From Candidatus Kuenenia stuttgartensis (lineage in GTDB: Bacteria; Planctomycetota; Planctomycetia; Planctomycetales; Planctomycetaceae), in NCBI GenBank assembly GCA_945861465.1, contig CAMAVB010000039.1:1-42906 (forward strand): 42,906 nucleotides of DNA, in the 5' to 3' direction. Below the pieces are notes generated by a model that searched no databases, had not been told where the DNA came from, and saw only the letters and a program-made list of their open reading frames with translations. Of this stretch, positions 1 to 42,906 are shown piece after piece. The translations under genes were made by a program, and so were the position numbers. The number at the start of each line of letters is the position of its first letter. Positions within the stretch are counted from its first letter, which is position 1.

Positions 1-1
1 G

Positions 2-415
2 CGGATCGAACTTGGCGACATGATCATCGACCTCCTGAATCGACCTGCTTTCGAATCTGTTCGCAACGCCCTGATCTGGAGCCTCGGTCGGATCGGCGGT
101 CGCGTGCCGGTCTACGGCCCGTTGAACCTTGTCGTTCCCCTCAGTCCGGCCACCACCTGGATCGACATTCTGCTCCGCACCGGCGATCTGCACGAATCGA
201 CAACTCAACTCGCGCTCATGCAGCTCACCCGACGCACCCACGACCGCTTCCGCGACATTGATGATTCTCTTCGCCAACGTGTCGCCGCCCAGCTGTCCTC
301 CGCTGATGCCAGAAGCCACCTCGTCACACTCATCACCGAAGGCGGCACGCTCGAAAGCGAAGAAGCCAATCTCATCCTCGGCGAATCCCTCCCCGTCGGC
401 CTCCGCCTCGCGTAG
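2..415 (+). CDS. C-terminal end of an Hsp70-family-like protein (partial)
   Basis: The reading frame is open from the first bases of the window, so this is only the last 137 or so codons of a longer gene. The visible part contains a helical stretch around 'LIWSLGRIGGRVPVYGPLN' and a later arginine-rich helix. This resembles the C-terminal extension (DUF3731-like) found on large bacterial Hsp70 relatives, which often reads 'LGR.GAR.P.YGPLN'. The ATPase domain would lie upstream and cannot be seen, so the chaperone call is an inference from the tail alone. The gene ends just before a short hairpin and is followed by a decayed phosphofructokinase gene on the same strand. A generic HEAT-like helical protein is the main alternative. 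Confidence 0.5.
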   Translation, partial: RIELGDMIIDLLNRPAFESVRNALIWSLGRIGGRVPVYGPLNLVVPLSPATTWIDILLRTGDLHESTTQLALMQLTRRTHDRFRDIDDSLRQRVAAQLSSADARSHLVTLITEGGTLESEEANLILGESLPVGLRLA

Positions 416-435
416 CTTGACTCTCCGAGTCGAGC
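415..435 (+). terminator. Stop-codon-adjacent hairpin (possible terminator)
   Basis: A 9-bp stem (one G-T wobble) with loop TCC begins on the last base of the upstream stop codon: GCTTGACTC, loop, GAGTCGAGC. There is no uninterrupted T tract directly after it, only a pyrimidine-rich stretch, so classic intrinsic termination is uncertain. Confidence 0.35.
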
Positions 436-483
436 GCTGCGACCTGCTCTCATCTTCTTCTCTTAAACCCAATTGATACATCT

Positions 484-517
484 GTCCTCCTCCACGCCCT
501 TCATTTGGAATTGAACC
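484..517 (-). repeat. Dispersed repeat copy 1 (GGTTCAA...GGAGGAGGAC family)
   Basis: Read on the - strand, this 34-bp stretch matches the copy at 11037-11070 at about 29 of 34 positions. It also matches the start of the copy at 10748-10773. All three contain the core AAATGAAG followed by a G/C-rich end. It lies between the Hsp70-like tail and the pfk remnant, a region with signs of decay. Confidence 0.6.
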
Positions 518-577
518 TTCGATTGGATCATTCATATACCTCCGGCGGTTGAAGATGGCTGCGGGTTGAATGATTAA

Positions 578-1080
578 GAACCCGTCAGCATCACGCACGG
601 GTACGTGCATGAAATCCACAAAAAGGCTGGCACAATTCTCGGGTCGTCTCGCGTGCCGTGGCAGAAGGTGCCGGGCAGGACCTGTTGCAGGCGAGTTCCG
701 ATGAACGTGATGCTTCCGGAAACGTCAAACTGAAGGATATCGGTCTGTTCCCGCGTGAGAAGATTGAAGCATATTTCACATCTCATAAGATGCCCGTCGT
801 GATGCGATACTTCGATCCGAGCTATCAAGTCCGCAGCCGTCCGGCCAATTGTGAAGACTCCCTTTTGTCTAACCTTTTTGCACACAATGCAGTTCATGCC
901 GCTATGGCAGGGAAAACGGGCCTCGTCATTGGCTTCCTGCACGAGCGATTCATTCACATCCCGATCGAACTGCTGGCCACACAGACCAAACGGCTCGATC
1001 CCGCCGGTGGCTGGTGGAGTTCCGTTTTGGCCGCGACTGGTCAGCCCGAGCGGTTTGAGAAGATTGACTGTCCCGGATGA
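578..1080 (+). pseudogene. pfkA: 6-phosphofructokinase remnant with internal deletion
   Basis: Two pieces of an ATP/PPi-type phosphofructokinase are visible in different frames. The first (about 578-648) reads 'VHEIHKKAGTILGSSR', the loop near the nucleotide site of PFK. The second (about 655-1080, frame shifted by one) reads 'VAEGAGQDLLQ', 'DASGNVKLKDIGLF', 'YFDPSYQVRSRPAN', 'NAVHAAMAGKTGLVIG' and 'FIHIPIELL', and ends 'VLAATGQPERF', which is the whole C-terminal third of the long PFK family. In intact homologues these two pieces are separated by roughly 200 residues, including the catalytic GGD...D region, so the enzyme core is gone. The N-terminus is also missing, with an in-frame stop at 575-577. 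The C-terminal end is well preserved, so the loss is probably recent, or else an assembly error. It sits 24 bp before glgP, which fits a former glycogen/glycolysis pair. Confidence 0.8.
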
Positions 1081-1104
1081 GTTGATCCTTTGCAGGGAAC
1101 CAAA

Positions 1105-3579
1105 ATGAACAACGACGAACTTAAGAAACGGATGACACACTACGGTTGTGGACCGGTGAAATTGACCGGCAGTGACGATGCCCTTTACGAGCGGCGGCTG
1201 ATCTTCGACCACGTTATGCGTCCGGAAGACGCGAGCCCTCGGGACAAGTTTGAATCGATTGCCGGAGCTTTGCGCGACATTCTTGCGCAGTGCTGGTTGA
1301 AGACTTCTCACAGTTACGATCGTGGGAACCCGAAACAGGTGTACTATCTGTCGATGGAGTTCCTGATTGGCCGATCACTGTCGAACAATATACTGAATTT
1401 GCAACTGACTCCATTTGCGGGTGCCTTTGAGCAGGAAAAGGGAGTGAGCCTGGCTGAACTGGCCGAGGAGGAGCCGGATGCCGGGCTGGGGAATGGCGGG
1501 CTTGGTCGACTGGCGGCCTGCTTTATGGATTCCCTTGCGACCCTCCAGATTCCGGCAATGGGTTACGGTCTGCGATACGACTATGGTATGTTTCGACAGG
1601 AAATGGCGAATGGATATCAGGTCGAACAGCCGGATCCCTGGCTGATTCGGCCAGATCCCTGGGAGGTGGCTCGCCCGAATGAAACTGTCACCGTTCCCCT
1701 TGGTTCATCGTTCGACGTTCGCGATGGGCAGATTCATGTCCGGCGGGGACTGGCGACGCAGTTGCTCGGCATTCCTAGTGACCGTCCCGTGGTTGGGTAC
1801 GGAGGGCAGAACATTAATACGCTCCGCCTTTGGGAAGCGGCTACCCCAGCCGTATTTGACTTCGGCGAATTCAGCAGTGGGGATTTCTTTGGAGCGGTTT
1901 CGCAGAAGACTTTGGCGAAATCCATCACACGAGTGCTCTATCCCGACGATTCGACCCCACGCGGTCGTTCCCTGCGGTTCCTTCAGGAGTACTTTCTCGT
2001 CTGCTGTTCACTGGCCGACATTGTCGCCCGATTCCGCCGAAGAGGTAACGATTGGTCCGCGCTGCCGGACAAGGTCGCCATCCAGTTGAACGACACACAC
2101 CCGGCGATGGCCGTCCCCGAGCTGATGCGAATTCTTCTCGATCAAGCTCGGCTGAGCTGGGATGAAGCATGGGATCTGAGCGTCCGCACCCTTGCCTATA
2201 CAAATCACACGCTCCTGCCCGAGGCGCTGGAGAAGTGGTCGGTGGAACTCTTCGAAGCGTTTTTGCCACGACATTTGGAAATTGTGTACGAGATCAATCG
2301 GAGATTCACGAACACAGTTCGAGCGAAGTACCCGGGAGACAATGCCCGCGTGGACCGTGTGAGCCTGATCGACGAAGGACCGGAACGCAAGGTGCGAATG
2401 GCGAATCTGGCGATCGTGGGCACTCACAGCACGAACGGGGTTGCGGCGATTCATTCGGAATTGCTGCGGACGAAGACCGTACCGGATTTCGCGGAACTCT
2501 TCCCCGAACGATTCAACAATAAAACAAACGGCGTGACCCCGCGGCGCTGGTTGCTGCTGGCAAACCCAGACCTCGCAAAGCTGCTGACCAGCGCGGTTGG
2601 TGCGGGCTGGGAGACAGACATGTCGATGCTGCTCCACGCGGACCCGCTCGCCACAGATGCCGCATTTCGGGAGAGAATTCTCGCGGCCAAACGGGCCGCA
2701 AAAGTTCGATTTGTCGACTGGATCAGGACGACTGCCGGAATCAACCTGGACCCTGACACGCTGTTCGATGTTCAGATCAAGCGAATTCACGAGTACAAGC
2801 GGCAACTTCTGAACGCACTTCAGGTGATTGTCTGGTACAATCGCCTGCGTGCAAACCCCGGTCTCAATGTGCCGCCTCGTACCGTTCTGTTTGCAGGAAA
2901 GGCGGCACCGGCGTATCACCTCGCCAAGGTAATCATCAAGCTGATCACCAGTATCGGTCGAGTCGTCAATACCGACGCTGATGTACGCGGCAAACTGCGA
3001 GTTGAATTTCTGCCCAACTACTCCTGCACCCTGGCGGAGCATCTGATTCCCGCGTCCGATGTATCAGAACAGATCTCAACCGCAGGATACGAAGCCAGCG
3101 GGACGAGCAATATGAAATTCATGATGAACGGTGCGCTGACCGTGGGAACCCGGGACGGTGCCAACATCGAAATCGCGGAACAAGCGGGCGAAGAAAACGC
3201 CTTCATGTTCGGCCTCACGGCCGATCAGGTTCTCAACAGTCGCGGCTGGTATAAACCCCACTGGCACTACGAGCATGAACCTGAAACACGCCAGGCGATG
3301 GAAATGATCTTTAGCAATCACTTCAACCCGGACGAACCTGGTATCTTTGAACCCATCCGCGAAACACTGTTGACCAGAGGTGACAATTATCTGCACCTTG
3401 CCGACCTGTCCGCCTATGTCGAAACGCAGAGCCGGATAGCAACGGCCTACCAGGATCAGCAGAGCTGGGCCGAGAAAGCCGTGCATAACATCGCACGCTC
3501 CGGAAAATTCTCCAGCGATCGCACGATTGCAGAGTATGCATCCGAAATCTGGAACGTTCAGCCATGCCCGCTCAGTTAA
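1105..3579 (+). CDS. glgP: Glycogen/maltodextrin phosphorylase
   Basis: This enzyme releases glucose-1-phosphate from the non-reducing ends of glycogen using inorganic phosphate and pyridoxal phosphate, in the cytoplasm. The 824-residue length is typical of the GT35 family. Diagnostic stretches are 'YYLSMEFLIGR', 'DAGLGNGGLGRLAACF', 'QLNDTHPAMAVPELMRIL', 'NKTNGVTPRRWL', 'DVQIKRIHEYKRQLLN' and the PLP site 'EASGTSNMKFMMNGAL', with the Schiff-base lysine at about residue 671. ATG at 1105 is chosen over an upstream TTG (1090) because AGGGAA lies 5-6 bases before it. The neighbouring upstream gene is a dead phosphofructokinase, and pyruvate dehydrogenase follows downstream. Nothing in the catalytic core looks damaged. 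Confidence 0.97.
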   Translation: MNNDELKKRMTHYGCGPVKLTGSDDALYERRLIFDHVMRPEDASPRDKFESIAGALRDILAQCWLKTSHSYDRGNPKQVYYLSMEFLIGRSLSNNILNLQLTPFAGAFEQEKGVSLAELAEEEPDAGLGNGGLGRLAACFMDSLATLQIPAMGYGLRYDYGMFRQEMANGYQVEQPDPWLIRPDPWEVARPNETVTVPLGSSFDVRDGQIHVRRGLATQLLGIPSDRPVVGYGGQNINTLRLWEAATPAVFDFGEFSSGDFFGAVSQKTLAKSITRVLYPDDSTPRGRSLRFLQEYFLVCCSLADIVARFRRRGNDWSALPDKVAIQLNDTHPAMAVPELMRILLDQARLSWDEAWDLSVRTLAYTNHTLLPEALEKWSVELFEAFLPRHLEIVYEINRRFTNTVRAKYPGDNARVDRVSLIDEGPERKVRMANLAIVGTHSTNGVAAIHSELLRTKTVPDFAELFPERFNNKTNGVTPRRWLLLANPDLAKLLTSAVGAGWETDMSMLLHADPLATDAAFRERILAAKRAAKVRFVDWIRTTAGINLDPDTLFDVQIKRIHEYKRQLLNALQVIVWYNRLRANPGLNVPPRTVLFAGKAAPAYHLAKVIIKLITSIGRVVNTDADVRGKLRVEFLPNYSCTLAEHLIPASDVSEQISTAGYEASGTSNMKFMMNGALTVGTRDGANIEIAEQAGEENAFMFGLTADQVLNSRGWYKPHWHYEHEPETRQAMEMIFSNHFNPDEPGIFEPIRETLLTRGDNYLHLADLSAYVETQSRIATAYQDQQSWAEKAVHNIARSGKFSSDRTIAEYASEIWNVQPCPLS

Positions 3580-4133
3580 GGACCGTTCGAGAAATAATTG
3601 TCGCCTTCCGGACGTGGAGCACGTTTTTAACGTGCTCGGCACGATGGAATCGTGCCCCACTTATTTATGCTCCAGTCCTAAGCGACAATCCAGCCGTTCA
3701 CAAAAGGAAGCCGTCGTGAGTTCGCAGCAGTCGTCGATGCCGTCGAAAGTGCTCTTCAGTGCTCGCGCGGAGGAGGAGGAGGCGAGGCTGCGGTGTACAG
3801 CCCCGACGCTGTGCTTTGAGGCTGATCTTTTGCCGAAGGCGCCACTTGCATGGAAATCCCGCATTCTAGCGAGAGTTGCTTGCTTCTCAGCCATTTCCTC
3901 AGCACGATCGTTATCATTTCCCACCCTGGAATCCTTTGACTCCCCGCTCTTTTGAGAGAATTGCATACCGATCCGACGCCGCATTGAATGGGTTTGAATA
4001 CAAACCTACAATCCGCCGAGTCTGGAAATCCGGGCACGCTGTCCAGTCATCGGCAAAACTGCAAAAATGGGCATTCTTGTCACGATTGTCCAGGATTATA
4101 CGAAACGTCAGAATTTCATCTCTGGGGATACGA
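3580..4133. other. Intergenic region glgP-aceE (554 bp)
   Basis: No convincing gene is seen here. It holds the tandem hairpins at 3617-3656, a purine-rich run (about 3768-3785, repeated GGA) and, just before aceE, a GGGGA ribosome-binding site at 4124-4128. The open frame upstream of aceE (from 3876) has no conserved protein character and is treated as leader. A promoter is expected here because the hairpins separate the two genes, but no well-spaced -35/-10 pair was found by eye. Confidence 0.6.
3617..3656. repeat. Two back-to-back perfect hairpins
   Basis: Two perfect palindromes abut without spacer. The first is a 9-bp stem (GAGCACGTT) with loop TTT at 3617-3637. The second is an 8-bp stem (GGCACGAT) with loop GGA at 3638-3656. 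No T run follows. The shape (short GC-rich stem, three-base loop) matches the hairpins in the clusters at 34987, 36597 and 40947, so this may belong to one dispersed palindrome class. It could also act as a transcript-end stabiliser for glgP. Confidence 0.75.
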
Positions 4134-6833
4134 ATGTTGGATCAGGCTGTTCTTGACAAGGTTTCGGGAATTGCACCGGAAGAGCTTGATGATTGGTACG
4201 AATCGCTCGAAGACATCCTGCACCGTTACGGGCCCGAAAAGCTTCGCGAATTGCTTGTTCACCTTCAGGAACGCGCCTACGCCCGCGGAGTGATGCTGCC
4301 GTTTACGGCCAATACACCTTATATTAACACGATTCACTACACGGACCAGGTGAAATTCCCCGGTAACCGGGAAATGGAGCGCCGCATCAAGAACATTGTG
4401 CGGTGGAACGCCATGGCCATGGTTGTGCGGGCGAATAAGTACTACGACGGTGTGGGCGGGCATATTTCGACGTTTGCGTCGTCGGCCACGTTGTATGAAG
4501 TCGCGCAGAATCACTTCTTCCATGCTCGCAGCGCAGATCATACGGGCGACATGGTCTACTTCCAGGGACATGCGTCTCCCGGGATGTACTCCCGCGCATT
4601 CCTTGAAGGCCGTTTGACGGAAGAAAACCTGATCAATTTCCGTCGTGAGCTTCCAGCGGGCGTTGGTCTTTCAAGCTACCCGCATCCATGGTTGATGCCG
4701 ACATTCTGGCAATTTCCGACCGTGTCCATGGGACTCGGACCGATCTGCTCGATTTATCACGCTCGATTTCTGCGATACATGGAACATCGCGGTCTGCTGG
4801 ATACGTCAAAATCCCGCGTCTGGGCGTATCTTGGCGACGGCGAATGTGATGAACCGGAATCGCTCGGCGCACTGACGCTGGCATCTCGCGAGAATCTGGA
4901 CAATCTCACCTGGGTCATCAACTGCAATCTACAACGGCTCGACGGGCCGGTGCGAGGCAACGGCAAGATCATTCAGGAACTGGAAGCCGCCTTCCGCGGC
5001 GCTGGCTGGAATGTGATCAAAGTTGTCTGGGGCTCGGACTGGGATCCGCTCCTCGATGCGGACGAAGACGGCAAGCTTGTCAAACGCATGGGCGAAGTCG
5101 TCGATGGCCAGTATCAGAAATACACAGTGTCGTCGGGTGAATATATTCGTCAGCACTTTTTCGGCGCGGATCCTGACGTACTGAAGATGGTTGAACATCT
5201 TTCCGATGAAAAACTGCAAACGATTCGTCGAGGTGGCCACGATCCGGAAAAGATGTATGCAGCCTATCACGCGGCCGTCAATCACAAGGGTGCTCCGACG
5301 GTGATTCTCGCAAAGACAGTCAAGGGTTATGGTCTCGGTGAAGCAGGCGAAGGTCAAAACGTTGCGCACAACGCGAAAAAGATTGCCGAAGACGCACTGA
5401 AGGTGTTTCGGACGCGATTCAACATTCCGGTCAGCGACGCCGAAATCAGTAAGCTTCCATTTTACAAGCCGGACGCTGACAGTCCGGAGATGCAATACCT
5501 TCACGAGCGCCGTCAGACGCTTGGAGGCTACGTACCGGTACGACAGACGTGTGGCGAAAGACTGAGTACTCCTGAACTGGACGACAAGGTATTTGAAGGG
5601 AAATATCTGCTGAAGGGTGGCGAGGGAGAAGCATCGACGACCGGGGCGCTTGGGTTTATCGTTCGCGGCCTGATTCGTCACAAAGGGATTGGGCAGCGAA
5701 TTGTCCCTATTATTCCGGATGAAGCTCGTACTTTCGGCATGGACGGTTTATTTGCTCTCTGCGGGATTTATTCGAGTAAAGGGCAGCTCTATGAGCCAGT
5801 CGATGCCGGCAGCATGCTCTTTTACAAGGAGGCTCGCAACGGTCAATTGCTGGAAGAGGGCATCAACGAAGCGGGTGCGATGAGTTCCTTCATTGCCGCA
5901 GGTTCGGCATATGCAAATCTCGGCATGAACATGGTGCCGTTTTACGTGTACTATTCCATGTTCGGATTCCAGCGCGTCGGTGACCTGATCTGGTGTGCGG
6001 CTGACACACGTTGCAAGGGCTTCCTGTGTGGCGGAACATCCGGACGCACAACGCTGAACGGTGAAGGCCTGCAGCACGAAGATGGTCACAGCCAGTTGAT
6101 GGCCACGACCGTTCCTTCGCTGCGAGCATACGACCCCGCTTACGGTTATGAGTTGGCTGTGATCGTTCAGGACGGACTGCGCCGGATGTATGCCGAAGGA
6201 GAAGAGATCTTCTACTACCTGTCGGTCTACAACGAAAACTATGTGCATCCTCCCATGCCGGATCGCGGTGAAGTCTTTGAAGGCATTATCAAGGGCATGT
6301 ACAGGCTCAGTTCCACCGAAAGCGGCGAAAGTCAGCGGCATCGTCCGCAACTCTTCGGAAGTGGAACGATTCTGCGTGAAGCGATGCGGGCTCAACTGAT
6401 CCTGAAAGAAAAGTACAACATCGGGACAGATGTCTGGAGCGTCACCAGTTACAGCGAACTCCGTCGTGACGCGATGGATTGTCAGCACTGGAACGATCTG
6501 CATCCTGATCAGACGCCACGCCGCAGTTATCTGGAAGAAATGCTCGACGAGGTGTCAGGTCCGTTTATTTCGACGAGCGACAACGTGCGTCTGGTGGCTG
6601 ATCAAATTCGCGAGTGGATTCCTGGTGAATATATTATTCTGGGAACCGACGGGTTCGGACGCAGTGAAACGCGACCGGAGTTGCGTCGCCATTTCCAGAT
6701 CGATGGCGAATGCACAGCCTATGCCGCGCTTCGCGGACTTGCCCGGATGGGCGCCTTTGACGCACCGAAACTCCCGGATGTTCTGAAGGATCTTGGGATC
6801 GACCCCGAGAAAGTCAATCCTTTGAACGCCTAG
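4134..6833 (+). CDS. aceE: Pyruvate dehydrogenase E1 component, homodimeric type
   Basis: This is the thiamine-diphosphate-dependent decarboxylase of the pyruvate dehydrogenase complex, which transfers an acetyl group to the lipoyl arms of E2. At 899 residues it matches the long single-chain AceE type, not the alpha/beta type. Key stretches are 'NTPYINTIHYTDQ', 'YFQGHASPGMYSRAFLEGRL', the TPP/Mg site 'GDGECDEPES' (about residues 233-242) with 'NCNLQRLDGPVRGN' (262-275), and the transketolase-like half with 'IIPDEARTFGMDGLF' and 'RTTLNGEGLQHEDGHS'. The start at 4134 is set by GGGGA five bases upstream and by the usual AceE N-terminus. The frame is open 86 codons further upstream but without family similarity. 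aceF follows after 94 bp, so the two are likely cotranscribed. Confidence 0.97.
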   Translation: MLDQAVLDKVSGIAPEELDDWYESLEDILHRYGPEKLRELLVHLQERAYARGVMLPFTANTPYINTIHYTDQVKFPGNREMERRIKNIVRWNAMAMVVRANKYYDGVGGHISTFASSATLYEVAQNHFFHARSADHTGDMVYFQGHASPGMYSRAFLEGRLTEENLINFRRELPAGVGLSSYPHPWLMPTFWQFPTVSMGLGPICSIYHARFLRYMEHRGLLDTSKSRVWAYLGDGECDEPESLGALTLASRENLDNLTWVINCNLQRLDGPVRGNGKIIQELEAAFRGAGWNVIKVVWGSDWDPLLDADEDGKLVKRMGEVVDGQYQKYTVSSGEYIRQHFFGADPDVLKMVEHLSDEKLQTIRRGGHDPEKMYAAYHAAVNHKGAPTVILAKTVKGYGLGEAGEGQNVAHNAKKIAEDALKVFRTRFNIPVSDAEISKLPFYKPDADSPEMQYLHERRQTLGGYVPVRQTCGERLSTPELDDKVFEGKYLLKGGEGEASTTGALGFIVRGLIRHKGIGQRIVPIIPDEARTFGMDGLFALCGIYSSKGQLYEPVDAGSMLFYKEARNGQLLEEGINEAGAMSSFIAAGSAYANLGMNMVPFYVYYSMFGFQRVGDLIWCAADTRCKGFLCGGTSGRTTLNGEGLQHEDGHSQLMATTVPSLRAYDPAYGYELAVIVQDGLRRMYAEGEEIFYYLSVYNENYVHPPMPDRGEVFEGIIKGMYRLSSTESGESQRHRPQLFGSGTILREAMRAQLILKEKYNIGTDVWSVTSYSELRRDAMDCQHWNDLHPDQTPRRSYLEEMLDEVSGPFISTSDNVRLVADQIREWIPGEYIILGTDGFGRSETRPELRRHFQIDGECTAYAALRGLARMGAFDAPKLPDVLKDLGIDPEKVNPLNA

Positions 6834-6868
6834 CAATCTGAAATCTGAAATCCGAAATCTGAAATCTG
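6834..6868. repeat. Heptamer array (AATCTGA) between aceE and aceF
   Basis: About five tandem units of AATCTGA (one variant AATCCGA) begin directly after the aceE stop. The rest of the gap contains loosely related phrases. Similar seven-base arrays with other unit sequences occur at 26940, 32952, 34931, 38980 and 42276. Confidence 0.8.
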
Positions 6869-6927
6869 CCCGCGCTGCAATCTGCTATTCACTGAACCCC
6901 GAAAACTGAACCCTGAAAACTCCAGCC

Positions 6928-8628
6928 ATGTCCATCGAATTCAAGTTGCCGGAAGTGTCTGAAGGAGTCACCGCTGTTGACGTCGCTGAGGTGCGCGTCA
7001 AGGAAGGCGACGTGATCGAAGCCGGTGCTGTCGTCTGCGAAGTCGAAACCGACAAAGCTGTCGCAGAAATCAATTGCCCTCACGCGGGCAGAATTTCAAA
7101 ACTGCTGATCAAATCTGGTGATAAGCTCAACGTCGGACAGCCAATTCTGGTGATCGAAGCGACGAACGGTGTCGAGGCCGCTGCAAAACCAACCTCTGCA
7201 CCGGCAACAAAGATCGCGCCTGCAGCAGCTGGACCGGCGGCAAAAGCTGCACCATCACCGGCAACAAAGCCAGTGGCACCTGCGGCCGCAGCAGGCGGAC
7301 CTGTGGAATTCAGATTGCCCGAAGTTTCTGAGGGCGTCACGAAGGTCGATATCGCATCCGTCAACGTAAAGGTGGGCGATACGATTGCCAGCGGTGCTGT
7401 CGTTTGCGAAGTGGAAACGGATAAGGCGGTCGCAGAAATTAACTGCCCTCATGCCGGTACGATCACCGCCGTTCACATCAAACCCGGCACGAGTGTGAAT
7501 ATTGGCGCACCGTTGATTACGATGAACGCAACATCCTCAGTCACGGCACCTGCACCGACAGCAGTTGCAGTGACTCCAGCTGTGGCAGTGACTCCAGCAG
7601 TGGCTGTTGTGACTCCACCTGTGGCAACTGTGACTCAATTTGAAGATCCGGCTCCAGCACCAGATGCCCCACTCACAGCTCCTCTATCGACAGCGGCTGC
7701 AATTCCGAAGAGTGACGGTCCACCAGCAGCTGCGGGTCCGGGGGTTCGGAGGTTTGCTCGTAAACTGGGTGTCAATCTGAAGCAGCTCAAAGGCACCGCA
7801 GCTGGCGGGCGAATTACGCTCGAAGACGTCGAGGCATTTGTTCATCATCGGTTGACTCAGCCAGCTGTTCCGAACGCCGCAGCGAGCCCGGGATTCGGCA
7901 TGGTTCAGTCGGTGCCAATGCCGGACTTCAGTAAGTTCGGTCCAGTCGAAAAAGTGCCCATGAACAAGATCTTCCGCATGGCTGCTGCGAACCTGCACAC
8001 TGCGTGGATCACAATTCCGCATGTGACTCAACACGATCTTGCCGATATCACTGAACTGGAATCTGCTCGCAAACGCTACGTGAAATCCAATCCCGGCTCA
8101 CCGAAAATCACCATGACCGCAATCATGATCAAGGCCGTCGTAGGAGCTCTGAAAACGTATCCAAACTTCAATTCCAGCGTGGATATGGTGTCTGGCGAAT
8201 TGGTGCAGAAAAAATACTACCACATCGGTGTGGCTGTCGATACGCCGCACGGCCTCGTGGTTCCCGTCATCCGCAACTGCGATCAGAAAAATGTCCTGCA
8301 AGTCGCCGCAGAACTGACTGATCTCGCCGGCAGAGCCCGTGATCGGAAACTCAAAACGGAGGAAATGCAGGGGGGGAGCTTTACGATCACGAATCTTGGC
8401 GGAATCGGTGGCACGGCGTTCACTCCGATCGTGAACTATCCGGAAGTGGCCATTCTGGGCATGTCGCGGGGCCAAAACCAACTTGTCATGGAAGACGGGC
8501 AGATCACAGAGCGTCTGTTGCTTCCCTTGTCCCTGTCGTACGACCACCGTGCTGTCAACGGAGCTGATGCTGCACGCTTTATCGTAAAGTTATCCGGCAG
8601 CCTCACGAATTTTTTCGAGCTGTTTTAA
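6928..8628 (+). CDS. aceF: Dihydrolipoyllysine acetyltransferase (pyruvate dehydrogenase E2)
   Basis: This is the core of the pyruvate dehydrogenase complex, moving acetyl groups from lipoyl-lysine to CoA. There are two lipoyl domains (residues about 1-80 and 125-202), each with '[12 protein letters not shown]'; the lipoylated lysines are about K43 and K166. They are joined by Ala/Pro linkers, the second containing imperfect 'AVAVTP' repeats. The E3/E1-binding domain is at about 271-306 ('[20 protein letters not shown]'). The catalytic domain ends '[15 protein letters not shown]', with active His at about 540. The usual Asp of HRxxDG is Asn (about 544), as known for some active E2 proteins such as that of Azotobacter vinelandii. 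No lpd (E3) gene is adjacent, so E3 must be encoded elsewhere. Confidence 0.97.
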
Positions 8629-8657
8629 ATCCGATATTGCACCGAAAGCACCGTCCC

Positions 8658-10157
8658 ATGGGAAAGCCCACTGGCTTCAAAGAATACACACGGCAGGTCC
8701 CCACGGATCGTGATCCGTTGTTGCGCATTCTGGACTGGAATGAATTCCACGAACACATGCCCGAGACTGAACTGAAGGTTCAGGGGGCGCGGTGCATGGA
8801 TTGCGGAGTTCCGTTCTGCCATACCGGCGATCTGATGGCGAATATGGCCTCCGGTTGCCCTGTCAATAACCTCATTCCCGAATGGAACGATCTCGTTTAC
8901 CAGGGCCGCTGGCGGGACGCATTGGAAAGACTGCACAAGACGAATAATTTCCCGGAGTTCACCGGTCGTGTCTGTCCGGCCCCCTGCGAAGGTTCCTGTT
9001 GCCTGAGCGTGATCGAACCGGCCGTGACGATCAAGAATATCGAATGTGCGATTATTGATCATGCGTTCGAAATGGGCTGGGTGATTCCTCAGCCGCCGCA
9101 GGTTCGCACGGGACGCAGGGTTGCCGTGGTCGGTTCCGGCCCTGCTGGCCTCGCCGCTGCCGCGCAGCTCAACAGAGCCGGGCATTGGGTCACGGTTTAC
9201 GAACGCGATGACCGAGTGGGCGGATTGCTGATGTACGGCATCCCGAATATGAAGCTCGACAAGCGCGAAGTTGTCGATCGGCGAGTCCGCATCATGGAAC
9301 AGGAAGGCATTACATTCTTTCCCGGCACGACGATCGGCACCGACATCCCGGCTTCACAGCTGCTGGAAGACTTCGACGCCGTGGTTCTCGCTATCGGCTC
9401 AACGCGCCCCCGCGACCTTTCAATCATTGGGCGTGAACTGCATGGAGTCCATTATGCCATGGACTTCCTGCGTCCAAACACACGCAGCCTGCTGGACAGT
9501 CAGCTTGAGAACGGCGAGTTCATCAGCGCGAAGGACAAACATGTCGTCGTGATCGGAGGAGGTGACACAGGCAATGACTGCCTGGGCACTTCCATGCGTC
9601 ATGGATGCAAGTCACTGGTGAACTTTGAAATCGTCGAAAAACCACCACTGCAGCGATCGTCCAACAACCCGTGGCCGCAGTGGCCGCGGGTGTATCGCGT
9701 CGATTACGGCCACGAAGAAGCTGCTGCAAAATTTGGCGACGATCCCCGTGAGTTCTGCATTCAGACGGCGGAGTTTGTGGATGACGGAAACGGAAACGTC
9801 AAAGCTGTGAAAACAATGGAAGTCGATTGGCAAGTCATGACCGAAGGCGGTCCTCCATTCGTTCCGATCCCGGGCACGGAAAAAGTCTACCCCGCAGATC
9901 TGGTCTTCCTGGCGCTGGGCTTCCTTGGACCTGAGCATCCTGTCGCGGAACAGCTCGGCGTCAAAATCAAGGAAGGTCGCGGCGGGATGAGCTGGTACGA
10001 TGCGGAACACGAAAAGTACACGACCGACAACGAGAAAGTTTTCGTCGCCGGCGATTGTCGTCGTGGTCAGAGTCTCGTCGTCTGGGCCATCAACGAAGGC
10101 CGCGGTGCCGCCCGCGAAGTCGATCGCTATCTCATGGGCTCAACCGATCTCCCGTAG
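8658..10157 (+). CDS. gltD: Glutamate synthase (NADPH) small subunit
   Basis: GltD oxidises NADPH and passes electrons via FAD and iron-sulfur clusters to the large subunit GltB, which makes glutamate from glutamine and 2-oxoglutarate. The N-terminus '[10 protein letters not shown]' is the standard GltD start, so ATG 8658 is preferred to the upstream TTG. Cysteine clusters occur at about 46-54 ('[10 protein letters not shown]'), 67, and 106-115 ('[10 protein letters not shown]'). The FAD site is '[15 protein letters not shown]' (about 158-171) and the NADPH site is '[17 protein letters not shown]'. The 499-residue length fits the family. gltB is not in the window, and only 29 bp separate gltD from aceF, so it may be cotranscribed with the pyruvate dehydrogenase genes. 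This is an uncommon neighbourhood. Confidence 0.96.
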
Positions 10158-10172
10158 GATGACCGTCATCCT
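10156..10172 (+). terminator. Hairpin overlapping the gltD stop codon
   Basis: A 7-bp stem (AGGATGA / TCATCCT) with loop CCG starts inside the TAG stop codon of gltD. No T tract follows. A shorter palindrome, GGACATTCCTGTCC, lies about 10 bases further on. It may contribute to termination or mark the edge of an inserted repeat. Confidence 0.35.
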
Positions 10173-10256
10173 GTACGTTGGACATTCCTGTCCGACTCCG
10201 CGATCCTGTTCGACGCGGACAGACTTTCGCTTCTCGGTACACATCCTCATCAAAAC

Positions 10257-10811
10257 CTGGCAACAACCCCGGAATCACCACATTCCAGAGTCATCCAGCC
10301 GGCTCCGGAATTCTGGCTTACGTTCTGGCCAGAACTGACGACTGCTCTCGGCTGGGCTCTCGCCACTGTAGTATTCCCGCTGTTGGTCGCCTGCCATCCA
10401 GCGTACCTCTTTCCGCTTTCAATCAGCATCGTGGTACTTGCAGGATGCGCAATCGGAAGGGTGTATGAGGAACTGCTCAGCAAAAGCAAGCGGATTGGCG
10501 CAGCCTGGATCGGTTTGGCTTGCCTGGGAAACCTGCCTTGTCTTGCAAGCCATTACATGGATGGGTCGCGGCCAGATATGCGAACAGCCGCGCAGTACGT
10601 GGAGAAGCATTGGCAGCCGGGTGACCGGGTAGCGGGATTCTGGATCGACGTGTTCAGCCACTATGCAGAGGACAGCCGTCCCGCTGTTTCATTGCCCGAT
10701 TCAGGCGATGTCGATGTGTTAAATAAACTGGCGGATGGCAAATTGCGGGTTCATCGACAAATGAAGTGCGCAGCAAAGGATCCACGAAATTATTCGGTGA
10801 AGACAAACTGA
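10257..10811 (+). pseudogene. C-terminal fragment of a membrane glycosyltransferase (ArnT/GT39-like)
   Basis: The frame that continues after the gltD stop codes, from about 10257, for a plausible membrane protein end. It has an entry helix near 'EFWLTFWPELTTALGWALA', a hydrophobic segment 'VVFPLLVACHPAYLFPLSIS', then a soluble tail containing 'HYMDGSRPDMRTAAQYVEKH' and 'PGDRVAGFWIDVFSHY'. A hydrophobic end followed by 'R.A..Y.....PGD.V' is typical of the C-terminal region of dolichyl-phosphate-mannose-type glycosyltransferases. There is no N-terminal catalytic domain and no good start codon, so it is called a remnant. The last 20 codons run into the dispersed repeat at 10748, which may have replaced the original end. 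Confidence 0.5.
10748..10773 (+). repeat. Dispersed repeat copy 2
   Basis: About 24 of 26 bases match the reverse complement of the repeat at 11037-11070. It lies inside the 3' end of the glycosyltransferase remnant. The second copy lies about 280 bp away in the opposite orientation, so together they form inverted arms flanking the patterned region 10774-11036. Confidence 0.6.
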
Positions 10812-10862
10812 GGACAGATCGCGACGTCAACGACTTTGAAAGCGTCGATGGAAAACAGATCT

Positions 10863-11029
10863 GAACCGCGAATGGACCCGAATGAACGCGAATAAGGTCA
10901 AAAAAACAGCAAAATAAGTTGTTCTTGTGCCATGACTTCAGGGCCCGGGCCGGTTCAAGAGCCATTCGAAATGATCCTACACTTTATCACTGCGCCTATT
11001 CGCGTGGATTCGCGTCCATTCGCGGTTTA
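10863..11029. repeat. Inverted pair of CGCGAAT-rich degenerate repeats
   Basis: The left arm (10863-10897) contains GAACCGCGAATGGAC and ACGCGAATAAGG. The right arm (10995-11029) is nearly its reverse complement (CCTATTCGCG ... CATTCGCGGTTT). Each arm repeats a unit like CGCGAATGNA two or three times. The loop between the arms is about 100 bp, without any gene. Transcribed RNA could fold into a long imperfect hairpin. Confidence 0.6.
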
Positions 11030-11036
11030 AACACAA

Positions 11037-11070
11037 GTCCTCCTCCGCGCACTTCATTTGTCGTTGAACC
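11037..11070 (-). repeat. Dispersed repeat copy 3, abutting the fkbM-like stop codon
   Basis: This copy matches copy 1 (484-517) at about 29 of 34 bases, in the same orientation, and copy 2 in inverted orientation. It starts on the base immediately after the stop codon of the methyltransferase gene (stop at 11073-11071), which suggests insertion at, or trimming to, the end of the reading frame. Confidence 0.6.
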
Positions 11071-11961
11071 CTACTTCGGGGTGGCATCCGTATAAACAGA
11101 TGAAAACCCGACCAGTTGATCTGGAAAGTATGCGCATACGAGCTCTTTATACCTGTGGTGGAACATGTTCTGAGCCATTGCCTCGTATCGACCACGAGTC
11201 TTATGAACGTCGATATATTTTCTCCCATCAACGACATACACGATGGGAAAAAGTTCAGTGACAAGATCCAAAAAATCAGGAAGCGTTGTGCGCTGCTGCA
11301 CATCGAGGCACCAGGCAACGAATTCCATTTCAACGACAGGCTTGTACATTGCCAGAGTCTTGCGAGCGCCGTTCAGAACTCGCATCTCGTAGCCCTCCAC
11401 ATCAATCTTCATGAAATTGAGGCTGTGTAACTTCAATTCTGCCAGCATATCGTCAAGTCGACGAACTGTGATAGGAGACGTCTCTCTGTCATCACGACTT
11501 GTTCTATCAAGCACAAACGCCATAGATCGATTTGTGTCTGAGTAACAGATCTCTGCGTTCTTGTTCTCGTCACCCAGAGCGCAATGATGAATTGTAATAT
11601 TGTCGCGAACGTTGACTTCAACGTTTCGCCTGAGAAGAGCGAATGTCTTTCCCAAAGGTTCGAAGGCGTGAACGTGAGAACCGAGCTCGCTGAAGAGCAG
11701 TGTAGTACACCCTATGTTCGCACCAATATCGAGTACGGTATCTGTGCGCTGGATAAGGGTTGAAAAGAGGCGCGTCATTCGCGGTTCAAATGAATTTCGT
11801 CCGGCCAGTGTTTTTAGCGAGTTCTTGATTCGATCCTTCAGACCTGGGCCATTCCACCGAAGATATTCATCGTCAGTGGCGATTGAGCAACGCTTTGAGC
11901 CGATCCTTAGTTGAATTAGTCCGGGCTCATGAGTGTTGGGAGTCATTTGGCGTGGTTTCAA
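11071..11961 (-). CDS. FkbM-family SAM-dependent methyltransferase
   Basis: This is predicted to O-methylate a sugar or polyketide-like hydroxyl with S-adenosylmethionine. The SAM loop 'VLDIGANIGCTTLLFSELG' is at about residues 76-94, followed by the acidic strand end 'VHAFEPLGKTF'. The FkbM signature 'NFMKIDVEGYEMRVLNGA' lies near residue 185. At 296 residues it is a full-length member. It is transcribed away from the GT2 gene at 12309, with a 347-bp divergent gap between them. In a polysaccharide region such enzymes usually decorate the glycan, but the substrate cannot be read from sequence. No ribosome-binding site was obvious. Confidence 0.88.
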   Translation of the reverse strand: MKPRQMTPNTHEPGLIQLRIGSKRCSIATDDEYLRWNGPGLKDRIKNSLKTLAGRNSFEPRMTRLFSTLIQRTDTVLDIGANIGCTTLLFSELGSHVHAFEPLGKTFALLRRNVEVNVRDNITIHHCALGDENKNAEICYSDTNRSMAFVLDRTSRDDRETSPITVRRLDDMLAELKLHSLNFMKIDVEGYEMRVLNGARKTLAMYKPVVEMEFVAWCLDVQQRTTLPDFLDLVTELFPIVYVVDGRKYIDVHKTRGRYEAMAQNMFHHRYKELVCAYFPDQLVGFSSVYTDATPK

Positions 11962-12066
11962 GATGAGAAATTGATGTGTGGGATTTCACTACTGCTGCGG
12001 CGTGCCGGTCAAGACCGACGCAGCCTGTGCTCGTCAATGCAGCCGTCGCACTGGGTCGAGAATCTG

Positions 12067-12336
12067 TCACACTCTGTTTACGATGAATTTAACTTTGTGG
12101 TGCAGCGACGGATCATCGAAAAGTACAACCACTTCTTTCATCGCCGTTGGATATACCCCTGAAATTCTGAAATATATCCGCAGTGTCTTTACGGGATTCT
12201 CGTGTCCGTGCCTGGACCTGAAGAGTTTTTGAGGAGAATAATGCTGTTCCATCCGAAACAGGAAGTCATGGTCAACCGTCACATGATACCGGTACTCAAA
12301 GAGATACGATGTCCTTAAAACCAGAGATTGCTGCAT
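12067..12336 (-). pseudogene. Possible remnant of a GT2 glycosyltransferase (antisense to the GT2 start)
   Basis: The - strand frame reads 'SLVLRTSYLFEYRYHVTVDHDFLFRME' near its start. This resembles the acceptor region of GT2 enzymes, where 'H.....R......Y....DYDF..R' is common. The rest ('GVYPTAMKEVVVLFDDPS') has no clear match. There is no nucleotide-binding N-terminus, and the frame overlaps the first codons of the intact GT2 gene on the other strand. It could be a decayed gene tail or chance. The surrounding gap 11962-12308 holds nothing else that I can support, and no clear divergent promoters. Confidence 0.3.
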
Positions 12337-13337
12337 CTGTCTTGACGCAGAACACGAATCCGCAGATCAGCGTCATCATTCCGACGTTTAATCGCGCCGA
12401 GATCCTTGGAAGGACACTTGAGTCTTTGCTGCGACAATCTCTTTCCTGTGATCGGTTTGAGGTCGTTGTGGTCGATGATGGATCCGAAGATGACACGGCT
12501 CGAGTTGTTGAGGATTTCTGCTGCGAGGATGGTCCTCAAATCCGATACTATTTCCAGGATCAGCAGTTTAAGGGTGCCGCAAGTAATCTCGGAATACAAA
12601 AGAGCCGTGCTCCGCTGATCCTGATGCTTGATTCGGACATTGTCGCGAGCTCCTGTTTGGTAGAGAAGCATTTGCAACTTCACCAACAGCATCTCGAACT
12701 CGAGTTGTTGGTCATGGGAGGCGTGGTGACCCGTGATTCGGAGATCGATCTCCTGAATCCCTCTGCGTCAATGACGGGTGATGACAGATGGGGCCCGACC
12801 GCATGGTTGACTACGGCAAACCTCTCCATGAAGCGACAGTTCCTCGAGCGAGCAGGTCCATTCATTACCGGCCTGCCATGTCTTGAAGACACCGAAATGG
12901 CTTTTCGGCTGGCGGCCCAGGGCATGCGCCTGCTGTTCTGTCCGTCTGCTTACGGAATCCATCAGGTCCCTCTGGAAACCATCGACCAGGTCGTGGCCAG
13001 CGGACAGAAGTATGGATCCACATTGGCAGAATGGCTTGACGAGTTACCGCATTTGAAAGGCAACATGCGATACCTTGGCGCAGGTTTTAGCGGCGGCTGG
13101 TCACATTTGCAGTCTTCACCGCGAAACTTCGTAAAAAACGCGGTGAGAAGGTGGTTGATTAACCGCTATACGATCGGTGTCGTCGATCGAATCGCGCGCT
13201 GGCTGGAACGAAGAGGAAGACCATCTGGTGCACTCATTCGCTGCTGCGGCGAATTATGGTCGTTTCACTATCGCTCAACATTCTGGCGAAGGCGAAAAAA
13301 CGCGGACAACCGCGCTAGGATCCACTCGGACTCGTGA
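12309..13337 (+). CDS. Glycosyltransferase family 2
   Basis: The enzyme has a GT-A fold and transfers a sugar from a nucleotide donor onto a growing glycan on the cytoplasmic side. Key elements are the N-terminal strand 'ISVIIPTFNRAEILGRTLES' (about residue 20), the donor-site 'VVVVDDGSEDDT' (about 53-63), the metal-binding 'LMLDSDIVA' (DSD about 108-110) and the later 'GPFITGLPCLEDTEMAFRL' acceptor/acidic motif. No transmembrane segment is evident. It is one of only two + strand genes in the polysaccharide region. It is convergent with the TuaH-like gene, and the two ends are separated by a MITE-like palindromic element. Confidence 0.92.
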   Translation: MSLKPEIAASVLTQNTNPQISVIIPTFNRAEILGRTLESLLRQSLSCDRFEVVVVDDGSEDDTARVVEDFCCEDGPQIRYYFQDQQFKGAASNLGIQKSRAPLILMLDSDIVASSCLVEKHLQLHQQHLELELLVMGGVVTRDSEIDLLNPSASMTGDDRWGPTAWLTTANLSMKRQFLERAGPFITGLPCLEDTEMAFRLAAQGMRLLFCPSAYGIHQVPLETIDQVVASGQKYGSTLAEWLDELPHLKGNMRYLGAGFSGGWSHLQSSPRNFVKNAVRRWLINRYTIGVVDRIARWLERRGRPSGALIRCCGELWSFHYRSTFWRRRKNADNRARIHSDS

Positions 13338-13349
13338 CTCGACAGAAGC

Positions 13350-13495
13350 ACTAGTGCCCCGTCAAGGCTTGATTTTGTGGTAGGCCGGACCAAGCGCAGC
13401 GCAGTTCCGGCAATTGGCCGACCTGCCGGAACGGCGCTCCGCTTGGTCCGGCCTACAAATTCAACCCCAATTCGTTGGCTTGACAAAGTACTAGT
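13350..13495. mobile_element. MITE-like palindromic element, about 146 bp
   Basis: Both ends read ACTAGT (13350-13355 and 13490-13495), followed inward by related GTCAAG-containing ends. The centre is a long imperfect hairpin (13380-13456) whose arms begin GTAGGCCGGACCAAGCG and end with its exact complement. There is no reading frame inside. CTAG at both borders could be a 4-bp target duplication, as made by IS5-type transposases. The right CTAG supplies the TAG stop of the - strand gene ending at 13491. The hairpin could also work as a two-way terminator between the convergent genes. Confidence 0.6.
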
Positions 13496-14609
13496 CGCCC
13501 AGAATTTTCAGGAATTCCATGGCTTTGGCGGACCAACTTTCCTGTTTCAGACGCTGTCGTGCCGTCCGCTGTGAGTCCGGCAGTCCGGACTCCAGTGCCA
13601 GAAGCACCTGCTTCACAAACTGCTCCTTGTGTTCGGCGACAAACAGAGAATCACGCCATTCTAATGTCGCCGGGATCGAAGTCACGACCACGGGTTTTCC
13701 CGTCGCCATGTATTCCGTGAGCTTCACCGGTTGCATGAAACGGGTCAATTCGTTGCGGCAATAGGGCATAATCAGAACATCCGCTGATTTTCCGACGGAA
13801 GGCAGATTCACGTAATCGACTGCGGGATGGTGAATCACATGTGGTAGGCTCAGCAGGCCCGGGGGCGGCATCTGCTGTGGACCCAGCAACAGGATCGTGC
13901 CCGCGTTGAGGTTTTCACTCAAATGCTGCACGATTTGCTGGTCGATTCGCCGATCAACCAATCCCCAGAATACAATCAGCGGTCTTTCGTACTCGGGAAG
14001 CTGAAAATCCGTGGGTCGCTGCCAAAGATCGAGATCGACGCCATGTTTTAACAGCGTCGATTCGCGGCCGAAGTGCTGAAGTCGATCCTGAAGTTCCTGG
14101 CTAGTGACGATGATCCGATCTGCGCGCTGGATGAAATTCGACTCCATCTCCGCAAGTGCCGTGCGATCGCTGCCTGGCCATTCCGCGATGTGGTCAACAC
14201 AGTAATATATCCAGCGCCTCGCGGGCAACCGATCCACCAGTTCCAAAGGAAGTGGCACCTTCGAGACGATGATCGGCGGCGTCGATAAGCTGTTGATGTG
14301 TTTTCTGATCTGCGCACTGACAACAATCGAATTCACGCGCCGTTCCACGGGAAAGTGAAATGAAGGCCACATCAACGGGGACAGGATTGTTGGAGCAAGC
14401 TCGCAGGATACCTGGTGCCGATCGCCACACCACTGTTTCAGCTTCCCGAGTCCTCGCCGAATCGTATAGCGGTCAATTCGAGGTCGGCGAGTGCCGATGG
14501 TGTTGACCCATGTGATGTCGTGCCCTTGCCTGAGGAGTTCAGAGGTAATGCGTTGGCACCCTGAGTTATGACGCCCCCAGTCCTCGCCGAATATCAGGAT
14601 TGGAATCAT
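13491..14609 (-). CDS. TuaH/GT4-like glycosyltransferase (copy 1)
   Basis: This is a GT-B type glycosyltransferase of about 372 residues. N-terminal features are 'ILIFGEDWGRHNSGCQRIT' and 'WVNTIGTRRPRIDRYTIRR'. The middle contains 'RRWIYYCVDHIAEWPG'. The C-terminal donor half contains 'VFWGLVDRRIDQQ', 'GTILLLGPQ' and 'ADVLIMPYCRNELTRFMQPVKL'. The start at 14609 is preferred over 14648 because it gives an ATGA overlap with the upstream ligase-like gene, so the two are probably translationally coupled. It is clearly paralogous to the gene at 28724-29971, sharing these motifs in order. The last codon lies in the ACTAGT end of the MITE-like element. Substrate unknown. Confidence 0.88.
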   Translation of the reverse strand: MIPILIFGEDWGRHNSGCQRITSELLRQGHDITWVNTIGTRRPRIDRYTIRRGLGKLKQWCGDRHQVSCELAPTILSPLMWPSFHFPVERRVNSIVVSAQIRKHINSLSTPPIIVSKVPLPLELVDRLPARRWIYYCVDHIAEWPGSDRTALAEMESNFIQRADRIIVTSQELQDRLQHFGRESTLLKHGVDLDLWQRPTDFQLPEYERPLIVFWGLVDRRIDQQIVQHLSENLNAGTILLLGPQQMPPPGLLSLPHVIHHPAVDYVNLPSVGKSADVLIMPYCRNELTRFMQPVKLTEYMATGKPVVVTSIPATLEWRDSLFVAEHKEQFVKQVLLALESGLPDSQRTARQRLKQESWSAKAMEFLKILGD

Positions 14610-16066
14610 CCTCGATGCCACCCGGCGGGTTCGAGCTGTTGTGGCCACGACCGCGACAATTCCTGCCCGGAAAAAGTATCGTGGGCAATCTTCGATGCCG
14701 CTACCGGGCTACACACGAATCGGTGTTTGCCGCTTCGCAGTTCCTGAAATGATTCGCCCTGCTGCACGATGACCGTGACCGTCTTTCCAAGATGACTCTG
14801 TAACACTTCGTTCGCTATGGCCTGCGAGACAACACCCGACTGGGGCACACATAAGACATGGATGCTTTCCGGGTTTGGCTGGTAGAGGCTGAAAAGTGTG
14901 GCTCCGGTAGTCTCCATCAGAGATTCAATGATCGGACGAGTTGCAACCAACTCGCCGAGCTCACTGAGCAGAAGATCACTGGTGCGGCCTTCGGGTAACG
15001 GACAGATCGCAGGCTGCGAAGTCAGAGATGACACGTCACCGTGCAACGCTCGAGCCACATCTCCGGTGGCATATCGAATGAAGGGCATACGCGGGGTGAA
15101 GAAGTGTGTCACGACGACCTCCCCCAACTCTCCCGGTTCGGCTCGACGCCCTCCTCTTAAGATCTCGATCGCCATCGGTTCAGGATTGAGTCGCAGGACT
15201 TTGTCAGAATCTTCATGTGCGATCAGCCCCGCATCCTGGGAGCCATACTCCTGAAAGACTGGTGCTTGCATGATCTCTTCGAGATAAGTTCGCTGGTGGT
15301 CGAACAATACTTCGCCGCAGGTCAGGATGATGTCTGCAATGCCCTCGATTCGTCGTGATCGAGCTTCCATAAAACGAGCGATGCGCATGAGCCAACTCGG
15401 ATAGGCAATGATCGCCTGGGGCCGGAACCGGTCGATGACTTTCAGCAGGCGTTCAAGACTCGCATCGGTCCAGGGCCTTGGATCAACGACTGGATCCGCA
15501 ACAACAGTATCTCTCAGTTTGCGTATTCCCCGACGGAACCGTCCTGCAACGCTGCGAGGCTCACGTGGCCAAATATGAAGAACTCGATCACCGGGGTGAA
15601 TTCCGAGTTTGGCCAGGCCGCGCATTCTAGTGGCCCGATCCCACGATTGCCGCTGTCGACCCCAGTAAAACGTAAGGTTGTCGTCGGTTGTCCCACCCGA
15701 TTTGTGAACCAATTCTTTTCCCGGGCCGAGCCAACGCATTTGTTCACGATGACAAACGACCTCCCCGCGAGTCAAGACGGGAATGGAGTCCAGGTCATCC
15801 CATGTGAAGACGTCGGGATCGATGCGTTTCAGTCTTGACTGCCAGAAGGGGATCTCGGATCTGGCGTGTCGCAGCAGATCCCTCGCGGCTGCCAGTCGTG
15901 TTTCTGATATGTCGCTGCCGATCGGATGCAGCCGGTCAAGAAGTTGGAACGTATCGCGCCCAAGCAGGCGTTCGTGGAGACGCAGTAACTGGCACCGAAT
16001 TCGAGCGGCGGTGGATCTGGGCAGATATTCCATTGATTGTTCCGGACAGAATTCGATGATCTTCAT
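14606..16066 (-). CDS. PaaK/CapK-like adenylate-forming enzyme
   Basis: This belongs to the phenylacetate-CoA ligase superfamily, whose members activate carboxylic acids as acyl-adenylates. Polysaccharide-cluster members are often called CapK. The glycine-rich ATP loop reads 'VHKSGGTTDDNLTFYWG', and later motifs are 'IILTCGEVLFDHQR', 'QEYGSQDAGLIAHE' and 'MPFIRYATGDVARALHG'. I chose ATG 16066 ('MKIIEFCPEQSMEYLP'); the frame is open to 16279, but that extension has no family character. Length is then 486 residues. It shares an ATGA overlap with the downstream TuaH-like gene and follows the TPR gene after 229 bp. In this setting it may supply an acyl group for glycan decoration; the acid is unknown. 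Confidence 0.85.
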   Translation of the reverse strand: MKIIEFCPEQSMEYLPRSTAARIRCQLLRLHERLLGRDTFQLLDRLHPIGSDISETRLAAARDLLRHARSEIPFWQSRLKRIDPDVFTWDDLDSIPVLTRGEVVCHREQMRWLGPGKELVHKSGGTTDDNLTFYWGRQRQSWDRATRMRGLAKLGIHPGDRVLHIWPREPRSVAGRFRRGIRKLRDTVVADPVVDPRPWTDASLERLLKVIDRFRPQAIIAYPSWLMRIARFMEARSRRIEGIADIILTCGEVLFDHQRTYLEEIMQAPVFQEYGSQDAGLIAHEDSDKVLRLNPEPMAIEILRGGRRAEPGELGEVVVTHFFTPRMPFIRYATGDVARALHGDVSSLTSQPAICPLPEGRTSDLLLSELGELVATRPIIESLMETTGATLFSLYQPNPESIHVLCVPQSGVVSQAIANEVLQSHLGKTVTVIVQQGESFQELRSGKHRFVCSPVAASKIAHDTFSGQELSRSWPQQLEPAGWHRG

Positions 16067-16295
16067 ATGTTCGCAAAGACAACTGTGGGCTGCAATGCCA
16101 AACACTGGACTCGGAACAGGCACGAAATAAACTCCCGTGAGCGGCACAGCGCCAGCCGGTGCCGAATACCGGCGACCAGCGTGCTGTTGATTTAAGTTCG
16201 TAGTTCCGCCTTGAGGCGTTTTTTGGGCAGGAACCGCCAGCGAATTCCGGGTGAAGCACGCATCATGTGTCTGACGCAAGTCTCGAACCTGACGA

Positions 16296-19200
16296 TCAAT
16301 TCTCGAGGCTGTCGATATTCATCGCGGCGGCATTGAAAAAGGCGATCTGTTCCTCGGTCAGGAGCAGCGTCTGAAAGAGGGAAGGGACGGAGCCCAGGGT
16401 TCTCGACGGCGTTCCTTCCGAGTTCGCGGTCTCCTCGAAAATCAGCCGGTATTTGAGATCGAAATCGCTGAAGAGAAACTCGGCAGCAAACATATTCACC
16501 TTGCCGACCGCGTTCATTTTGATTCCTCGCAGATCAGTCCCCGAACCATCTTCCTGCGGGTCGCGAATCGTCGTATCGGAAGATGGATTGTCGGTTTCGC
16601 TGCGGGAAGGCAAACGAGGGGAATCCGGACCTGCGGATCCCGCCGAGCCCTCCTGGATCGAACTACCCGCGAGCGCGATTGCATGCTCGGAATTTCCAGC
16701 CCGCTCGGCGATCTCGGACGCCCGAGAGGAATCAAGTTGCCAGCAGCGACCGTCCCAGTATGGCTCAAACTGTTGTATCGCGAGGTCAGCCTCCGTGTAC
16801 CGATTCGTGCGGCAAAGCAGTGTCAGTAAACGGGATAGCACGTCCGCGTCGCGAGATCCATTCTCGAGTGCCAGTCGAAACGTCTCTTCGGCGCGAAGGT
16901 CCTCTCTCTCCAACTGAAAGATGCGCCCTTCCAACGCGGTCACAACATGCCAGTTCGGACGCACCTGCTGGAGCCTGCGAAATGCGACGCGGATCTGGCC
17001 AGTGTCACTGAGGTCGCCAGACTCAGTGCGCATCAATAGTACGGCAACTCGGCACGCGGCGGCATAGGGACCACCAGTTCCCTCAATGGCTTCGATCTGC
17101 GGAAGGACTCCGGTGGCCCTCGCCCAGTGCCCCGAATTCAGACTGCTTTCAAACGCGAGCAGTTGAAGTTGCAGATTCTCAGGCTGCTGAGCTGCCAGTT
17201 GGTGCCACAGATGTTCGGCCTTTTCGTGAGCTCCCCGAAGAACCCAGGCGCGGGCCAATAGCACTTCAAGTCGCAGCCGTTCCGGCGCGGGACGCTGTTC
17301 AAGACTGTCTTCAATTGCAGCCAGCCGAGGCAGCGCGACGTCTGCGGCCTGCCAACTCCAAAAGTGAATCCATGCGGAATCAAGACGCACGTCGTCCCCG
17401 AATCGCTGCTCAGCCGTTTCCAGTGTTTCGCGGGCCAGCTCATTGGCTCTATTGCGCAGCGCTGTCAAAGCCAGAACCAACTGGACCTCTAATTCACGCG
17501 GAGTGCGGGCAACGGTCTCTGTCAGATATTGAATCGCGCTTTCAGCACCGGAACGAACTTCGTCGATCCTGGCCTTTAACAGGATCATCGGCCACGACGA
17601 TCGTGCGGAGTTCTCAGGCAGCGCAATCGCCTGATCAATGTCATCCCAATTTCTGTCGTTTGCATCAACAAGGAGCGTCCTTCTGAATTTCAGTTGCAGC
17701 AATTCAAGGGCAACTTCGGCATCATCCCGAACCATCGAAAGGTGGCGGATCGCATCGTCCAGATTTCCTCTTTCGGCCAGCGCGTGCGCCAGAGCTCTCC
17801 GTGGCGGGATCGCAGTTGGAGCGCGATCCAGAATTCGACGCAGCACTGCAATTTCGGAACTGCTGTCGTGGGTCTCATGGAAGCATCGCGCGAGCCAGGA
17901 GTCTGTCCACGTCTGCAACTCGGGCTCGCCCCGAAGTTGTGGCAGAACTTCCTCAAGCGACTTCGCGGCCTGACGCCAATCCTGAACCTGCATCACGACG
18001 AATGCCGACAGACACTTTCCCGCATGAATTGTCGATTCCGAAGGCTCTTTGGCTGAACCAAGCAGATCAATTTGAGCCCTGGCTTCGTCAAACTTCCTTG
18101 CGCTGACGAGAAGTAAAATCAACTGCAATCTGGCCCCGTAACTGTCGGGCTGAATTTCGAGTCCGCGTTGCAGCCATACCTGAGCGGACGGAATCGTTCC
18201 GAGTTTCGTTTCGAGCAACGCGAGCGACTGATAAAGCCCGAGATTTCCTGGATTCGAATCCACGGTCCGCTTCAAATGGCCGTAGCTGTTCTGCAGTTCT
18301 CCAGCATCGGAGACACCGCCCACGTTTGCCAGCCGGGTGACCATCAAATGAGCAGCAGTCAAGTTCGGATCCACTGCGCGGGCGTTTCGAATGTCGGCGG
18401 CCGATCCGCTGATCATTCCCGCGTTCAGTCGAAATCGGGAACGGAGAATCAACGCAGCGGGCGTTTGTCGGTTGGCGATCACCATCTGGTCAAGCATGTA
18501 GAAAAGCTGCGAGTCACTTCGAGACTTACGTATCCAAAGTCCGGCCAGTCTTTCATAAGCATCCAATTGCTCCGGCAGGCACTTGATCGAAGCCTCGTAT
18601 GCGGCAATGGCCGCCGAGAAATCTTCCTCCTGTTCATAACAACGACCGATCAGCAGTTTTAGCTCGCCGTCGTCCGGAGTTACTTTTTCCAGTAATTCGA
18701 GATTCAAAAGTGCTTCCTTGTTTCGACCAAGTTCCATCGCGATACCAATCAGCTGGCGTCGTGAATCCCGCCTCTCAGGGTCGAGTCCGCAGATGCGTTC
18801 CAGCAGCGTGAGCAAACTTTCGCTCTCTGCCAAGGTACGCGCCTGTCCATACATCGCAGAGGCAAACTCGACGAGGGCATCGACATCCTGGTCGTTTTGT
18901 GCGATGTACTGTTCGAGATACTGGAGATACAGATCCTGCTGGCCCTGTCGTTGTGCGTGATCTGCCTGCTGTCGCAAAGTTGCAGCGACCGGACGCTGTT
19001 GGTTCTTGTGCATTCGGTGAATGCCGAATCCTAAAACTCCGACAAAAATCAGTGCCAGAGCCATACGCCGGTAACTGAATAGTCTGCGAGTCGATCCGGG
19101 GTTGAGTGTTGCTTGCGCCGCTTCTGCGTCAGAGGCGATCTCGCCGTCGGACCAAATCGCGAAGGGTTCTCCGGTTTTCCGAGCCGCCAAGTCCGGAATC

Positions 19201-19358
19201 GGTCCAAATTCCGGCTCCGGCTCTGAACCCCCGCCAATTTTCCGCAGATCTCGCTGGACCAACGGCTCGCTCGGTCGCTCGGGTGAATTCGGTATCGGCG
19301 GAGCGCCGTCGTCCGGGGTATATTTGCCCGCCAATTCCTGATTCGAACTCGGTTCCAT
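16296..19358 (-). CDS. Membrane-anchored tetratricopeptide repeat protein
   Basis: The 1020-residue protein has a Pro/Glu-rich N-terminal tail (about 1-90), one transmembrane segment (about 98-115, 'MALALIFVGVLGFGIH') and then a long alpha-helical body of TPR-like repeats. Recurrent features are '...LLIGRCYEQEEDFSAAIAAYEASIK...', 'LALLETKLG...AQVWLQRGLEIQPDS' and 'LEVLLARAWVLRGAHEKAEHLWHQLAAQ'. TPR arrays are protein-interaction scaffolds. Large TPR proteins accompany exopolysaccharide and exosortase clusters in several phyla, where they may coordinate assembly at the membrane. The C-terminal 100 residues are less repetitive and Ser-rich. The gene begins 71 bp from the divergent VanZ-like gene at 19430, so a shared promoter region is likely. 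Confidence 0.88.
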   Translation of the reverse strand: MEPSSNQELAGKYTPDDGAPPIPNSPERPSEPLVQRDLRKIGGGSEPEPEFGPIPDLAARKTGEPFAIWSDGEIASDAEAAQATLNPGSTRRLFSYRRMALALIFVGVLGFGIHRMHKNQQRPVAATLRQQADHAQRQGQQDLYLQYLEQYIAQNDQDVDALVEFASAMYGQARTLAESESLLTLLERICGLDPERRDSRRQLIGIAMELGRNKEALLNLELLEKVTPDDGELKLLIGRCYEQEEDFSAAIAAYEASIKCLPEQLDAYERLAGLWIRKSRSDSQLFYMLDQMVIANRQTPAALILRSRFRLNAGMISGSAADIRNARAVDPNLTAAHLMVTRLANVGGVSDAGELQNSYGHLKRTVDSNPGNLGLYQSLALLETKLGTIPSAQVWLQRGLEIQPDSYGARLQLILLLVSARKFDEARAQIDLLGSAKEPSESTIHAGKCLSAFVVMQVQDWRQAAKSLEEVLPQLRGEPELQTWTDSWLARCFHETHDSSSEIAVLRRILDRAPTAIPPRRALAHALAERGNLDDAIRHLSMVRDDAEVALELLQLKFRRTLLVDANDRNWDDIDQAIALPENSARSSWPMILLKARIDEVRSGAESAIQYLTETVARTPRELEVQLVLALTALRNRANELARETLETAEQRFGDDVRLDSAWIHFWSWQAADVALPRLAAIEDSLEQRPAPERLRLEVLLARAWVLRGAHEKAEHLWHQLAAQQPENLQLQLLAFESSLNSGHWARATGVLPQIEAIEGTGGPYAAACRVAVLLMRTESGDLSDTGQIRVAFRRLQQVRPNWHVVTALEGRIFQLEREDLRAEETFRLALENGSRDADVLSRLLTLLCRTNRYTEADLAIQQFEPYWDGRCWQLDSSRASEIAERAGNSEHAIALAGSSIQEGSAGSAGPDSPRLPSRSETDNPSSDTTIRDPQEDGSGTDLRGIKMNAVGKVNMFAAEFLFSDFDLKYRLIFEETANSEGTPSRTLGSVPSLFQTLLLTEEQIAFFNAAAMNIDSLEN

Positions 19359-19429
19359 TGAATCGACGTTCCGCGCTGAGGGTCAGTGCTTGAAAAATCT
19401 GCAACGCCAGTTTAGAGTAACAGTGTCCA

Positions 19430-20380
19430 ATGAGCAACGAAACAGGGAACGCCATACCACGACTACTAACCCCACTCGTGCGCAGCTCAGCCCAATCCGC
19501 CAGGTCGGTGACCGGTTATTGGAAGGTTGTATCGGCCCTTGCACTGGTTCTGTTAATGATCGGGTTCTTCGTTCCACTGCCGAACGGGTATCGCGCGATT
19601 TGGTTTTCCCGCCTGCAGGATACGCTGCACGCTCCGGTGTTTGCATTCGTGGCAGTTTGTCTGAGATTTCTCTTCCACCGGACTTTGTTACAGACGATTG
19701 TACTGGCCTGTGGTGTCGCGGTGTTCATCGAAGTCTTCCAGGCAGGTGTCGGTCGCTCGATGAGCCTGACAGACCTGACCTATGATGGATTTGGCCTTGC
19801 GGCGGCCTTCGTGATGCTTCGAAGAACGGAATCATCGGACCGATGGATCTCTCGATGCTGTCGCTTGACATTGGCGACAACTTTTCTGCTGACACCGCTC
19901 GCCATGGAGTCACCGGTCCTGATCGATGCCTTGCGGGCTGCTCGTGAATTCCCGATGCTGGCCGATTTCAATTCAGGCTGCGAAACTCATCGATGGTACA
20001 GCGGCGGCATTAAGATGCGTCGCGTGCTGAACCATGGCAAGTGGAAAGGTGAGATACAGAATGCCTCGTTGCATACTTATGGCAGCGCGATCCTGTTGCC
20101 CGTCATTGGTGACTGGTCAGAGTATGATCGGGTGTGCTGCGAGTTTTCGTTCACCGGGCCTCCAATGCAGATTCTGATCTCCGCACGCGACGCAAAAGGC
20201 CGGATCGACTTCTCTCGTGAGTACACTGCGGGAACACACCGCGTTTGTGTAAATCTGCGAAATCCTGTCACTGCCGGCAGGTTGTCGCACCTGGATCTGA
20301 CTTGCGTTCAGAGTTTTCACTTTGCGCTTTTCGACAGCCCGGGCAGAACTGCACTGATTCATTCCGTGATGCTGGAATAG
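19430..20380 (+). CDS. VanZ-like membrane protein with C-terminal soluble domain
   Basis: The N-terminal half (about residues 30-175) holds four to five hydrophobic segments and the VanZ-like signature 'FIEVFQAGVGRSMSLTDLTYDGFGLAAAF' (Glu..Gln, Arg, Ser, Asp, Gly). The C-terminal half (about 180-316) is soluble and beta-rich, with 'HRWYSGGIKMRRVLNHGKWKGEIQNASLHT' and Trp/Tyr-rich strands, resembling a jelly-roll-like carbohydrate-binding fold; this is inference. VanZ proteins confer low-level teicoplanin resistance in enterococci, but most family members have unknown envelope roles. The gene is convergent with the giant fusion gene, which itself contains three VanZ-like modules. Confidence 0.8.
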   Translation: MSNETGNAIPRLLTPLVRSSAQSARSVTGYWKVVSALALVLLMIGFFVPLPNGYRAIWFSRLQDTLHAPVFAFVAVCLRFLFHRTLLQTIVLACGVAVFIEVFQAGVGRSMSLTDLTYDGFGLAAAFVMLRRTESSDRWISRCCRLTLATTFLLTPLAMESPVLIDALRAAREFPMLADFNSGCETHRWYSGGIKMRRVLNHGKWKGEIQNASLHTYGSAILLPVIGDWSEYDRVCCEFSFTGPPMQILISARDAKGRIDFSREYTAGTHRVCVNLRNPVTAGRLSHLDLTCVQSFHFALFDSPGRTALIHSVMLE

Positions 20381-20453
20381 CAGCAACGTGTCATTCAGAG
20401 TCTGATATCAATTTATGGGGACTCGACGAGCGGTCTCGTTGTGGCACCGGTTT

Positions 20454-23400
20454 TCACGGGGCGATTGTACTTACATCAGGTGCGGGAAAAGAGTTTCGTG
20501 GCCGAAGGCTTGAATCTGAATATCTCCTGATAACCCAGCGTTCAAATGTGGAGTACGACACCATGGCGATAACAACTGTGGCAGCGAATGACGCAGGGGC
20601 CACGAACCACGGATTTTGAGCGACGGACGAACCGGTCGATGCTATCAATTGGGAAACGACCGTTATGCACGCCAGATGATAAATGAAGACGCCGTACGAA
20701 ATGCGGCCCAGCATTCGAAAAGGCGCAATTTCCAGCAAACGCGCAGCAAACCTGGTACGCGGTACCGTAATGATCAGTAGCAGCAACATGCCAGGCACGA
20801 ACGGAAAGCGATATCTCGCATATGGGATATTGATTGCGTCAAAAACTGGAGTAGTAAGCACCAGCAACAGTCCGATCGCCGTGATCCAGAAGCAGGTATC
20901 CCATTTCATCGCTGTAGCGGTTTGGCATTTCCGCGACGCAGGATTCACAGCAACGAACAACCAGCCACCCGCAACACCAAGGAAGAACAGCGGAAGGTGA
21001 GCCAGCATCGAGCGCAGAAGGGCGGTCCCTGTGGGACTCAGGATTGACTGATCAAAGGGCCATGGCTCGATCCGTGGCACCGCTTGCATAATCATCGAGT
21101 TGAGTCCATACGACAGGATGCACAGTCCAAGGAATAATGTCAACAATCGCCCGTTGGTTACGTTGGACAGGCGACCTGCAAACCACACAGTCAACGCAAA
21201 TACAATATAGAACTGTGCTTGAACTGCGATTGTCCAGAACTGCGGGCTGATTCCATAAAAGCTGAAGTCAGTCAAATTGTGCAAAAAGAAAACATGCAAA
21301 GCCGTATCCCATAACTGCGTCGGTGTTTGAAAATGTCGCTTGAAGATCACCAGAATTGACAGACAAATCAGATATGCGGGTGCAAGCCGGATAAATCGCT
21401 GCAGGGCGAAGCCACGCAGGGCTAATGCACAACGATTTGACGGTGTTCCTCGCCATAGTGGCACACTCAGAAGGCACCCGCTGAGTGTAAAGAAGAATGC
21501 CACGCCTGTATTGCCGAAAGGCCTGACTCGCTGTAAGACGTCCGGTTCCGGATGAAAAGGCCCATACGAGACAAAATTGGTTACCAAGACCGCAACGGAT
21601 GCCACAGCCCTCAGTCCGTAGAGACCTGGATACAGCGTGGAACAACCGGTTGAACGATGCGATTCAGGTTGCGTCTCGCGCGTCGGCATAGGTGATCGCT
21701 GAGGCTGATGTTGTCGGATCTGCCTCAGGTATCGTTCGCTGATGCCGATTCCAAGCACGGCTCCGAAACTGCAGATGAGTGCATCCGTCAAGTCGGCAAT
21801 TTTTGTCGGCTGAAAGATCTGCCCCAATTCAATGCCAAACGCCACAAAGCTGGAGGCTGCGATCAGTACAGCCAGAACGAATCGCCGGATACCTTTGTTC
21901 GATGTTCCAGGTGGAACCGCGAGCACGAGAAATGCGCCAAGCGGAACGAACAGCAAAGTCTTTCGCGTAATCTGCACAATCGCGTTGAAGTCGTTGCCGG
22001 AATACAGCGAGCTGAACGGAACGCGAAAAAAACCTTCCAATCGATCCCGCAACATCTCTTTGTCAAATGCAAAATCAAACGGGGTCCAGAATCCCAGACA
22101 CAGCACAACACACCAGGAAACAGCAGCAGCGAGCCAGCCAAAATGGATCAGCGAGACCGGTTGGGCTCTTCCTTCGTCACGTTCCGTCACCGGTCGGTAA
22201 AGCATCATCAGGTACGCGCCAATGACGACGCCGATGAGTTCCGTCAGCAGATCCGTCGAATCGACGAATCTACTGTACACCAAAAGCTGCATGGCCTCGA
22301 CCGCAGCAACACAGAGCATGCCAACCAGACCGCATCGCAGCAGATCGCCACGAGTTCCCCATGCAAAATAAACAGCAATCAACGCGCCCACCGGGACAAA
22401 CAAGGCCACGTCAGCGACGATATTGTAAATAAAGTCAAATGGTGACGAGAATGCATGCGAGAACGGAATCAGCAGGATCTTTCCCTCCTGATACTTTTGG
22501 TAGATCTCGGTAGGGCGGAGGGTCAAATCAAGGGGCATGACCGAGTTGAGGATCAGACCGGCAGTGTATGCCTGAAGCAGCCTGATGCGGGTGTCGGCAA
22601 CATTGCGACTACCAAAGTATTGTCGCACCCAGTCCGTCAATTTCTGGCCAAAAAACAACCATAATCCGGCACCGACTACGGCACCGGACGATTCGGCAAA
22701 GATGTCGTTCAAAGAGACTGTTCGATTTGGAAACCAAAGCTGCGTGAATTCAATAGCCATGCAAAGGAATATTGAACCGATGACGACAAGCAACGACCTT
22801 AGGAAACGCTTGCCTCGGTGTTGCGAGTCCAAGCTCAAAGCTCCCGTCCATAAAAATGCAAGCGGAATAAACAGGAGAAGGTTGGCGACCAGGTCGGCGC
22901 GAGACCCGATTCCCAGACTCAGCAGGGGTATCTCGCGCAATTTCTGCAGTGCCTCAGCAAATCCCATGTCTGCGTACTGAAGTGGAACAAGGGATCCGTA
23001 GATCGCCAGAACCGTGTAGGCAATCGCAAGACCGGAATAATGTTTGCGCTGCGGCGGAACGGTCATAGAGGCAATCGTCTGAATTCTGCTGGTTCGCAGC
23101 CTCAATGGAGAAAACGCCGCATCGCGGCGATCCGCAGCGGCAGAATTCCGCCCAAGTTCTTGTCGCGGCAGGAACTTCGGCCTTGACACTGCGAGCAGTG
23201 CAGAGGCGACCCCGGCGAAGACGTACGGAAGCAACTGAAAATGCCGAGTGATGAAACAACCGGCAACCAGGTAAGCGAACAGGCCGCAGAGGAGACACCG
23301 TGCTTCTGGTGCCGGAAAGTCACTTGCCGACGATCGGCCCAAATTCCACAGCGATCTAAGTACGACCACAAAAAACGCAATGTAGAATGTAAGTCCGACC

Positions 23401-25979
23401 AATCCAAATTCTGCAAGTACGGTCAGGAAATTGCTATGTGCTGAGTAGCCTGCCCATTCCGGCAGGTGTTCACCAACAGATCCGGCAAAGTTGCCTGGAC
23501 CTATGCCAAATCCAAAGTGTTCCAGTGACAACTTCAATGCCACTTCCCAGAGGTCAAGTCTCGCTTTCGCGCTGGAATATGCGGGCCCAAACTGCCATAT
23601 GTCGGCAAATCTCTGATAGTATTCCGACTTCGTGAACGCCCAGCCACACAGCAACAGCGCCGGGACGCCCACGACGACATATCGCAACTTTTTAAAGCAC
23701 TGGAGCCACCCAACCAAAAGGACCGCTGTAAATGCCAGTCCTGCGCCTCGACTTCGGGTGTCGAAAAGCACCCACAGCAGAAGGATTGCAAGCCCGGAGA
23801 ACAAGATACGCAACCGGGCGTCAGCGACGATTGTTGCAGCACCGAACATGAGCGGTAACGCCATCACTGCGAGTTCTGCGAGATCGCCATCCAGTAACCT
23901 CAGATTTGGGTAGCTGACAGCCCTTATTAGAACCGTCCCTGCGAGCACGAGTGAAAAATAAAGAAAATCGCGTCTTTTCGAAGCGAACGTCGCGGAGACA
24001 AGAAACATCACAAGGGCGTTGATGACCTGGACAGGATGATGTTTAAGACCAAATGCCGCATCTCCGCTCTGATTGTACGCGGACATTGCAGAAATGGTCA
24101 CCGCCGCAGCGAACGCTGCGAGGATCCCTGGAAGTCTCCAGTCCAACTGTACAGACAATCCGCCTCGGCGGAAGACGGCGATTAAGGAACCCACGCCTGT
24201 CAGCCCGCAAATCCACTCCGGATAACTCCCGGCAAGCAGATACTCAACATCCGGCCCGTACCGCGGGAAGCCATAAATCGTCGCGATGTACGCAAAGACT
24301 CCCGCCAGCGGATAGTATGGTACGACGGCCAGGATCAGTATTGTCGTTGTCCAAATAACGATGCTCGCAACCGGCGGCTTCCAGCCGAGCGGCTGATCCA
24401 GGGGCGCGGTTGTCGAGTGCGCAGCTGCAAGAGCCAGCCCGACTGCAACTGCACATACAGCAATGACATAGACTGCTGTCAGCACCTGCAGCTTCAGGAA
24501 AGCGGGTTGCTCCCACCGACTGAGAGTCTGTGATACGAGTTTGATTCCAGGCGACCGTGACGAAACAGACCTAAGCGCCGCGATTGTTGCAAGCATCAGA
24601 ATGCTGCCGCCGACGATTCGCCGGATGAGGTGTTTTGTCCAAAAAGTATCGCCCGGCGTTCGTGGGGACTCAGCGGTCTCGCGAGAGGTTACACGGACTG
24701 GATTTGTGTAGAACAGCAGATCCGGCCCATTGAGTACCTCATGTCGTCCGCGAGCGCGAATCACAATGCCTCCCCGTGGTAGTCCCATCACATGCTCGAC
24801 CTGGATCCGATCTTTATACGGCCCTGTGAGCGTGACGATTCTCGTGCCAGAGGAATCGGTGACAATCAACTCGATCGAGTCGATGCGTCCTTCCTGACCG
24901 AATGCGCCAATTGCGGAAACCGTGCCGGACACCTCGATTTCCAGAGGAGTATCGACCTCTGCCACGATTGATTCGCCGGCACGCGCTGGTCGTTCCAGCC
25001 CATCCGCTGCGACGGAAATTTCAAGCTCTCGCACAATCCCGCAGTGCGATCCGAAATACGATCCCGCCCGCAGCGCTGAGAGGACTCCAGCTGAAGTTCG
25101 TTCAGGGGCGTACACCCAGGTTTCTGAAAATTCGCCAGGCCAGTAATCGTCGCGTTCGTTATGGAAATCGGATGTTGCCAACGCGCCCCACACGTCTGAG
25201 CCCGATCCAAGTTGCTGGTCCCAGATCCCACCCACCTCAGCGGCAACCGGATCCCAGCGATCGATCGGCATGACCGGGCCCTTGTAGGCACCCAGTTGTT
25301 TTCCCTTTTGATGCCCTGGCGCTCCCTCGAAGCCGATCGTGACGGCACTGTCGTCGAGCATCGTCTGGAATTGCTGTCCCGCTTCGGTGGCCGAAGCCGT
25401 TTTTCGCGAAGGATGATTGAGGATGACGACCGGTCTGGAATCGTCCGCAGTTTCGACTGATTCCAGCCAGCGAATGGCCTGTTCTGCGAGGTGCTCCGTT
25501 TGCTCCGTCCGTTTGAAATCGTCAAACTGCGACTTGAAGTCTGCCAGCTGCAGAAACTCATCCGGCCCGCCTGGCATCAGGACAGTCGCATGTGTGTCAC
25601 CTTTCCACGGAGGAACGTTCCACTCGAGACCTGCCAGAATCAGCAACTCGGGGTGCTCACGCCGGGCAACTTCGATGGCTTCGGCGTATTCGAGCGAAGC
25701 CCCCTTCAGATTCTGATCACCGTGGTCTGTGATTGCAATTGCATCGCAGCCGAACTCGCGGGCTTTCGCAGCGACCACGCTGACGGAATGAGCTCCGTCC
25801 GAGAACGTGGTATGAATATGCGTATCAACTTTCATCCACACGCCTGAATCCATCCACTCGGTCTTGCGGACAAATTCCGGTCGAGGCACCCCGCGATCGC
25901 AGCCGATCAGCAGAAATGCTGCCAGACCGTACGCAAGTGTTGGCAGCAGCCCGTGAAGTGGGAGGTGATTCGGAATCAT
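20454..25979 (-). CDS. Giant fusion: lipoprotein signal-PHP-O-antigen ligase-3x VanZ-acyltransferase 3
   Basis: This is one uninterrupted frame of 1841 residues. Modules in order: a signal with lipobox 'LIGC' (Cys27); a PHP metallo-hydrolase domain (about 50-320) with 'DTHIHTTFSDG', 'ITDHGD', 'GLEWN', 'NHPS' and 'SDFHN'; a beta-rich stretch (about 330-430); a membrane segment (455-470); an O-antigen polymerase/ligase-like domain (about 495-935) with 'SAHSNFLTVLAEFGLVGLTF' (His848); VanZ 1 (about 978-1112, 'IEFTQLWFPNRTVSLNDIF'); VanZ 2 (about 1133-1262); VanZ 3 (about 1283-1415); and acyltransferase 3 (about 1448-1820, 'FFFTLSGCL', 'RFIRLAPAYL'). In the last domain the usual His after the 'LRA...' helix is Asn ('LVTNFV'). 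A likely role is glycan polymerisation or ligation plus trimming and acylation at the membrane. Met972 could be an internal start. The start is fixed by an ATGA overlap with the upstream gene. Confidence 0.85.
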   Translation of the reverse strand: MIPNHLPLHGLLPTLAYGLAAFLLIGCDRGVPRPEFVRKTEWMDSGVWMKVDTHIHTTFSDGAHSVSVVAAKAREFGCDAIAITDHGDQNLKGASLEYAEAIEVARREHPELLILAGLEWNVPPWKGDTHATVLMPGGPDEFLQLADFKSQFDDFKRTEQTEHLAEQAIRWLESVETADDSRPVVILNHPSRKTASATEAGQQFQTMLDDSAVTIGFEGAPGHQKGKQLGAYKGPVMPIDRWDPVAAEVGGIWDQQLGSGSDVWGALATSDFHNERDDYWPGEFSETWVYAPERTSAGVLSALRAGSYFGSHCGIVRELEISVAADGLERPARAGESIVAEVDTPLEIEVSGTVSAIGAFGQEGRIDSIELIVTDSSGTRIVTLTGPYKDRIQVEHVMGLPRGGIVIRARGRHEVLNGPDLLFYTNPVRVTSRETAESPRTPGDTFWTKHLIRRIVGGSILMLATIAALRSVSSRSPGIKLVSQTLSRWEQPAFLKLQVLTAVYVIAVCAVAVGLALAAAHSTTAPLDQPLGWKPPVASIVIWTTTILILAVVPYYPLAGVFAYIATIYGFPRYGPDVEYLLAGSYPEWICGLTGVGSLIAVFRRGGLSVQLDWRLPGILAAFAAAVTISAMSAYNQSGDAAFGLKHHPVQVINALVMFLVSATFASKRRDFLYFSLVLAGTVLIRAVSYPNLRLLDGDLAELAVMALPLMFGAATIVADARLRILFSGLAILLLWVLFDTRSRGAGLAFTAVLLVGWLQCFKKLRYVVVGVPALLLCGWAFTKSEYYQRFADIWQFGPAYSSAKARLDLWEVALKLSLEHFGFGIGPGNFAGSVGEHLPEWAGYSAHSNFLTVLAEFGLVGLTFYIAFFVVVLRSLWNLGRSSASDFPAPEARCLLCGLFAYLVAGCFITRHFQLLPYVFAGVASALLAVSRPKFLPRQELGRNSAAADRRDAAFSPLRLRTSRIQTIASMTVPPQRKHYSGLAIAYTVLAIYGSLVPLQYADMGFAEALQKLREIPLLSLGIGSRADLVANLLLFIPLAFLWTGALSLDSQHRGKRFLRSLLVVIGSIFLCMAIEFTQLWFPNRTVSLNDIFAESSGAVVGAGLWLFFGQKLTDWVRQYFGSRNVADTRIRLLQAYTAGLILNSVMPLDLTLRPTEIYQKYQEGKILLIPFSHAFSSPFDFIYNIVADVALFVPVGALIAVYFAWGTRGDLLRCGLVGMLCVAAVEAMQLLVYSRFVDSTDLLTELIGVVIGAYLMMLYRPVTERDEGRAQPVSLIHFGWLAAAVSWCVVLCLGFWTPFDFAFDKEMLRDRLEGFFRVPFSSLYSGNDFNAIVQITRKTLLFVPLGAFLVLAVPPGTSNKGIRRFVLAVLIAASSFVAFGIELGQIFQPTKIADLTDALICSFGAVLGIGISERYLRQIRQHQPQRSPMPTRETQPESHRSTGCSTLYPGLYGLRAVASVAVLVTNFVSYGPFHPEPDVLQRVRPFGNTGVAFFFTLSGCLLSVPLWRGTPSNRCALALRGFALQRFIRLAPAYLICLSILVIFKRHFQTPTQLWDTALHVFFLHNLTDFSFYGISPQFWTIAVQAQFYIVFALTVWFAGRLSNVTNGRLLTLFLGLCILSYGLNSMIMQAVPRIEPWPFDQSILSPTGTALLRSMLAHLPLFFLGVAGGWLFVAVNPASRKCQTATAMKWDTCFWITAIGLLLVLTTPVFDAINIPYARYRFPFVPGMLLLLIITVPRTRFAARLLEIAPFRMLGRISYGVFIYHLACITVVSQLIASTGSSVAQNPWFVAPASFAATVVIAMVSYSTFERWVIRRYSDSSLRPRNSFPAPDVSTIAP

Positions 25980-26884
25980 CGTTTTCTGGGCTCGGTTTCA
26001 GAAATCTTCGCCTGACCGGCACTGTTCATACGCAGGGACGCCGAGTTCTTCCCATCAGGGCTCTGCACGGCAATCACCGATGCTCCATCGGGAGAAGTGA
26101 TCATGCTGCCGCCTGGTTTTCCTCCGGGGAGTTGCGTTGACAGGATCGCCACACCGTCTGCAAGTCGCATCATATTGGGGCCATCCTCTAAATCTTTTCC
26201 ACGAAGAGTGATCTGACCCAGCCCATCATTCAGAACGCGCATGATCGCCTCAGTGGCCGATCTTGATCCTGTGATGCGTACCTCGGCGTCTCCATTCGGG
26301 GCGACCGATACCGCTGTCTTCGCGTTTTCCAGACCTGTCAGCAGCAACTGGGACCCGCCATCGTCGGAAACGACCGCCTCAAACCCAGATTGCCTGCCGG
26401 TAAGTGCCAGCGAGAGGTTACCGTCTCGTGTTGCGAGGAGTTTCCCCGTCCGATCGCCATGCGTGATCGTTGCAACACTGTCACCGTCTGCATCCACCGT
26501 CAGGATGACGCCGGGCTCCCCGTTACTACTCCTGAGTACCAGCTGTGCCTGGCCGTCATCGTTGACCAGCAATTCGATGCGGGGATGACCAGAAGTGTCC
26601 TGAATGACAATCGGCTCCATGGCATTGTGCCGGGGTGATGCTCCACTCGGCGTTGTTTCCAACTCCACAGTTTTCGGTGCTACTGACTCAGGCAGGGGTT
26701 TCTCAGACGGGAGGTTGGCGGAGTCCGAAGCAGGCCGATCGATGCTCGGCTTCCGAGCCGGAAGTACCTGCTCACGGAGCACAGGCTTAGCGGACGTCGC
26801 GTCGGTGGCACCGCGATCCAGCACCAGCATGCCTCCCACAACCAACGCGACAGCGTAAAGCATCACACGTTCAGTGGTACTCAT
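25976..26884 (-). CDS. Anchored beta-repeat protein of unknown function
   Basis: I do not recognise a family. The 302 residues start with a single hydrophobic segment ('VMLYAVALVVGGMLVL', about 7-22), fitting a membrane anchor or uncleaved signal. A Pro/Ser/Glu-rich spacer follows to about residue 90, then a run of roughly 20-residue repeats to the end. Each repeat has alternating hydrophobic residues and Asn/Asp-Gly turns (for example 'SDDGGSQLLLTGLENAKTA', 'APNGDAEVRITGSRSATEA', 'LNDGLGQITLRGKD'), which suggests a beta-solenoid or stacked beta-hairpins outside the cytoplasm. The stop codon overlaps the start of the giant fusion gene (ATGA), so the two products are probably made in a fixed ratio and may work together. 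Confidence 0.72.
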   Translation of the reverse strand: MSTTERVMLYAVALVVGGMLVLDRGATDATSAKPVLREQVLPARKPSIDRPASDSANLPSEKPLPESVAPKTVELETTPSGASPRHNAMEPIVIQDTSGHPRIELLVNDDGQAQLVLRSSNGEPGVILTVDADGDSVATITHGDRTGKLLATRDGNLSLALTGRQSGFEAVVSDDGGSQLLLTGLENAKTAVSVAPNGDAEVRITGSRSATEAIMRVLNDGLGQITLRGKDLEDGPNMMRLADGVAILSTQLPGGKPGGSMITSPDGASVIAVQSPDGKNSASLRMNSAGQAKISETEPRKR

Positions 26885-26918
26885 GAGTAGTGATCTCGGC
26901 GTTGATTATTCAAAGTAC

Positions 26919-26986
26919 CAGGCACACTCCGTGTGCCTGAGATTTGAGATTTGAGATTTGAAATTTGAAATTTGAAATTTGAAATA
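26919..26986. repeat. Perfect hairpin followed by TTGAAAT heptamer array
   Basis: A 9-bp stem CAGGCACAC / GTGTGCCTG with loop TCC (26919-26939) is followed at once by about six seven-base units, TTGAGAT changing to TTGAAAT. The whole gap 26885-27105 has no gene. The hairpin has no T tract, but on the - strand it lies downstream of the VanZ gene and could help end that transcript. Confidence 0.75.
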
Positions 26987-27105
26987 CAAAGCGCGGGGCG
27001 TTGCCCGCGCGGTGAAACGAATGAGCCACTCGTCTTCGCGCGAGATCACAAAGGCAGTGAACCCTTGACTCAACGCGAATTTCCGCCCGGAAGCCTGTCG
27101 CCCGC

Positions 27106-27537
27106 TCAACTGCTGCTCCGCAGCGCCATGCAGCCGACGGACACCAAACCCCTGACGAGAAACCAGCCCACAACCAGGCCGACTAAATTTGCGAGGCCAT
27201 CCACCGCGCTGCAGGATCGCGGCGGGATCCAGTACTGCAGACATTCGGTTCCGACAGCGTGGCACAACCCGAAAAGGAGTGCCAGCGGCAGAGACCGATT
27301 TGACGCTCGACTGCTCGCTGCCAGTAGTATGCCGAGCATCGAATATACGATGGCATGTTGCACGTAATCCGCCAATGTGCTGTCGAACGTCTGTTCGGCC
27401 GATCGTCCCGGCGAACCGAAAATCCACCAGGGATCAGGTGCCAGTGTCAGATACGATAGCACAATGACGTAGAAGACCGTCAATACCGTTGTCACATGAC
27501 CGGCGTGTTGCCGTGGTCTATTTCGAAATTCTTTCAC
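27106..27537 (-). CDS. VanZ-like membrane protein
   Basis: A small 143-residue protein with about four hydrophobic segments. The family signature lies in the last third: 'GTECLQYWIPPRSCSAVDGLANLVGLVVG' (Glu..Gln, Arg, Ser, Asp, Asn, Gly). The start is a GTG whose GTGA overlap with the stop of the GT4 gene ties it to the operon 31068-27106. It is one of five VanZ-like modules in this window. The molecular role of the family is unknown apart from glycopeptide tolerance of VanZ itself. Confidence 0.85.
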   Translation of the reverse strand: MKEFRNRPRQHAGHVTTVLTVFYVIVLSYLTLAPDPWWIFGSPGRSAEQTFDSTLADYVQHAIVYSMLGILLAASSRASNRSLPLALLFGLCHAVGTECLQYWIPPRSCSAVDGLANLVGLVVGWFLVRGLVSVGCMALRSSS

Positions 27538-28727
27538 GGCACCCTGCCAGTTGCGGTCAGTTCCGTCCCGGCGTTATCGTGGCTGTCGGTTTCAAGGCCA
27601 GCGTACACCTGAACCATTTTGTCCATGCGACGGTCAAAGCTGTAGTTTTCTTCGACTGTTTTTCGAGCCCGGCGTGCCATCGTTGAGGAAAGATCGCGAT
27701 GAACCACCATCTCGCGTATCGCATCGGCAAGGACTTGAGCGTCGCCCGGCTCGACCAGCAAGCCGTTCGCATGATCACAAATGACCTGCGGGATCCCGCC
27801 AACTTTGGTGACGACGACCGGCACTTCCATGGCCATTGCCTCCAGCAACGCATTCGGCAGCCCTTCGCGCAGGCTCGCAAGCACGAACAGGTCCATCGCA
27901 CGGTACAGTTCGATCGTGTTCGACTGATAGCCAGCCAGGTGAATTCTGTCCTGAAGGCCCAAACGCTCAATCTGAGCCTCAAGGTCGCCGCGAATATTCC
28001 CTTCGCCTATAATCAGGAGAGAAATGTTATAGCCTTCCTTGAGCAGCCGATCAACGGCGTCGATCAGAAAACTATAGCCCTTCTCCACAGACAGACGGCC
28101 TACTGAACCAATCAGATAGCGATCTGCCGGAATTCCCAGCCGTTCCCGTGACGAATTGCAATCGGTGGAGGGCGCGTAGACTGTCGTGTCTATTGCGTTC
28201 AGAATCAGTTGACATTTCGCGGGCGGGACACCACTTGCCACGCAAGCCTGCAGTAGATCTTCGGAGACACACACAATTTTCTTATAGAACCGCAGACTCA
28301 GCCGGTCGATCCAATAATACAAAGGTGTCCGTTTGGTATGCCGAACCCAGCCGTGAACTGTCGTGACCAGATGCATGCGGTGGAACAGGCGGATCAACAA
28401 TCCGATGGCATTGCTCTTGTAGTCGTGGCCATGCCAGATTGTGACTTTCTCAGCCCGGCAGAGTTTCAGCAGTTGCCAGACGACTCGAAGATCCAATGGC
28501 CCCCGGTCAGGCACGGAGATCAAATTGACATTCAACGCCAGCGCGCGTTTCTGAATTTCCGCAAATCCGGGATCATGCGGCGGATGAAGGTAAGCACAAA
28601 CTCCCCGGTATCCACGTTTTTCGAGGTGAGCAGGCGAATTCAGGATCGTCTTTTCAGGTCCTCCGCCCGTTTCAGTCACAACACGGACATGCAGTACAAC
28701 ACGGCCTGTTTGTTGGGTACGTGTCAT
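27534..28727 (-). CDS. Glycosyltransferase family 4
   Basis: This is a retaining GT-B glycosyltransferase of 397 residues. The N-terminal half has 'VVTETGGGPEKTILNSPAHL' (glycine-rich acceptor loop) and 'IWHGHDYKSNAIG'. The donor half has 'IGSVGRLSVEKGYSFLIDAV', 'LIIGEGNIRGDLEAQIERLG' and the E-x7-E motif in 'ASLREGLPNALLEAMAMEVP'. The start at 28727 (within ATGA, overlapping the TuaH-like gene's stop) is chosen over the longer frame from 28754. Its stop overlaps the VanZ-like start. It acts in the cytoplasm on a lipid-linked glycan; the sugar is not predictable from sequence. Confidence 0.93.
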   Translation of the reverse strand: MTRTQQTGRVVLHVRVVTETGGGPEKTILNSPAHLEKRGYRGVCAYLHPPHDPGFAEIQKRALALNVNLISVPDRGPLDLRVVWQLLKLCRAEKVTIWHGHDYKSNAIGLLIRLFHRMHLVTTVHGWVRHTKRTPLYYWIDRLSLRFYKKIVCVSEDLLQACVASGVPPAKCQLILNAIDTTVYAPSTDCNSSRERLGIPADRYLIGSVGRLSVEKGYSFLIDAVDRLLKEGYNISLLIIGEGNIRGDLEAQIERLGLQDRIHLAGYQSNTIELYRAMDLFVLASLREGLPNALLEAMAMEVPVVVTKVGGIPQVICDHANGLLVEPGDAQVLADAIREMVVHRDLSSTMARRARKTVEENYSFDRRMDKMVQVYAGLETDSHDNAGTELTATGRVP

Positions 28728-29971
28728 GTCTGAACAATTCCTGTTTGGCCCCAATCAAACAGGAGCCGTTCGAATTCAGAAGCTCTGGCAGTCCACGATT
28801 CGTTTTGCAAACGACCGCGTGACTTGCGGTGTGCCTCAGTGAGACCATGGGAGATGCCCTGCAACACACTCTGTGAAAACTGAACCGGATCTGAAGCAAG
28901 ATCGAGACAATCAGCCCACTGCCGGGTCGCGGGAAGATCACGGACCACAACGGGTTTCTGATTCGCCAGGTACTCCAGCAGTTTCAATGGCTGCATGGCA
29001 CGTGTCACCGGAAGATCGGCATACGGCATGACCAGCACATCGGCATCGTTCCCGAGTGATGGCAGATCCTCATAGCCCATCGACGGCAAAATCCGGACGC
29101 GCGGCAATCCGAAGATCGCAGGATCCGGGTCTGCCTGCGGACCGACCAGCAGAATCGTGCCGCGTTCAAGGTCCTGGCCCAGCCGCCGCAGGAACTCAAC
29201 ATCCATCCGCCGGTCAATCACTCCCCAAAACACAACGAGCGGATGTTCGAATGACTGCCATGGCCGTACCCCGTTGGATTTGCGCGCCGTCGGATTGTCC
29301 CAATGTTCCAGATCGACGCCATGCGTCAGCAAATGCACCGGTTTCCCACTTTCACGCAACCGCTGCTGAAGTGTCTCCCCCGCCGCGATCAGAAAGTCCG
29401 ACTTTTCAATGACTGTTTTCTCCAGTTGCGCCATTGTCTTCTGGTCGAGACCCGGCCATTGGGAAAAATCATCGACGCAGTAGTACACCCAGCGATCGAC
29501 TGGCAATCGCCCCATCAGGTCCGCAACAATCGGAATCGTCGTGACTGCGACGCGCTGGCCTTCATGACTTCCAAGTCGCCGTTGCAACTGACTGTTCAGC
29601 AGAAAGCGATTCAGCCTGCGGGAAGCGGGGCCAGAAAACGCCGGCCACATCCGTGGATTCCACACCGAGAGATTCTCGGGCACCGAAGTCAGCGTGCCAC
29701 TCCCAGCGCCGGACCAGTGTCTGAGCTTCTCAGCCGCTCGACGAATTGTGGCCAGATCAAACGTCGGCGTGCGCATGCCAATGGTGTTGACCCAGGCTGT
29801 CGGAATCCGAGGCAAAAGGTGACGAATCAGATGCTGGCAACTCGACGGGTGTCGTCCCCAGTCATCGGAAAAGACCAGGAGCGAGACACCCTGCGGCGAC
29901 GACAAGGAAGACTCCCGACTTTGAATCAGTCGGCCTTCCATTGTGCCGTCGTCGTCGATGAGAGTGTCCAT
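28724..29971 (-). CDS. TuaH/GT4-like glycosyltransferase (copy 2)
   Basis: A 415-residue GT-B enzyme and paralogue of the gene at 13491-14609. Shared blocks are 'FSDDWGRHPSSCQHLIRHLL', 'WVNTIGMRTPTFDLATIRRA', 'RWVYYCVDDFSQWPG', 'VFWGVIDRRMD', 'GTILLVGPQ' and 'ADVLVMPYADLPVTRAMQPL'. ATG 29971 is used because it lies two bases after the stop (TAA) of the FemAB-like gene; the frame is open to 30145 but antisense-like. Its stop overlaps the next GT4 start in ATGA. The N-terminal 30 residues before the first block are acidic and not conserved in copy 1. Confidence 0.88.
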   Translation of the reverse strand: MDTLIDDDGTMEGRLIQSRESSLSSPQGVSLLVFSDDWGRHPSSCQHLIRHLLPRIPTAWVNTIGMRTPTFDLATIRRAAEKLRHWSGAGSGTLTSVPENLSVWNPRMWPAFSGPASRRLNRFLLNSQLQRRLGSHEGQRVAVTTIPIVADLMGRLPVDRWVYYCVDDFSQWPGLDQKTMAQLEKTVIEKSDFLIAAGETLQQRLRESGKPVHLLTHGVDLEHWDNPTARKSNGVRPWQSFEHPLVVFWGVIDRRMDVEFLRRLGQDLERGTILLVGPQADPDPAIFGLPRVRILPSMGYEDLPSLGNDADVLVMPYADLPVTRAMQPLKLLEYLANQKPVVVRDLPATRQWADCLDLASDPVQFSQSVLQGISHGLTEAHRKSRGRLQNESWTARASEFERLLFDWGQTGIVQT

Positions 29972-29973
29972 GT

Positions 29974-31068
29974 TTATGGAATACCGCGAACAATATACGG
30001 GCCAATCAGACGAGTGATCACCAGCGGCAGGTGCTGCCAGACACGGATCATCGCCTGCGTCTTTTTCCCCGTGGGTCGCATGTCTCCGCAGGTTCCTTTC
30101 CGGACATAATACTGCCAAACGGCCTGAGATGGCTCGGCACCCCATTGTTTCTTAAAGCTGAAAGTGTTCCCGTCCCGCGTCGCACGTCCAAAATCAAAGG
30201 TTTCCTGTCCGCGTTCTACGGCCCTTGCCAGAAGTTGCCAGTACATAAACATATTGACGTTCAGCGGATTGTATTGCGACAGGGAACTGGCGCTCGGAAC
30301 TTCAGTCAGCCCGGCTCCATGAATCAGCAACGCAGCAGCCACGGGAGTTTTCCCGGACCGGATGCAGCAAATCTCGGCCTCGCTGGGAAACTCCTGAAGA
30401 ATTGACCGAAACAGTCCGCGACCATAAACCGGAGTTCCAAGATCGCGCATCCGGCGGACGAACAGTTCATAGAAATCCGGCAGCAGCTCCTCGCGTCCCC
30501 ACCGCACCTCGAACCCCTGAGCTTCACCCTTTTTTACCTGACTGCGGACCTTTGACTTCAGGCCATCCCTCAGTTCATCGACCGTTGCGGGCAGTCTTAA
30601 TCGCATGTGCACTTTCGCGGTCATCTGTTCGGTCAAACACGCAGCGGTGACTGGTTCCTCATGTCGCAGCTCCAGAAACCGACAATCCAGTTCATCCGTC
30701 AGCCGGGCTGCCGCCTCGACCAGGCGGGAACCGACGTCAGCATTCAGAGTTTGCACCCCTGCGGAATTTACGTACGGAAGGCTGACTAGAAACCGGCCAA
30801 AGAGGAAACTCTGAACAAACGCCAGCGGCAGCAATCCCACTGTTCGTGCCTGGCAGACTGCTTGAATCAGGTACGGTCGGTGACTCATCGATCGCGCGAG
30901 TACGCGCAGCCACCGCAGATCATGGTCCGGATGACGTACGGCCTCCAGATCAGCCGAAGCCATGTCAATCCACTTGTCCAGTTCGCGACCGTTGTACACA
31001 ACGATCTCAATGGGTTGAACCTCGGGATCTTTGGGATGATCTGTCGCATTCATGATCTGGTTCGGCAT
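29974..31068 (-). CDS. FemAB/GNAT-like acyltransferase
   Basis: The protein resembles the FemAB-like proteins that travel with exosortase/PEP-CTERM polysaccharide clusters: 'DHDLRWLRVLARSMSHRPYLI', 'VGLLPLAFVQSFLFGRFLVS', 'LPYVNSAGV', then 'LKSKVRSQVKKGEAQGFEVR' and 'FYELFVRRMRDLGTPVYGRGLF' in the second GNAT-like half, with 'TFSFKKQWGAEP' near the end. FemAB proteins transfer aminoacyl groups to peptidoglycan precursors; in polysaccharide clusters they may N- or O-acylate sugars. ATG 31068 ('MPNQIMNATD') is my start choice; ATG 31053 is also possible. It is first in the chain FemAB, TuaH-like, GT4, VanZ. No exosortase gene is visible in the window. Confidence 0.85.
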   Translation of the reverse strand: MPNQIMNATDHPKDPEVQPIEIVVYNGRELDKWIDMASADLEAVRHPDHDLRWLRVLARSMSHRPYLIQAVCQARTVGLLPLAFVQSFLFGRFLVSLPYVNSAGVQTLNADVGSRLVEAAARLTDELDCRFLELRHEEPVTAACLTEQMTAKVHMRLRLPATVDELRDGLKSKVRSQVKKGEAQGFEVRWGREELLPDFYELFVRRMRDLGTPVYGRGLFRSILQEFPSEAEICCIRSGKTPVAAALLIHGAGLTEVPSASSLSQYNPLNVNMFMYWQLLARAVERGQETFDFGRATRDGNTFSFKKQWGAEPSQAVWQYYVRKGTCGDMRPTGKKTQAMIRVWQHLPLVITRLIGPYIVRGIP

Positions 31069-31220
31069 CAGCGGACGAGAACCCAAAAGAAAAGCATGGA
31101 GGGGTGGAGCACAAATGCCTGCGTTGCAGGCAGTGAGCGAAAAGAAGGCAGGGTAACCACGAAATACCCAGCGCGAGCCTGGCCCGCAACCCAGAAGTGA
31201 AGTGCGTGAAAGAATTCTTA

Positions 31221-31280
31221 ACCACGGATTTCGCGGATTTCACAGATGAACTCACTGCGACTCATCCTCGCAATCCGTGG
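31221..31280. repeat. Inverted pair ACCACGGATT / AATCCGTGG
   Basis: The left arm contains CCACGGATT followed by a degenerate repeat TTCGCGGATT. The right arm has AATCCGTGG. The loop is about 40 bp. The same arrangement of degenerate arms occurs at 31325-31425, 41437-41562 and 42391-42498 with other unit sequences. Confidence 0.55.
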
Positions 31281-31324
31281 TCGAATAAAGCGATTGAAAT
31301 CAGGCAGTCAATTTCCGGCGACAG

Positions 31325-31425
31325 TTTTGCGATCTTTGCGTTCCTTTGCGGCTAAAACCTGCTGCTCCGTGACGTATTTTTTGAGTCATCAATGGCCGCA
31401 AGAGATCGCAAAGAGCGCAAAAGGA
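31325..31425. repeat. Inverted pair of TTTGCG-rich repeats
   Basis: The left arm (31325-31352) repeats units like TTTGCGATC and CTTTGCGTT and ends TTTGCGGC. The right arm (31394-31425) is close to its reverse complement, GGCCGCAAGAGATCGCAAAG followed by AGCGCAAAAGGA. The loop is about 40 bp. No coding potential. Confidence 0.6.
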
Positions 31426-31507
31426 GACTTAGTTTTTGACCACGAAAGATCCGGCGGGGGCGTCAACCCAAACCCCCGCTTTAAAACACTCTTGACGGCA
31501 CCTCTTG

Positions 31508-31702
31508 TTTTCAACGATCCGCCGCCGGGCTAAGATTTATCGTCGGGCCTCAACATTATGGGCAAAAAGATGTTGGGCAAAAAAATGGCTGCTATTTTTC
31601 TGCCCATGCATTTTTCTGCCCCGAACGTCCTCGCTCCTAAAACGTCGTATTGACGGTGGAGTACGCGCGAATTCCTCAGCTTAGCTTTGCAGCGGGCTGT
31701 TG
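31508..31702 (+). repeat. 195-bp repeat element, copy A
   Basis: This stretch matches 41058-41251 in the same orientation with, by eye, about 14 differences in 195 bases. Inside are nested inverted repeats (GGGCAAAAA ... TTTTTCTGCCC) that could form a stable RNA hairpin, and a TTAGCTTTGCAGCGGGC end. Both copies are followed by a TTTCGTGTNTTTCGTGG phrase. No plausible protein is encoded. Confidence 0.85.
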
Positions 31703-31798
31703 TTTTTTTAGTGCTTTTCGTGTGTTTCGTGGTCGTCACTTCTTTTTGAAACGCCCTAACAATGGACTACTCAAGGGACGCTGTTTACAGACGGTTTC

Positions 31799-32929
31799 TT
31801 ACTTCGTCAGCATCTCGCGATACAGAGCTGCGTATTCGCTGTGCATCCGGTCTTCCGAAAAATGTGAAATGGCATGCACTCGGCCACGCTTCCCCATTTC
31901 TTCCCGAAGCTGTGGGTCCGCTGACAGACGCAACAATCGGTCGGCCAGTCCTTCGTCGTCACCAGCAGTCGCCAGCAGCGCTGTCACTTCGTCCTCCACG
32001 ATTTCAGGAATCCCGCCGACCCTTGTCGAAACCACCGGCAGCCCGGCACACATCGCTTCAATAATCGTCAGCGGAATTCCTTCGCTGATGCTGGTCAACA
32101 GGAATGCGTCAGATGCGGCCAGGACGCGGGAAACATCGCTGCGGATCCCTAGCAGGCGCACCTGTGAGGAAACGCCTCTCTTCTGAATTTCTGCCTCAAT
32201 CGCTGCGCGCTCCGGTCCATCCCCGACAAGGAGCAGCCGCACGCGATCACATTCCCGCGCCACTCGCTCGATCGCCCGAATTGCCGTGAGATGGTCCTTG
32301 AGGTAATCCAGCCGGGCCACCTGAGCCACCACAAAATCTTCGTCGTTCAGTCCAAGTTCAGCCCGCACCTGCGCCCGATCAGCGCCTTGATGTCCGTTTT
32401 TATACGGAGACATATCAATGCCGTTGTAAATTACGCCAACTCGTGATTCGGGAATTCCCTCGTTCTGAATCAGCGCTTGGCGCACGGCGTTGCCGACACC
32501 AACGCAGCGGTCTTTCTGACGCAGGAAACAACGATTGAAGATCATGCGCTTGCGTCGCGGAAAGTCCGGAAGAAACCGACCATGTTCAGTAAACAGGACG
32601 GGCACGCGACTACCAAACAGCCGGGCAGTCATGCCGTAAAAAAACGGTGTGTACTGGTGGGCGTGGACCGCATCGACTTTTTCCTGCCTGATCAAACGCG
32701 ATAGTCTCAGGCTGCACCGCCAATCGATGCCTGGCTGCCGCTTCAGTGAAACAACACTGAACCCATCTTCCCGGAGAGATTCACCCAGACTCCCGATTTC
32801 ATCCAGGCACACGAACAGAAAGTCAAACTCACCCCGCAATCGCTGCCCGAGACGGCACGCAAGGACCTCGGTTCCTCCTACGGGAAGTCCGAGAACAAGC
32901 TGGCAAATTTTTTTTTTCAGCGGTTGCAT
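31799..32929 (-). CDS. Glycosyltransferase family 4
   Basis: A 376-residue GT-B glycosyltransferase. The N-terminus has 'QLVLGLPVGGTEVLACRL' (acceptor-side glycine loop) and 'VDAVHAHQYTPFFYGMTA'. The middle has 'FTEHGRFLPDFPRRKRM' and 'VIYNGIDMSPY'. The donor half has 'VAQVARLDYLKDHLTAIRAI', 'LLLVGDGPERAAIEAEIQKRG' and the E-x7-E region 'TSISEGIPLTIIEAMCAGLP'. This pattern matches GT4 enzymes of exosortase-associated polysaccharide clusters. The gene is monocistronic by spacing, with repeat-rich gaps on both sides. The sugar is unknown. Confidence 0.93.
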   Translation of the reverse strand: MQPLKKKICQLVLGLPVGGTEVLACRLGQRLRGEFDFLFVCLDEIGSLGESLREDGFSVVSLKRQPGIDWRCSLRLSRLIRQEKVDAVHAHQYTPFFYGMTARLFGSRVPVLFTEHGRFLPDFPRRKRMIFNRCFLRQKDRCVGVGNAVRQALIQNEGIPESRVGVIYNGIDMSPYKNGHQGADRAQVRAELGLNDEDFVVAQVARLDYLKDHLTAIRAIERVARECDRVRLLLVGDGPERAAIEAEIQKRGVSSQVRLLGIRSDVSRVLAASDAFLLTSISEGIPLTIIEAMCAGLPVVSTRVGGIPEIVEDEVTALLATAGDDEGLADRLLRLSADPQLREEMGKRGRVHAISHFSEDRMHSEYAALYREMLTK

Positions 32930-32936
32930 GTTGAAA

Positions 32937-33025
32937 AATCACGGAATCGCAAAGTTGCAGGTTGCAGGTTGCAGGTTGATTAATCACGGAGTCGCAACTT
33001 TGCAACTTGCAACTTTGCAACTTTG
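32937..33025. repeat. GTTGCAG heptamer array with inverted and direct copies
   Basis: Tandem GTTGCAG units (32955-32977) are followed by their complement-like partners, AACTTTGCAACTTGCAACTTT (32996 onward), so the array can fold back on itself. AATCACGGA(A/G)TCGCAA occurs twice, at 32938 and 32981. It fills the gap between the GT4 gene and the asparagine-synthase-like gene. Confidence 0.8.
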
Positions 33026-33035
33026 TCTTCCCAAC

Positions 33036-34892
33036 CTAGTCGGCAAATTGCCGCTGGCCTGATTCAAAAATCATCATCGCGAGTAAGAGATACGTATGGT
33101 TCTGCTCGCCTGACATATGCTGTTCCACAACGCGTCGCACGGTTGCTCCTCGGAAAACTCCGCGGTCCAGACAGCGCGCATCCAACAGCAGCGTGCGGAC
33201 CAGCGGCTGCAATTCGCGTCGCAGCCACAAGCCCAGGCGCTCGTAGGGCTGATAACCAGGAACCCCGAGTTTTGAAAAAACTCGCATTTTGAAAGACTGA
33301 ACAGTCCGCGTTAGTTTTCCCGATCCTACAGGTGCCCCGGTGTTCGTATTCACCGGTTGCATCATCGCCGGGCACCGTTTGCGGAGAATGGCCGTCTGAA
33401 TGCTCTCACCCAGCCTGGATTCCGCCGGCAATGCCAGAATCGATTCGATGACGTCCTGATCAACGTACGGTAGTCGAGTTTCCACAACGGACCCGAACTT
33501 CACCAGCGACATCGCCGTTTCGCGCCGAGTGCGTTGCGAAATAAACAAATGACTGATCCGATTGATCACCGAGTTCCAGCCTGAGGTCTCGCTGAGCGAG
33601 TCCGTCAAAGACTGACGGGCAAGTTCATCGATCTCCTGAGCATCAGCAAATTCGAACAACGGCTGATCAACGGCTTTCAGCATATACGCCCGCAATCGAC
33701 CGAAGAGCCAGCCGTTCAATTCCTGACTCCCCGACAGATTCAGCACATCCGGCGTCAGAGAAAAATTGTAGGCCTTGTGCATATGCATCAACTCACCGGC
33801 ATGGCCGCGCAGCAGAGTTTTGATGCCATGATCACGGTACATTTCAAAACTCGGCATCACAATGCACTGAGACAGATAGTGTCCGTCGGTCAGTTGCACC
33901 ATCCGGTTCAGATGCCTTTCGAATTCCGACAGAAAATCCTCATTCAGGAAGTGTTCATAGAGCTGGTATCCGGCAATCGCCGCCAGTTGCCGTGCGGATC
34001 GGGAGTCGCGATTCCCCGGCATGCCGATCGTGAAGCAATCCAACTTGACTTTTTGATGATCAATCACACCCAGAATCGTTCGGGCGTCCAGGCCCCCTGA
34101 AAGCGCCAGACCGAGGTGCTCGGCACCGGCAGTACGAACATCGACCGCACGTTTGAAGGCTGCATCCAATCGATCCATCGCCGCACCTGGATCTTTGGTC
34201 AGCTCCTGAACCGGCTCCTGAAGCTGCCAGTATTTTTCGATGTGCAATTTCCGCGAATTGCAGTCCCAGACAAGGCACGCAGAAGAAGGTAATGCCCGGA
34301 TGGAGGCGTACATCGTGTCTTCGCCCCACAACTGGCCAAAGGCGAAAAACTGTGCGATTCCGCGTTCGCTGGGCTTGCGCGAAACCTCTTCATCCACCAG
34401 CAGTGACTTGATCTCGCTTGCAAACAGAAAGCGTTCACCGACCAGGGAATAATACAGAGGCCGCATTCCGAATTTGTCGTTGACGAGCAGCAGTCGGTTC
34501 TGGGGGCCATCATAAATGGCGAACGAGAATTTTCCTGTCAGCTTCCGGAAGAATGGAATCCCCTCCGCTCGATATCCGCGCACCACAACTTCTGTGTCAC
34601 TGTCGCCGTCAAATCTGCAGCCCTTCCCTTCAAGATCGCGACGATGTCTGGCGACGTCATACAACTCACCGTCCATGACGGCGATCATTTCCCGTTCCGG
34701 CAGCACGAACGGTTCAGCCGATGAAACTGCATAGTCAGGTGCCATCCGCCCCATGGCGATTGACTTCGCCGGTTCGTGGTGCTGCTGACGGCGACCTCCG
34801 ACAGTATGATCCATCGCGCGCAACATCCTATCGACGACTTCGCGCGCGTCCATCCGGGGAATATCACTGAAAGAACCACAAATGCCCGGCAT
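33036..34892 (-). CDS. Asparagine-synthase-like protein lacking the Cys2 nucleophile
   Basis: This has the two-domain layout of AsnB: an N-terminal glutaminase-like domain ('MDGELYDVARHRRDLEGKGC', 'GDSDTEVVVRGYR', 'LTGKFSFAIYD') and an ATP-dependent synthetase domain ('LGLALSGGLDARTILGVID', 'VETRLPYVDQDVIE'). The mature protein should begin Cys-Gly-Ile, but here it begins 'MPGICGSF': Pro at position 2 and Cys at position 5. The pyrophosphate loop SGGxDS also reads SGGLDA. It may therefore use ammonia or catalyse another ATP-driven amidation, as in lasso-peptide cyclases and beta-lactam synthetases. ATG 34892 is chosen over TTG 34901. Such genes are frequent in polysaccharide clusters, where they may amidate sugar acids. 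A canonical AsnB is encoded 4 kb away. Confidence 0.85.
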   Translation of the reverse strand: MPGICGSFSDIPRMDAREVVDRMLRAMDHTVGGRRQQHHEPAKSIAMGRMAPDYAVSSAEPFVLPEREMIAVMDGELYDVARHRRDLEGKGCRFDGDSDTEVVVRGYRAEGIPFFRKLTGKFSFAIYDGPQNRLLLVNDKFGMRPLYYSLVGERFLFASEIKSLLVDEEVSRKPSERGIAQFFAFGQLWGEDTMYASIRALPSSACLVWDCNSRKLHIEKYWQLQEPVQELTKDPGAAMDRLDAAFKRAVDVRTAGAEHLGLALSGGLDARTILGVIDHQKVKLDCFTIGMPGNRDSRSARQLAAIAGYQLYEHFLNEDFLSEFERHLNRMVQLTDGHYLSQCIVMPSFEMYRDHGIKTLLRGHAGELMHMHKAYNFSLTPDVLNLSGSQELNGWLFGRLRAYMLKAVDQPLFEFADAQEIDELARQSLTDSLSETSGWNSVINRISHLFISQRTRRETAMSLVKFGSVVETRLPYVDQDVIESILALPAESRLGESIQTAILRKRCPAMMQPVNTNTGAPVGSGKLTRTVQSFKMRVFSKLGVPGYQPYERLGLWLRRELQPLVRTLLLDARCLDRGVFRGATVRRVVEQHMSGEQNHTYLLLAMMIFESGQRQFAD

Positions 34893-34930
34893 AAAATTCA
34901 ACCCAGGGGAATCAAATTAACGTCAAAAAA

Positions 34931-34978
34931 AGTTGCAGGTTGCACGTTGCGAGTTGAGGAATCGCACCAACCTGCAAA
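34931..34978. repeat. Degenerate GTTGCAG heptamer array
   Basis: AGTTGCAGGTTGCACGTTGC and further GAGTTG units are followed by a complementary CAACCTGCAA, so this is a short inverted version of the same heptamer family seen at 32955 and 42276. Confidence 0.7.
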
Positions 34979-34986
34979 CAACACTC

Positions 34987-35121
34987 GTTCCAGGGCTCCA
35001 GCCCTGGAACGCACTGTCTTCGAGGCTCTGCCTCGAATGCGGGCAATTATGACTGCCTACCGCCCCAGGCGTTGCAGGCAGAGCCTGCATGACACTGCGT
35101 TACTGGGCGGAGCCCAGTAAC
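34987..35121. repeat. Cluster of four perfect short hairpins
   Basis: Four perfect palindromes are spaced over 135 bp: 34987-35010 (11-bp stem, loop CC), 35019-35037 (8-bp stem, loop TCT), 35073-35089 (7-bp stem, loop AGA) and 35099-35121 (10-bp stem, loop GGA). All have GGC/GCC or GGGC/GCCC next to the loop but otherwise different stem sequences, as if the fold, not the sequence, is conserved. It lies downstream of the ArnT-like gene. Confidence 0.85.
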
Positions 35122-35134
35122 GAGATGGTGACAA

Positions 35135-36487
35135 TCAACGAAAGTGAACCATATCCACCATCACGAACTCACGCACCCAGCTCAGCAAGAGAATCAGACA
35201 AACGCCTGCCGCCAGCGGGAACAGGCGATGCCGACGTACGTCGCGCCACGACGTCGCTGCAGCTGCGGCGTAAATCGCAAGGATGGGGATGAGCGGAAGA
35301 TGATACCGCGAATGCGCGAACGCAATCGAGTGAAGCAAACAGGGAAATGCGATGGTGAGGACCAGCATCCACCGCACACGGACGTCTGTCGGGGGAACCA
35401 GAATTGCTCCGAATATCGCACCGAAGATCACGGTGACATAAGCACCGCAAATCAGAATGGCTGTTGTCAGGATTGTCGGTTTGGAAAGTGGGCCAAAGTA
35501 ACCGGCCATCGATCCGGCAATGAGTTCACGTTCAAGCTGCCAGAAGTTAAAGAATTTGATCAGACTCCGCCGCAATGACAATCCTGGGTGTGACAGGGCA
35601 AAACGAATCCCATACTTCATCGCAAGTTTGTCAATCTGTCCCTGCGTCAGATCTCGATAGCCAGGATTAGCCGCAGCGAGCACGCGATGCCAGACCCGAT
35701 CACCAGTGACGTCGGTGACGGTAGCCCAGGATCGTTCCATCGGCGTGAATTCATAGTTGCCCATCATCACATTGCGACCGCCCATCACATCGATAAAAGT
35801 GAGCGTCTCCTGCACCTTTGAATTTCGGTAAACCCACGGAGCAATCGTCAGTAGAAAACAAGTCATGGGAATCGCGGCACACCGGAATCGATTCCAAAGG
35901 CCTGGACCGCAAGCGAGAAACATGTAGGCGGCCAGTAACGGCGTAAACAGCCAGAGTATGCTGCGTGTCAGCGCACCAAGGCCAAGGACGATGCCGAGCA
36001 TCACCAGTCGAGTCAGCAAATTCCGCTTGATCACCAGTGTCGTCAGTAACACAATCACGCTTTGAAAAAACGTGAACAACACTTCGCTGAGAATCTGATG
36101 ATTGAAGCCCAGCAGCGTTGGATAGAAGCAGATGATCGCGGCGGCAACCACTCCGACACGCCGACAATAAATCTCCACTCCCGTCTTGTACACGATCACG
36201 GTCGTCAGCAAACTTAGCACGATCTGAAAAATGTGGACCGCCAGCAGGTTATGAGCCCCGAACATGCGATAAAGCCCCGCGACCATCACTGGATAAAACG
36301 GAGGCCGCAGAGATGTCGGTACACCATCCGCACTCGCATACGATCCGGTTTCAGCGAGTGATGTGCCCAGTTGGTCATAGTCCAATGCGTCGGAAATGCG
36401 GATCGGCAAATCGTGAAAAAACACGAGTAACGCCAGACGAGGAATCAGTCCCAGAATCAAAATCAGCAGGAGCGGATGAAGCTTCAT
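35135..36487 (-). CDS. ArnT/GT39-like membrane glycosyltransferase
   Basis: An integral membrane protein of 450 residues with about ten hydrophobic segments. The N-terminus 'MKLHPLLLILILGLIPRLALL' is followed by a loop with the acidic 'DALDYDQLGTSLAETG' and 'SLRPPFYPVMVAGLYRMFG', typical of GT-C dolichyl-phosphate-mannose-type transferases, whose catalytic Asp is in the first periplasmic loop. Near the end 'HSRYHLPLIPILAIYAAAA' is also typical. Such enzymes move a sugar from a polyprenyl-phosphate donor onto a lipid or glycan outside the cytoplasm. ATG 36487 is chosen because AAGGGA lies a few bases upstream; the frame extends to 36685, but that part is repeat DNA. The polyprenyl-phosphate sugar genes UbiA-like and YqeG-like lie next upstream. 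Confidence 0.9.
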   Translation of the reverse strand: MKLHPLLLILILGLIPRLALLVFFHDLPIRISDALDYDQLGTSLAETGSYASADGVPTSLRPPFYPVMVAGLYRMFGAHNLLAVHIFQIVLSLLTTVIVYKTGVEIYCRRVGVVAAAIICFYPTLLGFNHQILSEVLFTFFQSVIVLLTTLVIKRNLLTRLVMLGIVLGLGALTRSILWLFTPLLAAYMFLACGPGLWNRFRCAAIPMTCFLLTIAPWVYRNSKVQETLTFIDVMGGRNVMMGNYEFTPMERSWATVTDVTGDRVWHRVLAAANPGYRDLTQGQIDKLAMKYGIRFALSHPGLSLRRSLIKFFNFWQLERELIAGSMAGYFGPLSKPTILTTAILICGAYVTVIFGAIFGAILVPPTDVRVRWMLVLTIAFPCLLHSIAFAHSRYHLPLIPILAIYAAAAATSWRDVRRHRLFPLAAGVCLILLLSWVREFVMVDMVHFR

Positions 36488-36596
36488 AATTCCCTTGACT
36501 TGCGCAGCATCGCGCTTTCGCTCGGGACCCGATGCCAGGCCGTTGGGCGAAGTTTTAGTCAGTTCTGACACACGTGATTTTCCGGAATGTGATTCA

Positions 36597-36765
36597 GTCC
36601 CGGAGGGACGACAGGATGTAGCCACGGGCGAGAGCCCGTGGTGATAAATGATGGAGCATCGGAAGTCCCGAAGGGACGACAGCAATTGCGACTGGGTTGT
36701 CCCATGTCGTCCTTTCAGGACTGAAAATCGCCTGTATCTCTCTCACCACGGGCTCACGCCCGTGG
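36597..36765. repeat. Second hairpin cluster (GTCCC-GGGAC and CCACGGGC-GCCCGTGG)
   Basis: Five palindromes: 36597-36609, 36622-36641, 36665-36677, 36709-36721 and 36746-36765. The two CCACGGGC hairpins (8-bp stems) are inverted copies of one another including the flanking TAGCCACGG, so the cluster is itself symmetric. No gene lies in 36488-36838; a C/G-rich CCCCCGGAACGGGGGAGGGG stretch ends it. Confidence 0.8.
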
Positions 36766-36838
36766 CTACAACCTGCCGCCACATTCGTGGCTCAGACGCA
36801 GGATCACCCTCTCCCCCGGAACGGGGGAGGGGGGACAA

Positions 36839-37858
36839 TCAGAGCTTCCACAGAGCTGGAACACTGGAAGGTTGCACGTTGAACACGTCGTACAGCACGG
36901 GAATGTCCACAAACATCAATCCGAGGAAAGCCGCCACACAAACCACAAGGTAAATCATCAAACCCGTCTCGCGGTACAGCCGTTCCGGGTTTTGCACACA
37001 ACTGTTCTTCTTGAGAGCAATGTGCAGGTAATAGGCAAAGAACCCGGCAATCAGGGGCACTGAGAGAATTAGTTCCAGGTGGTAGCGAATGATGAAAACA
37101 CCCAGCAGCAGCGCGGCGGCCGAGACGTAAAAGAACATGCTGACCAGCAGACGGTCTTCATCGTAGAACTTGAACGAACTACGATAAGCTGCTGCCTGCT
37201 GCTTGTCGCCAATCGAGCGGTATTCGGCGAAGCGTTTGCTGGCCATAAAGAACGCGCCCACCATCCAGTAGGAGGCAATCAGTGACACGGGGGGGATGAC
37301 GCTGGTGCTGACAACGAACCAGCCCATCGCCAGCCGCAACGGGTTGTTGACCGATTCACTTACGACATCCACATAAGGCAGTTCTTTCGATCGCACGGGC
37401 GGCACGTTGTAGACAACTCCCATGATCCAGAGCAGCCCCGCGACAATGGCGAACGGCTGATTGACCAGCAGCGCCACAGCCAACCCGAGGATTCCAAGGA
37501 GTATCCATTCGGCATATGCAATGGGCAACGAAACCAGCCCGGAGGGAATTGGACGCCGATGCTTGACTGGATGGCTTCGATCACTCGGCGCATCCAGAAT
37601 TTCATTCAACACATAATTGCTGGACGCGACCAGACACACGCTGACCAGCGCCCAGAGCACCGCCATCGGTTCAAACGATTCCAGATGCCCGTGATGGTAA
37701 AACCAAGCCAGCACGATGCCTGCCAGCATGAACACATTCTTGAACCAATGGTCCGGTCTTGCAATGGCGATGTAAGCACGTACGCGGGAAAGAAAGCCCG
37801 TCCGCGCGATGGTGGGAGCGTCAATGGGATATTCGGGTTTCGACACGGCACGACTCAC
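36839..37858 (-). CDS. UbiA-family polyprenyl-phosphate phosphoribosyltransferase-like protein
   Basis: A 339-residue integral membrane prenyltransferase. Family hallmarks: 'ARPDHWFKNVFMLAGI' (about 33-48, the RPxxWxKN of decaprenyl-phosphate phosphoribosyltransferases), the acidic donor motif 'NEILDAPSDRSHPVKHRRPI' (about 85-104, N-D-x2-D-x3-D type with Glu at position 86) and the second acidic loop 'ELPYVDVVSESVNNPLRLA'. In mycobacteria this type attaches 5-phosphoribose pyrophosphate to decaprenyl phosphate to start the arabinan donor pathway. GTG 37858 overlaps the upstream HAD gene stop (GTGA), so the pair is translationally coupled. The HAD protein could remove the 5-phosphate. The exact prenyl and sugar substrates are inferred. 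Confidence 0.87.
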   Translation of the reverse strand: MSRAVSKPEYPIDAPTIARTGFLSRVRAYIAIARPDHWFKNVFMLAGIVLAWFYHHGHLESFEPMAVLWALVSVCLVASSNYVLNEILDAPSDRSHPVKHRRPIPSGLVSLPIAYAEWILLGILGLAVALLVNQPFAIVAGLLWIMGVVYNVPPVRSKELPYVDVVSESVNNPLRLAMGWFVVSTSVIPPVSLIASYWMVGAFFMASKRFAEYRSIGDKQQAAAYRSSFKFYDEDRLLVSMFFYVSAAALLLGVFIIRYHLELILSVPLIAGFFAYYLHIALKKNSCVQNPERLYRETGLMIYLVVCVAAFLGLMFVDIPVLYDVFNVQPSSVPALWKL

Positions 37859-38403
37859 TTTATGGGATTCTTGGAAACAGGGTCAGCCACCGTACGATCT
37901 TCACACGACAAAACGGCAAAGCTGAGTCGTTTTGTAATCACCGATTCCAGCGGTCGTTTAAGCCGCGTGAACCATGGCTCTTCCCAACTGGTCGGTCGCA
38001 CCAGAATTGTGAACAAACCGGCAAGCCGACCAGCCAGGTGATCCGCAAAGATTTGATCGCCAGCGATGGCCACTTCTTGCTTTGCCAGCCCCAGCCTCTG
38101 GATCGCTTTCCGGCAACCGAACGGGAACGGCTTCAGAGCTTCCGCGACAAACGGCACATTCAAACCGGCCGCGAGCTGACCGATTCTTTTCGACCTGCCA
38201 TTGGATAACAGACACAGCTGAATGCCGGAATGGCGGAGATCATTCATCCAGTCCATGACGTGGGTTGCTACGTCGGTGTCGTGAAAGTTCTTTAGAGTGC
38301 CGTCCATATCCAGAAGCAAACCATTCAGTCCACGACTCTGAAGATACTGAGCCGACACATCGACAACACGTTCCACGTAGATATCGGGTTTAAGCATTCG
38401 CAC
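37855..38403 (-). CDS. YqeG-like HAD-superfamily phosphatase
   Basis: A 182-residue HAD phosphatase of subfamily IIIA. Motif I is 'LLLDMDGTL' (nucleophile Asp32 and Asp34), motif II is 'LCLLSNGRSKRI', followed by a conserved Lys-Pro ('EALKPFPFGC') and motif IV 'VAIAGDQIFADHLAGRLAG'. YqeG proteins are poorly characterised cytoplasmic phosphatases. Here a GTGA overlap with the UbiA-like gene suggests a substrate made by that enzyme, possibly polyprenyl-phosphoribose 5-phosphate; this is inference. The start ATG 38403 gives the usual length for the family. Confidence 0.88.
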   Translation of the reverse strand: MRMLKPDIYVERVVDVSAQYLQSRGLNGLLLDMDGTLKNFHDTDVATHVMDWMNDLRHSGIQLCLLSNGRSKRIGQLAAGLNVPFVAEALKPFPFGCRKAIQRLGLAKQEVAIAGDQIFADHLAGRLAGLFTILVRPTSWEEPWFTRLKRPLESVITKRLSFAVLSCEDRTVADPVSKNPIK

Positions 38404-38979
38404 GTTTGAAGTTCAGTCTTGTAAATTTGAGGCACTTACGCAGTTGGCGAAGTATTAAGAAATTGAGATCACTGGATTTGTGATATCCGCGCGGTCGCAA
38501 GTGGAACGTAGCCGGATTCGTCAGATTTCAGAGTTGCCGGATTCGTCAGAATTCGGAGCCCAGACTCGCGCGGAGAAAAAAAGGGTTGAAACCACTCGAA
38601 ATGCCGAAAAGGAGACTGCCGCTGCTATCGAGACAACGCAAAAAGGTCGCTTCGCACGAGCAGCGTCTGTCATCTTCCCGGGGATTCCCAAAACGGATTG
38701 GAATTATTGCAGACACGTATGGCCAAAGACCAACCAAGAACGTCACGTGTCAGTCACTATTCTCGGAAAACGACTTTCACTGCTGGGACCAGGAAGCCGG
38801 GTACAAACGGTGCGGATGCGTCACATCAGGTTGACCTGTGAAATTCTAAAGATCCGTGGTCAAAAGCTGTTTCAAGCTTTCGGGCCTGAGGTGTTTTTAC
38901 GTGGAAAAATGGAATTCAAAATCCTGGTCCACGAGAAACATGGAAATCACGAACCAATTAATTCTGGCGCTAGCTTCGC
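38404..38979. other. Intergenic region without a recognised gene (576 bp)
   Basis: The + strand frame 38480-39139 is open, but its product has no recognisable domain and its 3' end overlaps asnB in antisense, so I do not call it. The stretch holds a 15-bp direct repeat, GCCGGATTCGTCAGA at 38511-38525 and 38536-38550 (25-bp spacing). The base composition (adenine-rich, degenerate) suggests decayed sequence. Confidence 0.55.
38511..38550 (+). repeat. 15-bp direct repeat (GCCGGATTCGTCAGA), two copies
   Basis: Two exact copies start 25 bp apart, followed by similar bases (TTTCAGA and ATTCGGA). Confidence 0.75.
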
Positions 38980-39012
38980 CCACTACCCACTACCCACTAC
39001 CCACTACCCACT
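38980..39012. repeat. CCCACTA heptamer array supplying the asnB stop
   Basis: Four to five tandem CCCACTA units. On the - strand each unit contains TAG, and the first of them encountered (38999-38997) is the stop codon of asnB. A change in repeat number would not alter the protein, because every unit carries the stop in the same frame spacing of seven. Confidence 0.85.
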
Positions 39013-40898
39013 GTTCTCGATCCCTGATATTCTTCCAGCCAGCGACCGAGAATCAACAGCGACCACAACACGTTGCCATGTCGCCCCGTCTTCCGCAGAT
39101 GAGCCCGATACAGTCCCGTCGCGGTGCCTTGATCAATAAACTCCGAAATCCGGCTGCCAGGAGTTAGTACCAATTCTTCGACCTGGTCACGCAACGATGT
39201 CCGTAGCCATTGATCCACTGGAATTTCAAATCCCTGTTTCGGGCGATTCAGCAGCCCGTCCGGCATTCGATCGGCGACAAGCTGCTTGAAGATCCATTTT
39301 GTTTGTCCGTCGCGGATTTTCCACTGCGAAGGAATGCTCGCCGCCAGCTCCAGAAATTCGTGATCCACTAAGGGCGGGCGGACTTCCAAACCCACCGACA
39401 TACTGGCGCGATCCACCTTGGTTAAAAAATCATCCGGCAGCACGACAGCCGTATCGCACTGTGTCATCGCACTCAGGGCATCGGTGCCAACTGGGTAACT
39501 GCGTTCGATGATCAGCTCCGGCCGATATCCGATCAAAGTTGTTCGCAAATGCTGGGACAGCAACTGCTGACGTAACGGTTGCCGACACAGCGACATTGTG
39601 TTCGCATAAGCAGTCGGAGGTTCAAGGGAGAGATTCGTGAGCGTTGATTTGGCTCGCAATGCACGCGGCAGCCAGTCCGCTTTCGGCCAGAACCTCGCCG
39701 CATGTTTCACCAGCGAATGCCGCATGAACGACGGAATCATCGCCCGCAGCCGAGCTTCCTTCACATCGTGAGCGTACCGCGCGTAACCGCCAAAAGCTTC
39801 ATCGCCGCCATCGCCGGACAGCACGACCTTGACCGATTGGCTGGCCAGTCGCGACACGTGCATCGTGGGGACGGCCGAAGAGTCTGCAAACGGTTCGTCA
39901 TAGTACTTTACAAGATCGTCCAGTGACTCAACGGCCGCAGGCGTGACGATTTCTTCGACATGTTTTGTTCCATACTTCTGAGCCACCGCCCGCGCGTACG
40001 GCAGTTCGCTGAATCCGGCTTCGTCAAAACCAATCGAAAACGTCTGCAGTTGTTCGCCGTTGCATGCCAGTTGAGCCACAATCGCACTGGAATCGATCCC
40101 GCCGCTCAGAAATGCCCCGACCGGCACATCGGCAATCCGATGTGCATCAACCGTTTCAGTGAATTTCGCATTCAGTACTTCCAGCCAATCCTCCAGAGAA
40201 CGACTGTTGTCTTCACGAACATTCAGTTTCCAGTACTGTTTCGGCTCCGCATCCTTTTTCTGCGGATCGATCGACAGAATATGTCCGGGTAATAGTTTGC
40301 GGATGTTTCGAAAAATGGAACGCTCACCGGGAATGAACCCATAGGTCAAATAGTCTTCGACAGCAAAAGGATCAATCTCCAGTTTCAACCCGGGACAGGC
40401 CAGGATCGCCTTGATTTCAGAACCGAAGATCAGCTGATTTGCATCCCGGTAGAAGTACAGTGGCTTTAATCCAACGCGATCCCTCGCCAGCAGCAGACGC
40501 CGTTTTTTCGCATCCCAGATCGCAAAAGCAAACATGCCCCGCAGGTGATCGACGAGTGCATCGCCGTGCTCTTCGTACAGATGAACCAGCACTTCGGTGT
40601 CGGAAGACGTCCGAAAGCGGTGTCCCTGTTGTTTCAGCCTGCGCTGGAGTTCATGGTAATTATAGATCTCACCGTTAAACACGACGTGAATCGAATCATC
40701 TTCGTTCGCCATCGGCTGAATGCCGTCGGCCAGATCGATGATGGACAATCGCCGATGAACCAGTCCGATACCAGGTTCGCTCCAAAAACCTTCAGCGTCC
40801 GGGCCCCGATGACTGATCGCATCTCCCATCGCCTTGAGTTCAGTCCTCGCGATCGGCTGATCAGAAGCTGATTTCAGTATTCCCGCAATCCCGCACAT
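38997..40898 (-). CDS. asnB: Asparagine synthase (glutamine-hydrolysing), canonical type
   Basis: All key residues are present. The mature N-terminus 'MCGIAGIL' carries the glutaminase nucleophile Cys2. 'ISHRGPDAEGFW', 'VFNGEIYNYHELQ' and 'SSDTEVLVHLYEEHG' complete the glutaminase domain. The synthetase domain has 'VGAFLSGGIDSSAIVAQL' (ATP pyrophosphate loop), 'VVLSGDGGDEAFGGYARY' and 'VRPPLVDHEFLELA'. At 633 residues it is typical of the long bacterial AsnB, including the amidotransferases associated with exosortase polysaccharide clusters. In this setting it may amidate a sugar acid rather than make asparagine. The C-terminus runs into a CCCACTA heptamer array that provides the stop. Few bases separate it from hairpin-rich DNA upstream. 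Confidence 0.93.
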   Translation of the reverse strand: MCGIAGILKSASDQPIARTELKAMGDAISHRGPDAEGFWSEPGIGLVHRRLSIIDLADGIQPMANEDDSIHVVFNGEIYNYHELQRRLKQQGHRFRTSSDTEVLVHLYEEHGDALVDHLRGMFAFAIWDAKKRRLLLARDRVGLKPLYFYRDANQLIFGSEIKAILACPGLKLEIDPFAVEDYLTYGFIPGERSIFRNIRKLLPGHILSIDPQKKDAEPKQYWKLNVREDNSRSLEDWLEVLNAKFTETVDAHRIADVPVGAFLSGGIDSSAIVAQLACNGEQLQTFSIGFDEAGFSELPYARAVAQKYGTKHVEEIVTPAAVESLDDLVKYYDEPFADSSAVPTMHVSRLASQSVKVVLSGDGGDEAFGGYARYAHDVKEARLRAMIPSFMRHSLVKHAARFWPKADWLPRALRAKSTLTNLSLEPPTAYANTMSLCRQPLRQQLLSQHLRTTLIGYRPELIIERSYPVGTDALSAMTQCDTAVVLPDDFLTKVDRASMSVGLEVRPPLVDHEFLELAASIPSQWKIRDGQTKWIFKQLVADRMPDGLLNRPKQGFEIPVDQWLRTSLRDQVEELVLTPGSRISEFIDQGTATGLYRAHLRKTGRHGNVLWSLLILGRWLEEYQGSRTVGSG

Positions 40899-40946
40899 CT
40901 ACATTTGAATCCCGAATATCGATGGAAGATGCAAAAGTTGTGTTTC

Positions 40947-41030
40947 GGCCCAACGGGCCAGCCGTTCCATTAGCCTGGTCCAGCGGACCAGGCAAAACGC
41001 CCACAAACCACCTTTCAGCCCCAACGGGCC
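40947..41030. repeat. Third hairpin cluster
   Basis: Three palindromes: 40947-40959 (GGCCC, loop AAC), 40973-40993 (9-bp stem GCCTGGTCC, loop AGC) and 41018-41030 (GCCC/GGGC). The phrases CAACGGGCC and CCGTTC/AGTTCGC recur. Same style as 34987-35121 and 36597-36765. Confidence 0.75.
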
Positions 41031-41057
41031 GGCAGTTCGCTCTTGTGGATGGCAATT

Positions 41058-41251
41058 TTTTCAACGATCCGCCGCTGGGCTAAGATGTATCGTCTGGCCT
41101 CAACATTATGGGCAAAAAAATGTTGGGCAAAAAATGGCTGCTATTTTTCTGCCCATGCATTTTTTTGCCCCGAACGTTTTCGCTTCTAAAACGTCGCATT
41201 GACGGTGGCGGACGCGCGAATTCCGCAGCTTAGCTTTGCAGCGGGCCGTTG
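41058..41251 (+). repeat. 195-bp repeat element, copy B
   Basis: Second copy of the element at 31508-31702, same orientation, with about 14 base differences and one single-base indel by eye. Within the gap 40899-41641 there is no gene. This copy is followed by a nonamer array (41255). Confidence 0.85.
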
Positions 41252-41254
41252 AAT

Positions 41255-41293
41255 TTTTTCGTGTATTTCGTGTATTTCGTGTATTTCGTGGTT
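41255..41293. repeat. Nonamer array (GTGTATTTC)
   Basis: Three to four tandem GTGTATTTC units, ending GTGGTT. A similar phrase on the opposite strand, ACGGAATAC repeated, occurs at 41437, showing one degenerate unit family in both orientations. Confidence 0.75.
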
Positions 41294-41436
41294 CCCCATG
41301 CAATTCAACGCCAAGTGAATCGGGGGCCAGAAAACGACGCCACCGACAATCCTTCTGTGACATTTAGCGAACTTTTCAACTCCCATTGAACTGAATGGCA
41401 AACTCAGAATTCAAGGAGCAAAATCGCGGCTTTTTT

Positions 41437-41562
41437 ACCACGGAATACACGGAATACACGGAAGGATCGCCGCAAGAAACTGGGCAGTCGATTCCCGAGC
41501 GTCAGTTCAATGAAGCTCTTTGCGATCGTACTTTTTCTGTGTATTTCGTGTATTCCGTGGTT
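41437..41562. repeat. Inverted pair of ACGGAATAC nonamer repeats
   Basis: The left arm (41437-41464) is ACCACGGAATACACGGAATA plus one more unit. The right arm (41535-41562) is its approximate reverse complement, TGTATTTCGTGTATTCCGTG. About 70 bp separate them. A long RNA hairpin is possible. No gene here. Confidence 0.7.
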
Positions 41563-41641
41563 CCTAATGCGATTCGTCCGCACCACCCCCTGTCTGCTAC
41601 CACTTTCAACCATTCGCGGCTTAACGGACATCCACAGCACC

Positions 41642-42262
41642 TCATTGATCGTTCAAGCTGCCCTCTGCGGTTTCCGTGCGATACCGAACAATCCTGGCCG
41701 GATTGCCAAAGGCGATGGCGTAATCAGGAATCGGTTTTGTCACCACCGATCCCGCACCGATCACGCAGTGCTTCCCCACATCCGCCATCACGATCGATCG
41801 ATCGCCGATCCATGTGTCACAGCCGATCGTCACGCGAGGATATTCCCCCGGCTGCTCGCGAATCGGGATATCCAGACGCTCGATCCCATGCTGGCGGTTG
41901 CCGTTGATGATGGACACATGCGAACCGAGCAGCACATCGTCTTCGAGCGTCACATCGCCGAGCATACACCCGATGCCGACATAAGAGCGCCGACCCACAT
42001 TCGCCGAACAATGTGAGAAGACCGTTCCAAATGAAATCCAGCAGTCAGCTGAACACGAAGGAAAAACGCATCGGTAAAATGCGCGTCGCAGGTACGCGCC
42101 AATCATCCCCGGCCACAGGCTGGCGAGCTGCGAGAAGCCGGGGAAGATTCGCTCAGATGTCACCAGCCGGGACGCGACGTGGTAGCTCACCACAAGCGGC
42201 ATGACCAGAATACCAGCGATCAGGTTGGCAAATAATTTCAGCAAGTCAATATGTGTCAGCAA
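41642..42262 (-). CDS. Hexapeptide-repeat (left-handed beta-helix) acyltransferase
   Basis: The C-terminal two thirds show hexapeptide repeats: 'VGIGCMLGDVTLEDDVLLGSHV', 'VTIGCDTWIGDRSIVMADVG' and 'KHCVIGAGSVVTKPIPDYAIAFGNPARIVR'. These are the hallmark of CoA-dependent sugar O-acetyltransferases such as those of colanic-acid clusters. The N-terminal part has a hydrophobic stretch ('LFANLIAGILVMPLVVSYHV') that may attach it to the membrane. The start is uncertain. The frame is open to ATG 42364, but that extension is translated GTTGCAG repeat ('RNLQLPVFNLQLP'), so I prefer TTG 42262 (or TTG 42244). The likely role is to acetylate the polysaccharide made by the neighbouring glycosyltransferases. 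Confidence 0.82.
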   Translation of the reverse strand: MLTHIDLLKLFANLIAGILVMPLVVSYHVASRLVTSERIFPGFSQLASLWPGMIGAYLRRAFYRCVFPSCSADCWISFGTVFSHCSANVGRRSYVGIGCMLGDVTLEDDVLLGSHVSIINGNRQHGIERLDIPIREQPGEYPRVTIGCDTWIGDRSIVMADVGKHCVIGAGSVVTKPIPDYAIAFGNPARIVRYRTETAEGSLNDQ

Positions 42263-42275
42263 GATGGGGAGGGGA

Positions 42276-42367
42276 AGTTGCAGGTTGAATACAGGAAGTT
42301 GCAGGTTGCGAGTTGCAGGTTCGGGAGATTCAGTAACCTGCAACGTGCAACACGCACCCTGCAACCC
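42276..42367. repeat. GTTGCAG heptamer array, partly inverted
   Basis: GTTGCAG and GTTGCGA units (42278-42322) are followed by complementary AACCTGCAACGTGCAAC (42335 onward). Same family as 32955 and 34931. It overlaps the doubtful 5' extension of the acyltransferase frame. Confidence 0.75.
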
Positions 42368-42390
42368 GTATCAGGAACGACGAACGGATT

Positions 42391-42498
42391 GCCGCAAAAA
42401 ACACAAAGATGCACAAAAAGGAACGATCGACCAACTCGATCACTCCGCCGGACCAGCGACCAGAACCTTTTTGTGTCTTTTTGCGTTTTTTGCGGCCA
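42391..42498. repeat. Inverted pair GCCGCAAAAAACAC / GTGTCTTTTTGCG
   Basis: The left arm (42391-42421) contains GCCGCAAAAAACACAAAGAT and a CACAAAAAGG unit. The right arm (about 42475-42498) is CTTTTTGTGTCTTTTTGCG followed by TTTTTTGCGGC. The loop of about 50 bp has no gene. It lies between two - strand genes. Confidence 0.65.
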
Positions 42499-42531
42499 TT
42501 AACGCTGGGTTTGAACCGGAAAACAGGAGCC

Positions 42532-42906
42532 TCATCTAAAAATATCGGACAGCGTCGCCGCTGTCAGGATTCGTTCGGACCATTGCAACAGTGTATCGAC
42601 ATCCGCTTCGCGAACCTGACGAACCACGGCTTCATCGGGAGCACCAAACTTCAATTCAATAAGCCGCAGCAAGAGTATGCCTTCCCCCTGGCGGATTCCT
42701 TGCTTGATGCCCTGCTCGATGCCCTGTTCGATGCCCTGCTCGATGCCCTGTTCGATGCCCTGTTCGATGCCCTTTTGGATACCCATTCGTTCAACGCTCG
42801 TAACGTATGGCATTTGTTGAGCCCTTTCGTAGGTTTGCAATTCTCTCAGAAATTCCTGCTCCAATGCCGACGGCAGTCGCAGAATCCAGTCAATCACCCG
42901 AAACAA
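42532..42906 (-). CDS. Rpn-family nuclease/transposase-like protein, C-terminal part (partial)
   Basis: The frame runs off the right edge of the window, so only the last 124 codons are seen. Visible are '[20 protein letters not shown]', a run of 'GIEQ' repeats (five, then GIKQ, GIRQ) and a C-terminal helical domain '[20 protein letters not shown]...[18 protein letters not shown]'. This order matches the end of PD-(D/E)XK Rpn-type recombination-promoting nucleases, in which a G.E.G..QG helix is followed by a DUF4351-like tail. The nuclease core itself is outside the window. Members are usually mobile or selfish genes, which fits this repeat-rich area. Confidence 0.75.
42700..42780 (-). repeat. 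12-bp in-frame tandem repeat (GIEQ units)
   Basis: Units related to GATGCCCTGTTC (+ strand) occur about five to seven times, encoding Gly-Ile-Glu/Lys/Arg-Gln. The 12-bp period keeps the frame, so copy-number changes would lengthen or shorten the helix without disrupting the gene. Confidence 0.85.

Follow-up and report, generated by a model that had tools for sequence, protein, structure and literature searches.

A four-module reading frame with a triple VanZ unit in a putative XrtA/PEP-CTERM-type exopolysaccharide locus of Candidatus Kuenenia stuttgartensis

In the main-text passages drawn on here, Burroughs, Nicastro and Aravind (2025; PMC12419801) predict that the VanZ-1 lipocones (PF04892) act on flipped, carrier-linked sugar head groups in exopolysaccharide (EPS) pathways, by release or transfer. 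The reaction is presented there as a prediction, and for several EPS the terminal transfer step is described as having no assigned enzyme. The same passages mention duplicated VanZ-1 in betaproteobacteria, and neither a triple VanZ-1 nor planctomycetes, the latter with one count in the whole-paper index. An excerpt of another study describes VanZ as conferring lipoglycopeptide resistance (PMC7146870). For gene neighborhoods, the XrtA/PEP-CTERM EPS loci serve as the reference, in the searched text of which VanZ is not mentioned (PMC1569441). We found no paper with both VanZ and exosortase in the literature searched, which left most subscription journals and all preprints outside, and among the matches listed for VanZ and EPS with ligase, floc or planctomycete terms, only the lipocone paper was directly relevant. 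VanZ-1 lipocones in EPS loci were already predicted in 2025; the four-way fusion presented below is observed only here.

The window, that is, the whole 42,906-nucleotide stretch of DNA analyzed, carries on its minus strand an uninterrupted frame of 1841 codons (20454-25979), which starts with ATG and has zero internal stops. The original prediction, which gave no strand, had described a single frame of PHP, ligase-type, three VanZ and acyltransferase-3 (AT3) domains. Pfam analysis confirmed this list, in the order of PHP (residues 52-148, 35.9 bits against a cut-off of 26.4), O-antigen ligase-like or WaaL-like (Wzy_C, residues 730-867, 56.9 against 31.7), triple VanZ (three stretches, 118.1 against 30.1; hereafter V3) and AT3 (PF01757, residues 1453-1808, 79.4 against 31). 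A frame of this length that holds four families above their cut-offs goes far beyond what chance would give, and the GC content at third positions stays at 0.50-0.65 throughout. The assertion that no standard system has this order also stands, in that none was found described in the literature searched. What the prediction overlooked is V3 as a conserved unit of its own, as well as the XrtA/PEP-CTERM type of the locus. Hydropathy and structural models suggested a lipobox-like N-terminus and an outer PHP domain, followed by roughly 35 membrane helices. The signal-like segment covers residues 1-27 (25899-25979, minus strand) and ends with the lipobox-like L24-I25-G26-C27; the absence of Lys or Arg ahead of its hydrophobic stretch is a weak point of this assignment. 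Cys-ending segments also precede PHP in six relatives (G133, G115, G032, G291, G018 and L175). In the predicted topology, the Arg/Lys-rich linkers near 933-975 and 1416-1450 would be cytoplasmic.

The PHP module (about residues 31-440; 24660-25889, minus strand; defined by Pfam, NCBIfam and motif rows) resembles the CehA/McbA-type PHP metallohydrolases (PF02811, NF038032) in its HxH, DH, E, H, H and DxH motifs. All putative metal ligands, namely H54, H56, D85, H86, E119, H130, H189, D271 and H273, are present. In contrast to the CehA/McbA type, it falls below the NF038032 cut-off (50.7 bits over residues 48-428, cut-off 80), bears a lipobox-like anchor and is fused to membrane enzymes. Its sole match in the PDB by sequence at E ≤ 0.01 is the PHP phosphoesterase 9etk (E 2e-4). 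The predicted outer-side hydrolase is supported by a signal-like start of outer-side type and by intact metal-ligand motifs. Among the 11 PHP rows, of which L049 and L068 stem from the same genome (G181), the motifs are intact in seven and degenerate in four, the latter from three genomes. The V3-fused PHPs of G021, G181 and G182 have lost the metal-ligand motifs, which argues that PHP catalysis is not always needed. Such V3-fused PHPs with the motifs gone are seen in L038:8213-12535, L068:6422-10891 and L070:1296-3290, and they are likely pseudoenzymes that kept the fusion.

In the ligase module (about residues 445-965; 23085-24647, minus strand; defined by Pfam, rows and model), H848, R744 and R807 are found in 23 of 23 rows and R790 in 22 of 23. 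We take these conserved periplasmic His and Arg residues to be catalytic. The model of this module (pLDDT 81.4) has its best PDB match in WaaL (7tpg_B; E 8.7e-6, probability 1.00; TM 0.43/0.54), the only match at E ≤ 0.001, with FtsW chains ranking next. It therefore shares with the O-antigen ligase WaaL (PF04932, PDB 7tpg) an above-cut-off Wzy_C match, the fold and the conserved His and Arg, but differs in being fused on both sides and in having 18% identity. The claimed lipid-linked glycan polymerase or ligase agrees with these findings; the module resembles WaaL, although neither sequence nor fold tells ligase from polymerase activity. The AT3 module (residues 1445-1841; 20457-21647, minus strand; defined by Pfam and rows) shares Arg1457, Arg1528, Tyr1591 and Glu1813 with the AT3 relatives covering these sites. 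However, it reads R1457-x10-N1468 where relatives have R-x10-H: position 1468 is His in 10 of the 10 other rows covering the site, L113 having no letters there. In OafB, a member of the same acyltransferase-3 family, R14 and H25, which have the very spacing of R1457 and position 1468, are named essential in the excerpt used (PMC9833829). Given that Asn1468 replaces the proposed catalytic His, acylation by this module, which the original prediction had called an acylating module, is doubtful. An intact AT3 enzyme was accordingly set aside, with a base error in the draft genome being possible.

V3 (residues 975-1431; 21687-23057, minus strand; defined by Pfam, rows and AF2) is the hub of the frame, a conserved 12-helix protein with a near-invariant polar set in repeat 1. 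The AF2 model (pLDDT 91.1, pTM 0.85) consists of twelve long helices forming three 4-helix units. Repeat 1 comprises helices 4-23, 50-75, 81-106 and 116-149, with a short helix (33-41) between the first two, and repeats 2 and 3 are built likewise. No solved structure resembling V3 was found by sequence search or by Foldseek at E ≤ 0.001 (best E 0.57); NCBIfam vanZ_1 matches at 24.6 bits against a cut-off of 20. The polar sets are R1027/D1029/N1033/E1077/Q1080/R1086/D1092 in repeat 1, D1190/E1228/Q1231/D1243 in repeat 2 and K1340/E1384/Q1387/D1399 in repeat 3. Across the 45 rows collected by similarity, with partial or duplicate V3 left out, the residues of repeat 1 are kept as follows: R1027 in 41, D1029 in 43, N1033 in 43, E1077 in 45, Q1080 in 43, R1086 in 43, S1089 in 33, D1092 in 44, G1099 in 45 and G1103 in 45. 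In the window plus 79 loci of a genome-contig scan, all ten are present in 80 of 80, a figure that partly reflects selection, because one of the two search patterns contains D1029 and N1033. In the same 80 sequences, ExxQ is kept in 80 for repeat 2 and 78 for repeat 3, and the H4 Asp in 77 and 78, respectively. The position of the H2 Asn of repeat 1 is instead Asp in repeat 2 (D1190, 68/80) and Lys in repeat 3 (K1340, 73/80). With the polar set intact in repeat 1 and the H2 residue changed in the others, repeat 1 seems complete and the other two specialized.

Compared with the VanZ-1 lipocones as described in the passages of PMC12419801, V3 has in common the 4-helix units, the H1-H2 linker helix, ExxQ in H3, the H2 Asn (in repeat 1), the H4 Asp, and an EPS gene context as predicted there. 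H4 of repeat 1 reads SxNDxxxE, and agrees with the published DxDDxxxN only at the canonical Asp, D1092. In contrast to those lipocones, V3 is made of three tandem non-equivalent units that stay together across Planctomycetota and Pseudomonadota, and here it is fused to PHP, ligase and AT3 modules. A separate single-VanZ protein of 316 residues (19430-20380, plus strand) adjoins the giant gene on the opposite strand; its VanZ score of 26.1 bits is below the Pfam cut-off of 30.1, and its C-terminal part looks soluble.

Judged from its gene content, the surrounding region is an XrtA/PEP-CTERM-type EPS locus. It shares with the loci described in parts of PMC1569441 the FemAB marker (TIGR03019; 29974-31086, minus strand), which at 331.2 bits exceeds the cut-off of 260.35. 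A TPR protein related to PrsT of the XrtA system (16296-19358; 95.8 bits, cut-off 312.2), an amidotransferase with its best match to XrtA/PEP-CTERM eps_aminotran_1 (TIGR03108; 38997-40898; 722.1 bits, cut-off 816.9) and two stp2-like group-1 glycosyltransferases (27534-28754 and 31799-32929) are also present, all on the minus strand and all below the respective cut-offs. The fusion locus differs from those loci in having VanZ, of which the searched text on them makes no mention. A PrsT-like TPR homologue is also found downstream in G021, G181 and G182, and in G033 behind the AT3 frame. Directly upstream of the giant frame, a family-less gene (25976-26884, minus strand) encodes 302 residues with one N-terminal TM-like segment, and its 3' end overlaps the ATG of the frame by 4 bases, as in coupled operons. 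Its homologue is directly upstream of the fusion-type frame in G018 and G033; homologues also directly precede V3 genes in G063 and G133. A PMT_2-type membrane glycosyltransferase (35135-36685, minus strand) lies within the same locus.

Relatives were sought in three overlapping sets of planctomycete genomes with different E cut-offs, yielding matches in 29 of 170 family genomes, the window's own included (E ≤ 1e-10), in 85 of 397 class genomes (E ≤ 1e-15) and in 8 of 392 phylum genomes (E ≤ 1e-40). At these cut-offs, the four-way frame was found in no other genome of the three sets. Among the matches listed, PHP and AT regions do not share a frame outside the window's genome, and 17 genus mates gave no match in the VanZ region. 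Module profiles built here were used to assign the architectures of the relatives. In the single-contig genome G018, PHP, ligase (LIG), VanZ and V3 are joined in one frame of 1604 residues, counted from stop to stop. In G033, a LIG-V3 frame reaches a contig end and an AT3 frame opens another contig, flanked by genes of the families seen in the window, which would fit a V3-AT joint in G033 as well. PHP-V3 fusions occur in G021 and G181 and likewise in G182, where the fusion is split over contigs. In G032 and G115, a VanZ-PHP gene adjoins a V3 gene, whereas in G133 the PHP and V3-type genes are far apart; many others have V3 only. Finally, LIG, AT, PHP and VanZ-type proteins are encoded by four separate neighbor genes within about 6 kb in G291.

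Among named genomes, a first genome-contig scan with the whole protein as query found no relative, and a second found 117, of which 80 were kept. They comprise Planctomycetota, many Pseudomonadota and a few others; the Pseudomonadota with V3 include Thiobacillus, Methylomonas, Nitrosospira, Rubrivivax, Rheinheimera and Aquincola. In Aquincola tertiaricarbonis, strain MIMtkpLc11 (L182) carries a V3 frame, and for the floc-forming strain RN12, transposon genetics and an EPS cluster are described (PMC9850573). A full V3 is present in 79 of the 80 loci; L192, with V3 split over two frames, is left out of the following counts. By our own profile, 14 of 79 loci have a ligase-type gene no more than 400 bp from V3 and one has it fused to V3, leaving 64 with neither; some loci end at contig ends. 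By Pfam, L171 (Chromatiaceae) joins V3 and Wzy_C in one frame of 1383 residues. L175 (Pirellulaceae) has a PHP-V3 fusion. In four loci, L126 (Rhodoferax), L143, L161 (Rubrivivax) and L193 (Burkholderiaceae), the V3, ligase and AT3 genes are clustered within 5 kb, with AT3 at most 1.4 kb and the ligase at most 1.2 kb from V3. That unrelated genes were joined by chance is therefore unlikely, given the G018 fusion, the G291 neighbors and these four Pseudomonadota loci. The original prediction had taken homologues in separate adjacent genes as evidence against it. Such neighbors do exist, with all four modules in G291 and three of them in L126, L143, L161 and L193, but, seen together with the partial fusions elsewhere, they speak for a functional unit and not for an artefact.

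The link of V3 to the XrtA-type gene set is also seen at the level of genomes, in a comparison that ignores phylogeny: of the 81 class genomes with V3, 69 have FemAB (TIGR03019), against 54 of the 316 without V3 (n = 397, both counts being taken as the same 397 genomes; Fisher p 1e-30). The V3-positive count leaves out G003, G050, G218 and G288, the matches of which lie outside VanZ, and includes G018 and G291 on the basis of the module profile. FemAB need not lie nearby, its distance being about 28 kb to the G018 fusion and about 45 kb to the four-gene cluster of G291.

These findings enable us to propose that the frame is a natural fusion of four partners working on polyprenyl-diphosphate-linked EPS at the outer leaflet of the inner membrane, within an XrtA/PEP-CTERM-type locus, a reading to which we assign a probability of roughly 55%. 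Fusions and neighborhoods link VanZ to a WaaL-like ligase, a PHP hydrolase and an AT3 protein, all of them expected on the same membrane face, and a shared terminal step of EPS assembly is the most likely reading. At best, the protein would be a fused device of the outer leaflet for transferring, releasing or trimming EPS linked to its carrier; among its modules, we infer the following division of steps. The WaaL-like module would transfer the finished glycan from its carrier to an acceptor. VanZ repeat 1, as a lipocone, may cleave or exchange the phosphate-linked head group, resulting in chain release or carrier recycling, while repeats 2 and 3 may bind or position this head group. The lipid-anchored PHP module could then remove phosphate from the product on the same membrane face. 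The AT3 module would be a former O-acylating partner, probably impaired in this protein by the Asn at the place of the proposed catalytic His.

The main rival to a shared terminal EPS step concerns protein glycosylation. The ligase module would then be a protein O-glycosylation ligase that hands glycan to exosortase-sorted PEP-CTERM proteins, with V3, PHP and AT3 serving this transfer. Indeed, among NCBIfam families the whole frame scores best against TIGR03097, the exosortase-A-associated O-glycosylation ligase, which covers the ligase module at 63.1 bits. The protein encoded after the four-gene cluster of G291 matches PEP-CTERM marginally, at 21.1 bits against a cut-off of 20.7, and the window's own genome encodes two exosortases above the TIGR02602 cut-off. 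However, the TIGR03097 score is far under its cut-off of 188.1, both exosortases are on other contigs, and no PEP-CTERM match was found among the window proteins scanned. We thus regard this version as unlikely. The fusion could also be incidental, if the polypeptide were cut or if Met972 (23064-23066, minus strand) yielded a separate V3-AT product, which appears quite improbable. As the original prediction had pointed out when suggesting a shorter product, this Met exists; it lies at the ligase/V3 boundary near the start position of some stand-alone V3 proteins, and the separate genes in G291, L126 and L161 also favor independent products. On the other side, no obvious Shine-Dalgarno-like stretch was seen by eye before Met972, leaving it a possible but unsupported internal start; given that planctomycetes often have no Shine-Dalgarno sequence, this is weak evidence. 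In-frame PHP-LIG-V3, LIG-V3 and PHP-V3 fusions in other genomes further argue against an incidental joint.

That V3 is a VanZ for resistance or lipid-II protection, with no relation to EPS assembly, is very unlikely: the VanZ-mediated lipoglycopeptide resistance cited above and a weak match to vanZ-F (40.1 bits against a cut-off of 375) speak for it, but no other van-type gene is found among the window proteins scanned and V3 accompanies EPS-type genes, a context on which this candidate was set aside. Least credible of all is an assembly or sequencing artefact joining separate genes, which the draft state of the genome (474 contigs), the fully separate genes of G291 and the failure to find a complete second V3-AT joint would allow, but which is countered by the location of the frame inside a 42.9-kb contig with even third-position GC, by the single-contig G018, with PHP, ligase and VanZ joined in the order seen here, so that an artefact is set aside for the PHP-LIG-V3 part, and by the contig-end pattern with matching flanking families in G033, which fits the V3-AT joint; as the only backing for that joint beyond the frame itself, the G033 pattern leaves it less well supported.

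Within the preferred reading of a shared terminal EPS step, a bolder and quite tentative proposal is that the triple VanZ is a missing terminal enzyme of XrtA-type EPS pathways, a three-lipocone membrane enzyme that would take over the chain on its carrier and, together with the ligase, PHP and AT3 as partners, release or hand over the finished polymer, the whole terminal step here being carried by one polypeptide. The fusion, together with the same genes adjoining in other phyla, ties VanZ to the terminal step more directly than gene context by itself. It suggests that the partners share a step on lipid-linked sugar chains at the outward face of the membrane and renders this step testable. 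It names a conserved family, V3, with few near-invariant residues and some culturable hosts.

Further variation was observed around V3. Of the 39 V3 proteins with a C-terminal extension of more than 250 residues, 37 have in common a multi-helix domain of about 320 residues (e.g., L152:9878-12259), which stands behind V3 in Pseudomonadota and is N-terminal in Singulisphaera (L096 and L097). This domain has no Pfam match in L152 and L163, the two scanned, and the proteobacterial extension showed no link to the C-terminal part of the VanZ gene at 19430-20380 or to 25976-26884. In L192:869-2544, V3 extends over two overlapping frames, reflecting either a frameshift or two genes. In L042:7649-10474, a beta-helix domain is fused to two VanZ stretches.
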